Of a stretch of 64,000 bases of DNA, positions 1-64,000 are shown in pieces. Source of the stretch: an uncultured Nitrospira sp. (GTDB lineage: Bacteria; Nitrospirota; Nitrospiria; Nitrospirales; Nitrospiraceae); the NCBI GenBank assembly GCA_902500785.1, contig CABVRW010000014.1, forward strand, positions 1 to 64,000, read 5' to 3'. A program made the position numbers and the translations under genes. Position 1 is the stretch's first letter. The number at the start of each line of letters is the position of its first letter. A model generated the notes under the pieces. The model was not told the origin of the DNA, ran no database searches, and saw only the letters and a program-made list of their open reading frames with translations.

Positions 1-1
1 T

Positions 2-55
2 CAGGTCGAAGAGCCGATCTACATTCGGCCGGCCGAGCGCGTGAACTGGCTGTAA
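2..55 (+). CDS. C-terminal end of a protein, possibly TsaB
   Basis: The window opens inside a plus-strand gene. The last 17 codons end in a proline-rich tail containing EEPIYIRPAE, followed by TAA at 53-55. TsaB, a subunit of the tRNA threonylcarbamoyladenosine machinery, typically ends with a similar P-[IV]-Y-[IL]-R-P segment, so TsaB is the best guess. The piece is too short to be sure. Two strong hairpins follow at once, which fits the end of a transcription unit. Confidence 0.4.
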   Translation, partial: QVEEPIYIRPAERVNWL

Positions 56-61
56 AACTTA

Positions 62-95
62 CCCTAGCGAGAGAGGTCGCCCTCTCTCGCTAGGG
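62..95 (+). terminator. 15-bp hairpin just after the first gene
   Basis: Perfect inverted repeat: arms 62-76 and 81-95 (15 bp) with loop TCGC. It starts 6 bases after the stop codon at 53-55. No T-run follows, so alone it would be a weak intrinsic terminator or an RNA-stabilising 3' stem. Confidence 0.6.
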
Positions 96-110
96 AAGAC
101 GGCAGCACCA

Positions 111-156
111 CGAAGGCAGGACGTTCTCTCGAACGTCCTGCCTTCGTACTTTTTGG
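111..156 (+). terminator. Rho-independent terminator
   Basis: Perfect 15-bp stem, arms 111-125 and 132-146, loop CTCTCG, followed by TACTTTTT. This is a classical intrinsic terminator for the upstream plus-strand gene and lies only 15 bases after another perfect 15-bp hairpin. Confidence 0.85.
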
Positions 157-438
157 GCCATTACACTGGTACACTGGCTTTCACTTATCCAACTTTCATT
201 TCCCATACAGACACTTGGCCAAACCGCTTTCAATCCAGTAAACCATCAACCAGGATCCACCCCCTGCCTCAAGGACAAACCGTCACGCAGAAGCCTCCCT
301 CGCATATGCCCGTTGGTGTTGGCCCAGAAGAGTTCTCGCCTGATCTATCAACATGAATTACCCGTTGAAGCGATTTCATGGCCTCTAGGCGCTCCCTGTT
401 CCCACCAGAATCAGGAATCGAGAGTATTCGGGCAAATG
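157..438. other. Intergenic stretch with no recognisable gene
   Basis: Short open frames here (starting near 153 and 313) have no good ribosome-binding site, domain or signal-peptide character, and their codon use does not look like that of the neighbours. I see no RNA gene. The stretch separates the terminator at 111-156 from the promoter at 439-467. Confidence 0.5.
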
Positions 439-467
439 TTGACAGCCCGTTGCATGCCAGCTATACT
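439..467 (+). promoter_or_regulatory. Near-consensus sigma-70-type promoter for the Bfd-like gene
   Basis: TTGACA at 439-444, a 17-base spacer, then TATACT at 462-467. This is a full -35 match and a five-of-six -10 match. The predicted start site near 474 is about 84 bases before the ferredoxin start codon. Confidence 0.7.
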
Positions 468-476
468 CCCAGAAGT

Positions 477-491
477 TGATAACGGTTATCA
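477..491. promoter_or_regulatory. Fur-like palindrome at the transcription start
   Basis: Perfect 7-1-7 palindrome TGATAACGGTTATCA, a few bases after the predicted transcription start. It resembles half-sites of Fur boxes (GATAAT/ATTATC). With a Bfd-like iron-release ferredoxin downstream, an iron-responsive repressor site is a reasonable inference. Confidence 0.5.
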
Positions 492-557
492 GTATCGAGC
501 GGCTAGCCGCAGCAGCGCCAAGCAAAGACAACCGACCATTAGTGGGAGATGCCACTC

Positions 558-764
558 ATGTATGTCTGCTTATGTAAGGGATTAACGGAATCAGATGTGC
601 GGGAGGCTGGTCGTCAGGGCTGCCTAACCACTCGACAAATCATCGCTGAATTCGGTCTGCGTGAAAATGGATGCTGCGGCCGTTGCGCAAAGAACATCCA
701 TGAACTCGTCTCTCTCGCGAAGAGCCAACTGGAGAGGGCCTGCCATAAACCTGTGTCGTCCTAA
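558..764 (+). CDS. bfd: Bacterioferritin-associated ferredoxin-like (2Fe-2S) protein
   Basis: A 68-residue protein of the BFD-like [2Fe-2S] family. It begins MYVCLCKGLTE and has the four expected cysteines as C-x-C at residues 4 and 6 and a second C-x2-C pair in GCCGRC. In other bacteria Bfd binds bacterioferritin and reduces its ferric core to release iron. An in-frame ATG at 549 also exists, but GGGAG at 542-546 lies only two bases from it and 11 bases from 558, and family members start at MYVCLC, so 558 is chosen. The upstream promoter and Fur-like palindrome fit iron control. No bacterioferritin gene is in the window. Confidence 0.8.
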   Translation: MYVCLCKGLTESDVREAGRQGCLTTRQIIAEFGLRENGCCGRCAKNIHELVSLAKSQLERACHKPVSS

Positions 765-819
765 CTCCTCCTTCTGACATTGATCCCTACTCTTATTGTC
801 GTGTCACAACCGACAACAA

Positions 820-1452
820 TCATTGTCCAGCAGAAGGGACAGATGGTTCTTGCCGCTCAAATCCACGCTTGACCGCGAGCGCGACGACTGCCACGCGCTG
901 CCCCAACTCACGGGCCTCAGCTAATTCTTGCTCATCGAGTCCAGGACTCCCCCCTTCTGTCGTTGCGGAGGCGCCAAATGCACCGCCTCCACTCACGACG
1001 ATCATGTAATTGCCGAGCATTGCCGCAAGGATCGAGAGCATCGTCAACTCTTTCCCGCTGGAAATCTGGCCACCGGTTGCGAACGAAGCCCCCACCTTAT
1101 TCTTCAATTTGAACTCTGGAAAGACACCAAATTTGAATTGCCAATCGTCAATAAACGCCTTGACCTCCCCGGCCATATTAGACCAATAGACGGGAGATCC
1201 AAGGACGACGGCATCCGCGGCGAACAGATCCTCGGCCGTCACCTGCCGCACGCGTTTCACGGTCACCTGCGCAAGAGGAACCGCTCGAACTCCCTCGGCA
1301 ACCGCCTCGGCCATGCGCTCGGTGTGACCCGAGAGTGAATGATAGGCCACGAGGACCTGGACCGCTGAGGGGCCATCAGCCGAAAGGCCAAGATTAGGCA
1401 TTCCCAGAAAAACGGCTGCACACAGAAGTAGCCGCGGCCACATCCCATTCAT
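820..1452 (-). CDS. Exported flavodoxin / WrbA-like NAD(P)H:quinone oxidoreductase
   Basis: A 210-residue protein with the flavodoxin-like fold. YHSLSGHTERMAEAVAEG is the FMN phosphate-binding loop, and GSPVYWSNMAGEVKAFIDDW and FATGGQ are the isoalloxazine-binding segments typical of WrbA/NQO proteins. The N-terminus (MNGMWPRLLLCAAVFLG..., cleavage near LSA-DG) looks like a signal peptide, which is unusual for cytoplasmic WrbA and suggests a periplasmic or membrane-attached enzyme. The start at 1452 is preceded by AAGAGG at good spacing; a start at 1485 would add a non-signal extension. It probably transfers two electrons to quinones. Confidence 0.75.
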   Translation of the reverse strand: MNGMWPRLLLCAAVFLGMPNLGLSADGPSAVQVLVAYHSLSGHTERMAEAVAEGVRAVPLAQVTVKRVRQVTAEDLFAADAVVLGSPVYWSNMAGEVKAFIDDWQFKFGVFPEFKLKNKVGASFATGGQISSGKELTMLSILAAMLGNYMIVVSGGGAFGASATTEGGSPGLDEQELAEARELGQRVAVVALAVKRGFERQEPSVPSAGQ

Positions 1453-1592
1453 GACACATCCTCTTGTTGGCCAAAAGCAGGGCACTCACATCGGCGGGAC
1501 TAGGCCATGGTCGACCTAGCGGGAACGCGCGCCTTCCAGCAGGAAGACAAGGGGCAGAATCTCCGTGTTGCTCCCAGGCGAAAGCGAATGCT

Positions 1593-1778
1593 CTATCGAC
1601 GAACCGTTTCCTCATCCATATGCTCTTCGACGGACACTTGGGTCAACGTCCCACGATAGTCGCACTTGTGGCAGCGGATTCTGAATTCTTCGATCCATTT
1701 TTCCTGCACGTATGATTGGCGACACTTCGGACAGACAAACACGCCACGCATATACACCACACGCCTGGTTTCTTTCAT
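1593..1778 (-). CDS. Small zinc-ribbon protein of unknown function
   Basis: 61 residues with two CxxC knuckles (CPKC near residue 16 and CHKC near 36), which should form one zinc ribbon. The C-terminus is acidic and ends in EEHMDEETVRR. The ATG at 1778 has GGAGG six bases upstream; in-frame starts up to 1847 lack this. Function unknown. The size and single ribbon would suit a regulatory or nucleic-acid-binding protein. Confidence 0.65.
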   Translation of the reverse strand: MKETRRVVYMRGVFVCPKCRQSYVQEKWIEEFRIRCHKCDYRGTLTQVSVEEHMDEETVRR

Positions 1779-1912
1779 GAATAGCCTCCATCGAGAACAA
1801 AATGATAAGACGAGGATGGCATAGGGCCTGTCGGAATTGCAAGCCAACGCGCACGGACGCTAGACACTCCTCGCACCTTGACGGCCTATGAGGAGGACGC
1901 TAGGATGCACCC

Positions 1913-2416
1913 ATGCTTCCATATCGTCCTGATAAGATATCCTCTCCGGCGCTGCTGAAGTTCGTGACCTGGGGCCTTTGGGTCCTCACCCTGCTGACGG
2001 CCCCTTTCTTGAGCTGGGCCGCCGATCCGCCGACTGAAACACTCATTCCGGTCAAGACGCCCACCGGCACGGTGATCCAAGCTGAATTGGCCGATACGGC
2101 CTTGAAACGTGCCCAAGGCTTGATGTTTCGAGAACATCTCACGGATGACCGCGGCATGTTGTTCATCTTTGGCGACGCCCAACCATGGACGTTTTGGATG
2201 AAGAATACGAAAATTCCCCTCGATATCATCTGGATGGACGCGAAAAAAACCATCATCCACATCGAACGCAATGTCCCCATCTGCACCAGACAGGACGACG
2301 GCTGCCCGCAATACCATTCGGATGACGGTGCGCTGTACGTCTTAGAACTCGGCGGTGGCCGCGCGGCGGCACTGCAGCTTCAACGCGGCATGAAACTAGG
2401 CTTCAAACAACCCTGA
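1913..2416 (+). CDS. DUF192-family exported protein
   Basis: A 167-residue protein with an N-terminal hydrophobic signal segment (about residues 14-36, ending SWAADPP) followed by a DUF192 domain. Family landmarks are present: KRAQGLMFREHL, GMLFIF, TFWMKNTKIPLDIIWMD and a C-terminal LELGGG...LQLQRGMKLGF. DUF192 proteins are small secreted beta-barrel proteins with no settled function. Two extra cysteines (PICTRQDDGCP) could form a disulfide. The gene converges on the MscS-like gene with a 16-base gap and no visible terminator. Confidence 0.8.
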   Translation: MLPYRPDKISSPALLKFVTWGLWVLTLLTAPFLSWAADPPTETLIPVKTPTGTVIQAELADTALKRAQGLMFREHLTDDRGMLFIFGDAQPWTFWMKNTKIPLDIIWMDAKKTIIHIERNVPICTRQDDGCPQYHSDDGALYVLELGGGRAAALQLQRGMKLGFKQP

Positions 2417-2432
2417 CCCTTCAGCCTCGCCA

Positions 2433-3944
2433 CTATGCCTTACGTGCACCCCTGAAAAAATTCTGAATACGCCCGATGAGAGAACGGGTTTGCGTGGCTG
2501 CCGATAGGGCCGTCGCATCACGAGATAATTGGGCTTTCATCGCGGCCGTCGCCGCCTGACGACGGGCAACGACCTCGCCGATCCGCTCGATCAGCGGCCG
2601 ATCCTCCTGAACGACCCGCAGCAATGCCTGTTTCCCTACGGCAATGACTAACAATTCAGTCGCGGCCAACACCGTGGCCGAACGCAGCTCGCCGGTCAAC
2701 AAAGACATTTCGCCGAAAAAATTCCCTGCCTCAAGCGTCGTCACCGTGGACGTGAGGCCCCCCTGCTCAAGCCGGACATCAGCCTTTCCAGAAACAATCA
2801 CGTACAGTACCTCTCCCGGATCCCCCTGACGAACCACCCGCTCGCCTGGCAGGTAGGACTCCCAGCGCGCCTCCTGGGCCAAAACCTCAAGTTGCTTCGC
2901 ATCGAGCGTCCTCAGGAAATCCACCGCCGCCAATTGCGCAACGATCCGCTCAACAGTGTGTGTATTCGGAACAGCATCCGCCTCAGTGATTCTATGCACC
3001 ACCCGTTGTGGAAACGGAATTTCAATCCCCTTACGCGCAAACGCATGCCAAATATAGGTCCGCATCATACTCTCGATCACATCCCGTTGCGCGAAATCCC
3101 CGATCGGGAACTTAACCCGATACTGAATGCCTGATTCGTTAAACGCCGCGACCAGGGCGGTCGTCTTTGGATCCGGCAACACTCCGGATACCGACGCGGC
3201 CGTCTCAAGCAGCGTCGCACAAACCTGCTCAGGCGGAGTTTGATAGGCAACCTCGACATACACGTTACAGAGATGCGTCGTGGTCGGCCTGGCAAAATTC
3301 GTCACACCACTTTGAATCACCAGGTCGTTGGCGAGCGACACACAATCGTGCTGACGGGTCAGGAGCGTGACATGTTCCATGCCAATGTGGGTCACGATGC
3401 CTTCTCGATCGAGGACCGTGATCCAATCCCCGACTTTCACAATCTTCCCCAACTCGATGCCGGCGAATAATCGGGTCAGGGTATCCTTCAACGCCACGCC
3501 GACCATGGCTGCGGCTACCGTAGGCAATGCCACGAGGGCCACGAGGTTGATCCCCATGACCAGCCACAGAATCAACACCCCGGCGGCCACCACCTCTGCG
3601 CCGAGGAGCATGTGCCTGACGATATCGGGAATGTATCGGTGTGCCCGTTCGATCAGCCATTCGCCGATGATCAGAGCATCAAGAATCGTGAAGAGAAAAA
3701 ATGAGGCGCCCAGCCAGGCCATGACATCAAGTCCCGACCGGACGAGGTGTGGGACCTGATCCACCAACTCGCTGCGGCCCACCAGCGCCGCGATGACGAA
3801 CAAGAACCCCACACCGCCGGCATAAAATGGCAGTGGCGGGGCCGATTTACCGCGTCGAGCAACCAGATGGGTCAGGCCGATCAACACCGCAGCCATGACG
3901 ACAAAGATCGCCACTATGCTGCCGACCAGCACTCCGAGACTCAT
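2433..3944 (-). CDS. MscS-family mechanosensitive channel with cyclic nucleotide-binding domain
   Basis: 503 residues. Four to five hydrophobic helices (residues about 5-150) lead into the MscS pore and beta domain (VALPTVAAAMVGVALKDTLTRLFAGIELGKIVKVGDWI). A C-terminal cNMP-binding domain (about 340-455) carries PGERVVRQGDPGEVLYVIVSG and the phosphate-binding cassette FFGEMSLLTGELRSATV. Fusions of this kind are known as bacterial cyclic-nucleotide-gated channels. The intact glutamate and arginine of the cassette suggest that nucleotide binding is retained. It probably releases osmotic stress under cyclic-nucleotide control. Confidence 0.85.
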   Translation of the reverse strand: MSLGVLVGSIVAIFVVMAAVLIGLTHLVARRGKSAPPLPFYAGGVGFLFVIAALVGRSELVDQVPHLVRSGLDVMAWLGASFFLFTILDALIIGEWLIERAHRYIPDIVRHMLLGAEVVAAGVLILWLVMGINLVALVALPTVAAAMVGVALKDTLTRLFAGIELGKIVKVGDWITVLDREGIVTHIGMEHVTLLTRQHDCVSLANDLVIQSGVTNFARPTTTHLCNVYVEVAYQTPPEQVCATLLETAASVSGVLPDPKTTALVAAFNESGIQYRVKFPIGDFAQRDVIESMMRTYIWHAFARKGIEIPFPQRVVHRITEADAVPNTHTVERIVAQLAAVDFLRTLDAKQLEVLAQEARWESYLPGERVVRQGDPGEVLYVIVSGKADVRLEQGGLTSTVTTLEAGNFFGEMSLLTGELRSATVLAATELLVIAVGKQALLRVVQEDRPLIERIGEVVARRQAATAAMKAQLSRDATALSAATQTRSLIGRIQNFFRGARKA

Positions 3945-3992
3945 GGGGTTCTCACCTGGCGTGGGAAAGACAACACGCGGAAACCTCTCGGA

Positions 3993-6176
3993 CTAGGAGC
4001 GCTCTTGCCACGAGCGAACCCTCCGCACCGTGAGCACGCCATCAACTTTTTCGATCGCCTTGAGCACCCGTGCCAGATGCGCCGTATCCAGGACCTCAAT
4101 GATAAAATCCAGCATCGCCTTGCGGTCCTCACGAGTCGTAATTTCAGCGCGACTGATGTTCGCTTGGCACTCGGAAATGGCCGTCGAGACATGCGCCAAC
4201 ACGCCGGTCTTGTCCACCGCGATGACTGAGACCTTTACGGAATGGGTACTGGGCGTGGAATGATCCCACTCGACTTCAACCAGACGATTTTTGTCGTAGT
4301 CCAAGGCTTCCAGATTGGGACAATCAACAGTATGGATCGTGAGGCCACGGCCGCGAGTGATATAACCTAAAATGCGATCCCCAGGGACAGGATTGCAACA
4401 ACGGGACAACTGCATCAGTAAGTCCCGCGCGCCTTTGACCTGCACGCCCGTGTCATCGGTCCGGCCACTCACCGATTTCGGTACCGCCGGAGCCTCGAAG
4501 GCAACCGTATGACTTTCCTCCGGTACAGGCGGCACAAGTTTGCTCATCACCTGAGAGGTCGGCAGGTGACCGAAGCCGACGGCAGCGGCCAGTTCCTCAG
4601 GCGTCTCATACCCGACCTGTTTGGCCACGGCCAGCAGTTGCTCCGACCGCATCATCTGGGCCGGTGGCAGGCCATGTCGGCGAAAGTCGGCTTCTAACAA
4701 CCGCTTACCGATCTCGATGCTGCGGGATTGCTCCTCAGCCTTGATCCAGTGCTTGATCTTGGTTTTCGCGCGCGACGTGCGAACGAACTTCAACCAGTCT
4801 CGGTGTGGCGTTTGATTGGCGGCGGTGAGGATCTCCACCATATCCCCGCTTTCCATCGCATGTTTCAGCGGAACGATCTTGCCGTTGACCTTGGCTCCCA
4901 CGCAATGGTCGCCGATTTCAGTGTGCACGGAATAGGCGAAGTCCACCGGTGTGGACCCTTTGGGCAACTCCTTCACCATGCCTTGCGGAGTAAATACGTA
5001 GACGACGTCGTGGAAGAGATCAAGCTTGACCGAGTCCATAAACTGACGATTGTCGGGCAAGTCCTGATTCCATTCCACGAACTGGCGCAACCAGCTGAAC
5101 ACCTTCCCGTCTTTTTCGTCGATCCTCCCGTGCTCCTTGTATTTCCAGTGCGCGGCGATGCCCTGCTCCGAGACTCGATGCATCTCCTCCGTACGGATCT
5201 GAAACTCGACATGTTCACCCTTGGGACCGACGACCGTGGTGTGCAACGACTGATACATGTTGGATTTCGGAATCGCGATGTAATCCTTGAAGCGGCCTGG
5301 CAAAGGGCGCCACAACGAATGGATGACACCGAGGAGCGCATAACAGTTCATCTTGATGTCGGTAATGATGCGCAACGCCGCAAGATCGTACACTTCCTCA
5401 AATGAGATCGACTGCTTTTCCATCTTCTGGTAGATACCGTACAGGTGTTTGGGTCGACCGGACACGTCCCCCTGTAATCCGGCTTCGGCCATGGCCTTCT
5501 TGACCAGATCGATGACCTCCACAATATACTGCTGCCGGTCTTCGTCTCGCTTCGCGACACGAACACGCAGTAATTCGTAGACATCCGGTTTGAGGTGTTT
5601 GAGACAAAGATCCTCCAGCTCGTTCTTAATCCAGCCGATTCCCAACCGATTGGCCAGGGGAGCATAAATTTCCAATGTCTCCTGGGCGATTTGCTGCCGC
5701 TTCCCTTCGCTCAGATATTCCAAGGTCCGCATGTTATGCAGCCGATCCGCCAGCTTGATGAGGACGACGCGTATATCGTCGGCCATCGACAAGACCATCT
5801 TGCGGAAATTCTCCGCCTGCTTTTCCTCGTAGTTCCGAAACGTAATTTTGCCGATCTTGGTGACGCCGTCGACCAAATGGACTACGTCTTTCCCAAATCG
5901 CTGTTCCAATTCGAGCGGAGTAGCCAGCGTATCTTCCAGCGTGTCATGCAGAAGCCCCGCGACGATGGCCGTCACATCCGTTCTCAAATGGGTCAACAGG
6001 CCGGCAACCGCGAGAGGATGCCGCAGGTACGGCTCGCCGGATCGACGCATTTGTCCTTCATGCGCCTTGGCCGAAAAATCATAGGCCCGGCGGACAAGGT
6101 CGAGATCCGCCTCGACATTGTAGCTCTTCACTCGCTCGAGCAATTGACCGAGCTCTGTCACCGTCTCATGCGGCAT
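3993..6176 (-). CDS. rel: Bifunctional (p)ppGpp synthetase/hydrolase
   Basis: 727 residues, the usual Rel/SpoT length. In order: HD hydrolase domain with LLHDTLEDT (H77, D78, E81, D82 kept, so hydrolase probably active), synthetase domain with RFKDYIAIPKSNMYQSLHTTV, TGS domain (VYVFTPQGMVKELPKGSTPVDFAYSVH), conserved cysteine/helical region (LSRCCNPVPGD) and C-terminal ACT domain. Both catalytic halves look intact. The start codon lies two bases after the recJ stop, so recJ and rel are probably co-transcribed and translationally coupled. Confidence 0.95.
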   Translation of the reverse strand: MPHETVTELGQLLERVKSYNVEADLDLVRRAYDFSAKAHEGQMRRSGEPYLRHPLAVAGLLTHLRTDVTAIVAGLLHDTLEDTLATPLELEQRFGKDVVHLVDGVTKIGKITFRNYEEKQAENFRKMVLSMADDIRVVLIKLADRLHNMRTLEYLSEGKRQQIAQETLEIYAPLANRLGIGWIKNELEDLCLKHLKPDVYELLRVRVAKRDEDRQQYIVEVIDLVKKAMAEAGLQGDVSGRPKHLYGIYQKMEKQSISFEEVYDLAALRIITDIKMNCYALLGVIHSLWRPLPGRFKDYIAIPKSNMYQSLHTTVVGPKGEHVEFQIRTEEMHRVSEQGIAAHWKYKEHGRIDEKDGKVFSWLRQFVEWNQDLPDNRQFMDSVKLDLFHDVVYVFTPQGMVKELPKGSTPVDFAYSVHTEIGDHCVGAKVNGKIVPLKHAMESGDMVEILTAANQTPHRDWLKFVRTSRAKTKIKHWIKAEEQSRSIEIGKRLLEADFRRHGLPPAQMMRSEQLLAVAKQVGYETPEELAAAVGFGHLPTSQVMSKLVPPVPEESHTVAFEAPAVPKSVSGRTDDTGVQVKGARDLLMQLSRCCNPVPGDRILGYITRGRGLTIHTVDCPNLEALDYDKNRLVEVEWDHSTPSTHSVKVSVIAVDKTGVLAHVSTAISECQANISRAEITTREDRKAMLDFIIEVLDTAHLARVLKAIEKVDGVLTVRRVRSWQERS

Positions 6177-6178
6177 AC

Positions 6179-7885
6179 TTAAGCCACCTCACCGCTCATA
6201 CGAAGAGCCTTGATACGCAACTGCATACGATCTTGACCATTCCAGTGATTACGTTCGGGACTAAAGGCGAGATCAAGGGGACGACCGGGGCTCAAGCCCA
6301 AGTCCTCCAAGGATCCCATCCGAAACCCAATGCTATCAAAAATATACGATCGGCCTTGCCGCACGCGCAATTTGAGATGCTTCTCACCGACCACTCGTGC
6401 ATCCACCACATCAAGACCGCGAACCGCTAACGTTGGCTCCGGATTCCCGGCGCCGAAGGGATGCAGGGATTCCAATTCCTCTATCAGGCCGAAATTGACC
6501 TCCGTGAGTGTCACTTCGGCATCAACCTGCAGCGTCGGCACTGTTTGTGCGGCGCCGGCCCACTGAGCCGCTACGTCACAGAATCTCCGTCGAAACTCAT
6601 CCAGTCTCGATTCTTGGATCGTCAACCCGGCGGCGCTCGGATGGCCGCCATAGGCTTCGAGTAGATCCCGACATTCAGACAACCCCTGATAGAGGTCAAA
6701 CCCATCCACTGTTCGAGCCGATCCCTTACCGATCCCTTGCCCGTCCATCGCGATGACGATGCTCGGCCGATGGAAGCGATCCACCAGGCGGGCCGCCACA
6801 ATCCCAACGACGCCCAGATGCCAGTCGCGCGAGCCCAATACAATCGCGGCGGGCAACTCGTCGTCCTGCAAAGAAGCCCCCGCTTCGCTGGTAATTCCCA
6901 CCTCAATCTGCTGCCGCTGTCGATTCAACTGCTCCAATTGTTCCGCGATGTGCATGGCCTCCTGATTGGACTCCGTCGTCAACAACTGCACACAGATCAT
7001 TGCATGATCCAGCCGTCCCGCGGCATTCAGGCGCGGGCCCAGACGAAAACCGATCGTTTCACTCGTGCAGGCCTTCGCGATACCGGCCACCTGTTTGAGC
7101 GCGCGAATGCCGCAGCGGGCTCCGCGCGTGATCTGCGTCAGGCCTTCTCGCACCAGAATCCGGTTTTCATCCTGTAACGGCACGATATCGGCCACCGTCG
7201 CCAACGCCACCAAATCCAAGCAGGACTCCGGATCAACGTCACCGGACCCATACCGCTGTTGATAGGCCAACACGACCTTATACGCCAACCCCGCAGAACA
7301 GAGCCCCTTGAACGGATAGATCGCGTCGTGCCGGTGCGGATTGAGCACGGCACAGGCCGGAGGCATCATGGCATCAGTTTGATGGTGATCCGTCACGATC
7401 ACATCCACGCCGAGTTCTCGAGCGACTGCGATTTCATGATGCGAGGTCGTCCCGCAATCAGACGTCACGAGCAGCGAAACGCCTTCCTGCGCCAAGCGCC
7501 GAATGGCCCCCTCGTTCAATCCGTAGCCTTCACGAACTCGGTGGGGAATATACCCGCAGCCATTCCCACCGAGGCCTCGGTAGAACGACAGATAGAGACT
7601 GGTCGCTGAAACCCCATCAACATCATAGTCTCCATAGAAACAGACCTGTTCCTCACGCGAAAGAGCCAGGTGCAAGCGCTCCACGGCCAGTTCCATGTCG
7701 GGGATCAGAAATGGATCGTGAAGACCGCCCTGCGCGCAGGACATCCATCGAGTCGCTTCATCCGGGGTCGTGACGCCCCGCGCGAGCAGGACCGAGGCGG
7801 TCACCGGCGATATCGACAACAGCCGCGACAGATTGTTCTGTAAGGCACTATCGGACGGTCGAAACACCCACAGTTTTTCCTGCAT
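6179..7885 (-). CDS. recJ: Single-stranded-DNA-specific exonuclease RecJ
   Basis: 568 residues. DHH phosphoesterase motifs are present: CFYGDYDVDGVSATSLY, LLVTSDCGTT, VDVIVTDHH and HPHRHD; the DHHA1 domain carries GKGSARTVDGFDL and YGGHPSAAGLTI, and an OB-fold follows. RecJ is a 5'-3' exonuclease acting in mismatch repair and recombination. AGAGGA sits just upstream of the ATG. It is immediately followed by rel. Confidence 0.95.
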   Translation of the reverse strand: MQEKLWVFRPSDSALQNNLSRLLSISPVTASVLLARGVTTPDEATRWMSCAQGGLHDPFLIPDMELAVERLHLALSREEQVCFYGDYDVDGVSATSLYLSFYRGLGGNGCGYIPHRVREGYGLNEGAIRRLAQEGVSLLVTSDCGTTSHHEIAVARELGVDVIVTDHHQTDAMMPPACAVLNPHRHDAIYPFKGLCSAGLAYKVVLAYQQRYGSGDVDPESCLDLVALATVADIVPLQDENRILVREGLTQITRGARCGIRALKQVAGIAKACTSETIGFRLGPRLNAAGRLDHAMICVQLLTTESNQEAMHIAEQLEQLNRQRQQIEVGITSEAGASLQDDELPAAIVLGSRDWHLGVVGIVAARLVDRFHRPSIVIAMDGQGIGKGSARTVDGFDLYQGLSECRDLLEAYGGHPSAAGLTIQESRLDEFRRRFCDVAAQWAGAAQTVPTLQVDAEVTLTEVNFGLIEELESLHPFGAGNPEPTLAVRGLDVVDARVVGEKHLKLRVRQGRSYIFDSIGFRMGSLEDLGLSPGRPLDLAFSPERNHWNGQDRMQLRIKALRMSGEVA

Positions 7886-8072
7886 GCATCCTCTGCCTTT
7901 GCCTGAAATATTCAGAAGTTACTGAGAATTAAGGGGAATGGTATCGACTCACCGCATCTTTGTCAAACGGGGGGTCTGCCTGAGCGAGGGCCAGGCACGG
8001 AGTAGGGGCACGAACAGCCTTGCGATGGACGGACGGAGGTTCGGGTCGCAACAGGAGGGACACAACACCGCG

Positions 8073-8107
8073 CGGAAAATAAAAAATGGAGGGGCTACTC
8101 CCCTCCC
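8073..8107 (-). terminator. Intrinsic terminator overlapping the end of pup
   Basis: On the minus strand GGAGGGG-AGTAG-CCCCTCC is followed by ATTTTTTATTTT. The 5' arm (8100-8106) is the codons for the final Gly-Gly-Glu of Pup and the loop contains the stop codon. The T-run lies at 8075-8086. Transcription of pup should therefore stop before recJ. Confidence 0.8.
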
Positions 8108-8292
8108 TTTTGCACATAGTTTTTCACGAACTCTTCGGCATTTTTTTCGAGCACATCGTCGATCTCATCGACCAACTTGTCGATGTCTTCTTTCATTTTC
8201 TTTCCGGACGCAACGACCTTAGGATTCGGCTTGGCCTCTTCCTTCTGATGAGACTCTTTCCTGGACTCCGGTCTCCTCTCCTGTTTCTCCAT
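8095..8292 (-). CDS. pup: Prokaryotic ubiquitin-like protein Pup
   Basis: 65 residues, charged and low in hydrophobics. The C-terminal half, with VDEIDDVLEKNAEEF then VKNYVQKGGE, matches the actinobacterial Pup signature (LDEIDDVLEENAEDF...YVQKGGQ). The protein already ends in Gly-Gly-Glu, so deamidation by Dop should not be needed before PafA ligates it to lysines. The N-terminus is a disordered KE-rich tail. GGAGG lies eight bases before the ATG. No proteasome, PafA, Dop or Mpa gene is in this window, so Pup is physically separate from its machinery here. Confidence 0.93.
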   Translation of the reverse strand: MEKQERRPESRKESHQKEEAKPNPKVVASGKKMKEDIDKLVDEIDDVLEKNAEEFVKNYVQKGGE

Positions 8293-8387
8293 CGGAGCAC
8301 CTCCAGTGAATCAGAACTGTTCAACGCATCAGCTCTTTGTCACCTTACTCCAGGGTTGTCGAATGCGTCAAGCCACGGACCATATCG

Positions 8388-8438
8388 TGCGAGGCGTCGC
8401 TCGTCATGGGCTCCGGGGCCTGCGAGCGACGCCTCGCA
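8388..8438 (-). terminator. 16-bp inverted repeat after hppA
   Basis: Arms 8388-8403 and 8423-8438 are perfectly complementary, with a 19-base loop. It lies 14 bases beyond the hppA stop on the minus strand. No T-run follows, so it may be a transcript-protecting stem or a factor-dependent terminator between hppA and pup. Confidence 0.5.
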
Positions 8439-8452
8439 TTTCACGATAACGG

Positions 8453-10507
8453 CTATTTCACAATGAGCGAGACAATCAGCAAGGCGACAATGTTGATGAC
8501 CTTGATCATCGGATTGATCGCCGGACCGGCCGTATCCTTGTATGGGTCGCCGACCGTGTCGCCGGTCACTGCGGCCTTGTGGGTGTCGGTCCCCTTCAAG
8601 CCCTGCTCTTCGATGTACTTCTTGGCATTGTCCCACGCACCGCCGCCGCTCGTCATGGAGATGGCGACAAACAAACCGGTGACGATGCTCCCCACCAGCA
8701 CTCCACCCAGCGCCTGTGGTCCAAGCACAACACCGACCAGGATGGGTGCCACAACAGGGATCAGCCCTGGAATCATCATCTTCTGAATCGCCGCTTGTGT
8801 CACGATGTCTACGCAGGTGCCGTACTCTGGTTTCCCGGTACCTTCCATGATGCCTTTGATCGTCCTGAACTGACGTCGCACCTCCTCCACCACCAGCCCG
8901 GCCGCCTGACCGACCGCTTTCATACAGAGCGCGCCGAAAATGAACGGCAGCATCCCGCCGAGGAAGAGCCCGACGAGTACCAACGGATTCGAGAGATCGA
9001 AGGTGCTGGATTGGGTGCCTTTGGCCACCTCGCGTGCGAATTCGGCAAAGAGCACCACCGCCGCAAGCGCGGCCGAGCCGATCGCATATCCCTTCGTGAC
9101 CGCCTTCGTCGTATTGCCGACCGCATCGAGGGGATCCGTGATGTCACGCACCTCTTTCCCCAGATGCGCCATTTCTGCAATTCCGCCGGCATTGTCCGTA
9201 ATCGGGCCGAAGGCATCGATGGCCACCACGATCCCTGCCATTGAGAGCATCGACACCGCTGCCACTGCCACGCCGTACAACCCACCCGACTCCGCGCCGC
9301 CACAAATCCAGTAGCTGCCGAGAATCGCCGCGCCGATGACGACCACTGGGGCGGACGTCGACTGCATGCCCACCGCCAGACCGGCAATGATGTTGGTCGC
9401 ATGGCCCGTTTCGCTCGCCTTGGCGATGTCTTTCACCGGCGCATATTCCTTGGACGTGTAATAGTCGGTGATGAAGACCAGGGCCAGCGTCACCGCCAAC
9501 CCCATCAACGCTGCCAGGTAATAACTCATTCCGCTCACACCGCCGACACCGTCCATAATCATCGAGGTGATCGGAAAAAAGGCGACCGCGGCAATCCCGC
9601 CGGCCACAAACAACCCCTTGTACAGAGCCGGCATGATCTCGCCGCCGGGGCTGACTTTTACAAACAGAATCCCGATGATCGTGGCGAAAATCGTCACCCC
9701 GCCCAACGCGAGCGGATAAAGAATCGGCGCGCTGACCCCCTTGAACATCGTAAAGGCCAACACCATGGCCGCCACTGTCGTCACGGCGTAGGTCTCAAAC
9801 AGGTCCGCCGCCATGCCCGCGCAATCGCCGACGTTGTCGCCTACGTTATCGGCGATGACCGCCGGATTGCGAGGATCGTCCTCTGGAATGCCGGCTTCCA
9901 CTTTGCCGACCAGGTCCGCGCCCACATCGGCCGCTTTGGTATAGATTCCGCCGCCGACACGCGCAAACACGGAGATCAGACTGCCTCCGAAGCCGAGGCT
10001 GAGCAACGCATGAATCGCTTTTTCCTGCCCTGCCATCTGGGACGCCAATGTGTAGAAACTGGTAATGGCCAATAGACCTAACCCGATCAGCAGCAAGCCC
10101 GTCACCGCGCCGCCCCGGAAGGCGACGGTCAAGGCCGCATTCATGCCGTTGTGCGCCGCTTGCGCCGTTCGCACATTCGCCCGAACCGCGATGATCATGC
10201 CCACATAACCGGCGAGCGCCGAGGCTCCTGCTCCGATCAAAAATCCGATTGCCGTCAGCATCCCGAACTTATCCGACATGGCGCCAGCGCCCCAGAGCAC
10301 CACAAACAGCACGGCCGCCACCACGCCGACTGTTCGATACTGTCGATTCATATAGGCGCTGGCGCCCTCTTGAATCGCTTTCGCAATTTCCTGCATCTTC
10401 GCGTTTCCGGCGTTGAGCTTGAACACCCACATGGCGAGATACAGGCCATAGGCAATACCGGCAACCGCTGCAATCAGAGCAAAGGTCACGATCGCTGAGT
10501 CGCTCAC
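8453..10507 (-). CDS. hppA: Membrane-bound proton-translocating pyrophosphatase
   Basis: 684 residues with about 16 membrane helices. Catalytic segments are intact: [67 protein letters not shown] and [14 protein letters not shown]. The subclass segment reads [10 protein letters not shown] with lysine at 468 and threonine at 471, the pair that marks K+-independent H+-pyrophosphatases (A/G in K+-dependent ones). It couples pyrophosphate hydrolysis to proton pumping, which is useful for a low-energy chemolithotroph. GGAGGAG precedes the start. Confidence 0.95.
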
Positions 10508-10885
10508 AGTGTTCTCCTCCTGTTAACAGAATGGTGAAACTGAGAATCCAGCTGAAGTGTCTCGGCAAATACAGCCGCGAACATGAACCGGTCACGCACG
10601 GTGGTTCACATACTTATGGTCGATAAATGTCACAGGCTCTCCGTGGTGAACCCATCGCAAGCCGATACGTCAGCGGGAAGAACCGCCGCCTGCCCGACAA
10701 CAGACACGGTTGCTAACTAGCGGAAAAGTGGCGCCATTCTATAGCGGTGCTCGGGATGGATCAAGATGAAAGATGGGCGCGAGCGAGGGATCCAGCCCAC
10801 AACGCGGTGGCCGAACTCATCGTGCTTCGCCGTTTGCGGAAGGATAGCGACTTTGTTATAGTGCGCGCCGGTTGAGGAGTACTCG
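10508..10885. other. Divergent intergenic region
   Basis: 378 bases between hppA (leftward) and a small rightward gene; it must contain the promoters of both. I see GGAGGAG just before hppA and GAGGAG at 10874-10879 before the rightward start, but no convincing -35/-10 pair, RNA gene or repeat. Confidence 0.5.
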
Positions 10886-11140
10886 ATGGGGCTTGCGCCG
10901 GAATACATCCTGATTGATCAACAGAAGTTCAGCAAAACCAAGCTGGCGCTGGACAATCATGTGTACAAGAATTGCGAGATCGACGACTGCGATGTCTACT
11001 ATAGCGGCGGACAGTATGAATTGATCGATACCCACATCACGAACTCTCGACTCATCCTCAATCACCCTGCCAAAGGTATCTATAGTGCCATTCAGATCTT
11101 TAAGATGAAGTCCCCCGGGTCCAGCATCGTCTCTGAGTAA
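10886..11140 (+). CDS. Small conserved-looking hypothetical protein
   Basis: 84 residues, no signal peptide or membrane helix. The centre reads KNCEIDDCDVYYSGGQYE, with alternating hydrophobic and polar residues suggesting short beta strands (a pentapeptide- or beta-helix-like rhythm). GAGGAG seven bases before the ATG supports real translation. Function not recognised. It stands alone on the plus strand between leftward operons. Confidence 0.6.
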   Translation: MGLAPEYILIDQQKFSKTKLALDNHVYKNCEIDDCDVYYSGGQYELIDTHITNSRLILNHPAKGIYSAIQIFKMKSPGSSIVSE

Positions 11141-11152
11141 CCCCATCTTGTG

Positions 11153-11228
11153 CGGCGTCGTTCGTCTCTCGCGAGACTGGAAAACTCTCGAACTTCAACG
11201 AGATACGTTTCACGAGAGACGAATGCCG
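11153..11228. terminator. Convergent inverted repeat between two genes
   Basis: Main arms 11161-11171 and 11213-11223 (11 bp, TTCGTCTCTCG/CGAGAGACGAA), extended imperfectly by 11153-11156/11225-11228. It fills the space between the plus-strand small gene and the minus-strand cytochrome and may terminate in both directions. No strong T-run. Confidence 0.45.
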
Positions 11229-12476
11229 TTACTTGGGGATAGGAATATTTTCGCTGAACTTCGCGATCGGGATGGATTGAAACACCGGGTCCTGCGCGCC
11301 CTTTGAGGATTCCGCCTCAATGCGCTGCAGAAAAGTGGCTGGTCCGGTCACGGGAGCGTAACTGAGAAGGGCCTCGACGTCGAAGGTCTTGGTGTCTTTT
11401 GGTGTCGCGAACACAAAGGTTTCAATCCGCTTTTCTTCCGGCTTGAGCACCGTTTCTTCCAGCACCTTGACGGCTTCAAAGTCGAACACCGTCTTCTGGC
11501 CCTTGGCATCGGCATACGTCCGACCGTAGACACGCTTGTCGCTGAAGACCGTCTTGAGGTTCTTGCCCTTGATACCCAGTTCCAACACCACACTGGCCCA
11601 GCCTGGATGTGTGGTCGGCAGGTTGTGCGGCACGAGGCTCTGCACGGCCACCGTCACGGTGGTCTTGTCTCCCTCAACCTTGGTCAGAACGTCCAATTTG
11701 GCCGCTTCTTGCCGGAGCTGGCCGATCCGGCCTGGAAAGCTATGATTGGCCACCTTCCGCTTGGCTTCGCCATTGGCCGACTCCCCGATCTGTTCGGGCA
11801 TATGACACGTCTGGCATTCCTTCCCTGACTTTACCGCTTTACTCTGATCCCAATTGCCCAACAGATCGTTACTCTTCTGGAGGTCGGCCGCGGCCGGCAC
11901 CACCTGATGGCAATTCAAGCAGAGATCCGACTTGTGGAAGAGGCTCAATTCCATGGATTGGTGCGCAAGGTTTTGCGCGAAATCTTTGTACGGCCCATAC
12001 ATGGTCTTGCTGCCGAGATCATACTTCGGCTCAGGCGGCTGTTTCGTCCGGTCGACCTGCTTGATGAGATGACATTGCGCGCAGGCGACCCCATCCAGCG
12101 ACGGGTCACCGGATTGGGCTTGGGTCACGAACAATTGGGCCTGGTCGGGAAACTCGCGCACATGCGGGGCATGGCAGCGAAAACAGAGGGCCTTATCTTT
12201 ACCGGCAGAGGACGTCAGGTAGGCATCAAGGGCGGCTCGGAACGTCGGGGTATGGATCGAGCGCGACAGCGGCGACGTCTCCCACTCTTCGAACACCCGC
12301 TCATGACAGCGCTTACACTTGCTCGAACTGGGAAACGCCTTTTCGATCGTCGCTTTGGCCTTGGCATCTTGCGCCAGGCCCTTCTGCACGCCGTAGCTGG
12401 TGATGGACACGGCCAGCAGCACCGTTCCAATGACGATCCCCTGCAGTAGTCCTCGTCGATTCTTCACTCTCGACAT
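11229..12476 (-). CDS. Five-heme c-type cytochrome, paralogue 2
   Basis: 415 residues with an N-terminal hydrophobic segment (residues about 12-30) serving as signal or anchor. Five CxxCH motifs begin at C54, C98, C132, C186 and C221 in the first half. The second half (about 230-400) is cysteine-free and looks beta-rich. The heme pattern resembles the cytochrome c554 / multiheme family. It is last in a run of nine leftward genes and is clearly a paralogue of the gene just upstream (same motif order, GVACAQCHLI versus GIGCAACHLI, and MYGPY versus LYGPY). Likely a periplasmic electron carrier. Confidence 0.85.
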   Translation of the reverse strand: MSRVKNRRGLLQGIVIGTVLLAVSITSYGVQKGLAQDAKAKATIEKAFPSSSKCKRCHERVFEEWETSPLSRSIHTPTFRAALDAYLTSSAGKDKALCFRCHAPHVREFPDQAQLFVTQAQSGDPSLDGVACAQCHLIKQVDRTKQPPEPKYDLGSKTMYGPYKDFAQNLAHQSMELSLFHKSDLCLNCHQVVPAAADLQKSNDLLGNWDQSKAVKSGKECQTCHMPEQIGESANGEAKRKVANHSFPGRIGQLRQEAAKLDVLTKVEGDKTTVTVAVQSLVPHNLPTTHPGWASVVLELGIKGKNLKTVFSDKRVYGRTYADAKGQKTVFDFEAVKVLEETVLKPEEKRIETFVFATPKDTKTFDVEALLSYAPVTGPATFLQRIEAESSKGAQDPVFQSIPIAKFSENIPIPK

Positions 12477-12533
12477 ATCCTCCGCACATGGTCACTCCTC
12501 GCTGCCTGGTTGCACTGTAAGCGGCAGGGGGCC

Positions 12534-13844
12534 TTACAGTGACTTGGCTCGGTAGGTCAGCATGCGAGGCTGAATGTATTCCTCAATTACCTTTTTGGCG
12601 GTCGCCCGCTCCTGGTCGGTGGCCAGGGTCGCCAGATACTTCGCTTTGAGCTCCGCCTCCGGCTCCGGGATCAATGCATAACTCAGCACGACCTCAATCG
12701 TCGCAGGGACACCACCATTCTTCAGGGTCTGGGAGAAGGGCACGCGGCGTGTGTTGCCGCCCTTGATGAACGGATCTGGAATCGGCCCGCGCAAAATCTT
12801 GTCGTAGGGAAGTCCGAATCGTTTTATTTCGTCACCCAGCACGTTCCCTTGTGTATCCTTGATCGTGATGGAGAGGAAGAACTGCTTCAATACGGGATCG
12901 CCGTCGGGAAAACTATGCGGCAGACTGCCGATCTTGACAAGGACGGTTCCCTCTACTACCCCCGCCCCCGACTTGGTCGCCTCCACCTCGATACGCGGCA
13001 TCCATTCCGCTTGCAGATTGCGATTCTTCAACAAGGTCCCGGGGATGACCACTCCGCGGAACCAATGGCGGCCGATCGCACGGGTCATGGCGCCGCGTTT
13101 CGACGTGGAACTCCCGGTAGAGGGTTCCATATGGCAATCCTGACAAATGGTGCCCTGCAGAATTTCTCCTGGCAAGTCCTTCTGGGTGACATCTTTCACC
13201 TTGTCGAAATGGCAAGATGTGCAGAAGTTCGCGCCGCGAAAGAGTGGCAACTGCGTCGCCGGATGCACCAGATTCTCTTCCGGATCGGCATAGGGGCCAT
13301 AGAGCATTTCGCCCGGTTGCACTTTAAAGGTCGGCGGCGGCAGCGGCGTGGTTTCCACCGCGTTGATGAGGTGACAGGCCGCACAGCCGATGCCTTCGAC
13401 CTGCGGCTTGCCTGACAAGATTTGCGCAGTGATCTTCTCGACGTGCTGGGGAAAGACTGTCACGGCCGGCGCATGGCACGACAAACAGCGTTGCCGCTCC
13501 TGGGGCGTCGGGTTGGTCTGCATCCAGACCCCTAATACCGTCCGAAACACTGGCGATTCGAACGAGGTGCCATGTAGCAACGCCGCGTCGATTCGCCCGA
13601 ACGATTTCAGATCTGGAGTCTGCTCGCGCATGCCCTTCCATTCTTCGTAGTGACGATCATGGCATTGCTTGCAATCTTCCGATCGAATAAAGATCTTTTC
13701 GATCTCGGCCACCCAATCAGCAGGCATCTGGCCATCGGTTTTCTGGGCGATCGCACGTTCATGGAACGTGATATTGAGTAGCGCCATGAACACCAGCAGG
13801 CCACCCATCGCCAGTTTTTGAATCGATCGTCTCTGGTCGTTCAC
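12534..13844 (-). CDS. Five-heme c-type cytochrome, paralogue 1
   Basis: 436 residues with an N-terminal membrane or signal segment (residues about 10-27). CxxCH motifs start at C58, C120, C154, C208 and C234. The C-terminal half is heme-free, with a beta-type region containing SLPHSFPDGDP and KRFGLPYDKILRGPIPDPF. Its neighbour 57 bases downstream has the same architecture, so the pair arose by tandem duplication. Placed after an NXR-gamma-like protein and a PDZ protein, it probably carries electrons for a periplasmic redox enzyme. The electron partner is not shown by sequence. Confidence 0.85.
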   Translation of the reverse strand: MNDQRRSIQKLAMGGLLVFMALLNITFHERAIAQKTDGQMPADWVAEIEKIFIRSEDCKQCHDRHYEEWKGMREQTPDLKSFGRIDAALLHGTSFESPVFRTVLGVWMQTNPTPQERQRCLSCHAPAVTVFPQHVEKITAQILSGKPQVEGIGCAACHLINAVETTPLPPPTFKVQPGEMLYGPYADPEENLVHPATQLPLFRGANFCTSCHFDKVKDVTQKDLPGEILQGTICQDCHMEPSTGSSTSKRGAMTRAIGRHWFRGVVIPGTLLKNRNLQAEWMPRIEVEATKSGAGVVEGTVLVKIGSLPHSFPDGDPVLKQFFLSITIKDTQGNVLGDEIKRFGLPYDKILRGPIPDPFIKGGNTRRVPFSQTLKNGGVPATIEVVLSYALIPEPEAELKAKYLATLATDQERATAKKVIEEYIQPRMLTYRAKSL

Positions 13845-13868
13845 ACTGCGCTCATATTCGGTTCTGAG

Positions 13869-14342
13869 TTAGTCTCGTCTACAACCGACAAAATGAAAAT
13901 TCACGCCCCAACCAACCGGATCACTCGGATCTGCCGGTTCATAAGTCCCGACGGTAAAATTACACTCTTTCATCGCCGCCTTGACGGCCTTTCCGAAATC
14001 GATCAGGTTGCGGACCTCTTTCTTATCGATTTCTTTAATAACCGACCGCACTTTGATCCCGGCATAATCCGCCCTGGAATTGCCGATCACTTCAAAAACT
14101 GCGACGCCTTCAGGCCGTTGTAACTTGAGTTCTTTTTGCACCGCCTCATCCACCTCGCCAACCGCGATCCCGAACTCTTCTCCGAGCTGAATGGCTTCCT
14201 CCTCCGTCATCTCGCCGTTACCATCGGTCCCGGCACCGGCTGGAATGTCCCACCCCAAAGCCGTGAACAGAGCCCCACACACACAAAGAGCCCTTCCGAG
14301 AGAAAGGGCTCTGTTTAGGATCGCTCGATTCGTGTGGGACAT
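13869..14342 (-). CDS. Exported PDZ-domain protein
   Basis: 157 residues. The N-terminal hydrophobic stretch (about 15-38) looks like a signal peptide. The rest carries a PDZ-like fold: GVAVFEVIGNSRADYAGIKVRSVIKEIDKKEVRNLIDF has the peptide-groove and GI-x-V-x-D/K pattern of HtrA-type PDZ domains, without a protease. Two cysteines (MKECNF and VGCRRD) may pair. The ATG at 14342 has GGAGGG only two bases upstream, closer than usual; a TTG at 14351 is the alternative. It may be a scaffold for the adjacent cytochromes. Confidence 0.65.
   Translation of the reverse strand: MSHTNRAILNRALSLGRALCVCGALFTALGWDIPAGAGTDGNGEMTEEEAIQLGEEFGIAVGEVDEAVQKELKLQRPEGVAVFEVIGNSRADYAGIKVRSVIKEIDKKEVRNLIDFGKAVKAAMKECNFTVGTYEPADPSDPVGWGVNFHFVGCRRD
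14285..14310. repeat. Terminator-like hairpin inside the signal-peptide codons
   Basis: Arms 14285-14293 (AGAGCCCTT) and 14302-14310 (AAGGGCTCT), 9 bp with 8-base loop, lying 30-60 bases into the PDZ gene. On the minus strand it is followed by TTGTGTGTGTG. It could slow translation of the signal sequence, attenuate transcription, or mean the true start is later. Confidence 0.4.
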
Positions 14343-14425
14343 TCCCTCCAACGGGTTCGCCTCATTCGCGCATGCTGCACCGGCGCCAACGCATCCAGTG
14401 CAACTCTGTTATCCTACCAGAACAC

Positions 14426-15295
14426 TTACGTCTTTGTTGTGACTGGATCCAGTGCGAGTTGAAACCACGGGGCAATGGCTTTCTGCCCGTTGCGCTCTTT
14501 ATTCTCACCATTCCACACCGCAAAGGACACCGCTTGGATACGTCCTGGCATCAACTTAGCTTCATTCTCCTGCTCTTCACTCGACAGCGGCCGACGCATG
14601 ACCACACGCCACGTGCCGTCTTTCCACGTCGCATTTCCCTGCACTCGCCCTTGCTTCTCTTTGGTGGTCAGGGTGCTGAACCCGCCGCCGATCAGATCCT
14701 CCACCGAGGACGCGCGACGCGGGATTACTTCGAACCGCCTGGGCTCACCACTGGCTGCCTTGTCTTTTTCCCTGGTCCGAGCAGCACGTCGGTCGATATC
14801 GCTCTGCCAATCGGCCTTCCAGTGCCAGATATTGATGTAATGATCCAATTGGCCCATGCAGAAAAAAGCCGGCGCATCACCGAGCGGTAATCCCAATGCG
14901 ACGCCGTCGCGGAAGGTACCCGGTGTCAACCGGTCGTTTTTCGTATTGTCCTGCCATTCCAACAAAAACGCGATGTCGGTGCCATTGTGCACGGCGCGTA
15001 CCGCCAACGCGTGAGCCGTCGGCTCCGGCCACACCGGACGTGTGATAACCTGACCGCTCAACGGCAAGGTCATGGGTGCAATTGTCTTCCACAGGGGATC
15101 CTCGGGTGTCACAGGAATGTCCCCTGGAATGGCCTGTGCGCGAATGATCATGCCTTCGGAACTGACAATCGGAATGCCAAATCCGCCCAGAATAAGGGCG
15201 AGGATAAGTAGACTGGACAGAAGCGTGATCAACCTGGTGCGGGATGGATGAACCGACGTCATTCGCCTCATACCCCGGAAGTATGCCCTAACCAT
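14426..15295 (-). CDS. NXR-gamma-like heme b-binding protein (EBDH gamma family), copy 2
   Basis: 289 residues: one N-terminal hydrophobic helix (about residues 23-44), then the domain shared by gamma subunits of ethylbenzene dehydrogenase, chlorate/selenate reductases and candidate NxrC. Landmarks are VRAVHNGTDIAFLLEWQD, FFCMGQ (the Met expected as one heme b ligand), SSVEDL, the FSTLTT segment, WRVVMRRPL, FAVWNGENKERNGQK (the Lys a candidate second ligand) and WFQL. The start is uncertain: ATG 15295 is used, and ATG 15262 would also leave an intact signal helix. It shares domain order with the protein at 21,089-22,042. Confidence 0.75.
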   Translation of the reverse strand: MVRAYFRGMRRMTSVHPSRTRLITLLSSLLILALILGGFGIPIVSSEGMIIRAQAIPGDIPVTPEDPLWKTIAPMTLPLSGQVITRPVWPEPTAHALAVRAVHNGTDIAFLLEWQDNTKNDRLTPGTFRDGVALGLPLGDAPAFFCMGQLDHYINIWHWKADWQSDIDRRAARTREKDKAASGEPRRFEVIPRRASSVEDLIGGGFSTLTTKEKQGRVQGNATWKDGTWRVVMRRPLSSEEQENEAKLMPGRIQAVSFAVWNGENKERNGQKAIAPWFQLALDPVTTKT

Positions 15296-15350
15296 GAGAA
15301 CTCTCGCCCCCCACTGCGCAGGCGAGACCGCTGAACCCGTTGCCCAAGCA

Positions 15351-16604
15351 TTACCACAACTTGGCGCGACGAATCTTGTTTTCACCTCGCTCACAGATAT
15401 ACAGATATCCTTGTGTGTCGAGCGTCAGCCCGACCGGAGAATTCACCACCGCCTCAATAGCAAGCAGGCCGTCGCCATGTTTGAGTGCACCAGTGGCATC
15501 TTTAGCGACAAATCGCGCAGCGCCGCACCCACCCATGTTCTTATCATCGTACCCGCTATCTCCGTTGCCCGCCACCGTACTGATGAAGCCTGTGTTCGCG
15601 TCCACTTTCCGAACCCGATGATTGCCGGTATCCGAAATATAGGCGTGATTGTGCTCATCGAAGACAATGGCTTCGGGAGCGTGCAACATCGACTTTGCTG
15701 CCGGCTTCCCATCTCCGTCATACCCATACCGACACACACCGGCCAGGGTGGAGATCAATCCCGTCTTGCTATCAATCTTGCGGACACGATTGCTGCCTTT
15801 ATCGACCGCATACACATCGCCGGCATTATCGACGGCAATGCCCACGATATCGTATAGCCGCGCTTCCATGGCCGGATGACCATCGTCGAGGTACATCGAC
15901 AAACTGAGGCCATCCGAACAAACCGGCATGAGCCACCCATTGTCGTCGCTGAAATCGATTCCGATCGCGTCACCGGACAATACCACCAAGCTACGTGCCA
16001 CCAGCGGCTGCTCCCGAGCCTCGTCTTCCGCGGTCCAGCTTCCCGCGATGGTTTCCACGCGGCCGGTTCGTGCGTCATACCGGCGAATCCGGTGCGCTTG
16101 CGTATCAGCGATATACATCACATCGTCTGCGTCAAAGGCGATAGCCGCCGGCCAGGTCAAATTGACCTCCAGCGCCGCTCCGTCCCCATTGAACCCATGT
16201 TCGCCAGTTCCCACGACGGTCGTGATGATTCCGGTCTCACGATCGATTTTGCGAATCCGGTTGCTGCCGGAATCGCAGACATAGAGATCGTTACGGGAGT
16301 CGCAGGCGATGTCCAACGGCAGATACAGCCCGGCCTCACCGCAAGGCCCTTCATCTCCGCTGTAGCAGGTTTCGCCGATTCCGGCGAAGTTATGAACGGT
16401 GCCCTCCGCAAGATTGACTCGACGAACACGGTCAGACCCTGATTCGGCGAAATAGAGCCACCGCTCTTCACGGTCCAATGCGACATGGTGAGGGAGAGGA
16501 ATACCTGCCTTCACGGCGCGCTTACTGTCCCCCGTGCTGCGTGCCTTTCCGTTTCCGGCAAAGGTTTCGATATATCCGATCGCTAACTGAACGTCTGTTT
16601 CCAT
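15351..16604 (-). CDS. NHL-repeat beta-propeller protein
   Basis: 417 residues, no evident signal peptide. Repeats of the NHL type are obvious: segments like LPLDIACDSRNDLYVCDSGSNRIRKID, WPAAIAFDADDVMYIADTQAHRIRRYD, APEAIVFDEHNHAYISDTGNHRVRKVD, and VGLTLDTQGYLYICERGENKIRR, about six in all, each preceded by a TxAGxG..GxxGDG linker. It should fold as a six-bladed propeller, a likely protein-binding scaffold. It sits between tatA and an NXR-gamma-like gene. A role in assembling an exported redox complex is inference only. Confidence 0.8.
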   Translation of the reverse strand: METDVQLAIGYIETFAGNGKARSTGDSKRAVKAGIPLPHHVALDREERWLYFAESGSDRVRRVNLAEGTVHNFAGIGETCYSGDEGPCGEAGLYLPLDIACDSRNDLYVCDSGSNRIRKIDRETGIITTVVGTGEHGFNGDGAALEVNLTWPAAIAFDADDVMYIADTQAHRIRRYDARTGRVETIAGSWTAEDEAREQPLVARSLVVLSGDAIGIDFSDDNGWLMPVCSDGLSLSMYLDDGHPAMEARLYDIVGIAVDNAGDVYAVDKGSNRVRKIDSKTGLISTLAGVCRYGYDGDGKPAAKSMLHAPEAIVFDEHNHAYISDTGNHRVRKVDANTGFISTVAGNGDSGYDDKNMGGCGAARFVAKDATGALKHGDGLLAIEAVVNSPVGLTLDTQGYLYICERGENKIRRAKLW

Positions 16605-16651
16605 AACTGTGTCAATCCGTTCTAGGCTAGGCCCATTGTGTCGAAGGGAGC

Positions 16652-16948
16652 TTACCCGCGTGAAGCCGGAGATGCAGCGGCAACCGGCTCCTCCACCACA
16701 GGCGTCGTCATCGACACCGGCGGCTGGGCCTGAATAGCTTGCGCCTGCACCGGTTCGGCCTGCTGAGCTTGTTGCGCTTGCGCCTGGGCCTCAGCCTCAA
16801 TCGCGTCCGCTTCGTGAACGGACTTCTTAAATCCCTTGATCGCCTTGCCGATCCCCTCGCCAAGCTGCGGCAACTTTCCTGCTCCGAAGATAATCAACAC
16901 GATAAACAGGATCAGGATCAACTCTGTGAAACCAAGACTGCCAAACAT
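16652..16948 (-). CDS. tatA: Twin-arginine translocase subunit TatA/E
   Basis: 98 residues. The N-terminus [43 protein letters not shown] is the TatA membrane helix, hinge and amphipathic helix. It forms the translocation pore for folded Tat substrates. The tail (about residues 50-98) is unusual: rich in Ala and Gln repeats ([22 protein letters not shown]), with no homology that I know. Its place inside an operon of redox-accessory genes, next to a Tat-signal ferredoxin cluster, suggests a dedicated TatA. tatB and tatC are not in the window. Confidence 0.92.
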
Positions 16949-16972
16949 GGTGTATCTCCTTTGCTCACATGT

Positions 16973-17785
16973 TCAGGATGCGGTTCCCTCTTTGGCCTTC
17001 TTCGCGAATCGTTCCTTCAGGCGCTGACGAGCCTGTTCGGCCTGCTCGAACATCTTGCACTTGTCGTAGACGCTGATCAAGTTGTAGTAGGCAAGCGGCT
17101 CATCCGGGCTATGCTCCACCGCGCTTTCCATGACTTTGATCGCCAAATCCGTCTTCCGATGATTGAGGGCGATCTCCATCAGCTTGAAGCTCGCTTCCAA
17201 ATGCTTCGGGTCCAGCTCGAGAACTCGCAGATAGCACTGTATGGCCATGTCCATCGTGTTGTAGTCGGAGACCTGTGGATTGTCGAGCTCAACATAAACG
17301 CCGGCAAGATTGTACCACGCCATCGGATCGTCCGGTGTGATCTCGACGAGCCGCTCATAGTAGTTCTTCGACTCCATGTATTTTCGCTTGTCCGCTTGCA
17401 CCCGGCCAAGATTAAACAGGGCCAGAACATCATAGGCATGCACATCAAGGGCGCGCTTAAATTCTGCCTCCGCCTCGTCAATCATGCCTTTGGTGGCATA
17501 GATGGTCCCGAGATTCGAGTAGTACATGGCCAGCGACCGATTCATTTCTGTCCTGAGCCCCTCGGCCATTTCGATCGACTTCTTTACTTCAGTAAGGGCG
17601 TCGTCAAGCCGGCCCTTGCTGAAATACAGCTCTCCCAGCCGACATCGCGCCTGGAAATCGTCCGGCTCTTCACCGAGCAACTTTTCAATCTCCGCGATTT
17701 CCTCATCGGGGGCCAACGGTTGATCGCCCGGATCCACCGCCGCACTCCCCTGCTCTGCCCCACTTGCCTGTGTCTGTTCATCCAT
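16973..17785 (-). CDS. Tetratricopeptide-repeat protein
   Basis: 270 residues, no signal peptide and a disordered acidic N-terminus. About five TPR units run from residue 45 to 255; clear ones are ARCRLGELYFSKGRLDDAL, AMYYSNLGTIYATKGMIDEA, DVLALFNLGRVQADKRKYMES, AWYNLAGVYVELDNPQ and ASFKLMEIALNHRKTDLAI. TPR superhelices mediate protein-protein contacts. It lies 24 bases before tatA in the same run, so a cytoplasmic assembly factor is plausible, but no partner is shown. Confidence 0.8.
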   Translation of the reverse strand: MDEQTQASGAEQGSAAVDPGDQPLAPDEEIAEIEKLLGEEPDDFQARCRLGELYFSKGRLDDALTEVKKSIEMAEGLRTEMNRSLAMYYSNLGTIYATKGMIDEAEAEFKRALDVHAYDVLALFNLGRVQADKRKYMESKNYYERLVEITPDDPMAWYNLAGVYVELDNPQVSDYNTMDMAIQCYLRVLELDPKHLEASFKLMEIALNHRKTDLAIKVMESAVEHSPDEPLAYYNLISVYDKCKMFEQAEQARQRLKERFAKKAKEGTAS

Positions 17786-17818
17786 AACAACGTATCCTAA
17801 TCTGGGTGACTCATAAGA

Positions 17819-18940
17819 TTAAATTTGTCCGCCAGCGAGAGAGTCCTGCGTGCCGACGAGCGGCGGCCTGGTGACTGCCGCCTGTTCTATTGCCGCGCCT
17901 CTGGGCCGGTCGAGTGTCAGCAACATCACCCCGAGCACGACCATGAGAGTCAAACTCGAAAACAGCAATGCATAGCCCGCGATAAACATCAACGCCAGGC
18001 CATATCCCGCAAGCCGTCCCATCGTCACGAGCCTGATCACGGTGTAGGACCAGCAAAGCAGACCTGCGACATAAAAGGCGAAGGGCAGGTAAAAGGTATA
18101 CCCCATACCCATCTGAAAGATCCAGCTGATGCCTTCCCCGGCCTTCCGGATGGAATTGGCCAACACCGGGTTGTAGAGGACCAAAAAATAATCCATGAAC
18201 AGCAAGCCGAAGAACAGCACTGCGGAGACAGCCCCGAACCAAATCGCACGCCGGCGTTGCTGTCGATTCCTGGTGCGAAACGACACTCCACGCCCATAGG
18301 CCCAAAACACCAGAATACTGGCGAGCACCATCAACGCTTCGCCGAGACGATTGGCTTCATACACAAAAGGCGGTGCCGCAATCACCCCCATCCACCCGTA
18401 GGTGGTGGAAAAAATCTGATAGTAGAGCCACCCGGAAATACCGAAATAATAGACCGCTCCCATGACTCGTTTCGACCACTCCTGCTGCTGGGACAGATAC
18501 TCGAGCATCAACGCGGTGAGGGCGACGAGAGTGACGACATTGTATGCGATGGCGCCCAGCATGGCCGGTGGAACAATCAGGAACGCAACCGTGAGAATCA
18601 ACTGGAGCGCCACACTAGGAATGGTGACGGCATTAAATCCCGTGAGCCCCTTGGCACGACCCCTATTCACCAACAGCACCACCAGAGCAAGGAACACAAA
18701 AATGGCTACGACGTTGAGCAGGGCAAAGCCGACGGACGTCAGCAACTGAAAGACCGTCCCGACCCACTCATGCTGAGCCGCAATCTTGCTGATATGCATG
18801 CCGAGCCGAGAGACCAGCCGATACAGGACAAGTTCGAAGAACCCGACGAACAACACCAGTTTGATGGTGTATTCGAACAGCAGTCCCTGATCTTCGACCC
18901 GTCCGGTTGACCGTTCGACTGTGGCGGCTACAGCAGACAT
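17819..18940 (-). CDS. Polytopic membrane protein of unknown function
   Basis: 373 residues with about nine or ten hydrophobic helices and no cysteine or CxxCH motifs. Charged loops include RTRNRQQRRRA. I recognise no family motif. The ATG at 18940 begins the hydrophilic stretch MSAVAATVERSTG; an in-frame start at 19027 would add an atypical Cys-rich extension, so the shorter form is preferred. Position between a radical SAM gene and a TPR gene suggests membership of the same operon. Confidence 0.65.
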   Translation of the reverse strand: MSAVAATVERSTGRVEDQGLLFEYTIKLVLFVGFFELVLYRLVSRLGMHISKIAAQHEWVGTVFQLLTSVGFALLNVVAIFVFLALVVLLVNRGRAKGLTGFNAVTIPSVALQLILTVAFLIVPPAMLGAIAYNVVTLVALTALMLEYLSQQQEWSKRVMGAVYYFGISGWLYYQIFSTTYGWMGVIAAPPFVYEANRLGEALMVLASILVFWAYGRGVSFRTRNRQQRRRAIWFGAVSAVLFFGLLFMDYFLVLYNPVLANSIRKAGEGISWIFQMGMGYTFYLPFAFYVAGLLCWSYTVIRLVTMGRLAGYGLALMFIAGYALLFSSLTLMVVLGVMLLTLDRPRGAAIEQAAVTRPPLVGTQDSLAGGQI

Positions 18941-19030
18941 CTCTGGCCCCCTGTGCAAAACGTTGATGATAATCCTCTGCCCACCAACGGTCAACGACGC
19001 AGGACATCGGTCCTGCTGGCGGCACAAATA

Positions 19031-20812
19031 CTAGGAACCGGTCGGTTGTGGGACTTGCAACGCTTGCGACTTGGCCCGGGCGATATATAGGAGCCCGTCG
19101 GCCATGGAATAGTTAAACGGCAATTCGCACACGACTTCACTGATCTTTTCGTATACCTGCTGATAGAGTTCCTCGGCCTGAGCAGGAGTCATGCCTTCTT
19201 GCACTTCGTAAAAGAATCCCAGGCTTAAGTCTTCTGTCGACGGCCGCATGATCCGCCGGATTCCATAACTGCCCGGATCGTTCATAATAGGCGCCTCTTT
19301 CTCCAGATCGAAGAGGCAAGGCTGGCAGGAGAACCCATACGACTCATTGAGCTTCTTATTCCCCACCACGAAGTTCATGGTATCGAGGGCTTCCTCTTCA
19401 CTCTCCGTGGGGAATCCAACGATCACATAGCAATGCACCGCAATGCCAAGATCGACGCAATCATCAACGATGCGGCGCACGGATTCCTGTTTGATGCCCT
19501 TTTTCATGAAATCCATGACCCGCTGATTAAACGACTCTAGCCCGAACACGATTTTCAAACATCCGGCGTCTCGCATCTGACCGAGCAATTCTCGCGTGAG
19601 ATTCTTTTCGAAACGCAATTCACACGTCCACTTCACATTCACTTGCCGATCGATCATTTGCTGGCAGAGACGCTTGGTGGGAGAGAGAGCAAAACACTCA
19701 TCGGTGAAGAAGAACGATTGCGCCCCGTAGCGCTCCTTCAACCAGACAAGATCGTCCACTGTCTTGCCAGGGTCGCGTTGACGAAAGTTTTGGTGATCGA
19801 GCGTAAGGGCGCAGAACGCGCAGTCCTTGTAGTAGCAACCGCGCGAAAACTGGACCGGCAGAACGGGCTCCGGAGACAGATAGCGATCGAGCGGAAAGCC
19901 GTCATAATTCGGCGCCGTGAGTTGATTGATATTTTCCGAGTAAAAGGGCTGATTGACCGTAATCTTGCCGTTCTGGCGATAGATCAGATTGGGGACCTTG
20001 CTGAAATCCCGTTTCCCATCCATCTGGTTCACAAGTTCGAGCAAGGCCGTTTCACCTTCAAACACGACAAAATCATCGACCAGATCGAACAACCATGGGC
20101 AGCGCCGCAGATTATCGACCAGCCGTGTGAAGATACTCCCACCAACGGTCACATGCAGTTCCGGCGCATGTTCCTTGATCAATCGACAGAGAGTGAGACC
20201 TGGAATAATTTGCGAGGTCGCTGTGATCGATACACCGATGAGATCCGGGCGGTCAGTCAGTAGAGAAGGCAACACATGTTCGCGGAATAGACTGATATAG
20301 GGATTCTGACCCTCATCCCGAATGGCTTTGATCAAATCTTTTGACGAGTAAATTGAATAGTCTCCGAACTGATTATCGACAACCGTCATTCTCGTTGGGA
20401 AATACAACGAAGACAGCACCTCAAGCCACTTGTCGATCAGAAAGAGACTGTTGCGGTAGGCCTCAATATCGTAGAACCCTTCACCCCGTAGCGTCTCCTT
20501 CGCCAATTCAATTCGCTCAAACAAATACGGAAATCGATCGAGCGACTCAATCACGCGAGCAAGTTGTTCAGCGCTCCCGGGGCCCTTCTCACCGGTTCGC
20601 TCTCGCTCAAGGCGTTGCTGTTTGTCCACCAGTTGCTGGTAGAGGCCATGAGCAAAGGATTGTGTAAGAACCTTATCTAACAACTCAATGCCGAGATCGC
20701 GTTGCGTGACGTTCTTGATTCCGGCCTGACTGAGAAATCCGGTCAGCGATGGGAGGCTCAAGTAAGGTTGAGATGGGTGCCACGTAGGAGGAAACAGGAG
20801 TGAAACTTTCAT
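19031..20812 (-). CDS. Cobalamin-binding-domain radical SAM protein
   Basis: 593 residues. The N-terminus (MKVSLLFPPTWHPSQPYLSLPSLTGFL) and the segment DLIGVSITATSQIIPGLTLCRLIKE...TVGGSIFT match the B12-binding Rossmann domain of class-B-type radical SAM enzymes. The cluster motif is SRGCYYKDCAFC with C326, C331 and C334, spaced CX4CX2C rather than the textbook CX3CX2C; this spacing occurs in some B12-radical SAM proteins. Later landmarks include WTCELRFEKNL and VFGLESFNQRVMDFMKKG. The substrate is unknown. There is no strong Shine-Dalgarno before the ATG. It heads the nine-gene run. Confidence 0.82.
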   Translation of the reverse strand: MKVSLLFPPTWHPSQPYLSLPSLTGFLSQAGIKNVTQRDLGIELLDKVLTQSFAHGLYQQLVDKQQRLERERTGEKGPGSAEQLARVIESLDRFPYLFERIELAKETLRGEGFYDIEAYRNSLFLIDKWLEVLSSLYFPTRMTVVDNQFGDYSIYSSKDLIKAIRDEGQNPYISLFREHVLPSLLTDRPDLIGVSITATSQIIPGLTLCRLIKEHAPELHVTVGGSIFTRLVDNLRRCPWLFDLVDDFVVFEGETALLELVNQMDGKRDFSKVPNLIYRQNGKITVNQPFYSENINQLTAPNYDGFPLDRYLSPEPVLPVQFSRGCYYKDCAFCALTLDHQNFRQRDPGKTVDDLVWLKERYGAQSFFFTDECFALSPTKRLCQQMIDRQVNVKWTCELRFEKNLTRELLGQMRDAGCLKIVFGLESFNQRVMDFMKKGIKQESVRRIVDDCVDLGIAVHCYVIVGFPTESEEEALDTMNFVVGNKKLNESYGFSCQPCLFDLEKEAPIMNDPGSYGIRRIMRPSTEDLSLGFFYEVQEGMTPAQAEELYQQVYEKISEVVCELPFNYSMADGLLYIARAKSQALQVPQPTGS

Positions 20813-20971
20813 AGGATTATCTTTATATTAAGCAGGAAAATCAGTATTTTCAGAAGAAAATAGGACCGTATCGGTTTATACACTCCGCTTCGGTCCGAAT
20901 GCAACCCTCACCCCTGACACGCAAAACATGTTGCCCTTGCTCGCCTTCATCTCGCGTCTCCACGAACGCAC

Positions 20972-21013
20972 AAAAGCCCCGAGTTATTGCCTTTGTCAGC
21001 AACAACTCGGGGC
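20972..21013 (-). terminator. Rho-independent terminator after the NxrC-like gene
   Basis: Arms 20976-20985 and 21004-21013 (GCCCCGAGTT/AACTCGGGGC). On the minus strand it is followed by TTTT (complement of 20972-20975). It ends the run that begins near 24,980 and separates it from the radical SAM operon. Confidence 0.75.
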
Positions 21014-21088
21014 CTTCATGTTACGAACCAAAACACTGTTCTCCTATTCCGATGTCGGAGCAGGATTGGCCGCTTCAGGCCACTAGGC

Positions 21089-22042
21089 TCACGGCATTTT
21101 CAACGTGAACCAGGTGGAGAGGGCCTTCATTCCGTTCCGTTCAATGTTGGAACCGTCCCATACCGCAAACGCGATGGGCACGGACGCTCCCGCCTTGAAC
21201 TGGGTATCGTTGGCATCGCCGGTCTCCAGCGGACGCTTCACGACTACACGCCAGGTCGGGCCGGTGTATCCACCGCCCTTGAGTGACCCGGACGGCTCCC
21301 ACACGCCATTGCCGATCACATCTTGATGGGCCTGGGTGGTCAAGGTGCTGAACCCGTTGGCATTCAGATCTTCGACGGAGCTGACGCGCAGGGTCGGATC
21401 AGACATGATGTTGCCTGACCAGATTCCTGAGTTGAATGGGCCAAGGCTCCGGCCGATACGATCAGGATAGGTGACTCCACCAGCCGGCTCTTCAAAATAG
21501 TAATCCCAGAAGATGCCGGGGTATTGGTCATCCACGTCCCACATCCCAGCGCTGTCCTTGCCAAGATCCTTCTGCCACTCTGCGTTCCAACGCCAGATAT
21601 TGACCGTTCCACCAGACTGTCCCATACACTGGAACGGCGGAGCTCCAGCAGTGTTGACCGGGAACATAACGGCTGCTTGGTCGCGAAAATCTTGCGGACC
21701 GATCGCCGTGTCGTTCTTGGTCTGGTCGCTCCAATCAAGGCGTAACCCCAAATCCTTCCCATTGCTGACCGCCTTCACAAACACCGACTTCACCGAAATG
21801 TTCGGATGCATCGGCGTCGTGATGGTTTGGCCGCTCAGTGGGATGATGACACCTGGAACTCCTTCCCAGATGGGGTTTGCACCGTCCATCGGGATTGCCC
21901 CCTTGATCGCCTTCACGGGAATGGTCACCGGTTGGCTGACCGCGAGAGGCACCTGCCCGATCGTCAACATAATGCCGACGATCAGCGCAGAGAACAGAAT
22001 GCCAAACACCAAACGCTTATTGCGTGTCTGCACCAGTCTCAT
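21089..22042 (-). CDS. NXR-gamma-like heme b-binding protein (EBDH gamma family), copy 1
   Basis: 317 residues: N-terminal signal helix (about 10-37, MRLVQTRNKRLVFGILFSALIVGIML), then a gamma-type heme domain. Landmarks are VKAVSNGKDLGLRLDWSDQTKND, PFQCMGQ (candidate Met heme ligand), IWRWNAEWQKDLG, SSVEDLNANGFSTLTTQ, WRVVVKRPLETGD, FAVWDGSNIERNGMKALSTWFTL (Lys candidate). GAGGAGGG eight bases before ATG 22042 fixes the start. In NXR-like enzymes this subunit passes electrons from the iron-sulfur beta subunit to cytochrome c. The TorD-type gene immediately upstream supports this assignment. Confidence 0.82.
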   Translation of the reverse strand: MRLVQTRNKRLVFGILFSALIVGIMLTIGQVPLAVSQPVTIPVKAIKGAIPMDGANPIWEGVPGVIIPLSGQTITTPMHPNISVKSVFVKAVSNGKDLGLRLDWSDQTKNDTAIGPQDFRDQAAVMFPVNTAGAPPFQCMGQSGGTVNIWRWNAEWQKDLGKDSAGMWDVDDQYPGIFWDYYFEEPAGGVTYPDRIGRSLGPFNSGIWSGNIMSDPTLRVSSVEDLNANGFSTLTTQAHQDVIGNGVWEPSGSLKGGGYTGPTWRVVVKRPLETGDANDTQFKAGASVPIAFAVWDGSNIERNGMKALSTWFTLKMP

Positions 22043-22141
22043 TGCGTATGCCCTCCTCTGAAAGATTAATAAGAAAAAGAACTGGGAACGTATAACGTCT
22101 ACCAAAACCCGAATACTGCACTGCCCGCAAACCGAGAGCTC

Positions 22142-23119
22142 CTACGCAGTCCCGACGGGGCCCTCGCTCTTCTCGCCGTCCTTCTCTTTCGTCTTTTGGT
22201 CCATGAAGGACTCCGCGCCGACTTCACTCAGCAACATGCTGAGCTCATTCCCCTTGTCCTGCGCCCCGCACTCGTAGGTTTGACCTTCCGGAGCATTGAA
22301 GGTAGCTGGTCTATAGTCCGCCTCAGAGTACGGCTGCACAGTTACTCCGAGGAAGGCGACCTCAAAATCCATCCATTCCGACATACAGTCGGCAATGAGC
22401 TTGAATAAACCAGTATCAGCCTTCTTCGATAACATCCGGCAAAATAATGGCACCCATCGGCCAATGTGGTTCTTGATGAATTTCTTTTGCGCATCGACCA
22501 CGATCTCGGTCTTGTCGATCCCGTCATGGCAGCGGGAATACGACTCTTTATAAGTCAGAAAATGCATGAATTCGAGTTCAACGCTCAGATGATCCAGCCG
22601 CTCATGAACGTCCTTGGAAAGCTCAACCCCGAATGCCTTATAAAACCCGGCGATGTCGCCCATGACGTGGGATTGGGCAAAGACGTGATCGTTCCCGAAC
22701 AGCGTCTCGTACGGCGGACAATCCAGCGTGATCACATTGGTGAACACCCTCCGATGTTCCGTCTGAAGGTCCCCGATCTGCCAGTTGACGCACTCAGCCG
22801 AAATCAGCTTCTCGATCTGGTCGAACTGCTTCTTCATCAGGGCGATTTTCTGATTTGCTCGATCGCCTCCGATGCCATCGAGCGCGGTGCGCAATCCGTC
22901 CAAGGCGGTTCGTCCGTCTTCGACGAATTCACCGCATTGCAGATAATCCAAAAATTCTTCGTCCTCCGGATACAACAAACTCCAGGAGAACAAGAGATAT
23001 ATTTTGCTGCGATTGAGAGCGCGTTCGACGGCCGGCGAATCTTTTATCGCGACCGCCTTCGAAGAAGCAATTGCGGTGGAGGACGGGGAGGTGGGCTGCA
23101 CGACTTGTTTCGATGTCAT
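22142..23119 (-). CDS. TorD/DmsD-type molybdoenzyme chaperone
   Basis: 325 residues. The centre is all-helical with TorD landmarks: RSKIYLLFSWSLLYPEDEEFLDYLQ, LQTEHRRVFTNV, CPPYETLFG, MGDIAGFYKAFGVEL, DHLSVELEFMHFLTYKES and FIKNHIGRWVPLFC. These proteins hold the Tat signal or the apo-form of a molybdopterin enzyme until cofactor insertion. The N-terminal 30 residues and the C-terminal tail (GEKSEGPVGTA) look disordered. It lies between a heme-b gamma subunit and a multi-cluster ferredoxin, in keeping with NXR-type maturation. Confidence 0.88.
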   Translation of the reverse strand: MTSKQVVQPTSPSSTAIASSKAVAIKDSPAVERALNRSKIYLLFSWSLLYPEDEEFLDYLQCGEFVEDGRTALDGLRTALDGIGGDRANQKIALMKKQFDQIEKLISAECVNWQIGDLQTEHRRVFTNVITLDCPPYETLFGNDHVFAQSHVMGDIAGFYKAFGVELSKDVHERLDHLSVELEFMHFLTYKESYSRCHDGIDKTEIVVDAQKKFIKNHIGRWVPLFCRMLSKKADTGLFKLIADCMSEWMDFEVAFLGVTVQPYSEADYRPATFNAPEGQTYECGAQDKGNELSMLLSEVGAESFMDQKTKEKDGEKSEGPVGTA

Positions 23120-23140
23120 ACGTAATCTTGCTCCTCACCT

Positions 23141-23178
23141 CAACATGTTGCGCATTTTTTTCGCACACTACGCAACAT
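23141..23178. promoter_or_regulatory. Inverted repeat upstream of the TorD-type gene
   Basis: ATGTTGCG at 23145-23152 and CGCAACAT at 23171-23178 form 8-bp arms 18 bases apart. The left arm overlaps a perfect 10-base palindrome CAACATGTTG (23141-23150). It lies 22-59 bases before the TorD start, where an operator would be expected; no regulator can be named. Confidence 0.4.
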
Positions 23179-23329
23179 CTGAGTCCTGCGGCACAGGAGG
23201 CGTATGATAGGTAAAGGAGGGAGGGATGTCAAGCCTGAACTCTCTCCCCTTTGCCGTCGCCACCCGTGTCGACGTTTCACTATTCAGCATGAGATTTCAC
23301 ATCCTGAACCGACTGGACACAGCATGAAT

Positions 23330-23935
23330 TCAGTAGCCCACATTGCCGGCCGACAGGTTTCGCGCCGGTGTCACTTTGATCGCGATACGATCATTGACGG
23401 TCTTGCAAATCTGCTCGCACATTCCACATCCGACACAACGCTCATGAGCCACCATGAGATTGAGCGCGTGAAAATCCATCGAGAGCGCCTCAACGGGGCA
23501 TTTCGACACACAGGCATGACAGCCCTGGCTTGCGGTGCAGACGCGATGCGACACCGTCGCCAGCCCCATACGCACGTTGAAATAATCAACAACCGGCAGG
23601 AGCGCCTCCGTCGCACAGGCGGCGATACAGGGCAAATCGTCGCATAATTCGCAGGCGACCTGATTCGAAAAAATTACCGGCGTACCGTTCGACACATCAC
23701 TGACGATCGCTCCCGGTGGACAGGCTTTCATGCAATCACTGCAACGCGTGCATCGTTCGAGGAACAGTGATTCGTCGGCTGCGCCAGGAGGGCGCAGCCA
23801 GTCTGCCCGGACAGGCGGCGCCGGTTGCGCGCGGGGCGCGTCCTTGTGAGCCGCAAATTCCCGCGCTGCCTTCGCCACCGAAACGACGGAGTCCTTCAGA
23901 AAATCACGACGCCCGTATGTTGGATCGGCGGCCAC
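23330..23935 (-). CDS. Tat-exported ferredoxin with four [4Fe-4S] clusters (NapG/MauM-like)
   Basis: 201 residues. GRRDFLKDSVVSVAKAA near residue 8 is a twin-arginine motif with a short h-region. Cysteine groups follow: CTRCSDCMKACP, CELCDDLPCIAACA, CTASQGCHACVSKCP, CVGCGMCEQICK, which should bind four [4Fe-4S] clusters. This is the NapG/MauM pattern of periplasmic ferredoxins that feed molybdoenzymes. It starts 13 bases after the HExxH gene stops, so both are probably one transcript with the TorD-type gene downstream. Confidence 0.88.
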   Translation of the reverse strand: MAADPTYGRRDFLKDSVVSVAKAAREFAAHKDAPRAQPAPPVRADWLRPPGAADESLFLERCTRCSDCMKACPPGAIVSDVSNGTPVIFSNQVACELCDDLPCIAACATEALLPVVDYFNVRMGLATVSHRVCTASQGCHACVSKCPVEALSMDFHALNLMVAHERCVGCGMCEQICKTVNDRIAIKVTPARNLSAGNVGY

Positions 23936-23948
23936 GATGCACCCCGTA

Positions 23949-24980
23949 CTACATCACACCATCGGCACGCAACTTATACACTTCCACGCAACGATCACAA
24001 GCCCCGTACTCGACATCCCACCCCGGATGATTCTCGCGGATGAAGTCCAAAATATATTTCTCCAGCTTGGTCTCCATGTCTTCCACCCACGTATAGGTGG
24101 GGAACCGACAGAGCGGACAAGGAAACCCCGGCATGAGCATCACCTTGTTGGTAGTCTCCGGAATCTCTCCGCCCTCGATATCCACGGCGTGATCCAAGAT
24201 TCGCAGAGTGTCGGTCGCCATCTCTACCAATTCGGAATGGGTAAAATAGCTTGTCTGCCACAAGCCTTCAAACACTGATTTCAACTGGGCCGGGGGAATT
24301 TTTCGATACCACGACCGAAACTCCTTGAATCGGTCTTCTTTTTGGAGCATCGGCTCCTTCCCTGTGGCAATCAACCGGCTATCGACACTGATATTCCAGA
24401 GAATGCGGTAGCGGTGCAGAATGAGGGTTTCTTCTCCCGGGTTCTGCCCGACCCTCGTATCGGGATCGTAGCCGAATGCCGGATCGAGCATGTCATGGAT
24501 ATGCATGAGCTCGTGACGACAATACCGCGTCAGGGCCGGATCGTAAAATCGGCGCGGAATCAGCTTGATACCAACCCCCTTCAGCCCCTTCTCCTCGAAC
24601 TGCTTCGCCAAATCGTGCTCGACGGAACCCCATTTGCGAAGCACGTCGACCCCTTCCTGATCTTCCTTCAGCACTCCCTTGACCAAGACGATTCCGACCC
24701 GCTGCTTGAGTTCAGGAAATTCATTGAACGCGTCGCGGATGATATCGGAGAAACCCCAAATCCCGAACAAGTACTGATACAGCTTCTTGAATTCCGCTTC
24801 GCGGTCATCGAGCGTGAACTTCTCATAAATCGGATCGGCCAATTCGTGAAACTCTTTGTAGTAGGTCGGATCTCCTTCCCGCTCCGTTTTTTCAATAAAA
24901 GAGTCGATGACTTCCTGCAGTAAGGCCGGCTGAAAACGGATCTCCATCGACGACTTGGATACTTCTATTCCGGTTGCCAT
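23949..24980 (-). CDS. HExxH-motif protein of unknown function
   Basis: 343 residues, soluble, no signal peptide. RYCRHELMHIHDMLDPAFGYD contains a textbook HExxH (H156-E157-x-x-H160) as in zinc metallopeptidases, with possible further ligands (H162, D163). Two CxxC pairs lie near the C-terminus (CPLC, CDRC), enough for a zinc ribbon. I do not recognise a family. Gene order (HExxH protein, Tat ferredoxin, TorD chaperone, gamma-like subunit) suggests a role in processing or maturing an exported redox enzyme, but this is inference. Confidence 0.7.
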   Translation of the reverse strand: MATGIEVSKSSMEIRFQPALLQEVIDSFIEKTEREGDPTYYKEFHELADPIYEKFTLDDREAEFKKLYQYLFGIWGFSDIIRDAFNEFPELKQRVGIVLVKGVLKEDQEGVDVLRKWGSVEHDLAKQFEEKGLKGVGIKLIPRRFYDPALTRYCRHELMHIHDMLDPAFGYDPDTRVGQNPGEETLILHRYRILWNISVDSRLIATGKEPMLQKEDRFKEFRSWYRKIPPAQLKSVFEGLWQTSYFTHSELVEMATDTLRILDHAVDIEGGEIPETTNKVMLMPGFPCPLCRFPTYTWVEDMETKLEKYILDFIRENHPGWDVEYGACDRCVEVYKLRADGVM

Positions 24981-25035
24981 AAGACCTCACATGTTCTGGT
25001 TCATTGAAGGGATGAAACCCGCGCGAGTGCTGAGC

Positions 25036-25065
25036 TTGACTTGATCCCGGTCCTTCTCTTACGAT
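25036..25065 (+). promoter_or_regulatory. Possible promoter of the WD40 gene
   Basis: TTGACT at 25036-25041, 18-base spacer, TACGAT at 25060-25065. A start near 25072 would give a leader of about 105 bases that contains the inverted repeat at 25094-25123. Confidence 0.4.
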
Positions 25066-25093
25066 CATCGAAACGACGGCTGATTATACAAAC

Positions 25094-25123
25094 CCCTCAA
25101 CGATTTTTGCAAACCGTTGAGGG
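25094..25123. repeat. 9-bp inverted repeat in the WD40 leader
   Basis: CCCTCAACG (25094-25102) and CGTTGAGGG (25115-25123) with a 12-base loop ATTTTTGCAAAC. It lies in the leader 54 bases before the start codon; it could be a leader hairpin or an operator. Confidence 0.4.
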
Positions 25124-25176
25124 TCGGCCGGGGCTTGATGGCCCCCGCTCAGAACAGGGACGAGGCACACACTTAT

Positions 25177-26286
25177 ATGAGCAATCAAACCACCGCGCCC
25201 CCGACCGCGCCAACCGATGGGCCTGTGACCAGCCAGAGCGGAAGCGCTCAGACCGCGCCTGCTGTCAATCATTTGGAGTATTGGAAAGCAGGGTTGCGTG
25301 AGCTCAAAACTTTTCGAGGACATTCTCACGGAGTGTGGTCCGTCGCCTACGCTCCCGATGGCCAGACGATTGTCAGTGGCGGCGTCGATCGCTACGTCAG
25401 GATCTGGGACATCGAGACAGGCCGGCTCCTGCGTTCCCTGCGTGGGCACACTGCCGATATCCGCGCCCTCGTGTTCACGCCAGATGGGCGCACGCTGGCC
25501 TCGGGCAGCGAAGATCGGACGATCCGTCTCTGGAATCCTAAGACCGGGGAACCGACCAAACTCTTGTTCACACGCTACGACCACAATGTCTGCAGCCTGT
25601 CATTATCCCCCGACGGTCTCATGTTGGCCCGCGGCAGCCACAATAAGGACATCAAGATCTGGGAAGTGACGACCGGGACCGACCTCATGACGTTGCTGGG
25701 AAAGGATCAATACGATCACCATTGGTCTGTCTGTGTGGCATTTTCCCCTGACGGCATGCATCTCGCCAGCGGGTCCGACATCGGCAAGATCAGAATTTGG
25801 GAGGTGCTGCCAAGCGGCGAGGAAAAGATTCTGCACAATGGCCATTGGGAAGAAACGGCTGAAGACTCGACCGAGACCCGCGGCTTCTTTATTGAAGACG
25901 ACGGAGGATTCCAAAAACCTATGGAATTCTGGGTCGGGGCAATGGTCTTCACGCCGGATGCAAAACTCCTGATCACCGGCAGCCGTGACAACACCATTCG
26001 CTTCTTTGAAATGCCGACGATGAACGAACTCCGCGTCCTACGTGGGCACAACGGCTGGGTCCGGTCGTTGGTCGTCTCGCCGGATGGAAAAGTACTCATC
26101 AGTTCAGGCGACGACAACACGATCCGATTCTGGGATATCGCTACGGGCCGAAATTTCAGGACCGACAAGACCCATGGCGGAGCGGTACGCGGTATCGCCC
26201 TCTCTCCGGACGGATTACGCCTGGCCAGTGCATCCTGGGATCGCACCGTGAAGTTGTGGGAAGGCGGGGCGGAGCCGGCCGAGTAA
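25177..26286 (+). CDS. WD40-repeat protein, seven-bladed propeller
   Basis: 369 residues. Seven WD40 units can be counted; typical ones read GHSHGVWSVAYAPDGQTIVS, GHTADIRALVFTPDGRTLAS and GHNGWVRSLVVSPDGKVLIS, each ending in a [VI]-[RK]-[IFL]-W-D/E strand. The number fits a closed propeller. Between blades 4 and 5 there is a longer acidic insert (HWEETAEDSTETRGFFIEDDGG). No signal peptide. Such proteins are protein-interaction platforms; no partner is evident. It stands alone on the plus strand. Confidence 0.85.
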   Translation: MSNQTTAPPTAPTDGPVTSQSGSAQTAPAVNHLEYWKAGLRELKTFRGHSHGVWSVAYAPDGQTIVSGGVDRYVRIWDIETGRLLRSLRGHTADIRALVFTPDGRTLASGSEDRTIRLWNPKTGEPTKLLFTRYDHNVCSLSLSPDGLMLARGSHNKDIKIWEVTTGTDLMTLLGKDQYDHHWSVCVAFSPDGMHLASGSDIGKIRIWEVLPSGEEKILHNGHWEETAEDSTETRGFFIEDDGGFQKPMEFWVGAMVFTPDAKLLITGSRDNTIRFFEMPTMNELRVLRGHNGWVRSLVVSPDGKVLISSGDDNTIRFWDIATGRNFRTDKTHGGAVRGIALSPDGLRLASASWDRTVKLWEGGAEPAE

Positions 26287-26362
26287 CGTTTACCATACGC
26301 ACCGAGTGCGATGCATCAGTTCGCGCAATGCGGCCACGCCGAAGGCCTTGTTGAACATCTCG

Positions 26363-27814
26363 CTAGTCACCTGCTTCCTCCGCCTCACCCTTGGCGGAGG
26401 AAATTCCATACCGCTTGCATTTATCCCACAAAGCTTTTCTTGATAGTCCCAAGACGGTGGCGGCATTCGTTCGGCTCCCATCGACCTGTTTCAAAACCGC
26501 AGTAATATAATTTCGCTCAAATGCTTCCCGCGCGGTCGCGAGCGTCGCGGGAGCGGCTGCCTGCGGCTGCTCGACCTTCTCCGCCACTCCTTCCGCACAA
26601 AATCCACACCCTGCTTGACGCGCCCCACCGAGATATGGACAGGTGTGAAACCCACAGAGATCCCACGGTTGCAACGCCTCCCCATCCCGCCCCAAGGCGA
26701 CGGCACGCTCTACCATCTGCTCCAGTTCACCGACATTGCCGGGAAACGAATAGTGCAGGAGCAGTTCTCGGCTAGGTTGCGCAAATCCATCGAGAGCTTT
26801 GCCGAGGCTCACCGACCTCGCCTCAAGCACATGCTGGGCGATGACTAGCACATCTTCTCGCCGCTCGCGCAAGGGCGGCACGACGATCTGAAAGGCAGTG
26901 AGATGCTCGGAAAACGCGCTGTGAAACCGTCCCTGGGCCACCACCTCCCTTAAGTTCCGCTGCGTCGCACAGATGAGGCGGACATCGACTTCAACCGTTT
27001 CTCGCCCTCCGACACGCTCGAACCGCCGCTCTTGAAGCACCCGCCACACCTTCGCCTGCACAATGGCAGACAACGCATCGATATCGTCCAGGAGTAATGT
27101 CCCTTTATGCGCGAGTTCGAATCGTCCTCGTCGTTGGCGAAGCGCCCCGGTGAACGCCCCCTTCTCATGACCGAAGAGTTCCGACTCCAAGTTGGTTTCG
27201 GGAAGGTCCGCGCAGCACACCTTGATCAGTGGCTGGTCCCGCCGGGGGCTATTCAGATGAATGGCATGCGCCACCAGCTCCTTGCCCGTCCCACGCTCCC
27301 CGACGATCGACACGGGCGAATCGGTCGTTGCCACCAGCTTGATCTTCTCCAGGAGCGCCCGCATCTGATGGTTGCACCCAAGGATCCCGCCGAAACTGAA
27401 GCGGTCTTCCAGCACCTCTTTCAACTCAAGAGTTTCCCGTCGCAGGCCGAGAATTTTCCCGACGCGTTCAACAATCAGCAGCAACTCATCCATCTGAAAC
27501 GGTTTAGTAATGTAATCGTACGCGCCCAGCTTGATCGCACCAACCGCCGTATCCACTGACCCATGAGCGGTGATCAGAATCACTTCCGTCGTTGGACTTC
27601 GCTCTTTACAGGACTTCAGGATTGTCAGTCCGTCAGCGCCGGGAAGCCGGAGGTCAGTAATCACAATATCAAACTGATGTGTGCCGAGGATTGCCACCCC
27701 TTCTGTACCGGTTGCCGCCGCCATGACCTCGCAGCCGATCCCTTCCAAGGCATCCAGCATGGAAAGTCGCATCAACGGTTCGTCATCGACAATGAGCAGT
27801 TTGAGGCCTTTCAC
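26363..27814 (-). CDS. Sigma-54-dependent response regulator with a cysteine cluster
   Basis: 483 residues of NtrC architecture: receiver (DDEP, phospho-acceptor in ITDLRLPGADG, K in ITKPF), AAA+ domain (Walker A GERGTGKE, sigma-54 loop EKGAFTGA), and a C-terminal Fis-type helix-turn-helix (RTNAATVLGLSRKALWDKCKRYGIS). Two deviations: Walker B is LLLDDI instead of LFLDEI, and four cysteines (C387, C392, C403, C406) lie between AAA+ and HTH, which could bind a metal or cluster. It overlaps the kinase gene by four bases, so the two form a two-component system. Confidence 0.9.
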   Translation of the reverse strand: MKGLKLLIVDDEPLMRLSMLDALEGIGCEVMAAATGTEGVAILGTHQFDIVITDLRLPGADGLTILKSCKERSPTTEVILITAHGSVDTAVGAIKLGAYDYITKPFQMDELLLIVERVGKILGLRRETLELKEVLEDRFSFGGILGCNHQMRALLEKIKLVATTDSPVSIVGERGTGKELVAHAIHLNSPRRDQPLIKVCCADLPETNLESELFGHEKGAFTGALRQRRGRFELAHKGTLLLDDIDALSAIVQAKVWRVLQERRFERVGGRETVEVDVRLICATQRNLREVVAQGRFHSAFSEHLTAFQIVVPPLRERREDVLVIAQHVLEARSVSLGKALDGFAQPSRELLLHYSFPGNVGELEQMVERAVALGRDGEALQPWDLCGFHTCPYLGGARQAGCGFCAEGVAEKVEQPQAAAPATLATAREAFERNYITAVLKQVDGSRTNAATVLGLSRKALWDKCKRYGISSAKGEAEEAGD

Positions 27815-30800
27815 GAAAACCTCCCAATGGCGTGCCGTTCCGTCGCAAGCGGAATAGACACGGTAAAGACGGTCCCTCTGCCGACTTCGCTGTCGACCAC
27901 AATCTTGCCTCCATGCCGCTCCACGATGCCCAGGCTGACGGACAGGCCGAGCCCCGTGCCTTCTCCTTCATTTTTCGTGGTAAAAAATGGGTCAAAAATT
28001 CGCGGCAAGACCGAGGACGAAATCCCACAACCGGAATCCTGAATGCGAATGAGGCAGTGCGCCTCCTCCACTGCGGTGCGAATGGTCAACACTCCACCGG
28101 TCCGCATCGCCTGAATCGCGTTCAACACGAGATTCATCAAAACCTGCTCCATCATGTGCCGATCAATCATAATTTCTGGCATATCCGTGGCTAAGACCGT
28201 CTCCAGCCGCACCTGATGAGGCGCAAACAGATGATCCGTCAGCCGCAATACCTGAGTCACGACCTGATTGATATCGGCCAGCGAGAGCTCGGGATTGTGC
28301 TGCTGTGAAAAATCGAGGAGTTGCCGGACGATCCTTTGTACGCGCCGCAATCCATCCTCCATCGACGCCAGGTATTCCTCCTGTCTGGAGGCCGAGAGGG
28401 TTCCCTTGCGCATGTTGTAGAGACAATTGAGAATACCGCCCAGCGGGTTGTTGATCTCGTGCGCGACCCCCGCAGCCAGTTTCCCTACCGACGCCAGCTT
28501 TTCGGCGTTTCTGATTTGTTGCTCCAATTTCTTCGTGTCGGTCATGTCGCGAGCGATTCCGAGCACGCCCAGGATCTCCCCCTCCACGCCGTGGAGAGGC
28601 GAGACGCTGACCATCACGGAGCGGGGCTCCCCAGATTTCGTCAACACTTCGACTTCATAGACCTGTTTCATACCGATATCCAGCGTCGATTTGAGTCGTC
28701 GACCGCGATGCCGCTTGGACAACAAGGCCAAATAGGGGCGCCCTAACAAATCCTCCTTCGCATACCCCCAGGCCACAATCTTGCTGTTGACATAGGTAAA
28801 GCACTGCTCGCTATCGAGGGTGTAAATGACGTCATTGGCATTTTCCAGCAGGTTTTCGAGATATTGCTTGGTCTCCTCGATCTCACGTGTCCGCTCAGAG
28901 ACTTTCGCTTCCAGCTCCTGCTGATAAATATGCATCTGCCGTTCAAGGCGTTTCCGATCGGTAATATCGCGGAGTTGGACCATGACCCAGGTATGGTCGC
29001 TGCCCCGTACCAAAATCAGATCCATCTCCACCGGCGTGTCCTTGCCGGTGGCATCGCGCACAGTGATCTCTTGGGTCGGGACCTGACGTTCGCCGGCGCG
29101 AATCTTTGCCAGCAACGACCGCATCTCGTCATGGTGGACCGGCAGCACTACATTGAGGATGCTGCTTCCCACCACCTGCTGCTCGGAATACCCCAGCGCC
29201 TGTTCCTCACGTTTGTTGACCGCGACGATCACGCCGTCCTCACCCACCATGAAGACGGAATCTGCCACCAAGTCGAACAGGGCCTTATAGCGCTCTTGTG
29301 ATGCCACCAGCTGCTGCGTGCGCTCGTTGACCGCTTGTTCGAGCCGAGTCGTGTACCGATGGATTTGCTCTTCCAGCAGACGCCGTTCCGTCACATCACG
29401 AACAAATGCGCGGGAATGGACCAGGCCGCCGCCGCTCTCAAACAACGCCGTCGCATGAATTTCCACATCGATTGGATGGCCGTCTCCCGCGACAAACACC
29501 GTCTCGATGGTACTGCGCCCCTGCGAAACCAACCGCTCCAGATAGGCCAGCACCTCCGCTTCGCGTCCTTTTGGAACGAGGTCCCACAGGCGCATCTGGA
29601 GCATCTCTTCCAGAGAATAGCCGAGCTTGTCCAAACCGGTCTGATTGACATGCACGAACTGACCGGCCTTGTTCAACTGATAGATCATTTCCGGGGAATG
29701 CTCGATGAGATCGCGATATCGAGCCTCCAGCCGTCGAACCTCTTCCATCCGCTGTTCAATCTGTTCGAACGAGACACGCAGGTTAGACGCCATTTTGTTG
29801 AAGGCTTCCGCCAGCTGCTCGATTTCATCGCCGGTCTTGAGGTCCAACTGCTGATCCAAGCGTCCGCTTCCGATTCTCTGCACCCCTTCGTGCAACAGTC
29901 CGATCGGACGGGCGATGCGTCGCGCGACGGTCAACCCCGTGAGCAGGAGCACGCCAAACACACCCAGGCCATACACCGTCACTTGCACCACGAGCCTCGA
30001 AAGCGGCGCATAGGACTCAGCCGGGTCCTGCCGCACAAATGTCACCCAGCGCTTCCCGCCTAAACTGTTCGGCGCCAATTCATTCCCGAGCCGAACGGGC
30101 GCAAATCCCACAATCGAGTTCTGTCCATCATGCGAATCATTCGCCACCGTACTCCAACCGGCAGGGCTCTCGCTGATGGCACTCACCAGCTCAGGCGTCA
30201 CCGCATGCTCTTCCGGCGCCAGAACCGGACAGATCAACGGGACACCGTCCGAATTGAACAACATGGCATGCCCCGTCTGCCCCATCGTGGCTTCCGAGAC
30301 GGAATGGAAGAGGGTATCCCGCCGTAAGAGGACCGTGACCGTACCGATCGTCACATGCTCTTCATCGTCGACAATCGGAGCCGACACATTGACCACGTGG
30401 GTGCCGAACGCAGGATCGAAGAAGATATCACTGACAAAGACCTTTCCCATTCCACGTTTCATGACCGATTGCCACCAGGTGGCCTTCCCATGGTAATACT
30501 CGACCTGCGGTATGGAACTCACCACAAGGGCGCCGCGGTTGTCCGTCACAAAAATCCCCACATAGTCGGCCTTGCGGATGTCGTGCCACCGAATCAGATA
30601 ATTGGTCACGATCCGGTTGATGAACAGCGGGAATTCGCTCTGCTTGTCCCGCTGACGCCACCGCTGTTGCCAGGCCTTGATCATAGATTGGACGGTTTTT
30701 TCGTCCTTGTTCAAGTAGGTACGATTGGATTCGGACACGGAGGTGCGAAGGAAGGGCGTGGCGGCAAGCTGTTGCGCCTCATTGATGCCACGCGTCACCT

Positions 30801-30987
30801 GCATTTCGATTCGCCGGGCGGCTTCGACTGCCACTTCTTTAAAATTGGCACCGATCGTTTCTCGGAGTGCCCGGCGCTCTTCGATATAGGTGAGGACGAG
30901 TGAGAGGCACAACGGCAGGAGACCGACCATCACAATAGCCGTGATGATCTTCCGCTGGAGACTGTGAGACCGGCTCCAGAACAGCAT
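27811..30987 (-). CDS. Large PAS-domain sensor histidine kinase
   Basis: 1,058 residues. N-terminal membrane helix (about 13-33), an extracytoplasmic sensor of about 300 residues (dCache-like: YVGIFVTDNRGALVVSS, VNVSAPIVDDEEHVTIGTVTV), a second helix (about 335-355), HAMP (RRIARPIGLLHEGVQRIGSG), three PAS domains (begin near RYRDLIEHSPEMIYQL, RYKALFDLVADSVFMV, YLENLLENANDVIYTL), then HisKA with H843 in AHEINNPLGG and an ATPase domain (GCGISSSVLPRIFDPFFTTK, GTGLGLSVS). It should phosphorylate the overlapping sigma-54 regulator. The signal sensed is unknown. Confidence 0.93.
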   Translation of the reverse strand: MLFWSRSHSLQRKIITAIVMVGLLPLCLSLVLTYIEERRALRETIGANFKEVAVEAARRIEMQVTRGINEAQQLAATPFLRTSVSESNRTYLNKDEKTVQSMIKAWQQRWRQRDKQSEFPLFINRIVTNYLIRWHDIRKADYVGIFVTDNRGALVVSSIPQVEYYHGKATWWQSVMKRGMGKVFVSDIFFDPAFGTHVVNVSAPIVDDEEHVTIGTVTVLLRRDTLFHSVSEATMGQTGHAMLFNSDGVPLICPVLAPEEHAVTPELVSAISESPAGWSTVANDSHDGQNSIVGFAPVRLGNELAPNSLGGKRWVTFVRQDPAESYAPLSRLVVQVTVYGLGVFGVLLLTGLTVARRIARPIGLLHEGVQRIGSGRLDQQLDLKTGDEIEQLAEAFNKMASNLRVSFEQIEQRMEEVRRLEARYRDLIEHSPEMIYQLNKAGQFVHVNQTGLDKLGYSLEEMLQMRLWDLVPKGREAEVLAYLERLVSQGRSTIETVFVAGDGHPIDVEIHATALFESGGGLVHSRAFVRDVTERRLLEEQIHRYTTRLEQAVNERTQQLVASQERYKALFDLVADSVFMVGEDGVIVAVNKREEQALGYSEQQVVGSSILNVVLPVHHDEMRSLLAKIRAGERQVPTQEITVRDATGKDTPVEMDLILVRGSDHTWVMVQLRDITDRKRLERQMHIYQQELEAKVSERTREIEETKQYLENLLENANDVIYTLDSEQCFTYVNSKIVAWGYAKEDLLGRPYLALLSKRHRGRRLKSTLDIGMKQVYEVEVLTKSGEPRSVMVSVSPLHGVEGEILGVLGIARDMTDTKKLEQQIRNAEKLASVGKLAAGVAHEINNPLGGILNCLYNMRKGTLSASRQEEYLASMEDGLRRVQRIVRQLLDFSQQHNPELSLADINQVVTQVLRLTDHLFAPHQVRLETVLATDMPEIMIDRHMMEQVLMNLVLNAIQAMRTGGVLTIRTAVEEAHCLIRIQDSGCGISSSVLPRIFDPFFTTKNEGEGTGLGLSVSLGIVERHGGKIVVDSEVGRGTVFTVSIPLATERHAIGRFS

Positions 30988-31062
30988 GGGTGCGGCTTAC
31001 CCCGACAAACGGCCCTCTTACGATAATAGACAGGCCTCAGCCCAGGCTCGGACGACCCGAGC

Positions 31063-31980
31063 TTAGCGACGCTTCATGAGCCCCCCGGCACTGCCGGGCC
31101 ACAGCAGCAACAACGGGCTCGCCACGAAGACCGATGAATAGGTTCCGAACATGACGCCCCCGAGCAACGCCAGGGAGAAATCATGCAACACTTCGGCACC
31201 CGCGAGTACCAGCGGAATGAGCACGATAACGACCGTCAAGCTCGTCACAATCGTGCGACTTAGGACCTGATTGATGGCCATGTTGATGATCGTTTCTTCA
31301 TTCTCCCGCCGGCGCGTTCGCAGATTCTCACGGATACGATCGAATACGACCACCGTGTCCGTCAACGAATACCCCGCCAGGGTCAGCAACGCGGTGACCA
31401 CCAGCAATGTGATCTCTTTATCCAAGAGATAGAACACACCCAATACGGCCAGCACATCGTGGAACGTCGCCAAGGCGGCCGCCACACCAAAACGCAATTC
31501 GAATCGAACCGCAATATAGATGACGATCCCGACAAACGAAATCAGGACCGCGATCATGGCATCTTCCTGGAGCTTCTTCCCGATCGTCGGGCCGATTTCC
31601 ATACTGGAATCTACCACGAACTTATTGGCAGGGAACTCTTTACTGAACACCGCTACGACCCGTTCGGCGACCTTCTCTTCGATCGTCGTCGAGTCTTTCA
31701 CGCGAATGAGCAACTTGTTGTCTTGCGTAAACTCCTGCAATTCAGCCGAGCCCAGGCCATTGGTTTCCAGGGCGCGTCTCGCCTCGTCGATCCTGATCGA
31801 TTGCTCAAACTTCAGCTGCACGGCCGTCCCGCCGGCAAAATCGATTCCCAGATTCGCCGCGCCGCGCGCGATTTGGAGCACCGCGACGAGACCCAAAAAG
31901 GCGAGGATGCCGGAGAGCGCAAACGCGATGGACCGCTTCCCCATGAAATCGATATTCGTCTTCCCCAAAATCTCGAACAT
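31063..31980 (-). CDS. secF: Protein translocase subunit SecF
   Basis: 305 residues with six membrane helices and the SecF signatures LGIDFAGGTAVQLKF and GYSLTDTVVVFDRIREN. SecF works with SecD and YajC to pull exported proteins through SecYEG using the proton gradient. It follows secD by 12 bases in the usual order yajC-secD-secF. Confidence 0.95.
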   Translation of the reverse strand: MFEILGKTNIDFMGKRSIAFALSGILAFLGLVAVLQIARGAANLGIDFAGGTAVQLKFEQSIRIDEARRALETNGLGSAELQEFTQDNKLLIRVKDSTTIEEKVAERVVAVFSKEFPANKFVVDSSMEIGPTIGKKLQEDAMIAVLISFVGIVIYIAVRFELRFGVAAALATFHDVLAVLGVFYLLDKEITLLVVTALLTLAGYSLTDTVVVFDRIRENLRTRRRENEETIINMAINQVLSRTIVTSLTVVIVLIPLVLAGAEVLHDFSLALLGGVMFGTYSSVFVASPLLLLWPGSAGGLMKRR

Positions 31981-31992
31981 GCCGGCTCCTTC

Positions 31993-33642
31993 CTAGATAC
32001 TGAGCTGCTCAATTTTTCTGCGCTGATTGAACAGGTCGAACACTACTTTGGTCCCCACCAGCGCCGTAAAGAGGTTGATCGTGATGCCGAGACATAACGT
32101 CACGGCAAAACCTTTGATCGGTCCGGTGCCGAACAAGAACAAGGCGAACCCGGTGATCAATGTCGTCACGTGCGAGTCCACAATGGTCAGCAAAGCCTTG
32201 TCGTATCCCGCATCGATCGCAAGCCGAACCGCCTTCCCCTGCCGCAGCTCTTCACGGATGCGTTCGAAAATCAAGACGTTCGAGTCCACACCCATGCCGA
32301 TCGTCAGGATAATGCCGGCAATGCCGGGCAAGGTCAGCGTGGCGTTCAACGCCGCGAGGGCGCCGATGAGGCACAGCAGATTCAGCAACAGCGCAAGATC
32401 TGCGATCACGCCGGACAGGCGATAATACATGGCCATGAATACGATCACGAGAAGACCCGCAAAGAGGGTGGCCTTCACCCCCTTTTCAATCGAATCCTGC
32501 CCGAGGGACGGACCGACGGTCAGATCCTGAATGATCTTGAGTGGCGCGGGCAACGCCCCGGCTCTCAGTACAATCGACAGATTGTTCGCCTCCTCCATCG
32601 AAAACGTTCCCGTGATCTGGGCCCGCCCGCCGCTGATGCGCTCTTGAATGACCGGCGCCGAGTAAATCGTATTGTCGAGCACGATCGCCATGCGCTTTTT
32701 GACGTTCTCTCCCGTAATCCGATCGAACTCCCGCGCGCCTTTCGCATCGAACGTCACGGACACATAGGGTTCATTAAATTGGCCGATGGAGACCCGCGCA
32801 TCGCTCAACACGTCGCCGGCCAGCATCACCCGCTTCTTGACCAGATATGGCGCGAGCCATTCCTGCCCACTGTCCTTTTCGACGATGCGCTCGAACAGGA
32901 TCTGGTCGCCTTCCGGCACCTTCCCTTCGATTTGCTTCAGGAACGCCTCATCGCGCTCCTTTCCCTTCTGCACTCGATTCGGGAGATCCAACTTGAGTTG
33001 ATTCTCATCATCCAACAATTTGAACTCGAGCAACGCCGTTTGCTTGATGAGATCCTTTGCCAACTTGGCATCTTTGATCCCTGGCAATTGCACCACCACT
33101 TGCTTCAACCCCTGTCGTTGAATCAGCGGCTCTGCCACACCGAACTGGTCGATTCGATTCCGAATCGTTTCCAACGCTTGGTTGATGGCGGAATCCTTGA
33201 TCCGTTTGATCTCCGGTTCCCGCAACTCCCAGACCACCTGGTTCGCTGACTCGGCCGATTCCACTTCAATATAGGTCGGAAAATCGTCCAGCACCTTCTG
33301 GACTTGCGTCTTCAGCTCGGCATTTTGAAACCCGATGGTGATCTGCGACGCTCCGGTACGTTTGACCGATTCGGCGGGTATTTTCTTTTCAACCAATAGG
33401 TCCTGAAGCGCCGCGGTCGTCCGTTCCACGGCGATCTCCACCGCGCGCTCTTCCTCCACCTCTAACACCAGGTGAATACCGCCCTGCAAATCCAGACCCA
33501 GGGTAATGCCCTTATCCGGCAGGACCTCGCGAACCCACCTCGGCAGTTCCTTGTACAAGGGTTGATAGGAAGGCAAGAAAAAGATGATCGAGGCGATCAC
33601 CATCGTCACTAAGGCCAACAACCGTCCGCCGACTTTCTTCAT
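31993..33642 (-). CDS. secD: Protein translocase subunit SecD
   Basis: 549 residues. LGLDLQGGIHLVLEV near the start and the C-terminal helices with GMGVDSNVLIFERIREEL are SecD hallmarks; the periplasmic P1 region lies between. The start is set at ATG 33642 (MKKVGGRLLALV); an upstream TTG at 33681 overlaps the yajC stop and would add 13 residues not expected from the family. Confidence 0.95.
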   Translation of the reverse strand: MKKVGGRLLALVTMVIASIIFFLPSYQPLYKELPRWVREVLPDKGITLGLDLQGGIHLVLEVEEERAVEIAVERTTAALQDLLVEKKIPAESVKRTGASQITIGFQNAELKTQVQKVLDDFPTYIEVESAESANQVVWELREPEIKRIKDSAINQALETIRNRIDQFGVAEPLIQRQGLKQVVVQLPGIKDAKLAKDLIKQTALLEFKLLDDENQLKLDLPNRVQKGKERDEAFLKQIEGKVPEGDQILFERIVEKDSGQEWLAPYLVKKRVMLAGDVLSDARVSIGQFNEPYVSVTFDAKGAREFDRITGENVKKRMAIVLDNTIYSAPVIQERISGGRAQITGTFSMEEANNLSIVLRAGALPAPLKIIQDLTVGPSLGQDSIEKGVKATLFAGLLVIVFMAMYYRLSGVIADLALLLNLLCLIGALAALNATLTLPGIAGIILTIGMGVDSNVLIFERIREELRQGKAVRLAIDAGYDKALLTIVDSHVTTLITGFALFLFGTGPIKGFAVTLCLGITINLFTALVGTKVVFDLFNQRRKIEQLSI

Positions 33643-33677
33643 ACGTGCGCCAATCCTTCCCGTCTCCGTCGCGTGCG

Positions 33678-33998
33678 TCAATCTTCTTCGTCACCGCGCA
33701 GCCGAGCAATGTGCTCTTTTTGGATTTTGATTTTGGTGTTGTCAGCGATTTGGAGCGTGACCGTGTCTTTGCCCATATTGGTGATGGTCCCCCAGATTCC
33801 GGAGGCGGTCACCACCTTGTCGCCTTTTTTGAGTGCTGCCAGCATCGTATCCGCCTGTTTCTTGCGTTTCTGTTGCGGCAGAATCAGCATGAAATAAAAA
33901 ATGACGAAAATCAGGACGAACGGAACCAGCGATAGGAGGCCACCCCCTGGCCCTGCGCTGCCCGACGTTCCCTGCGCCCATGCCACCGAATCCCACAT
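33678..33998 (-). CDS. yajC: Preprotein translocase subunit YajC
   Basis: 106 residues: short N-terminal stretch, one helix (VPFVLIFVIFYFMLILPQQKR), and the conserved LKKGDKVVTASGIWGTI segment. YajC associates with SecD-SecF. It sits directly upstream of secD and downstream of tgt, a common bacterial order. Confidence 0.94.
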   Translation of the reverse strand: MWDSVAWAQGTSGSAGPGGGLLSLVPFVLIFVIFYFMLILPQQKRKKQADTMLAALKKGDKVVTASGIWGTITNMGKDTVTLQIADNTKIKIQKEHIARLRGDEED

Positions 33999-34022
33999 AT
34001 TGTCCCCCGCCTGCGTCCGCCG

Positions 34023-35180
34023 TTAGGACACGTTCGTATTGTGAATATCCGATCGACCATTCCCCGCCGGCCGATCAACGACATACGTCCGATGAAACTC
34101 GCGGCGAAACTCCTGAAAGGTTCCGTCTCGCACAGCGTTCCGGATCTCTTCCATCAACTTCGCAAAAAACCACAAATTGTGAATCGTATTGAGACGGGCA
34201 CCCAACATTTCCTTCACACCGAAAAGGTGGTGCAGGTAGGCCCGCGTGTACCGAGTGCACACCGGGCACCGGCAAGCGGGATCGATAGGTTGCTCATCCT
34301 GCGCATAGCGGGCCTGTTTGATCACCACGCGCCCGAAGGAGGTAAACAACCAACCCGTGCGCCCATGACGCGAGGGGACGACGCAATCGAACATATCGAT
34401 TCCTCGCGCCACCCCTTCGACCAGATCCTCTGGCATCCCCACGCCCATCAAATACCGAGGCTTGGCGGACGGCAACTCCGGTACCGTGACATCCAACATG
34501 CCATACATGTCGGCCTTGTCCTCACCCACCGACAACCCGCCGACGGCATACCCGTCAAATCCGACTGAGACCAGGTCGCGCGCCGACTCCACCCGTAATT
34601 CGACATCCAGTCCACCCTGGACGATACCGAACAGCGACTGATCCGTCCGTCGTTTGGCGGTGACACATCGCCGCGCCCACAGCGAAGTCCGCGTGGCAGC
34701 ATCACGAACCTGGTCGAGAGACGAGGGCAGTGCCACCACATGATCAAACGCCATGATGATGTCCGCGCCCAGGGCCTCCTGAATTTCAATGGACACTTCC
34801 GGACTGATAAACCGCGAGGATCCATCGATATGGGATTGAAACATGACCCCTTCATCCGACACCTTGCAAAACTTCGCCAAACTGAAGACCTGAAAACCAC
34901 CACTATCGGTGAGAATAGCCCCGGGCCACGCCGTGAATCCATGCACCCCACCCAACGCTTCCACCACTTTGTGCCCAGGACGAAGATACAAGTGGTAGGC
35001 GTTATTCAAGATGAGGCCATACCCCATCTTGAGCAATTCCTCCCCATCCACGCTGCGCACATTGCCCAGCGATCCAACCGGCATGAACGCCGGTGTGGCA
35101 ATCTCGCTGCGGCCAGTGGTCAAAACACCGACGCGCGCGCGCCCGCCGGATTCTTCATGGGTGATGCGGAAGGTCAACAT
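34023..35180 (-). CDS. tgt: tRNA-guanine transglycosylase (queuine tRNA-ribosyltransferase)
   Basis: 385 residues. Catalytic and binding landmarks are present: TDSGGFQVFSL, the first Asp in AFDHVVALPS, GYAVGGLSVGE, RYLMGVGMPEDLVEGVARGIDMFDCV and the zinc site CRCPVCTRYTRAYLHHLF. It exchanges guanine 34 for preQ1 in tRNAs decoding NAY codons. Located between yajC and argS. Confidence 0.95.
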   Translation of the reverse strand: MLTFRITHEESGGRARVGVLTTGRSEIATPAFMPVGSLGNVRSVDGEELLKMGYGLILNNAYHLYLRPGHKVVEALGGVHGFTAWPGAILTDSGGFQVFSLAKFCKVSDEGVMFQSHIDGSSRFISPEVSIEIQEALGADIIMAFDHVVALPSSLDQVRDAATRTSLWARRCVTAKRRTDQSLFGIVQGGLDVELRVESARDLVSVGFDGYAVGGLSVGEDKADMYGMLDVTVPELPSAKPRYLMGVGMPEDLVEGVARGIDMFDCVVPSRHGRTGWLFTSFGRVVIKQARYAQDEQPIDPACRCPVCTRYTRAYLHHLFGVKEMLGARLNTIHNLWFFAKLMEEIRNAVRDGTFQEFRREFHRTYVVDRPAGNGRSDIHNTNVS

Positions 35181-35193
35181 GGGATCGGCAGTC

Positions 35194-36948
35194 CTACATC
35201 TGCTCAGGGGCTGATACGCCCAGCACCTGTAACCCGTTTCGGACCACCTGCTGCACCGCCCACATCAGTGCCAGTCGAGCACCCGTCAGGCTCGGCGCCA
35301 CCGCCTCCGACGGCCGGCTTGAAGAACTTGTCGACTCGATAGAGACAGCCGTTCCCGCGTCGCTGTCTGGTGCCGGAGGTAAAATACGGTGCTTGTTGTA
35401 AAAGGGGTGCACCATACCCGCCAGCTCACGAAGGTAGTAGGCCATTCTGTGCGGCTCCAGTTCCACGGCACTTGCCTGTAACACGACCGGGAACACAGAC
35501 AATTTTCGAATGAGCGCGATTTCATCGGGGTCTTCGAGCAAATGGAGATCTGCCTGACTCGGGAACGGACAGGGAATGCCTCGCGATGCCGCCACACGCC
35601 GAAGGCTGGCAATCCTCGCATGCACATATTGCACATAATAGACGGGGTTCTCTTGCGATTGTTGCTTAGCTAATTCCAAATCGAAGTCCAGATGAGTGCT
35701 GGAATCACGCATGAGAAAGAAAAATTTGGCTGCATCCGCGCCAACCTCATCCATCACCTCGCGAAGCGTGATGAACTCTCCGGACCGCTTCGACATCTCC
35801 ACCTTCTGGCCGCCGCGCAGAAGATTCACCATCTGCACCAGCACGACCCGCAACCGTTCCTTCGGATAGCCATAGGCCTGTACCACCGCCTGCATCCGTG
35901 GAATGTAACCGTGATGGTCGGCGCCCCACACGTCAACGAGGAGATCATACCCCCGCCGTAACTTGTCCCGATGGTAGGCAATGTCGGAGGCTAGATAGGT
36001 ATAGTCGCCTTCCTGTTTGCGAACGACGCGATCCTTTTCATCCCCGAATGCCGAAGAGCGAAACCACTGCGCGCCATCCTGATCGAACAATAGGTCGCGA
36101 GCCTTGAGTTCACCCAACACTTGGTCCACGGTGCCCGAAGTTAATAATGAGGCTTCGCTGAACCAGGAATCGAAGACGATCCCAAAGGTTTCCAGATCTT
36201 GTCGAATGAGGGTCAGTAACTCGCGGTAGGCAACGTCTTTACTCCGTTGTTCCGCCTCAACCGTGGGCAATGAAACGAGGCCCTCGCCCTCTTCCTCTTT
36301 CACACGTGCCGCCACCGCGCGAATATAGTCACCGTGATACCCATCTTCGGGAAACGTCACGGACTTCCCGCAGGACTCCAGGTACCGCGCTAGCACTGAG
36401 ACCCCCAGCAGCTTCATCTGTCGGCCGGCATCGTTGATGTAATATTCGCTGACCACCTCATGGCCGGTGGCCGTCAAGAGTCGAACCAGGGCTTGCCCTA
36501 CCGCAGCGCCTCGTCCATGCCCCACATGCAACGGGCCGGTCGGGTTCGCGCTGACATACTCCACCAATACTCGTCGCCCCTGACCCAATTGGCTGTGCCC
36601 ATACCTGGCGCCCTGCGCTTCGATCGCATGCAGCACATCCATCCAGAGCTGCCGCTTGACCGTAAGATTCAAGAACCCTGGTCGCGCGATTTCGACACGA
36701 CTGAACAACGTGTCTCGCTGCTCGATGTGATCGATAATAATCTGCGCGATTTCAAACGGAGGCCGTCGCTCCGAAGCAGACAAGGACATGGCGACGGTGC
36801 ATGACATATCGCCCCATTCGGGCCGTTTCGGAGCCTCGAGATTGATAACCGGCATCTGCTCAAGCTTGAGCGTCCCTCGTTGCTGCGCCAAACGAAGCGC
36901 CTCGACCAGCGCCTGACTGACCTTATCTTGGACCACACCCTGAGTCAC
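35194..36948 (-). CDS. argS: Arginyl-tRNA synthetase
   Basis: 584 residues, normal length. Landmarks: EYVSANPTGPLHVGHGRGAAVG (class I HIGH signature as HVGH), VEMSKRSGEFITLREVMDEVGADAAKFFFL (KMSKR-like loop reads MSKRSG) and the C-terminal DALR anticodon-binding domain (YYVQYVHARIASL, YYLRELAG). The start codon is GTG with GAGGG upstream. The stop lies 13 bases before tgt. Confidence 0.95.
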   Translation of the reverse strand: MTQGVVQDKVSQALVEALRLAQQRGTLKLEQMPVINLEAPKRPEWGDMSCTVAMSLSASERRPPFEIAQIIIDHIEQRDTLFSRVEIARPGFLNLTVKRQLWMDVLHAIEAQGARYGHSQLGQGRRVLVEYVSANPTGPLHVGHGRGAAVGQALVRLLTATGHEVVSEYYINDAGRQMKLLGVSVLARYLESCGKSVTFPEDGYHGDYIRAVAARVKEEEGEGLVSLPTVEAEQRSKDVAYRELLTLIRQDLETFGIVFDSWFSEASLLTSGTVDQVLGELKARDLLFDQDGAQWFRSSAFGDEKDRVVRKQEGDYTYLASDIAYHRDKLRRGYDLLVDVWGADHHGYIPRMQAVVQAYGYPKERLRVVLVQMVNLLRGGQKVEMSKRSGEFITLREVMDEVGADAAKFFFLMRDSSTHLDFDLELAKQQSQENPVYYVQYVHARIASLRRVAASRGIPCPFPSQADLHLLEDPDEIALIRKLSVFPVVLQASAVELEPHRMAYYLRELAGMVHPFYNKHRILPPAPDSDAGTAVSIESTSSSSRPSEAVAPSLTGARLALMWAVQQVVRNGLQVLGVSAPEQM

Positions 36949-37032
36949 AAAAATCCCTCTAAGTCTGCGTGGAAACAGCGAAAATTAATCTCGCAATCTA
37001 GCACACCAAGAAATGAGAGACAAGATCGAGAA

Positions 37033-38067
37033 CTAGACGATGGAGACCGTCTGTCGCTTCACCAATAGCAGTTGACAGGCCTCGATGATGCGCTTTGGAG
37101 CAATCTGAAGACACACTCGCTCCCCACAAGCTGCCACGCTGCTCCAGATGGGACAGACACAGGGTGCCCCCGATAAAATCGACACCGTGCGACCAACCGG
37201 AGCCCATCGGCGTGATGATGTAGGGCCAAAACACGCAATGGTAGGAATCGACAAGGCCGCGGCGAGGTGCGTCATGCCAGAATCGTGTCCAAGATAAAGC
37301 TTCGCATGCGATAACACTCCTGCGGCCACCATTACATCCAACCCGCGAATGACCGGCACGCCAATCTCCAACGCGGCAAGCACCTGCTCTACGGCCTCAC
37401 GATCCGCCGGTCCCTCCAGCAACATGGGAGTCATGCCGGCTTGAGACAACCACTCGATCACAGGCACCAGACGCCTTGCCTCCAAACACTTACGCGCGCT
37501 GCCGCTCCCCGGATGAATCACCACCGGCTGCGCCCGACTGTCACAGTTGAATCCCTGAAGAATCCGCCTGCCCTGTTCACGAATAGCCGAGGAAAGCAGC
37601 AGGGATGTGCTGGCCACCGGCTCGTCTCCTCTCATGTGAATCGCTTCGAGGTACCGAGCCGATTGATGTGCGGCGAGCAAATCGGTGGATGAAGCGGATT
37701 TCAGGCAAGAGCGCTCGACGCCAGAGGCGTGAAGTGTATTGCCGACGACTCCTTCTGTATCCGGTAGCCACCCGACAGCGAGATCACAGTGGCCTAGCCA
37801 GCCGGCAAATGCCGAAGTAAGGCTGTCGAACCCAGTAAAGAGTTGACTCAGATAGGTTGACTCCAGGGGGAAGACCCAATCAACCTCTCCAGCCTCACGT
37901 AATAGCACTCCCACGGATTCTCCGGCCAGGAGTGCAATTTCGTGCTGAGGGAACCGACGTCGAAGCGCGAGGAGAGCAGGACGGGCCAAAAGCACATCGC
38001 CCAAGGCACCGGGATGAATAACCAGTATCCCGCGTCTACCGACTCCCGGACGATGGTGCATAGTCAC
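37033..38067 (-). CDS. ADP-heptose:LPS heptosyltransferase-like glycosyltransferase (GT9)
   Basis: 344 residues of the GT9 family: HPGALGDVLLARPALLALRRRFP at the N-terminus and VVIHPGSGSARKC, DSGMTHLAAALSIPTIACFGPTS in the C-terminal ADP-heptose-binding half. Such enzymes add heptose to the lipopolysaccharide core. The GTG at 38067 overlaps the mobA stop by four bases (GTGA), and an ATG two codons later is an alternative start. Acceptor specificity cannot be told from sequence. Confidence 0.85.
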   Translation of the reverse strand: MTMHHRPGVGRRGILVIHPGALGDVLLARPALLALRRRFPQHEIALLAGESVGVLLREAGEVDWVFPLESTYLSQLFTGFDSLTSAFAGWLGHCDLAVGWLPDTEGVVGNTLHASGVERSCLKSASSTDLLAAHQSARYLEAIHMRGDEPVASTSLLLSSAIREQGRRILQGFNCDSRAQPVVIHPGSGSARKCLEARRLVPVIEWLSQAGMTPMLLEGPADREAVEQVLAALEIGVPVIRGLDVMVAAGVLSHAKLYLGHDSGMTHLAAALSIPTIACFGPTSSRRWAPVGRTVSILSGAPCVCPIWSSVAACGERVCLQIAPKRIIEACQLLLVKRQTVSIV

Positions 38068-38687
38068 AGTTTGTCAGAAGTCGGTGACTCGGCAAATGCC
38101 AAGTCTTCCGGCGTATTAATATTCTGGAACGACCGCAACCCTATTCCGAAAGACGAGAACTTCTCGGCGCCTACAACGTCAACCCGTAGCTCTTCCTTTT
38201 GAAATAGGTTTTGGATCTTCAGGTCATGTCGTTCAGCCATGGTCTTGAGGAATTGTGCGCAGCGTTTCGAATACACAGCATGCATGGGTTGGAACCGCCC
38301 TCCGAGCTCAGCGACAACCACATCCGCCGCTTCATCAAAAGACACCATATAACGAATCACCTTTGTGTCTAGAAACGGCATGTCACAGGCCACAGCAAAT
38401 ACCCTCGGCTGAGAGGCCGCCATCAGGCCCGTATACAGTCCGCCCAAACTACCGGCATCTGGAATCGCATCATAGGCAACCTGGCAGCCATGTACATCAA
38501 GCGAAGGGATGGGTTCAGCGAGAACCACAATGGTCTCAGCGAAGATGCTCATCAAAAGAGTGCGTGTTCGATCAAATACACTCGCTCCACCGACTCTCAA
38601 AAAACGTTTGTCGTGTCCCATTCGTCGGCTCTTTCCACCGGCAATCAGGACCCCAGAGACATTCTCTATGACATGCCTGCTCATCCC
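38064..38687 (-). CDS. mobA: Molybdenum cofactor guanylyltransferase MobA
   Basis: 207 residues. The nucleotide-binding signature GVLIAGGKSRRMGHDKRFLRVGG is present, as are PDAGSLGGLYTGL and VFAVACDMPFLD. MobA attaches GMP to molybdopterin to form the bis-MGD cofactor needed by DMSO-reductase-family enzymes, including NXR. ATG 38687 is used because the signature begins a few residues later. It is co-transcribed with the GT9 gene. Confidence 0.9.
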   Translation of the reverse strand, partial: GMSRHVIENVSGVLIAGGKSRRMGHDKRFLRVGGASVFDRTRTLLMSIFAETIVVLAEPIPSLDVHGCQVAYDAIPDAGSLGGLYTGLMAASQPRVFAVACDMPFLDTKVIRYMVSFDEAADVVVAELGGRFQPMHAVYSKRCAQFLKTMAERHDLKIQNLFQKEELRVDVVGAEKFSSFGIGLRSFQNINTPEDLAFAESPTSDKL

Positions 38688-38712
38688 GCTGTATCCCTTA
38701 TGAAGTCGAACC

Positions 38713-38746
38713 AAAAAAACGAGGGGGTGAGTTTCCTCACCCCCTC
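38713..38746 (-). terminator. Strong rho-independent terminator of the first oxidase operon
   Basis: Arms 38721-38731 and 38736-38746 (GAGGGGGTGAG/CTCACCCCCTC), four-base loop TTTC, followed on the minus strand by seven T (38713-38719). It closes the operon whose last gene ends at 38781. Confidence 0.92.
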
Positions 38747-38780
38747 TTCGAGCACAGGCGCTACCTAGTCCGAGTGTCGC

Positions 38781-40565
38781 TTACAGGACCTTGCCCTTCT
38801 TCTTATTGGCTCGACGGGTCAACATCCATCCTTCCAGCAACACCACTCCAACTGCGATCACAGCTGGATAAATATACACTTCCTGAGGAATAGGAGGTTG
38901 AAGGATCGTGTAATAGAAGGCAGACACGGCCATCTTTCGTCCCGCATCCCCGTTGTGCCCATCCCAGGCAAAGAAAACCATCGGAATATACTTTCCGATG
39001 TCGAACCGGGTGTACTCATCATAATCATCTTTGTCGCCCTTAAGCGGGCGAGAGATCATAACCGTCCACTGCCCATTCTTCCACTCAGCCTTCAATAGTT
39101 TAACTTTTTCTTCGAAATCATCACGCTCTTCGAAGTCCTGATCCCACCCGGTTCCCCTGAATGACCTTAAAGAACCATCCGATTCCCACTTTAGAATATC
39201 GGCGTTGAACTTCACATCACCGAACAAATATCGTGGCTTAAACGGAGCAGGAATCTCCTGCCACTTGATCGGAAATTGGAATGCAATACCATCGTTATAG
39301 ACGGCATAATTGTTCTGAGCCGCAGCGATCGACCCCTCTTCTCCGGTCTTAGGCGCCTGCTCCTTCACACCGAAATTTTCGACATTGACTTGAGTCGGCG
39401 CCCAAGGGAGCTTTCCCTCTGCGACGCTTTTCGTTCGATCATCCCACTGGATAAGGTATACAACGTCTTTGTCGTTGTACAACGATCTCACCCAGATATC
39501 GTCGATACGATTGACGAAGTTACGCGGCTTATGGGTGATCTGACCGCCCATTGCAACATAACGACGGCCCTGCTTCTTCCACATCTCATTCTCGGGGTCG
39601 TTTGAAATTTCACCTTCGACCGGTGCGGAAGGAACCACGAAATTAATTTTCGGCTTGTCTGTGAGTGGATCAATGCTAAGGGGCTTACCCTCTGCATCAC
39701 GCTCGCAAAGGGAGTTCACGAAATTGGCAATGCTCCAACGATCTTCAACAGACGTACTGTCCGCAAATGACGGCATCGGAGTACCGTTTACACCCGTGGA
39801 GAAGGTACGGAAAATATTCCGCACGTTATACGGATCCTGCCGGCTGCCTCTGAAGTTCCAGCACTTATGCCAATCGGCCGGTTGAATAGAAAATCCCCAG
39901 TCATCTTTCAGATTGAAGGCATTTCCATCCCCACGACCTTCCACACCATGGCACTCAATACACTTCTTGTCGACGATCAACTGAGCACCCTTCTTGATAC
40001 TCTCCTCAGTTGCCTCCACAGGCTTGATCGTACCAAGCTGGAGTATGGTCTGACTCTCAGATTCCTTGTCCGTGAATTTTCTATCCTTCACCAATTGAGT
40101 CGTGACGAAGGACAAGACCTGGATACGCTGCTCTTCCGTCAGAATACCTTCCCATGGGGGCATGGCCGAACCAGGAAGACCATGCGTGACCGTGTCCAGT
40201 AGGTCATTTTTTCCAGAGTCAGGATTCTTCTCGTTGTAATTGAACAGCGGCAACTCTCCGCTCGCAGTATGGCGGATTTTGAATGTGCCCTGATTAAAAT
40301 TCCTCGGACGTGGCCACAAGCGATCAGCACCAGGCCCGTCCCCGGCGCCGTCCACACCATGACACCACACACACTTAGTAAAATAGACGCGCTTCCCCGC
40401 TTCGATCATTTCGGCAGGAGGAGCTGGCGACAAGTCCCCTTTTGCAAAGCCTTCCGGAAGATCTTCAGCCTGGCCCACTCCCACCACACATGCGGAGATG
40501 AGAAGGGCACCTAAGGCTGCCCCGATAATCGGGGCCGCCTTTACGTTCATACGAAGTTTGCTCAT
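38781..40565 (-). CDS. Diheme cytochrome c fused to a gamma-type (EBDH-like) domain
   Basis: 594 residues: signal peptide (residues about 8-33), cytochrome c domain 1 (CVWCH at C65), domain 2 (CIECH at C202), a C-terminal domain of the ethylbenzene dehydrogenase gamma type (VRSLYNDKDVVYLIQWDDRTKS, WTVMISRPLKGDKDD, FFAWDGHNGDAGRKMAVSAFYY) and a last membrane helix (YIYPAVIAVGVVLLEGWML). Where copies at 14.4 and 21 kb have CMGQ, this one reads LFGD, so the Met ligand is missing. Last gene of the oxidase operon; probably a periplasm-facing electron-entry subunit. GTGAGG precedes ATG 40565. Confidence 0.85.
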   Translation of the reverse strand: MSKLRMNVKAAPIIGAALGALLISACVVGVGQAEDLPEGFAKGDLSPAPPAEMIEAGKRVYFTKCVWCHGVDGAGDGPGADRLWPRPRNFNQGTFKIRHTASGELPLFNYNEKNPDSGKNDLLDTVTHGLPGSAMPPWEGILTEEQRIQVLSFVTTQLVKDRKFTDKESESQTILQLGTIKPVEATEESIKKGAQLIVDKKCIECHGVEGRGDGNAFNLKDDWGFSIQPADWHKCWNFRGSRQDPYNVRNIFRTFSTGVNGTPMPSFADSTSVEDRWSIANFVNSLCERDAEGKPLSIDPLTDKPKINFVVPSAPVEGEISNDPENEMWKKQGRRYVAMGGQITHKPRNFVNRIDDIWVRSLYNDKDVVYLIQWDDRTKSVAEGKLPWAPTQVNVENFGVKEQAPKTGEEGSIAAAQNNYAVYNDGIAFQFPIKWQEIPAPFKPRYLFGDVKFNADILKWESDGSLRSFRGTGWDQDFEERDDFEEKVKLLKAEWKNGQWTVMISRPLKGDKDDYDEYTRFDIGKYIPMVFFAWDGHNGDAGRKMAVSAFYYTILQPPIPQEVYIYPAVIAVGVVLLEGWMLTRRANKKKGKVL

Positions 40566-40612
40566 TGTTAACCTCACCACCTGTTCTCCCAGGTTGTTTG
40601 TAAGATTCAGGA

Positions 40613-41650
40613 TTAGTCCCATGTCCGAGGATAGTATCCCGTGTGCCAATATTCGAACAGGATCACCTTCCAAATTTCATCCGTTGTCAGGTGCTGTTCC
40701 CATGGTGGCATGACTGAGGCCCAAGGGAATCCTTCGTTCGGCAAACCGATTCCGCCCTTCGCGACACGCCAGAAAATGAATGTTTCCTGCAGCTGTGCGA
40801 TGGTTCCTGGATCTGTGAAGTTCGCCGGAATCGGATTAAACGCAAAGGCGTGGAGACCCCGGCCGTTCAGGTTGTCTCCGTGACAGAAGTGACAGTTCTG
40901 GAAGAATATTTCTCCGCCTTCCCGAACGTATTTGAGATATCCTTCAGCCTTGTCATCCCAGGGATTTGCGTTGGGGGCCATCAGTCTCCCCATTCCCTGC
41001 TCAACGATCAATTTATTGCTGTAGTCTTGGTCGTACTTCCCTTCGAGATTCACCCGGTAGGGATTCTGTGATGTTTGCAGCGTGTACGTCTTACCATGCA
41101 CCTTTGTACTAGCAGGTGGGGCAGGATGCACTGTTCGCAACTCGATCGGCTCATCAATACTTGGCTTCATGGTCATGAATGAGAACCCACCGATGAGTAA
41201 CGGCAGCAGAATCAAATACATCGTGCGGAGGGCTTTGTGGAATCCAGTATTCGCATCCAGAACATTGAGAATCGGCTGACGAAATTTCTTCCAGTCTTCT
41301 TCGTTTGCTGAAACCCACATGAATACAGCCACGAACGAGACGGTTCCGTACATCGCACGCACGCTGAATGGAATCGGCGGATAGATACGGAACTTGAGAT
41401 AGGTCTGGATAAAGACCCAAAACAACACACCCTGCCAGAACCTAGGAAATGCAACTCCCATTGAATTAGCCAAATAACTCAGGCCAGCGAAGCCAGCCAC
41501 GAAGATGGCCAGCTCACTCAATACCTGCATGGGCATGTAGCCCTCAACGAGCCTGATGGTGTTCGAGGGAATTACTCCGAAGATCATACCGATCAACATG
41601 AGCAGTCCCAGGACGCCGATCAATGCCACGACTGACATTAATGCTTTCAT
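40613..41650 (-). CDS. Membrane protein with C-terminal cytochrome c domain
   Basis: 345 residues. Four to five membrane helices occupy residues 1-165 (MKALMSVVALIGVLGLLMLIG, VLSELAIFVAGFAGLSYL, FWQGVLFWVFIQTYL, YLILLPLLIGGFSFM). The periplasmic part holds one CxxCH (CHFCH at C253) in GGEIFFQNCHFCHGDNLNG and ends with MPPWEQHLTTDEIWKVILFEYW, a standard class I cytochrome c ending with a Met ligand. Third of four large genes in the first oxidase operon. Confidence 0.85.
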   Translation of the reverse strand: MKALMSVVALIGVLGLLMLIGMIFGVIPSNTIRLVEGYMPMQVLSELAIFVAGFAGLSYLANSMGVAFPRFWQGVLFWVFIQTYLKFRIYPPIPFSVRAMYGTVSFVAVFMWVSANEEDWKKFRQPILNVLDANTGFHKALRTMYLILLPLLIGGFSFMTMKPSIDEPIELRTVHPAPPASTKVHGKTYTLQTSQNPYRVNLEGKYDQDYSNKLIVEQGMGRLMAPNANPWDDKAEGYLKYVREGGEIFFQNCHFCHGDNLNGRGLHAFAFNPIPANFTDPGTIAQLQETFIFWRVAKGGIGLPNEGFPWASVMPPWEQHLTTDEIWKVILFEYWHTGYYPRTWD

Positions 41651-41702
41651 GTCCTCATCTCCCTTTCTTCCGCAGTAGCAACCTGATCCCTATACCTCGC
41701 AG

Positions 41703-43016
41703 CTAGGAAGCCTTGGGGGGCTCCTTCCCTTCCTGCACTTGCGAGAGGTAATCAACAATCTTCTTAAGCGCGCCGGCGCTGAGCTTTTGTCCGAACACCT
41801 TAGGCATCGTATTGTCAGGGAAGCCCTTCACGACATAAGCGCTGGGCTCGATGATGGATTCCATAATGTAGTCGGAAACGCTCTTAGCCTTGCCCTTATA
41901 CTCCTTGTCTTTGATTCTCAGAGGAGCGTTCGTGCCTTCGACCAGCTTCGGACCGATTGTTCCGACCGCACCAGCAATACCAGGAATGGTGTGGCAAGCT
42001 ACACATTGGCCCTTGGCAAAAATCTGATCCACTGGCTCAGTTCCGTCCGCCATTAAAGCGCTGGCTCCTGGCTTAGCATCGCCCTCTGTCGGTGGCTTCG
42101 GGCGATCGGACTCTGGGATGAACTTCTCATAGGATTTCACGATTTCATCAAAACTAGGAGCCTCTCGACCTTCCCGGACATAGAGCCAAGTGTCAACTGC
42201 GGCAAGCTCAGCTATGGACAAAGAAATTGGTGGCTTATGAATGGCCGGCATCGGGCTGACTTTGTCATTGGTTCCTTTGACACCATAACCAGCGACTACG
42301 AAGCAGCTCGGGCATGAATGGGATTCAGCGATATACTCCTGAGCATTTTCTGCTGTACCGGAGCCTGGAAAGGCCTCCTTCTGGTCCGAGTCACGAGCGG
42401 CTGGGTTGCCCTTGTGATACCGCGGGTCATCGATCTGAGTTCCGGCGCGCTCGGGAAGGCCATCGAGATTTGGCGCGCGTTCACCCAACATTCCCTTATG
42501 GAAAGCGTGGCACAATGGGCATTGACCTTTACCGATGGCACCCTGAACCTTATTCTGACCGACCCCCCCGAAAATGATCTTCTCACCTTCGTCAGCCAGT
42601 TCAGTTTGCGGCATGTTACTGAAATCTTTCTTCTCTTCAATCGGCGGAAATCCACCCTCTACCTGGGGCAACCAATTTCCATATCCGGAAAGAGCGGCGG
42701 CGATGAAAAACATGAATCCGCCAATTTTCAGCAAGGCGCTGATATTCGTGAAATAGAGCGCCATCATGAAGGTCATCGAAGTAATCAACACCAGAGACAC
42801 AGGCAAAAGCCTGGACTCTGCAAAGAAATTCATCTTGTAATTGGCGACAGCCATAAAAAGGAGCATAGCGCCGATAATGCCGATGAACGTCTTGAAGACC
42901 GCACGCTTGTTTGCAACAGGGTCTGAAATGGAGGCCTTAAAATAAAACAGTAGGCCCACCAGGATCCCTAATGCAGGCCAGCCCATCGCTAAGGCCGCTT
43001 TAATGAGTTCAATCAC
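41703..43016 (-). CDS. Membrane-anchored cytochrome c with two hemes and one degenerate motif
   Basis: 437 residues; four helices between residues 1 and 115, then a periplasmic part with CPLCH (C166) and CVACH (C338). Between them is CPSCF (C235-C238-F239), a heme motif that has lost its histidine. Cytochrome c folds are supported by GQCPLCHAFHKG, PMPAIHKPPISLSIAEL, GQCVACHTIPG and TMPKVFGQKLSAGALKKIVDYLSQ. GTG start with AGGAGGT upstream. It follows the CydA-like gene and probably passes electrons to it. Confidence 0.85.
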   Translation of the reverse strand: MIELIKAALAMGWPALGILVGLLFYFKASISDPVANKRAVFKTFIGIIGAMLLFMAVANYKMNFFAESRLLPVSLVLITSMTFMMALYFTNISALLKIGGFMFFIAAALSGYGNWLPQVEGGFPPIEEKKDFSNMPQTELADEGEKIIFGGVGQNKVQGAIGKGQCPLCHAFHKGMLGERAPNLDGLPERAGTQIDDPRYHKGNPAARDSDQKEAFPGSGTAENAQEYIAESHSCPSCFVVAGYGVKGTNDKVSPMPAIHKPPISLSIAELAAVDTWLYVREGREAPSFDEIVKSYEKFIPESDRPKPPTEGDAKPGASALMADGTEPVDQIFAKGQCVACHTIPGIAGAVGTIGPKLVEGTNAPLRIKDKEYKGKAKSVSDYIMESIIEPSAYVVKGFPDNTMPKVFGQKLSAGALKKIVDYLSQVQEGKEPPKAS

Positions 43017-43103
43017 AGCTCAAACCTCCTGCAGGAGGGGAAGGCTCCGGCTGCGCGAGCAGCACAGATACCTTCCCTCATTGATTGGTTTCTTGCACTT
43101 TGA

Positions 43104-45023
43104 TTAGTGACCAACCGCTGGTGCTGCCGCTCTACCAGGCACTGCAGCCTTTGCCTCGACCGGCGCCTTCTTTGCAGCAAGGGCCCCCAACCAAAATACG
43201 AACATAATCGAAATCCAGAAGAACAGTACGTTGGCTGAAATCATGTTCGCAGCAAATCCAACCGTATGCGTATAAGCCCATGGGGAATTGTCACGCATGA
43301 TTTCGTTGACGTGCCAGAACAGCCTGACAGATGACCTAATGTACCCCATAAGCCCCATCATCCATGTAAAGGCTGTGGCCAACATAATGAGCGCGTATTG
43401 AGAGCGGGCTGAAATTTTACCCCACTCAATTGGCCCCATCTGCTTGGCGCCTTTCATCATGACGCTGTTAAGCGCGAACATGAAGAACAGGCAGGATAAC
43501 GTCGTAGCCACCTGCGGAACAGAGAGTCCGACACGCACGTTGGCTGGAATGTAGTAGCCATAGATAGCCAACAGAATGATGTTGAGGTACGCAAAGAAGA
43601 AGAAACATCCCATGAAGATGTTCCCGAACTTTGACCACGACACCGTAGAGACCTTATTGCCTCGCATGTACCATACAAAGCTCAAGACGGTTGTTGTAAT
43701 AATGACGTTGATGCCGCCATTCTTAGCTGACATAACACCGTAATTACCAAGCACCGGGTGCTGCTGACCACCCATGGCCTTCAACTCCGCCGGAGTCATG
43801 ACGATGGTGTGCGGAGTGATAAAGACCAGAAATCCGCAAGTCAATAAGAATACCAAGTACTTAATGTAGCGTTGGTATTTTTCCGCACCACGCATCCGAC
43901 CAAGCGCCTGCCAGAGATAATAGTTAGTGCTCAGGAAGAGAATTCCGATCATGGTTGCCTGAATGATAAACAACCAAGCAAGCAATCCACCCATCAGAGT
44001 AATACCCATCTGTTGACGATAGGCATAGACCTCACGCATCAACCAGTACCCTGCAAATGGCAAGGGAATCAGAAAGGCCACACCGAGGGCCATTGCGATA
44101 TAGCCCATCCAGTCGTAGTGAGCACGCTCCTCGTCCGTTTTTGCCGACAAGAAACGGTAGGCCGCATATGCCGCCACAACACCACCACCAAACGCCATGT
44201 TGCCAAGAATTCGATGTAGATTGAGCGGGTTCCACAATGCCGTGTGAATCACATGCCAAATGTTGCCAAGATACCGACCCTGTTCGTCCACGCCGGCAGG
44301 CGACATCATGAAACCGATCCAGGAATTCGCCAAGAACATCAAAATCGTGCCGATGACGTTCAAGACCACCGACATACTGAGGTGGATCCACTTCAGAAAC
44401 CCCTCCTTCATCTTGTCCCAGCCGTAATAATAGATGTAGAGGGTTCCACTTTCGGCCACGAACATCAATGCATAAATATGCATCACCGGCCTAAAGATAC
44501 CCGACAGGTACTGGAAGAAGGCTGGATAGAGAGTCAGGAAGGTAAAGATCAGAATTCCGCCCAAAATGGCTGTCAGAGAGTAGGCTGTGAGGCTGATCTT
44601 AATAAAGTCATAGGCCAGCTGATCATACCGCTTAGCCATGGCCTTATCCTTGGTCACAACACCCATGAACTCGATGACCATACAGAAAATAGGCACAGCC
44701 AAGACGAAGCTGCCATAGTAGAGGTGCTGTTGATTGGCGAACCACAGCAGGACCCGACTTTCAAAGTTATATCGCGGATAGTCCTTCTCGCTGTCCGTTG
44801 TCTTGGGAGCCGGTGGCCCCGAGACAATCCCTTCGGTCTTGTAATAAACGTCCTTGCCCTTCTCAACCTTTGCATCACCGCCCTCTTTTTTCTCGTCGGC
44901 AGCAGGAGCGCCACCGTCGCTAGCAAGGGCAGGGATCGCAACCAGAATAGGCAAGAGGAGGAGGCCGATCATTGCGCCTAGCGCCATGATCGACATCAAC
45001 TTCGTGCGGGTTACAGAGCCCAT
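43104..45023 (-). CDS. Cytochrome bd-like terminal oxidase subunit (CydA-like), copy 1
   Basis: 639 residues, about 13-14 membrane helices plus an N-terminal signal or helix with an acidic linker. Histidines fit bd-type heme ligands: NQQHLYYGSFVLAVPIFCMVIEF (compare CydA His19 region) and LHRILGNMAFGGGVVAAYAAYRFL (compare His186 region). The CydA quinol loop is not recognisable. A perfect AAGGAGGT precedes the ATG. This is the bd-like family proposed as terminal oxidase in Nitrospira. The c-heme neighbours suggest cytochrome c, rather than quinol, as electron donor. Confidence 0.85.
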   Translation of the reverse strand: MGSVTRTKLMSIMALGAMIGLLLLPILVAIPALASDGGAPAADEKKEGGDAKVEKGKDVYYKTEGIVSGPPAPKTTDSEKDYPRYNFESRVLLWFANQQHLYYGSFVLAVPIFCMVIEFMGVVTKDKAMAKRYDQLAYDFIKISLTAYSLTAILGGILIFTFLTLYPAFFQYLSGIFRPVMHIYALMFVAESGTLYIYYYGWDKMKEGFLKWIHLSMSVVLNVIGTILMFLANSWIGFMMSPAGVDEQGRYLGNIWHVIHTALWNPLNLHRILGNMAFGGGVVAAYAAYRFLSAKTDEERAHYDWMGYIAMALGVAFLIPLPFAGYWLMREVYAYRQQMGITLMGGLLAWLFIIQATMIGILFLSTNYYLWQALGRMRGAEKYQRYIKYLVFLLTCGFLVFITPHTIVMTPAELKAMGGQQHPVLGNYGVMSAKNGGINVIITTTVLSFVWYMRGNKVSTVSWSKFGNIFMGCFFFFAYLNIILLAIYGYYIPANVRVGLSVPQVATTLSCLFFMFALNSVMMKGAKQMGPIEWGKISARSQYALIMLATAFTWMMGLMGYIRSSVRLFWHVNEIMRDNSPWAYTHTVGFAANMISANVLFFWISIMFVFWLGALAAKKAPVEAKAAVPGRAAAPAVGH

Positions 45024-45085
45024 GGGTTACCTCCTTGATACATCGCGTACATGAACAACAACTTCAAAACCTTACTCCTCGAAAG

Positions 45086-45208
45086 TTACTTCCGAAGGAG
45101 ATACCAAAAGTCCAATCCCTGCGCATCCATTAAAAAATGATCAACTGCCGCAAAAAACGAGACGCAGATCAGCACGGATACCACGACATACACAATTGTT
45201 TGGCCCAT
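45086..45208 (-). CDS. 40-aa membrane micro-protein upstream of the bd-like oxidase
   Basis: Start ATG at 45206-45208, stop TAA at 45086-45088. It begins MGQTIVYVVVSVLICVSFF: one membrane helix, then a short tail ending FWYLLRK. GAGGGGGG lies about 6 bases upstream, a very strong ribosome site for so short a frame. It sits 62 bases before the CydA-like gene, on the same strand. Size and topology recall CydX/CcoQ-type accessory subunits of oxidases; homology is not claimed. Too short for usual gene callers. Confidence 0.7.
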   Translation of the reverse strand: MGQTIVYVVVSVLICVSFFAAVDHFLMDAQGLDFWYLLRK

Positions 45209-45258
45209 CTCGAACCCCCCTCAACAAAATGAACAACTTCCCAGGCCAGAATACCGGA

Positions 45259-45375
45259 TCAGCATGGGCACTGAATCCCGGCGAACCAGTAGAAAAACCA
45301 CAGACCCACTGCACAGGTGATGTAAAAAATCATTTTCCCGACCTTAATTTTGACGTCATCCTGAGCAGCTTCCAT
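45259..45375 (-). CDS. 38-aa membrane micro-protein, first gene of the bd-like oxidase operon
   Basis: Start ATG at 45373-45375, stop TGA at 45259-45261. A charged head MEAAQDDVKIKVGK, one helix (MIFYITCAVGLWFFYWFAG) and a Cys-Pro-Cys end. GGGGAG lies seven bases before the ATG. It is 50 bases before the 40-aa frame, same strand. A single-helix subunit of the oxidase complex is the simplest reading; the terminal CPC could bind copper or form a disulfide. Confidence 0.68.
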   Translation of the reverse strand: MEAAQDDVKIKVGKMIFYITCAVGLWFFYWFAGIQCPC

Positions 45376-45412
45376 CGTGATTCTCCCCAACAGTTTAAGT
45401 ACGTATTTTAAA

Positions 45413-45441
45413 TTGACACACGAACTACGCTGTGCTAATCA
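45413..45441 (+). promoter_or_regulatory. Possible rightward promoter in the oxidase divergent region
   Basis: TTGACA at 45413-45418, 17 bases, TAATCA at 45436-45441. Perfect -35, weak -10. It would drive the 34-aa plus-strand frame starting at 45478. Confidence 0.3.
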
Positions 45442-45477
45442 AAATCCCTCACGCAACTGATTTTAAACGGGATTTTT

Positions 45478-45582
45478 ATGGCAAAAAATTCAAAAGTGTT
45501 CGACATTATAGTTTTGGCTGGAATGGTTGTCAATATCATTTTGGCCGTGTTCCTGATCCTCTACTACTTTGATTTCCTGTGA
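45478..45582 (+). CDS. 34-aa membrane micro-protein, divergent to the oxidase operon
   Basis: Start ATG 45478, stop TGA 45580-45582. The head MAKNSKVFD is followed by one long hydrophobic helix ending in YYFDFL. Only a weak GGGA ribosome site is visible. It overlaps by 47 bases, on the other strand, the last 15 codons of the sulfatase-modifying-factor-like gene, whose tail there (EITGNQSSRGSGTRPK) looks like low-complexity read-through. A third single-helix frame close to an oxidase is suggestive but unproven. Confidence 0.45.
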   Translation: MAKNSKVFDIIVLAGMVVNIILAVFLILYYFDFL

Positions 45583-46489
45583 TTTCCCCCACGGCCGCTC
45601 CTTCTACTGACTGCGCACTTCCCGCACTCGATTGAGCACAACGAAAGCCGATGGTTTCATCTCGAAAATCCAGCATCAACTTGCTGCGAGTAGTGATGCG
45701 CAAGTCTGATCCGGAGCTGGTATAGGCTGCCCCGCGTATCACCTTGTAGGTACCGTATTCGGGACCGACCGGATTACGATCTGCCGCTTCGGCGTAAGCA
45801 CCCTCAAGATACCAATCATCCACCCACTCCATCACATTGCCCGCGCCATCCATGACCCCATACGGACTCACGTCGCTCCTCACCTGGCCAACAGGCGCCG
45901 CTACCTTAAACCCGTCGTCCACCCGAGCCCAATTTGCACCATTCGGCACTTCAACGTTTCCCCACGGCCATAGACGCCCATCGGTTCCACGCATGGCCTT
46001 TTCCCACTCGGCCTCAGTCGGCAATCGCCGTCCACGCCACTCGCAGTAGGCCTTCGCATCTTCCCAGGAAACATAGACTGCCGGCTGATTTACTCCTCGC
46101 ATCCGCATCGTATTTTTCGCATAGCGCGAGGGGGGACCTGACTTCCGGTGTCCTGTCTCTTTCACAAAAGCGGCATACTGTGTGTTGGTGACTTCGTATC
46201 GATCGATGAGAAACTCGTCAAGGTAAATCGTCCGCTCGGGGCGTTCATCAAAGCCTCCCTGATTGGTTCCACGCACAAACGGCCCCGCAGGAATGGTCAC
46301 TAACTCCTCTGCTAACGGTTCTTCTGGTATCGAGGACTCAGGCGTCGAGCTAGCCGGCGCCTGCTCTGCAGACTGAGGTTCGGCTTCAAACGGAGTAGAG
46401 GTCGTCCCGCGAAAAATGGCAATCAGAGGCAAGCTGGCAGCGAACAGCACCACAATAAGAAAGATCACTTTGAATCGCGTTTCGAGCAT
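45536..46489 (-). CDS. Membrane-anchored SUMF1/FGE-fold protein, copy 1
   Basis: 317 residues: N-terminal helix (about 7-27), a Pro/Glu/Ser-rich linker, then a formylglycine-generating-enzyme-fold domain (about 65-290) with PAGPFVRGTNQGGFDERPERTIYLDEFLIDRYEVTN, RLPTEAEWEKAMRG, GNVMEWVDDWY, VIRGAAYTS, and ending TIGFRCAQSS. The active-site cysteine pair of true FGE is absent, so sulfatase activation is unlikely. The final 15 codons overlap a plus-strand micro-frame. It is last in a run that starts with a methyltransferase near 53.8 kb. Confidence 0.8.
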   Translation of the reverse strand: MLETRFKVIFLIVVLFAASLPLIAIFRGTTSTPFEAEPQSAEQAPASSTPESSIPEEPLAEELVTIPAGPFVRGTNQGGFDERPERTIYLDEFLIDRYEVTNTQYAAFVKETGHRKSGPPSRYAKNTMRMRGVNQPAVYVSWEDAKAYCEWRGRRLPTEAEWEKAMRGTDGRLWPWGNVEVPNGANWARVDDGFKVAAPVGQVRSDVSPYGVMDGAGNVMEWVDDWYLEGAYAEAADRNPVGPEYGTYKVIRGAAYTSSGSDLRITTRSKLMLDFRDETIGFRCAQSSAGSAQSVEGAAVGEITGNQSSRGSGTRPK

Positions 46490-46500
46490 GAGGCGACCGA

Positions 46501-47415
46501 TTACTTAACGACCACATCGGCCTCGAGGTCTTTCGCGCAGCGAAAGCCGACCGTAATGTCATGCCGCCACGGTTTTGCCTGGAATCGCTTTGACGAACGA
46601 ACGTTTCGCTTGGTTTCTCGCCAGGACCCGCCACGAATGACACGTTGTTCACCTTGATCGGGCCCTTTCGGATCGCGATACGGCGATGTCCGATAGAAGC
46701 TCTCATCGTAGAAGTCCGCGACCCATTCCCCGATATTCCCCGTCATATCGTAGATCCCGTAAGGACTGCGTCCCGACTCGAACGACCCCGGAGGAGCCAA
46801 GTAACGAAATCCATCTTCACTTCCATCGATATTGGCGTATCCCACCCTGAAGTCATCACCCCACGCGTATCGACGCTTTCCCTCACCGCGAGCCGCCTTC
46901 TCCCACTCGGCCTCCGTTGGCAACCGCTTCCCAGCCCATTTGCAATACGCCTCCGCATCATCCCACGTCACGGCAATCATCGGACTCTCCGGCTTGAGCA
47001 GTTTAGCGGGATCATCTTCAAACACTTCGATCTTTCGCTTGAGCCGTTTCGTCATCTTGGCAAACCGGTCATAGGAATCCTGCGTGACTTCGTACTTATC
47101 CATAAAATATGCTTTGAGGTAGACTTGGTGTTCAGGTTTTTCATCCGGATCACTATCGTTGTCCCGACTGCCCATCACAAACGGTCCCTCAGAGACTTGC
47201 ACCATCTCACGGCCGTCGTCTCCGATAAGCGTCTTATACATCGAAAAGTCTTGCGCGGCGGCCACTGGAACCGGCGCTGTCTCCGTCGTGATCGAGAGCG
47301 CCAACTGGCGCATCTGCTTGGCCTTATAGGACTCATAGACCAACCCGCCAATCATCAGGATAAACGACCCAAACACAAAGATAATCGACCCGATCAACAC
47401 GTTCCTGTTTTCCAT
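46501..47415 (-). CDS. Membrane-anchored SUMF1/FGE-fold protein, copy 2
   Basis: 304 residues: N-terminal helix (about 8-27), linker, FGE-fold domain with EGPFVMGSRDNDSDPDEKPEHQVYLKAYFMDKYEVT, RLPTEAEWEKAARG, RYAWGDDF, GNIGEWVADFY, VIRGGSWRETKRN and TVGFRCAKD. Paralogue of the next gene downstream; no catalytic cysteine pair. In other systems such domains are scaffolds or modifiers of exported proteins. The gap to the next gene is 11 bases. Confidence 0.82.
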   Translation of the reverse strand: MENRNVLIGSIIFVFGSFILMIGGLVYESYKAKQMRQLALSITTETAPVPVAAAQDFSMYKTLIGDDGREMVQVSEGPFVMGSRDNDSDPDEKPEHQVYLKAYFMDKYEVTQDSYDRFAKMTKRLKRKIEVFEDDPAKLLKPESPMIAVTWDDAEAYCKWAGKRLPTEAEWEKAARGEGKRRYAWGDDFRVGYANIDGSEDGFRYLAPPGSFESGRSPYGIYDMTGNIGEWVADFYDESFYRTSPYRDPKGPDQGEQRVIRGGSWRETKRNVRSSKRFQAKPWRHDITVGFRCAKDLEADVVVK

Positions 47416-47430
47416 TGCGTTACTCGCACC

Positions 47431-47832
47431 TCATGATTTGGTGGCCGCCGAGTGAGTCGCGACTGCGCCATCACTCGCTTCCTGTGCGGCGGCTTTTCGT
47501 GCCGCCCGCAAGTCCAGCAACATCGAAATTTGCACACCAAGAAATCCGCCCATCGCGGCACCGGCGCCCGCCCCAAACGAGATCTTCTCAAACCCCGCAA
47601 GCACCCATGCCAGCACACCACCCAAGACCGTGCCGACTAAAATGCTGACCAGGAATCGACGCCCACCAAGAAAACCAACCACCGCACCGAGCGCCAACCC
47701 TAATCCAGAGGCCAGGGGAATGGACGAGCCACCCAGAATCGTCCCGATCAATGCCCCGACCGTGCCCATGACGACGACACCAAACACGACATCGAACAAG
47801 GCCCGAATCGACGGTCGGCTCATAGCTGCCAT
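47431..47832 (-). CDS. Glycine-zipper membrane protein
   Basis: 133 residues with four helices rich in small residues (VVMGTVGALIGTILGG, LGLALGAVVGFLGG, SILVGTVLGGVLAWVL, GAGAGAAMGGFLGVQISML), each with GxxxG spacing that favours helix packing. The C-terminus is Ala/Ser-rich and soluble. GAGG precedes the first ATG. Function unknown; fifteen bases separate it from the SUMF-like gene. Confidence 0.65.
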   Translation of the reverse strand: MAAMSRPSIRALFDVVFGVVVMGTVGALIGTILGGSSIPLASGLGLALGAVVGFLGGRRFLVSILVGTVLGGVLAWVLAGFEKISFGAGAGAAMGGFLGVQISMLLDLRAARKAAAQEASDGAVATHSAATKS

Positions 47833-47865
47833 GGATTCCTCATCTGTGAGGGAACGCGCACATAC

Positions 47866-48528
47866 TCAGTTGGCGGCACTCACCGTCACCGCGCCGAAAT
47901 CAATTTCCACGCCCGGCCCGGCAAAAAGCGAGATTCCCCAGGCCTTCTCAGCCGGCTCATGTTTATGGATACGCTTGAAGTCCTCGTAGACGTTGATTCG
48001 CTCCTCGACCCATTCCCCGATCGGGAGTACCCCACTCTGCACCACCAATTCTGATCCACTGAACATACCGCCTTCGATGAACGTCCCCTCCGGCTTGCCG
48101 GCGCTCCAGATGTATTTCGTAAACACCGGAATGAACATAAGGTCGGTATCCAGAGAGGCGTAGAGTGCCGCAATCGGCTCCGCATTGCTCGGTGCCTTAT
48201 GAAGGCGCCATCGCCAAGTCAGGACGGGATAGGCCTTCGGGTCCCAATCGATTTTTCGTTTTTTTACACGTTGCCCCGCATCCCTGGCTGCGAGAAATTT
48301 TTTCCCATCCTGTGATTGGATTTTGTACGCGTCGCGGCCCTTGGCTTGGCTGCGCTGATTCTCATGTTGCCAATCGATCGGAAACCCGTCCTGATCAGCC
48401 GCCTGAAAATCCTCCAGCACCAACACCCCCGCTTCCCCTGCAAATGCCGGAGCATGCCCCCCCATCACACCATACAATCCCACCAAACCTAACACCCCGA
48501 TTACCGCAACCAACATTCTCATAGTCAT
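47866..48528 (-). CDS. DUF3047-family exported protein
   Basis: 220 residues. Signal peptide MTMRMLVAVIGVLGLVGLYGVMGGHAPAFA, then a jelly-roll-like DUF3047 domain with LEDFQAADQDGFPIDWQHE, YPVLTWRWRLHKAP, WSAGKPEGTFIEGGMFSGSELVVQSG and GISLFAGPGVEIDFGAVTV. DUF3047 function is unknown. GAGGGAA lies seven bases before ATG 48528. The gene follows the second CydA-like gene after 23 bases, so both are probably co-transcribed. Confidence 0.8.
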   Translation of the reverse strand: MTMRMLVAVIGVLGLVGLYGVMGGHAPAFAGEAGVLVLEDFQAADQDGFPIDWQHENQRSQAKGRDAYKIQSQDGKKFLAARDAGQRVKKRKIDWDPKAYPVLTWRWRLHKAPSNAEPIAALYASLDTDLMFIPVFTKYIWSAGKPEGTFIEGGMFSGSELVVQSGVLPIGEWVEERINVYEDFKRIHKHEPAEKAWGISLFAGPGVEIDFGAVTVSAAN

Positions 48529-48551
48529 CTCACATTCCCTCATCAACCTGC

Positions 48552-50420
48552 CTATGCCTCATGCGACGGAGACGGCAGAAATCCTGCCTCCTTCTCCGCA
48601 CTTACATCTTCATGCATCACCGGCTGCTGCCCGCGCTGACAGACCCAGAACAGGAAGAAGACCGCCCCCCAAAACAGGACCATGTTGATCGTAACCATTT
48701 TTGCGGCGAACCCGAGCGAGGGCGTAAACGCCCAGGGAGACGTATCCGGCATCAAGTCGTTGACATGCCAGGCCAACCGACCGGAAGAGCGGATGTACCC
48801 CATCAAGCCCATCACCCAGGTAAATGCCGCAGCAAGCCCGAACAAACCGACCATTCCACGAACCGAAATCTGGCCCCACCGCACCGGACCGTGAATCGTG
48901 GCGCCACGCAACATGCGACGGTTCAACAGCAAACCCAGCGTCACGACCAGCAGCGTCGTCAGGGCCTGCGGACCAGACAACCCCACGCGCAGACTGGCAG
49001 GAAGATAAAATCCATACACCGATAACCCGATGATGTGCGCCCCCCCCAGACCGAACAAGGCCCCCAGGATGACATTCCCGGTTTTGGCCCATGAGATCGT
49101 CATCGTGCGATTCGCGCGGCGATAGTAGATATAGCTCAAGGCGGTGATACAGATCATCACATTGACCGCTCCGTTTTTTGACGACATGACGCCATAATTT
49201 CCGATCACCGGATGCTGGGCCCCGCCCATCGCTTTGACTTCCGTACCGGTCATGAGAATCGTGTGCGGCGTCAACCAGACAAACAAGCACCCCGTGAGCG
49301 CAAGCAGGAGATATTGATAGTACGACTGATAGCGCTCCCCTCCGCGAATCCGTCCCATGCTCTGCCAAAGATAGTAATTGACGCCGAGAAAGAGGGCGCC
49401 GATTAACAGCGCCTGCACCACGAAGAGCCAGGTCAGCAACCCGCCCATCATCGTCACACCCATGCTCTGACTGTATGCATACACGGAACGCATCAACCAG
49501 TAGCCGGCAAACGGCATCGGCAGCAACGCGCAGACCGTCACAAACAAAAACACGTAGCCGACCCAATCGTAATACGCCCGCTCTTCCTGACTTTTGCCGG
49601 AAAAGAATCGATAACAGGCATAGGCCAACACCACCGCGCCGCCCGACATGATGTCCGCGAGGAATCGATGCAGGTTCAAGGGGCTCCAGAGTGCCGAGCG
49701 AAGCAAGTGCCAAGGATTACCCAAATACCGCCCCTGCCCGTCGACACCGGAAGGCGCCATCATAAAGGCGGACCAGGCATTAGCCAACAACAGCAGCGAC
49801 GTTCCGAACATGACCGCCAGTATGCCGATCGAGAGATGGACCCACTTCGATCCCGGCGACGCCATGCGATCCCAACTGTAGTAATATGCGATCGTCAGAA
49901 ACGTCGTCCCGACGAACACGAGTGCATACAGCGGCATCATGACCTTGAAGGTGCCCCCCATGTACTGCATGAAGCTGGGATACAGCGTGATGAACATCGT
50001 CAGCATCACACTACCGACCGCTGCGGTGACGGAAATCGCCAGCAGCGCCACCTTCAATAGATCTTGCGCCAACCCGTCATAGCGCAAGGCCATCGCAGGA
50101 TTTCGTGCCATCAACCCCAGAAATTCCAACAGGACGCAAAAGATCGGCAAGGCCAGCACGAAGCCACCAAAGTAGGTGTGCTGCTGGATGATCACCCACA
50201 TCAGCAACCGGCTGTCGAGTGAGCCGACTTGCGGATAGTGGTTCTCGTTCGCCGTAGGCGCCGTGGGACCCGTGGGCACGCCGGGCGTATGGAAGTACAC
50301 ATCAGTGGACGGGTCGGCGGCCGACACTGGTGGCGGACTCAGCGACAAGAGGTTTGACACTAACATCGACCCGCACGCCAACAGCAGGAACACGGACAGA
50401 AGCGAAAGGCGTTTAGTCAT
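48552..50420 (-). CDS. Cytochrome bd-like terminal oxidase subunit (CydA-like), copy 2
   Basis: 622 residues, about 14 membrane helices. It aligns by eye with copy 1 along most of its length: QQHTYFGGFVLALPIF, YMGGTFKVMMPLYALVFVGTTFLTIAYYYSWDRM, LHRFLADIMSGGAVVLAYACYRFFSGKSQEERAYYDWVG, KAMGGAQHPVIGNYGVMSSKNGAVNV and DTSPWAFTPSLGFAAKMVTINMVLFW. Conserved histidines are kept. Unlike copy 1, it has no cytochrome c genes beside it; instead it overlaps by four bases with a polytopic membrane gene and precedes a DUF3047 gene. A different electron donor or a regulatory role is possible. Confidence 0.85.
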   Translation of the reverse strand: MTKRLSLLSVFLLLACGSMLVSNLLSLSPPPVSAADPSTDVYFHTPGVPTGPTAPTANENHYPQVGSLDSRLLMWVIIQQHTYFGGFVLALPIFCVLLEFLGLMARNPAMALRYDGLAQDLLKVALLAISVTAAVGSVMLTMFITLYPSFMQYMGGTFKVMMPLYALVFVGTTFLTIAYYYSWDRMASPGSKWVHLSIGILAVMFGTSLLLLANAWSAFMMAPSGVDGQGRYLGNPWHLLRSALWSPLNLHRFLADIMSGGAVVLAYACYRFFSGKSQEERAYYDWVGYVFLFVTVCALLPMPFAGYWLMRSVYAYSQSMGVTMMGGLLTWLFVVQALLIGALFLGVNYYLWQSMGRIRGGERYQSYYQYLLLALTGCLFVWLTPHTILMTGTEVKAMGGAQHPVIGNYGVMSSKNGAVNVMICITALSYIYYRRANRTMTISWAKTGNVILGALFGLGGAHIIGLSVYGFYLPASLRVGLSGPQALTTLLVVTLGLLLNRRMLRGATIHGPVRWGQISVRGMVGLFGLAAAFTWVMGLMGYIRSSGRLAWHVNDLMPDTSPWAFTPSLGFAAKMVTINMVLFWGAVFFLFWVCQRGQQPVMHEDVSAEKEAGFLPSPSHEA

Positions 50421-51499
50421 GACGACGCTCTCTGGCTGTTCTTTTCAAAGACAGCCGCAGATCCACTCAATGCCGTACCTGCCGTTTCGCGTGACTTGCC
50501 GAGAATGCCCATGACGAACGGGCAGCGCAACAAGGCACTGGGCACTCCTCCAGGCTGGCGATTCTCTATATCGCGCCGATGGCCCAAGTAGTAGCAGTAC
50601 AGCGCCATCACGCCCCCGACGAGGCCGGCGACGCCAGCGAAGAGTCCGATCGAACTCATCGGCTGTTTTAGGACATAGAGACAAGCACCGACTAACACCA
50701 GATAATAGGTCGAAGCGAAGGCCAATCCCGGCCACCACCAAAACTTTACCAATTCACCCCAACGCGTCGCCGACAATCCGGCCATCCAGGGCTCTCCGTT
50801 TTTTTGCCCGGCAAAAAACGCCAGGAGGCCGACCGTTCCCGCCGCCATGCTTACGACAGCCCCTTGCACCAACACGGCCATATCGCCGCTGACGACCGTC
50901 GCCGTGAGCACTGCGAGACTCACACAACTCAGCGCTCCTACCACGATCCATGCTACCAGTGTCGGGGTCACTCGGGTGAGCAGCGTCCGGAGCCCCGCAC
51001 CATCCGGAAAAGTGACGAAGGGGCGCCCGCTGGCCTCAAGCCAACGAACATACCCAATCTCAAATGCATCGCGCGCGACCGCCGTACTGGGAATAATCAT
51101 GGCCATCATCGCCGGCCCATCGGGATGCTTCGCATAGTCGTACCCCACCAGCCACAGCAGCGCCAGCACGAGCAACGACAACTGCACCCCGTAGACAAAA
51201 CCGATCCACGTCAGAATCCATCCGACACGTCTGGCTCCATCGGCGCTCACGATGCGCGAGAACGGCAACGTCCGGCCGACGCGATACGCACAGATCGCCG
51301 TCACCAGCGACACCACCCCACTGAGGAGCAGCAGCGTGATTGGATCCGCCAGCGACAGGCCTTGTTTCGCCGCCCGGTAGACCGCAAAGGCCACCAGCCC
51401 AGGAAAAAACATCACCAGACGCTTTCGCGTGCGAACCGAATCCTCCGTGACGGCCAGCGTCAAACTTGGAAGCACTCGCAATGCCAATCGATGCAACAT
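50417..51499 (-). CDS. Polytopic membrane protein, partner of bd-like copy 2
   Basis: 360 residues with about nine hydrophobic helices. No heme, cysteine or known family motif. Loops carry DGARRVGWILTWIGFVYGVQ, AFEIGYVRWLEASGRPFVTFPDG and YYLGHRRDIENRQPGG. The stop overlaps the ATG of the CydA-like gene (ATGA), implying translational coupling and a shared complex. A CydB-like second subunit is a speculation based on position, not sequence. Confidence 0.65.
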   Translation of the reverse strand: MLHRLALRVLPSLTLAVTEDSVRTRKRLVMFFPGLVAFAVYRAAKQGLSLADPITLLLLSGVVSLVTAICAYRVGRTLPFSRIVSADGARRVGWILTWIGFVYGVQLSLLVLALLWLVGYDYAKHPDGPAMMAMIIPSTAVARDAFEIGYVRWLEASGRPFVTFPDGAGLRTLLTRVTPTLVAWIVVGALSCVSLAVLTATVVSGDMAVLVQGAVVSMAAGTVGLLAFFAGQKNGEPWMAGLSATRWGELVKFWWWPGLAFASTYYLVLVGACLYVLKQPMSSIGLFAGVAGLVGGVMALYCYYLGHRRDIENRQPGGVPSALLRCPFVMGILGKSRETAGTALSGSAAVFEKNSQRASS

Positions 51500-51573
51500 G
51501 GTGTCATTCGCCTAGAAGTTAAGAGGAGAGGCCCTGCAGCAAACGCGAAATTTTTCTACCATCGACTCGATGC

Positions 51574-52074
51574 TTACGCCTCATCCCGCTGTGCCGCCAT
51601 ACCGAAATATCGCGCCTTCACCTCTTCCATCAGCGCGACGGTCACAGTGGGCTCACCGCGATCGACCGCTGTCCGTTCCAGTTCGACGCGTGCCATGGCA
51701 CGGACCGGCGCCGGAACATTGGCGAGGCGTTCCTCGGCCTCAGGATCCCACGACACGATATCGCCGGTCTGAGCTTGATCGATCAAATCATACGTAATGA
51801 CCCGTTGCCGTCTGATTCGGGCGAACCCTTCCACCAGCTCGCGCAACACCCAAACCGCATAGGGCGGCACACGATCCAACCGATGTCGGGCATCATCACT
51901 CCACATCAGACGATCGACAAGCCCGTCAACCTGTCCTACCGGCACATCGACTCCGACCGTCCAGCGGCATGGCCGACATTCCGACCGGACGAACCAGGTA
52001 GGCGCGCCGTCACTGTTGGCCCGCTCCTCGACCCCCTCGGTATGCATCCATCCACCGCACCCACACACAAGCAT
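51574..52074 (-). CDS. Protein with zinc-ribbon-like head and tandem PCP_red-type repeats
   Basis: 166 residues. The head has C4, C6, C34 and C37 (CGCGG and CRPC), probably one metal site. Two copies of a helical motif follow: WSDDARHRLDRVPPYAVWVL near residue 66 and WDPEAEERLANVPAPVRAMA near residue 114. Both match the PCP_red pattern W-x3-A-x2-RL-x2-VP found at the end of light-independent protochlorophyllide reductase subunit B. ATG 52074 is used because earlier frame overlaps the DUF420 gene. Function unknown; likely cofactor- or metal-linked. Confidence 0.65.
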   Translation of the reverse strand: MLVCGCGGWMHTEGVEERANSDGAPTWFVRSECRPCRWTVGVDVPVGQVDGLVDRLMWSDDARHRLDRVPPYAVWVLRELVEGFARIRRQRVITYDLIDQAQTGDIVSWDPEAEERLANVPAPVRAMARVELERTAVDRGEPTVTVALMEEVKARYFGMAAQRDEA

Positions 52075-52112
52075 GTCGGCTTTCAGCCCCTCATCATCTC
52101 CGGTCGGCGCTG

Positions 52113-52829
52113 CTACCCGATTTTCCCGGGATACAGGACATACAGCATGGCGTAGGTAAAGGTTCCGGTCAGAAAAAGAATGCAATACACGATCATCGTA
52201 AAACGGCCCAGCGCACGGTGTCGCTGCCCGCCATCCGGCCAGATCCGTTGAATGCCCATCTCGACCGCAAACACGATCGCCACCAGGGAAAGAAAACCGA
52301 GATAGACCTCCAGCTTGCGCATGGAAAACCCTGCGGACATCACGCGTGTGCCGAAGAGCAGCATCACGACCGCCAGGAGGACCGCAAAGATCAAGCCGAC
52401 CTTTTTCCACGATGTCCGCAGCAGGGCCGTACTGAGCACCCGCGTCCCGTTCGTGAACTGTTGCGAACGGAATCCCAGCACAATCATGTAGACCGCCATG
52501 ACCAACCCGATAATCACCAGAATAATATGGATCGTCAGCACCGGAATAAACACGTAGTCATACAGGGCCTGGGAGCCACCGAATCCCTCTTTGCCTTCAA
52601 ACGCCAACACCCCCAACTGCCGAAACAGATAGTAGGCGGTGAAGAATCCGACCATCGTCACCATCCCGCCCAGCATCAACCAGTGGTGGTGATGCCCGCG
52701 ATGCTGCTTGGCCTGAAACCACCCGATGATGAAGAGGCCCGTAAACAGTGTGGCCATCAGCTGACTGAGATCGGCCCCCATCGTCGCATGGGTCCCGAAA
52801 AAACCTGGCTGGCGTAATAATTCAAACAT
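52113..52829 (-). CDS. DUF420-family membrane protein
   Basis: 238 residues, about six helices. DUF420 (CtaM/CtaG-vicinity) character: FIIGWFQAKQHRGHHHHWLMLGGMVTMVGFFTAYYLFRQLG, with a histidine-rich loop, VFIPVLTIHIILVIIGLVMAVYMIV, and a C-terminal helix ending LTGTFTYAMLYVLYP. DUF420 proteins accompany heme-copper oxidase genes and aid oxidase assembly. Here it stands with a bd-like oxidase. The next gene starts 38 bases after its stop. Confidence 0.8.
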   Translation of the reverse strand: MFELLRQPGFFGTHATMGADLSQLMATLFTGLFIIGWFQAKQHRGHHHHWLMLGGMVTMVGFFTAYYLFRQLGVLAFEGKEGFGGSQALYDYVFIPVLTIHIILVIIGLVMAVYMIVLGFRSQQFTNGTRVLSTALLRTSWKKVGLIFAVLLAVVMLLFGTRVMSAGFSMRKLEVYLGFLSLVAIVFAVEMGIQRIWPDGGQRHRALGRFTMIVYCILFLTGTFTYAMLYVLYPGKIG

Positions 52830-52837
52830 GGTGAATC

Positions 52838-53827
52838 CTATCCGGCAGGTTGCCTGACACCTTGTACCACTGCCGTGCGCTCGATTTCCTCAACCGAGAC
52901 ATATCCCCCATCGTGCATCCACTGCATGGCCTCGGCGGTGCGGTAGCAGGCGCCCTGTTCAGTATTGACAAGAATATGAACCGCAAACGCCGCCGTCCAG
53001 GCGGGGCTTGTACCAGAGGCATCTAAGAACCGATCTTTAATGATCAAGCGTCCGTCAGGACGCAGGTGGTTATAAACTTTCTTCACCAGCGCGGCATTGG
53101 TCGCGAGATCTTGGTAGTGAAGAACATCCGACATCAACACCACGTCGTAGGGACCGCCTAACGGATCGCGGTTGAAGTCACCAGGTTTCAGCACAATCCT
53201 CCCCTCAAGCCCGGCATCCTTGACGGTCCGTTCGGTCAATGGCAGTGTGGTCTGCAGATCAAAAACCGTCGCCGAGAGCTCGGGATAGACCTGGCAAAAC
53301 GCGATCGCATTCGTTCCTGCACCACCGCCGAGATCAAGCATCGTCCGAGCCTGACCCAACGCAAGCCGTTTTGCTAACTCGGGGCCACTCTGCTTCCCGA
53401 TCCGGTGCAAGACAGATAAGACATTAGCGCCCAGGCCTGGATCCGTCTCAAACACATGTTGGGTAACAGGAGACCGTCCGGTTTGAATGGCTTCTTCCAG
53501 CTTCCCCCAGTTGTTCCATTCAGCATCGTGCAATAGGAGTAAGTGTCCGACATACTGAGGTCCGTGCTTGACGAGATGGGTCGCGGCCACCGGCGTATTG
53601 CCATACAGGTCCCCGGCTTTGGATAACAACCTGATGGCTACCAGCGCATTCAACAGCAGCTCGAGCGCCCGGACGTCGACACCGAGTTTTTCGGCGGCTT
53701 CCGAGGCCGGACGGCCTCGTCCGTCCAGCGCAGAAAAGACATCTAACTTCACGGCGGTTAAGAGAATTTTCGTCTCCCAGTAGTATCCCAGCTGGAAGAC
53801 TTCGGCCAGAGACAATTCGCGAGGCAC
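52838..53827 (-). CDS. SAM-dependent O-methyltransferase (family 2)
   Basis: 329 residues. An N-terminal winged-helix dimerisation domain (LSLAEVFQLGYYWETKILLTAVKLDVFSALDG) precedes a Rossmann methyltransferase core with SAM motif ARTMLDLGGGAGTNAIAF, VFDLQTTL, and DVVLMSDVLHYQDLATNAALVKKVYNHLRPDGRLIIKD. This matches the hydroxyneurosporene/hydroxyindole O-methyltransferase family. Eight bases separate it from the DUF420 gene, so it probably heads the second oxidase run. The substrate is unknown; a quinone or heme side chain would fit the setting. Confidence 0.82.
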   Translation of the reverse strand: MPRELSLAEVFQLGYYWETKILLTAVKLDVFSALDGRGRPASEAAEKLGVDVRALELLLNALVAIRLLSKAGDLYGNTPVAATHLVKHGPQYVGHLLLLHDAEWNNWGKLEEAIQTGRSPVTQHVFETDPGLGANVLSVLHRIGKQSGPELAKRLALGQARTMLDLGGGAGTNAIAFCQVYPELSATVFDLQTTLPLTERTVKDAGLEGRIVLKPGDFNRDPLGGPYDVVLMSDVLHYQDLATNAALVKKVYNHLRPDGRLIIKDRFLDASGTSPAWTAAFAVHILVNTEQGACYRTAEAMQWMHDGGYVSVEEIERTAVVQGVRQPAG

Positions 53828-54032
53828 AGATCACCCACTCAGACAATGTGTGGTTGAAATTGGGCATCTTACCCAGTTCAGAAAGAGAAACGCAAGGCGA
53901 GGAGCGGGTATGGAATGACCCTTAAACACCAATGGCGGCGCATGTTGGACGGGGCAAGGATACAACCGAAATCAGGCGACTCGGAAGCCTGAAAGCAGGG
54001 GCCATGCAGGGCTGGACGATCACGTGGTGCGA

Positions 54033-54074
54033 CCAAACAAAAGGGGCAGTGGTCCGGTTTGAACCACTGCCCCT
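54033..54074 (-). terminator. Rho-independent terminator of the cupredoxin-like gene
   Basis: Arms 54042-54053 and 54063-54074 (12 bp, AGGGGCAGTGGT and complement), loop of nine, followed on the minus strand by TTTTGTTTGG. It lies 34 bases past the stop of the gene at 54,109. Confidence 0.88.
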
Positions 54075-54108
54075 CCGTCGCGAAGCGATCCGCGGTACAG
54101 AAACGAGA

Positions 54109-54906
54109 TTACTTGAGATCGGCCTTCAAGTTAGCCGTTCCACCTTCGGTAACCTCGACCTCGAATTCATTCAGCTTTCCTCTGCCCACGAACGGATGGA
54201 AGACAACCACCTTGTGCTTCCCAGCCGGAACGCCCTTGAGCTCGAACGATCCATCTTCCTTCACGATCGCATGGTAGGGATTGGCGACTGGGAGAAAGAA
54301 AGACTGCATGAACTCATGCTGGTCACACTGCAGGCGATAATAGCCCACCTTGTCTGCACCACCACGGAACTGCACCGGCTTGTCCAACGTGTCACCCTTC
54401 TTCGCCAGACCGATGTTGAAACCGGTGGCCGAGGAGGAGCCCTTCACCGTAAAGCTATGCGGATTGTGGAGCACACCCTGCGTGGACTTGGGATCATCAG
54501 GATCGGCATCGTGGTTTTCGACATGGAAGTTCTTGGTGTTCACCACCACACCGGCAAACGGCAGGAATTGGCAGAACTCTGCGATAACTTCCGTGCCCTT
54601 AAAGCCGTCGATGAATGACTTATCCTCGACGTCATGGACAGAAACGATCGCGTTCTTCAAGCCGCCATCCTTGCCTACTTCGATGGTCTTGAGGATACGC
54701 TTATCCCCTTGCACCAGGCTCGTGTCCGGAAGCTTGGGGCAGAACTTGGGGTTAGGGAATTTCGCAAAGGAGAACTCCTTCTGCTCTGCTTTCCCGGCAT
54801 AAGTCACTTTCCCGGAGATCGTACCACCGGCAAACGAGGCGAGAGGCGCAGCCAAAAATGCTGCGGCCGCAACGCCAAATGCTAATTTCATTGCACCCTT
54901 CTTCAT
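54109..54906 (-). CDS. Exported cupredoxin-like protein with C-terminal carboxypeptidase-regulatory-type domain, copy 1
   Basis: 265 residues with a clear signal peptide (MKKGAMKLAFGVAAAAFLAAPLASFA). The first part reads GGTISGKVTYAGKAEQKEF, with a C in NPKFCPKLP; the middle has VVVNTKNFHVENHDADPDDP and NPHSF. The copper-like region is YYRLQCDQHEFMQSFFLPVANPYHAI, followed by DGSFELKGVPAGKHKVVVFHP. H-C-H arrangement suggests one copper site in a cupredoxin fold. A single-gene unit ended by a strong terminator. Domain order matches the protein at 57,149-58,075. Confidence 0.72.
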   Translation of the reverse strand: MKKGAMKLAFGVAAAAFLAAPLASFAGGTISGKVTYAGKAEQKEFSFAKFPNPKFCPKLPDTSLVQGDKRILKTIEVGKDGGLKNAIVSVHDVEDKSFIDGFKGTEVIAEFCQFLPFAGVVVNTKNFHVENHDADPDDPKSTQGVLHNPHSFTVKGSSSATGFNIGLAKKGDTLDKPVQFRGGADKVGYYRLQCDQHEFMQSFFLPVANPYHAIVKEDGSFELKGVPAGKHKVVVFHPFVGRGKLNEFEVEVTEGGTANLKADLK

Positions 54907-55084
54907 GTCACTGCCTCCTTGTAATGAACATTAGACCGAACAACCACTACCATCAACACTCAGTCGCAACAATTTCTTTCAAATGGACGTGGCTCAACCT
55001 CGACCGCGTTCTAGGCCTCTGAACTTTTCTCTATACTGGAATCATACTCGCACTGTCAACTTGAAATCCAGCCTCCCTCAGCAC

Positions 55085-56482
55085 TTAGGACTTCGCATGC
55101 TTGGGCGAGGGTTTCGCATGGTTGAGAATACGCGCGATCGACCCGCCCACAGTCGCCCGAACCGCATCATCTTCATCATGCAAGGCCGCCCTCAGGATCG
55201 GCAACACTTCCTCCCCACCGATTTGGCCGAGCGATCTGGCCGCAGCGATGCGAGGACGCGGAATCGGGTCCTTCAGCATGCCGGCGAGAAACTCAACCGC
55301 AGCTTTTGTGTTGGCGCCATGGGCCCTCCCCGCCGCTTTACCAGCCGCGGAACGAGCGCCAGGATCATTATGTTGCGCCAAATCATACAGCTCCCCGCCA
55401 ACAGCTTCAAACGGCTCCTCAACCCGCAACAACGCCGACACCACGGCCGCCTTTACCACCGGGTTCGGATCGGCCAACGCTTTCCTCAGCGCGGGCAGAG
55501 AATCCTTTACTCCCAATTCACCCAAGCTGATTGCCGCCGAGGTTTTAACCGCCGGAATTTTGTCCTCAAGCGCACGCTCCAGCGGAGGAATACCTTGCAC
55601 CTTCCCAAGGTCACCCAGGGCCGCGGCGGCGGCTCCCCGCACAGAAGGTTGCGTGTGCGTGATAGCCTCAAGAAGAATCGACAACCCGCGCGCATCCTTT
55701 ACTTCCCCGACCATCCGCAACGCCGTCGCACGCTCTTCAGGATTGGGGGCCGAAGCGGCCTTCTGCACCGTGTCCCACATCGTCGTCTGACCCGTATGAT
55801 AGAGCGCTCCCGCAGCAGCAAGGCGTACAGCCGGCTGTTCATCCTTCAACGCCCGCTCAAGCAGCGGAATCACCGAACGGTCCCCGCTTTTCCCCAACAC
55901 CTTCAGCACGGTCGCCTTCACGAGTCCAGCCTGATCTTCTAAGGCATTCCGCAATCTGGGCGAACGCCGCCCGGCTTCCAGTTTCCCCAAGGCTTCTGCC
56001 GCCAGCGCACGCACCAAGCCTGATCCATCGCTTAATCCATCCTCCAGGGCGGGGATCGTCTCCGGAGAATCCACGTCTTTCAATGCCGTGTAGGCAGCGC
56101 CTCGCATTTGCTCCCGCATGTCTTTCAGGAGCACGTACACGAACCCCAGCGCCACCTCTTTCAAGAGCGCGCGGTCTTCCCGCTTCATGACCTGTTCGAG
56201 TTGCTCGTACTCGACTAATGCATCCTTGGGCTTCCCCAGATAGATCAAGGAGCGAATCTTAAGGCGCCTGGTCTCCGGCTGAGGCCCCTGCTCTTTGGTC
56301 ACCTGTTCGACGAGATCCAGAGTCTCCTGATACTGTCTCTTGTCGAACGCCGCCTGCGCCTCCTTCACCGAACGCGCAACCGCAACGGACGGCCACAGAC
56401 ACACCAGTGGCCCGGACAAGGCCGCCAGTGCCATCCACCCGCTCACTGTCCGAAGCCAGCCCAACTTACCGTGCGATACCAT
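55085..56482 (-). CDS. Exported HEAT-repeat protein
   Basis: 465 residues. Signal peptide MVSHGKLGWLRTVSGWMALAALSGPLVCLW...VAVA, a short helical region resembling TPR (residues 40-110), then at least nine HEAT or PBS-lyase-type repeats such as SGLVRALAAEALGKLEAG, PAVRLAAAGALYHTGQT, PSVRGAAAAALGDLGKV, PAVKTSAAISLGELGVK and PRPRIAAARSLGQIGGE. Such solenoids bind proteins. The start at 56482 has AGGAAAG before it. Probably co-transcribed with the upstream LolA-like gene. Confidence 0.8.
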   Translation of the reverse strand: MVSHGKLGWLRTVSGWMALAALSGPLVCLWPSVAVARSVKEAQAAFDKRQYQETLDLVEQVTKEQGPQPETRRLKIRSLIYLGKPKDALVEYEQLEQVMKREDRALLKEVALGFVYVLLKDMREQMRGAAYTALKDVDSPETIPALEDGLSDGSGLVRALAAEALGKLEAGRRSPRLRNALEDQAGLVKATVLKVLGKSGDRSVIPLLERALKDEQPAVRLAAAGALYHTGQTTMWDTVQKAASAPNPEERATALRMVGEVKDARGLSILLEAITHTQPSVRGAAAAALGDLGKVQGIPPLERALEDKIPAVKTSAAISLGELGVKDSLPALRKALADPNPVVKAAVVSALLRVEEPFEAVGGELYDLAQHNDPGARSAAGKAAGRAHGANTKAAVEFLAGMLKDPIPRPRIAAARSLGQIGGEEVLPILRAALHDEDDAVRATVGGSIARILNHAKPSPKHAKS

Positions 56483-56511
56483 GCGATTCTTTCCTGGTCG
56501 TGCCACAGGCG

Positions 56512-57117
56512 CTACCCTCTCTCTTGTGTTGCAGATGTGGGAACCCAACGTTGATATCCCGTCGGTTCCTCAAAATAGTATTCAGGTTGGGAAGACAGCC
56601 GGAAGCGCACGTACTCAATGGACCAATCCCGATCCTGGCTTACCAATTTCAACACCACGCCTGTCTCGTCATCCACCCATTCATAAAACCGCTCGTTCCG
56701 GCCGTTGTAGTCCACCCGAACCTCGTAGAGCTTGGATGTACGCCCAACGGTCGTGGCATCGCCCACTAAATTTCGATTCGTTTCTCCCGGGAGAGTGGGC
56801 TGGATCGGCAGGATTTCTTCGGGCTTCACGGGCACCGGAAGAATTTGCCGGCGCTGCGCCAGCAAGAACCAAGACTCACGCTTATCCAATCGAATGATTT
56901 CTATACTGGAATAGCCCAGCTCAGTCTTGACCGCATACTTGTACTCCAGGCGGATGCGGTCGCCTTTTGCAAAAACCTGAGCCTCGAAACGACGTCCCTC
57001 AACACGCTTCACCAGCGAGGCAGAAAACTCAACCTGCCCCACAGGGGATCGGCCATCCTCTTCCGAGGCCTGCCCCACACCGGACAAACAGAGGATCCCT
57101 ACAAGACCAGCCTCCAC
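56512..57117 (-). CDS. Exported protein with LolA-like character
   Basis: About 201 residues. Beta-rich sequence with alternating strands (FSASLVKRVEGRRFEAQVFAKGDRIRLEYKY, YSSIEIIRLDKRESWFLLAQRRQILPV, SKLYEVRVDYNGRNERFYEWVDDETGVVLKLVSQD), the pattern of the LolA/LolB or DUF4412 fold. The start is a problem: no ATG lies in frame near a ribosome site. GTG 57117 gives a signal peptide without a positive head; a positive head (KQRWGRLSGW) lies upstream in frame, overlapping the next gene's stop. Function unknown. Confidence 0.55.
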   Translation of the reverse strand: MEAGLVGILCLSGVGQASEEDGRSPVGQVEFSASLVKRVEGRRFEAQVFAKGDRIRLEYKYAVKTELGYSSIEIIRLDKRESWFLLAQRRQILPVPVKPEEILPIQPTLPGETNRNLVGDATTVGRTSKLYEVRVDYNGRNERFYEWVDDETGVVLKLVSQDRDWSIEYVRFRLSSQPEYYFEEPTGYQRWVPTSATQERG

Positions 57118-57148
57118 GAACCAGCCTGAGAGCCGCCCCCATCGTTGC

Positions 57149-58075
57149 TTAGTGTTGATGCTCCACCAACGGCCTAATCTCCACCGGATGACCGAGAGAC
57201 TCCAGGCCGAAACGGGGATTGTCCATGACCCTGTAGGACGTGCGAGTACCCTTCGGAGCGGGCAGCGCCACATGTTCCGCAGTCGTGCCGTCAGGACCGA
57301 CCGTAATCGTCCGGGTCACCCCCGGCCCTGCCTGCGGATGCCAGACCACCAGCTGATACGTCCCCGGAGGCACGTTCTCTATCTTGAAGGCCCCTTCGTC
57401 ATCCGTCACCGCATAGTACGGATTGTTGACGGCCATCGCCCAACTCTCCATATAGGCATGAAAGCCGCACTGCATGTAAAACGTCCGCCGCCCCTTGTTC
57501 AGATAGACCGGTCCGAGCAAGGATTTCCCCGGTGCATGGTTATGGATGGCATGAATATTCCCTCGTTGATGCTGATGGTTCAGGATCAGCGGGGTATTGA
57601 ACAACACGCGCGCCCCGGCCTCCGGCGAGGTTTCATAGCCCTGAATGTCGTGCATGACCGGATCCATGTTCACCACTTCCACCGCATGACCATTGCGCAC
57701 AATCGTCATCCAAGGACCGAACACGCAGTCGCGCGCTTCGATCAACGGCACCGAGAGATCAAAGGGTTTTCCGGCTTCGATTCCCTCAAGAAGCACGACG
57801 GCATTCTTCAGTCCGCTCTCAGCATTCACCACAAAGTCACGAAGCAGGCGCCAGCCCTTCCCGTTTGAAATCCGGCCGCAATAGGCGGGGTCCGGAAAGG
57901 TAATGAGATTGAACGCCTTAGGATCCGGAACGGCGCCCGACAAAGTCACTTGCCCTTCAACCGTTCCACCATGCTGCACATCGATGATGTCATAGGCTGA
58001 GACCGGAGGTGTAATCTGACACAACCAGACGAGGAGTGCAAAACAACTGAGCCAGCAGGAATGAGTCACCCTCAT
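57149..58075 (-). CDS. Exported cupredoxin-like protein with C-terminal carboxypeptidase-regulatory-type domain, copy 2
   Basis: 308 residues. Signal peptide MRVTHSCWLSCFALLVWLCQITPPVSA, then GGTVEGQVTLSGAVPDPKAF, a middle strand region with VEVVNMDPVMHDIQGYE, NHQHQRGNIHAIHNHAPGK (His-rich) and the copper-like motif FYMQCGFHAYMESWAMAVNNPYYAV, then a regulatory-type beta sandwich (GAFKIENVPPGTYQLVVWHP). GAGGG lies five bases before ATG 58075. It shares motif order with the protein at 54,109 and carries more histidines. Confidence 0.72.
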   Translation of the reverse strand: MRVTHSCWLSCFALLVWLCQITPPVSAYDIIDVQHGGTVEGQVTLSGAVPDPKAFNLITFPDPAYCGRISNGKGWRLLRDFVVNAESGLKNAVVLLEGIEAGKPFDLSVPLIEARDCVFGPWMTIVRNGHAVEVVNMDPVMHDIQGYETSPEAGARVLFNTPLILNHQHQRGNIHAIHNHAPGKSLLGPVYLNKGRRTFYMQCGFHAYMESWAMAVNNPYYAVTDDEGAFKIENVPPGTYQLVVWHPQAGPGVTRTITVGPDGTTAEHVALPAPKGTRTSYRVMDNPRFGLESLGHPVEIRPLVEHQH

Positions 58076-58439
58076 AGTGTCCCTCTTTCTCATTCGAATA
58101 GACCGTAGGGAATTTGCCGCTGCAATGCGTGACAAATATCCACCACCTTTCCAAACGATTCGGGCCCGCGGTGCCGATTTCCTCGATCGCATGAAGGCTG
58201 CGTCGCCCATTGAGAGGCTGAACCAAGCATCAGCGGGAGACCATCCACTTTTCAGAGATGGTTACTTCCTGCTTTACCATCGTGACCAATTCGGAAAGGT
58301 AGGCTTGTCACGCATGTTGAGAATGCAACGAGTCGGGCCGTTCACCTGCCTGCATCCAATCACAAATCCATTGTCGGCAGAAGCCAGACTCCGACGGCTC
58401 CAGGCACTTCTTTCATCATACACAATCATCGCCGCATAA
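58076..58439. other. Upstream region of the cupredoxin-like gene, no gene seen
   Basis: A stretch of 364 bases between the start of the gene ending at 57,149 and the terminator of the multicopper oxidase. Open frames exist on both strands but lack ribosome sites and protein character. It presumably holds the leftward promoter, which I could not place. Confidence 0.5.
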
Positions 58440-58473
58440 CAAAAGGGGGGAGCCCTTTCAGGCTCCCCCCTTT
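58440..58473 (-). terminator. Rho-independent terminator of the multicopper oxidase gene
   Basis: Arms 58442-58454 and 58461-58473 (AAAGGGGGGAGCC and complement), loop CTTTCA. On the minus strand the stem is followed by TGTTATG, giving a short T-rich end. It lies 36 bases beyond the stop codon. Confidence 0.8.
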
Positions 58474-58508
58474 CTCACCACACCTCCTGGGAGATGTGAC
58501 CAGTCAGC

Positions 58509-61500
58509 CTACTTTGCCGCGACAGGCATCGCATGTGCGGTCGGCTGTTCCACCTCAGCACTCTTGGTGCCGGAGCCGGCTCCAGCTAACGGCAACAATC
58601 GCGTATCGCCGGATGGCAATACCCGGACATAACCCCACTGGCCGGATTGCGAATATGGCAATCGCTGATTGCTATACACATAGTCGCCCGCCAAACGGTA
58701 CGGACCACCAGCCGAGGGGAGGAATGCGTCGAGCACTTCTGACCCGGAATATTCGACCACACTGATTTGGTCGGCGCCGCGCATGAAAGGCTCGATCGGC
58801 CATTCATGTTTCTCGACGCTGAACATTCCGTTCTGTTCATTGCTGACACCCAACACATGGATACGCACCGGGTCCCCGGCATGCGCCTCGATGATCGGGG
58901 TCACCGGATCTTCCGGCTTGTCCGCCTTACACGGCTGGAACACCTTACCGAGCGAGCAGCCCTCCTCCTCGCGGAACTTGTAGGGTTCCGACCGGTAGTT
59001 AACGCCGGTCAAACCCGCCACGTTCTGCACGTAGGGCATAAAGCTCGTGCCGATGATGTTGTCTTCATCCTGAAAGAACAACGCCACGTCACGATAATTC
59101 GCCCGCATTTCATTGCCCGGCACCGAACGATCGATAATGACATCAGCCGCCCAGGCATTTTTATTGGACAGATCCGCGCCGGTCTTAGGATCACGATACT
59201 TGGATCCCTTCGGTCCGACCACGACGGCTCCGAACAAGCCGTTCCTCGGATTGAGCATGACATTACCCCAATCCCACACCAACGAGGTCGTTTCCCCATT
59301 GAATGGATCGGCGTAATAGGTGTAGTCCCGCTCGGCCCCCGGAGCCACGGTTTGGTCACCCGGATTGTTCCCCACGTTCGCGCCCAAAGAATCCTTCGGA
59401 TCGAAGGCCAGGCCGATCGCAGAGAAGGAGGCCTTGCTGTCCTTCATCTTGTTTTTCAAATGGACCTTGACGCAATCACCCGTATTCACACGAAGCGTCA
59501 ACGGCATCGGATGCATTCCCCCTGCCACTTTCGCCGTGTCTTCCTCCAAAGCATAAATCTTGGCTTGGGGATTGGTCATTAGAATTTTGCGTTCGAAGTC
59601 TACCTCGATGGATTCCGGCGCCTTCGGGTTGAACTTCATGCCGGCATAGTCCATCGCAACCACATTGAACTGCTTGACGGGAGCATCGGCGGGACACACC
59701 GGCAAAGCCTTCGGCATCACGCCCTTGCTTGAGAAGCCCGCGGGCAACTTCTTCAAATCACCTTGCTCCTTATCGTGCACTCGGATGATTCCCCAGCCAC
59801 CCTCGGAGAATTTCGAGGAACGGCCGTTAAAGTGGATGTAGTCGCCGGCTAGATGCCGTGACCCGCCTGCCTCAGGAACCACCAGGTCATACCGCTCTGC
59901 AATACCGATATGAATCGAATTCTTTCGATTGGCATCCGACGCATACCGCTCGGTCCAGAACGTATGGCCGGACAGGGTCCAGACCATCGACTCGTTCATG
60001 AGGGTGTGCAACAGACGAAAGACCATCGTGTCCCCGACATACGCGCGCAAGGTCGGCGTATAGGGATCGCCATGGACCAAGCTGCTGAAAATCTGTGACG
60101 AATCAGGATTCGTCGCCAACCGCTGTGCAACCGGCGCCGCCCTGAAGTTCAAGCCGCTGCCGGTGGTGTGCGTACCACCGTTCAAGAACGGCATCGGCGT
60201 CATGTAGATCTTCTCCGGCATCATGAACGACACGGTCTTTCCTGCCTCAAGCGCCACTTCGATCGGCTGCCCGGGAGGATTGCCCGCTGTCACGATGTTG
60301 ACGGTGTGTGGCACGGTGTCATGCACTTGCACCATCAGTTCGCGGAAGCTGTTGTTCACGCCATGGCCGACCGGCTCATTCGTATGAATGTCTGCGATCG
60401 GACCGCTGCGGATCAGCTTTCCGGTCTTTGGATCATGGTAGGTCGATCCGACCGGCTCGGCAATGAACGTCCCGAAGCCGCCGTGTGGCCACGTGGTCGC
60501 GCCGAATGCATGGTCATGCCAGAACACCGTGCCCACGTCCGCGTCGACCCAGAACCGCTGCCGCACGAACTCGACCGTCACGATGTCATTGGCAGGATGA
60601 TCGTGCTTCAGCCCTTTGGCCAACGTGATCGTATTGCCATTGATCGCCTTGATACGGGAAATTTCATTGCCCTTTACATTGTCGGCACCCACGAGGATCA
60701 GCGTGCCAACGTGATACTGCTTGGCATTCTTCACCGTGATCGTGTTCGCGCCTTTTTTCGCCGGCGCGGTGAACACGGTGTTCATCGGGACAGGGAGTCC
60801 CTTCGCATTCTTCTTCTCCAGCATCGTGAACGGACGCACCGATTGCTCATAGGAGAATCCGGTGATCACGCCGTCGGACGCCTGATTGTCGAACTGTAAG
60901 AAATGCCAGTGGGTGTTGATCTTCGACGACTGAAAGTTCGTGTAGTCGTCGTCGTCCCACTCGCTGGTCAAGGTCCAATCCACGCAATCGTAGATATTGC
61001 CGCGGACGACCAGCGGATACTTCAGATCGTCGTTCTTCCGGATGTCGGCCTCTTCTTCATGCAACACATAGATCAACCCGTTCGGATCCACCACCGGTGG
61101 CTCCTTGCCGATCTTTCTGGCGATGGTGATCGGGAGCTTGATGAAGTGGACATTGTAGCTCTTTCGGCCGGCGTTTTCCGGACAGAGGCTCCAATTGCCG
61201 TTTTCACCAGGCAAGGCCTGATCGACGCTCTCCTCCCCGTTGGCATCTCGGCGGATCATCTCCAGCCAAGGCGCACCCACGTGGTTCGGGGAGAACATGA
61301 CGCGCTTTCCGAAGTGCGGAGTGAGGTGAGGCCAGGCAACCTTACCGGTCAACGGCTCAAAGGTGATCGGGTGCCGCTTCCCCGGATGAGTCGATTTATA
61401 CTTAGGATTATCGATCGTGCTTTCCGGTTCACTCAACGCACGGGTGCCTTCCCAGGCCCAATCCAACACCGTGGCATCGTAGGAGACGATCTGTCCCTTT

Positions 61501-63374
61501 TCGTCATTCTTGTGTCCCGGCTTGCCCATCGTCGGGAGTTGCATTTCAACCCAGTCCTTGATCGTGACAGTGGCTGGATTGGACTTCCAATCACTCTTGC
61601 CCTTCTCAACGATCTTGAACGACTTGCCGAACCAATCCACGGTCTGACCGACTAACTTATCCGAGGTGATCGGCCCTTTGATGCGACCTTTCCGATCGGG
61701 CAACTCCAGCAGATCCGGCATGATGTCATTACGCATGTCGCCCTGTTGAAGGGTGTTGTATACCCGCCAATACCCCCACATGCCCGCCACATAATGGTGA
61801 GCCACGTGGCAATGGAACAGGAAATCGCCGGCCAACTGCTGGCACAGGCCGGATCCGCACTCCGTCTCGAGATCCAACGCTTCTGACGGCCCGATGACTT
61901 CGACGTCGACACGGTCCGTCTTGGCACGGATAACCGGGTACTTGACCGGTCCGTTTCCGGCGGTCGTCCACAGATTCATGTCATCGATGGCACGAGGGCT
62001 GCGCGGCCACCGAATCGTACCGCCATGGGGATGGTGGCTATGGAACACTTCCGACCCGCCATGGACCAGGCGGAACTTCGCCGGATCGCCCATGTAGGAG
62101 CGCGGGATCGTGGGAGACGGATCGCCAAAGGTGTACGAGCTGTACCCCATCGACTCGTCTTCAAATCCAAAGTATTCGTGCTGCACGTGCATGTTGTTGA
62201 TTCCGAACGGCTCGCTGCGATAGTTGATTGCACGACCGCCCGGACGATACGCGTCGGTCAGGGGATCACGCTGAGGCAAGAAGTCGCCCTTCTTATTAAC
62301 GGGACGGAATGCTTCATCGCCGACCTCGTGATAGTACAGGACGAACTCACGAAAGTCCGGACCTGTCCCGTTCTTGATCATGACCTGCCAGCCGCTTTTG
62401 GCCGGAGTCGCATCACCGGTTCCCAACGCTTCCAAATACTCGGATCCGCGTGGCTCGACGACAAAGGACCCGAACAGGCCCATCACGGTCAATTCGCGGT
62501 CGTTGGCGAAGGTATGGAACTGCCGGACACCTTCCTGCGTGCTCGGGTGGATATACCACTCGAACTCTCCACTCTTCTCCGCGGGCACGATGCTGTCGGA
62601 GTTCGTCGTGGCGGCTGAGGCACCTGTGGCGCTTACCACCATGCTGGAGCCATGGATATGCAGGCTGACGTCTTCCCCGCCCTCCAACTTGTTGCTCAAC
62701 TTGATCTTGACGCAATCACCCTGGTTGCCGCGAATCGTCAGCGGCTGAATCCACTGCGCTTGCACGCCAGGGATCACTGCGCCCGGATCAAACCCGTCCA
62801 CATCACGCGCCACCCGGTTCTTTTCTTCCTCTGCGCGAACCTTCTCGAGGTTCTCATCCAACGTGTACATGTAGCCAGGATAGAAATCGAGCCACTGGTT
62901 GAGCGTGATCTCGACGTTAATTGCGGAGATGTTGTACTGCTTCACCGGAGCAGTGGCCGGGCACTTGCCTCCATTGCTCAAAGCCACCGGCTCCACCCGT
63001 GGGTCGGACATCAATAAGAGGTCCTGACCGCCCGCCCCATACTGGTGCATCATGGTCTGGGTATTGAACATACCTGTATTGACCTGTTGCGCCTGCGGAT
63101 CATGGGCTAAATGCTCCATAATCCGTTGGTGCTGTTGCTCGACCATTGCGGAACGCTCCGGCTTTCCAGCCATCGCATCTTCAACGATCGTTTGCCCCTT
63201 CAACTGCTCCGCCCACGGCGGAAGTTGATGGGTCATCGCCGTTTGTTGCGGCGCCGCATGATCCGCATGCGACTGAGCTTCAGCCGATGCGGTCAGCGGA
63301 AGACACACAAGCGCGCCGCCAGCGATAACGCTGAGGGCGCGCGATGTGACACGGGTGAACCAATGGCAATCCAT
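58509..63374 (-). CDS. Giant exported multicopper oxidase with triplicated cupredoxin units
   Basis: 1,621 residues with a signal peptide (about 1-32) and a His-rich linker. Three repeated units begin CPATAPVKQYN (138), CPENAGRKSYN (731) and CPADAPVKQFN (1227). Copper motifs: HIH (239-241), HSHHPH (445-450, the HxxHxH type), HCHVAHHYVAGM (521-532, HCHx3Hx4M with the type-1 Cys and Met), HWH (822-824) and HDH (953-955). The third unit has lost these. A complete type-1 plus trinuclear set is therefore possible from domains 2 and 3. Size recalls MofA/MnxG-type manganese oxidases; substrate unproven. AAGGAGG precedes the ATG. Confidence 0.85.
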   Translation of the reverse strand: MDCHWFTRVTSRALSVIAGGALVCLPLTASAEAQSHADHAAPQQTAMTHQLPPWAEQLKGQTIVEDAMAGKPERSAMVEQQHQRIMEHLAHDPQAQQVNTGMFNTQTMMHQYGAGGQDLLLMSDPRVEPVALSNGGKCPATAPVKQYNISAINVEITLNQWLDFYPGYMYTLDENLEKVRAEEEKNRVARDVDGFDPGAVIPGVQAQWIQPLTIRGNQGDCVKIKLSNKLEGGEDVSLHIHGSSMVVSATGASAATTNSDSIVPAEKSGEFEWYIHPSTQEGVRQFHTFANDRELTVMGLFGSFVVEPRGSEYLEALGTGDATPAKSGWQVMIKNGTGPDFREFVLYYHEVGDEAFRPVNKKGDFLPQRDPLTDAYRPGGRAINYRSEPFGINNMHVQHEYFGFEDESMGYSSYTFGDPSPTIPRSYMGDPAKFRLVHGGSEVFHSHHPHGGTIRWPRSPRAIDDMNLWTTAGNGPVKYPVIRAKTDRVDVEVIGPSEALDLETECGSGLCQQLAGDFLFHCHVAHHYVAGMWGYWRVYNTLQQGDMRNDIMPDLLELPDRKGRIKGPITSDKLVGQTVDWFGKSFKIVEKGKSDWKSNPATVTIKDWVEMQLPTMGKPGHKNDEKGQIVSYDATVLDWAWEGTRALSEPESTIDNPKYKSTHPGKRHPITFEPLTGKVAWPHLTPHFGKRVMFSPNHVGAPWLEMIRRDANGEESVDQALPGENGNWSLCPENAGRKSYNVHFIKLPITIARKIGKEPPVVDPNGLIYVLHEEEADIRKNDDLKYPLVVRGNIYDCVDWTLTSEWDDDDYTNFQSSKINTHWHFLQFDNQASDGVITGFSYEQSVRPFTMLEKKNAKGLPVPMNTVFTAPAKKGANTITVKNAKQYHVGTLILVGADNVKGNEISRIKAINGNTITLAKGLKHDHPANDIVTVEFVRQRFWVDADVGTVFWHDHAFGATTWPHGGFGTFIAEPVGSTYHDPKTGKLIRSGPIADIHTNEPVGHGVNNSFRELMVQVHDTVPHTVNIVTAGNPPGQPIEVALEAGKTVSFMMPEKIYMTPMPFLNGGTHTTGSGLNFRAAPVAQRLATNPDSSQIFSSLVHGDPYTPTLRAYVGDTMVFRLLHTLMNESMVWTLSGHTFWTERYASDANRKNSIHIGIAERYDLVVPEAGGSRHLAGDYIHFNGRSSKFSEGGWGIIRVHDKEQGDLKKLPAGFSSKGVMPKALPVCPADAPVKQFNVVAMDYAGMKFNPKAPESIEVDFERKILMTNPQAKIYALEEDTAKVAGGMHPMPLTLRVNTGDCVKVHLKNKMKDSKASFSAIGLAFDPKDSLGANVGNNPGDQTVAPGAERDYTYYADPFNGETTSLVWDWGNVMLNPRNGLFGAVVVGPKGSKYRDPKTGADLSNKNAWAADVIIDRSVPGNEMRANYRDVALFFQDEDNIIGTSFMPYVQNVAGLTGVNYRSEPYKFREEEGCSLGKVFQPCKADKPEDPVTPIIEAHAGDPVRIHVLGVSNEQNGMFSVEKHEWPIEPFMRGADQISVVEYSGSEVLDAFLPSAGGPYRLAGDYVYSNQRLPYSQSGQWGYVRVLPSGDTRLLPLAGAGSGTKSAEVEQPTAHAMPVAAK

Positions 63375-63738
63375 GGACCGGCCTCCTTGGATAGAGTTTG
63401 GAAAGGAATTGATGAAAACGTTATGAGCTTTTACGAGCAGAACATGACAATCCCGACCGAGATACGCGTTCTAGCTGTAATTCTGCGTGATACGGCACGC
63501 AGCACTCCATGTAAAACAAGTGTCGGAGACTACTGAAGTTCTCGGTCTCTGTCAACCCCCTCATGGCTTCCACGCGCGCAGCATCCCATCAGCCAAACTG
63601 GTCGGTGCGCGCATCCTCATCATCGCCCCAATCGATCGAGAGCACATGAACCTGGGGGGCACTCGCTCGCTCATCACTCACGCACCATTTACACTACACT
63701 GCATTGTCTCTCATCCGCAACTTCAGGCATAATGACGC
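63375..63738. other. Divergent intergenic region
   Basis: 364 bases between the leftward multicopper oxidase and the rightward permease. I find no convincing -35/-10 pair, RNA gene or repeat. Frames on the plus strand (for example around 63,487-63,732) have no ribosome site or recognisable protein character. Confidence 0.5.
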
Positions 63739-64000
63739 ATGATCTTGAAACGCTGGCTCGTTGGCCTGCCACTCAAGACGAAGGAAGCCGCTCACGAACG
63801 CCTTTCTAAGCGACTCGCCCTAGCCGTCTTTTCCTCCGACGCCTTATCCTCGGTGGCCTATGCCACGGAAGAGATTCTGCTCGTCTTGACGCTGGCCGGC
63901 GCGGCCATGATCGGCTATTCCATTCCGCTCAGCCTGTCCATCATCGGCTTGCTCATTATTCTGACCATGTCCTATCGGCAGATTATTTTCGAATATCCGG
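63739..64000 (+). CDS. APC-family permease, N-terminal part
   Basis: 87 codons before the window ends. MILKRWLVGLPLKTKEAAHERLSKRLALAVFSSDALSSVAYATEEIL is the N-terminus of a group of large APC-superfamily permeases, followed by two helices (LLVLTLAGAAMIGYSIPLSLSIIGLLIILTMSYRQII). The ATG at 63739 has no strong ribosome site. The substrate cannot be assigned from this piece; amino acids or potassium are typical of the superfamily. Confidence 0.8.
   Translation, partial: MILKRWLVGLPLKTKEAAHERLSKRLALAVFSSDALSSVAYATEEILLVLTLAGAAMIGYSIPLSLSIIGLLIILTMSYRQIIFEYP

Follow-up and report, generated by a model that had tools for sequence, protein, structure and literature searches.

In all bacterial six-domain multicopper oxidases examined by Vasin et al. 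(2013; PMC3600357), the trinuclear copper site lies between domains 2 and 3 and the T1 site is found in domain 2 only. The trinuclear site of the algal Fox proteins is likewise placed at domains 2/3, and the authors explained the arrangement by an ancestor with six domains from which different sites were lost. In the Nitrospina gracilis genome paper (2013; PMC3578206), the passages dealing with such an oxidase describe a periplasmic, MnxG-like multicopper protein that shows high conservation in Ca. N. defluvii and resembles the Mn oxidase of Bacillus SG-1, which was linked to a gene set comprising NXR and bd-like proteins and for which a role in defence against reactive oxygen by way of Mn(III) was proposed; motif order is not treated in those passages. 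MnxG has also been reported in Nitrospira metagenome-assembled genomes (MAGs) from Mn-removing sand filters, with a proposed role in manganese removal (PMC12070406).

The window analyzed here is a stretch of 64,000 nucleotides from a Nitrospira near N. defluvii, and encodes a six-domain multicopper oxidase of MnxG type (1621 aa) in an ORF with an ATG start at positions 58509-63374 (minus strand, as for the oxidase features and the cupredoxin, HEAT-repeat, bd-like and cytochrome genes mentioned below; Pfam Cu-oxidase_3 and Cu-oxidase_2). Residues 1-31 (63282-63374), with a basic N-terminus, a hydrophobic core and an ASA motif, probably constitute a signal peptide for periplasmic export. In N. 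defluvii, the orthologous oxidase (FP929003.1) was 95-96% identical and had the same neighbours, while the oxidase described in the above mentioned passages of PMC3578206 may be another N. defluvii paralogue. Three long paralogues of the six-domain oxidase were present in the genome of the window itself, namely the window copy (C14) and two others (C63, 75%; C3, 68%).

The chain is composed of three units, corresponding to domains 1 and 2 (unit 1, residues 138-560; 61695-62963), domains 3 and 4 (unit 2, residues 731-1222; 59709-61184) and domains 5 and 6 (unit 3, residues 1227-1600; 58575-59696), the first two delimited by their CP-starts together with repeat comparison. The near-identical starts that the initial annotation had noticed in its three units were found at residues 138 (CPATAPVKQYN), 731 (CPENAGRKSYN) and 1227 (CPADAPVKQFN), and self-BLAST identified the units as genuine repeats (E = 4e-20 for units 1 and 3, 3e-18 for units 2 and 3, and 2e-10 for units 1 and 2).

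By ligand positions and their conservation across 81 sequences, only domain 2 carries T1 ligands, and those of the trinuclear site are shared between domains 2 and 3. Domain 2 contains HSHHPH (residues 445-450; 62025-62042), with T1 ligand H445 and trinuclear ligands H448 and H450, which aligned with the HVFHYH region of MnxG, and HCHVAHHYVAGM (residues 521-532; 61779-61814), with trinuclear ligands H521 and H523 and T1 ligands C522, H527 and M532; H527 aligned with MnxG position 340, which is changed to Ala in the structure 9bxa. The trinuclear ligands of domain 3 are provided by HWH (residues 822-824; 60903-60911) and HDH (residues 953-955; 60510-60518), aligned with HIH and HDH of MnxG, respectively. 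The initial annotation had thus correctly located all of these motifs, with the 'C-terminal' ones ahead of the 'N-terminal' HxH pairs. Residues H447, H448, H450, H521, C522, H523, H527, M532, H822, H824, H953 and H955 were identical in 81/81 sequences and H445 was kept in 80/81, a conservation that, judged from the alignment, is far beyond chance.

Outside domains 2 and 3, a partial copper site was kept in domain 1, where a remnant HIH (residues 239-241; 62652-62660) retained H239 in 69/81 and H241 in 56/81 sequences, and H287 was present in 81/81. The ligands of unit 3 were gone, as previously noticed, the corresponding regions reading SFSAIGLAF and NGMFSVEKHEW, and those of domain 4 were gone too, leaving domains 4-6 without any copper ligands. 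Besides the domain 1 site, a second HDH (residues 924-926) had been overlooked in the initial annotation. It sits inside an insert of about 75 residues (860-935; 60570-60797) that separates the HxH pairs of domain 3 and was delimited by alignment with a Priestia MnxG-like protein; MnxG has no such insert. His926 was invariant, and a Pfam scan of the insert gave no match.

The chain was modelled with AlphaFold in two overlapping parts, whose confidence was modest (mean pLDDT 66.9 and 75.0), and the models were compared with known structures. The top Foldseek match for both was 9bxa, the Mn oxidase MnxG of Bacillus sp. PL-12 (1.2e-52 and 2.1e-47, with runners-up at 9.5e-24 and 2.6e-16), which was also the closest PDB match at the sequence level (phmmer E = 1.2e-75; profile E = 2.9e-105), in agreement with the kinship first suspected from the size of the protein. 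By VIA, residues 143-1229 were superimposed on MnxG 1-829 (Z 23.4, rmsd 4.3, 691 aligned) and residues 740-1599 on MnxG 447-1217 (Z 21.7, rmsd 3.5, 648 aligned, 28% identical). Since both models are collinear with MnxG over these ranges, the chain as modelled consists of six cupredoxin domains collinear with those of MnxG and follows the MnxG plan along its whole length. Domain 2 was poorly modelled (pLDDT <50 over residues about 440-537; shallow alignment of 66 rows), and the meeting of domain 2 and domain 3 ligands at one copper site, as anticipated for this nitrifier protein in the initial annotation, is suggested by homology and collinearity with MnxG.

The order of the motifs had been regarded as a departure from the family, a claim that did not hold: the 'reverse' order is the standard, already known layout of six-domain oxidases in bacteria and algae (PMC3600357). 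HCH precedes HIH and HDH in MnxG (9bxa), the same order was found in the Priestia plasmid MnxG-like protein (1228 aa; HSFHYH at 280, HCHLYPHFGEGM at 333, HVH at 528 and HDH at 574), and a Streptomyces homologue showed it too. Differential loss of sites after triplication explains this order, and the partial ligands in domain 1 (H239, H241, H287) together with their absence from domains 4-6 fit the loss scenario of PMC3600357. Circular permutation of a laccase was considered and rejected, since the chain arose by triplication of a two-domain unit and is collinear with MnxG. Also rejected was an additional trinuclear site at the 6/1 interface: neither an HxxHxH nor an HCH motif was detected in domain 6, which does not correspond to a ceruloplasmin-type site and leaves domain 1 without partner histidines, though H239, H241 and H287 persist in most relatives. 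The Nitrospira oxidase is an ordinary member of a known family, and neither its layout nor the protein is new. Because the Priestia MnxG and the Streptomyces homologue fell on very long branches in the tree, no statement is made on kinship inside the wider family.

Taken together, the protein is very probably a six-domain multicopper oxidase of MnxG architecture that acts in the periplasm and reduces O2, with its T1 site in domain 2 and its trinuclear cluster at the domain 2/3 interface, both presumably occupied by copper. Given the conserved ligands and the established chemistry of multicopper oxidases, the T1 copper (H445, C522, H527, M532) would accept single electrons from the reductant, and these would travel via C522 and its flanking histidines (a His-Cys-His bridge) to the trinuclear cluster (H448, H450, H521, H523, H822, H824, H953, H955), where O2 would be reduced to water. 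Domains 4-6, having lost their copper, would be structural. The ancestor would have been a triplicated two-domain oxidase with three sites, of which ceruloplasmin would have retained the 6/1 site and the Nitrospira lineage the 2/3 site. The reductant would most likely be either a metal in a low valence state, with Mn(II) ahead of Cu(I) or Fe(II) and favoured by kinship and published proposals, or a neighbouring cupredoxin, favoured by gene order.

In relation to its distribution, the oxidase family was detected in 147/147 Nitrospiria genomes sampled, mostly in several copies each, and outside this class a phylum-wide draw yielded only weak matches. NxrB matches counted as close (90% or more) were confined to the order. 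In 24 class members outside the order, including one single-contig genome (G207), the NxrB match was absent or weak (E = 1e-6 to 1e-10) and the oxidase was present in 24/24, NxrB absence in draft genomes calling for caution, as the window's own assembly is also without a full NxrB. That assembly (G000) is otherwise near-complete, and the missing full-length NxrB probably reflects an assembly gap at the multicopy nxr genes. A nitrite-specific role is weakened by the presence of the oxidase in class members without close NxrB, and the oxidation of nitrogen compounds, suggested in the initial annotation, found no support, as the gene is present throughout the Nitrospiria genomes sampled, those 24 among them. 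Paralogues of the six-domain oxidase were arranged in tandem or near-tandem, within about 7 kb, in other Nitrospira genomes (L027, L049, L091). Some contigs assigned to Nitrosospira, Opitutales and Nitrosomonas (L059, L072, L082) also carried a Nitrospira-type oxidase, probably as a result of binning errors.

A true Mn(II) oxidase, producing periplasmic Mn(III) or Mn oxide for reactive-oxygen protection (as put forward in the passages cited from PMC3578206) or for manganese removal (PMC12070406), would be in line with this universal occurrence in the class, with MnxG being the nearest solved relative, and with those proposals and the detection of MnxG in MAGs of Nitrospira from Mn-removing filters; it would specify the reductant of the oxidase. 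However, identity to MnxG was about 24-28% (structure alignments), the NCBIfam MnxG equivalog model (NF041487) gave 129.3 bits vs. a curated cut-off of 3100, and Mn oxidation is still undemonstrated in nitrifiers of several families (PMC11995701). Moreover, no codirectional ORF of at least 80 aa was present directly upstream of the oxidase (63374-64000), so mnxE/mnxF-like small genes are lacking there. Mn oxidation by the Nitrospira enzyme, already proposed by others, is plausible, and we regard a true Mn(II) oxidase as a substantial possibility that falls somewhat short of probable. Because the equivalog cut-off was missed, the oxidase is not to be called MnxG; its proper name is 'MnxG-type six-domain multicopper oxidase'.

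The oxidase is the first gene of a conserved block in the window, followed by two cupredoxins, a HEAT-repeat protein (55085-56548), two cytochrome bd-like oxidase subunit I homologues (48552-50420 and 43104-45023; Pfam Cyt_bd_oxida_I) and two c-type cytochromes (41703-43016 and 40613-41650; Pfam Cytochrom_C and Cytochrome_CBB3). CupA (57149-58210), a cupredoxin-like protein with a C-terminal carboxypeptidase-regulatory-like domain (Pfam CarboxypepD_reg), has T1 ligands H187, C248, H251 and M254, which were kept in about 134/136 family members, and CupB (54109-54906) is a second cupredoxin-like protein. Their C-x2-H-x2-M motifs read CGFHAYM and CDQHEFM, respectively, and family members often lie behind the oxidase gene. 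Two adjacent FGE-sulfatase (formylglycine-generating-enzyme-like) genes are located within the bd-like/cytochrome part of the block (45536-47415), and similar genes were observed beside other oxidase copies.

A cupredoxin-like gene was found within 1.6 kb downstream of the oxidase in 59/78 copies. This arrangement, the conserved cupredoxin T1 ligands and the bd-like oxidases and cytochromes c of the block are consistent with CupA and CupB feeding the T1 copper, so that the oxidase would divert electrons from nitrite oxidation into a side branch that consumes O2. Also consistent with such a branch, several genomes (among them G053:C20, G242:C22, G134:C1, G128:C1, G168:C1 and G253:C1) had nxrB followed on the same strand, after a few kb, by an oxidase copy; for the N. 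defluvii orthologue of the window copy, the distance to the nearer nxrB is about 60 kb. Against it, 19 copies, including the C63 paralogue of the same genome, had no adjacent cupredoxin, the oxidase was universal in the 24 class members without close NxrB, and the cupredoxins could alternatively be copper chaperones or serve NXR. We consider this side branch possible, but doubtful. A broader reading, in which the class-wide and multi-copy oxidase-cupredoxin pair would link the periplasmic electron chain of the Nitrospiria to O2 through a branch not recognised before, its redox partner being Mn(III) or a cupredoxin and its origin predating nitrite oxidation in the class, is speculative and rather unlikely.

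The position of a periplasmic multicopper oxidase next to copper proteins could also reflect copper detoxification by Cu(I) oxidation, in a CueO-like role, and the copper-resistance oxidase model TIGR01480 did match the sequence. This match was weak (31 bits vs. a cut-off of 479), and other short multicopper oxidases of the genome (C92, C28) could take that role, which we consider improbable for the six-domain protein.

The class-wide distribution and the cupredoxin pairing are new here, and the interest of the locus lies in them and not in the motif order. That the dominant nitrite oxidisers universally carry several copies of a putative metal oxidase, often accompanied by cupredoxins, opens a direct experimental route to the question whether Nitrospira uses it for Mn oxidation or for oxygen defence.

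Compared with known systems, the MnxG-type oxidase shares with MnxG (9bxa) and the Priestia MnxG-like proteins the six domains, the motif order, the T1 site in domain 2, the distribution of trinuclear ligands over domains 2/3, and collinearity over the whole chain. MnxG is shorter (about 1227 vs. 1621 residues), whereas the Nitrospira protein has an extra domain 3 insert, longer linkers and a probable signal peptide. Gene context differs as well, with cupredoxin genes downstream of the Nitrospira oxidase and mnxE/mnxF upstream of MnxG; two small ORFs precede the Priestia MnxG-like gene, like in mnxEFG. Two-domain (small) laccases, matched by one unit of the Nitrospira oxidase at Z about 17, are likely to represent its ancestral unit. 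These laccases function as homotrimers with three trinuclear sites, whereas the Nitrospira oxidase is one chain with one predicted site. Ceruloplasmin and hephaestin resemble it in having six cupredoxin domains through triplication (fold match Z about 19), but differ in the location of the trinuclear site at domains 1/6 and in the extra T1 sites of domains 4 and 6 (PMC3600357).
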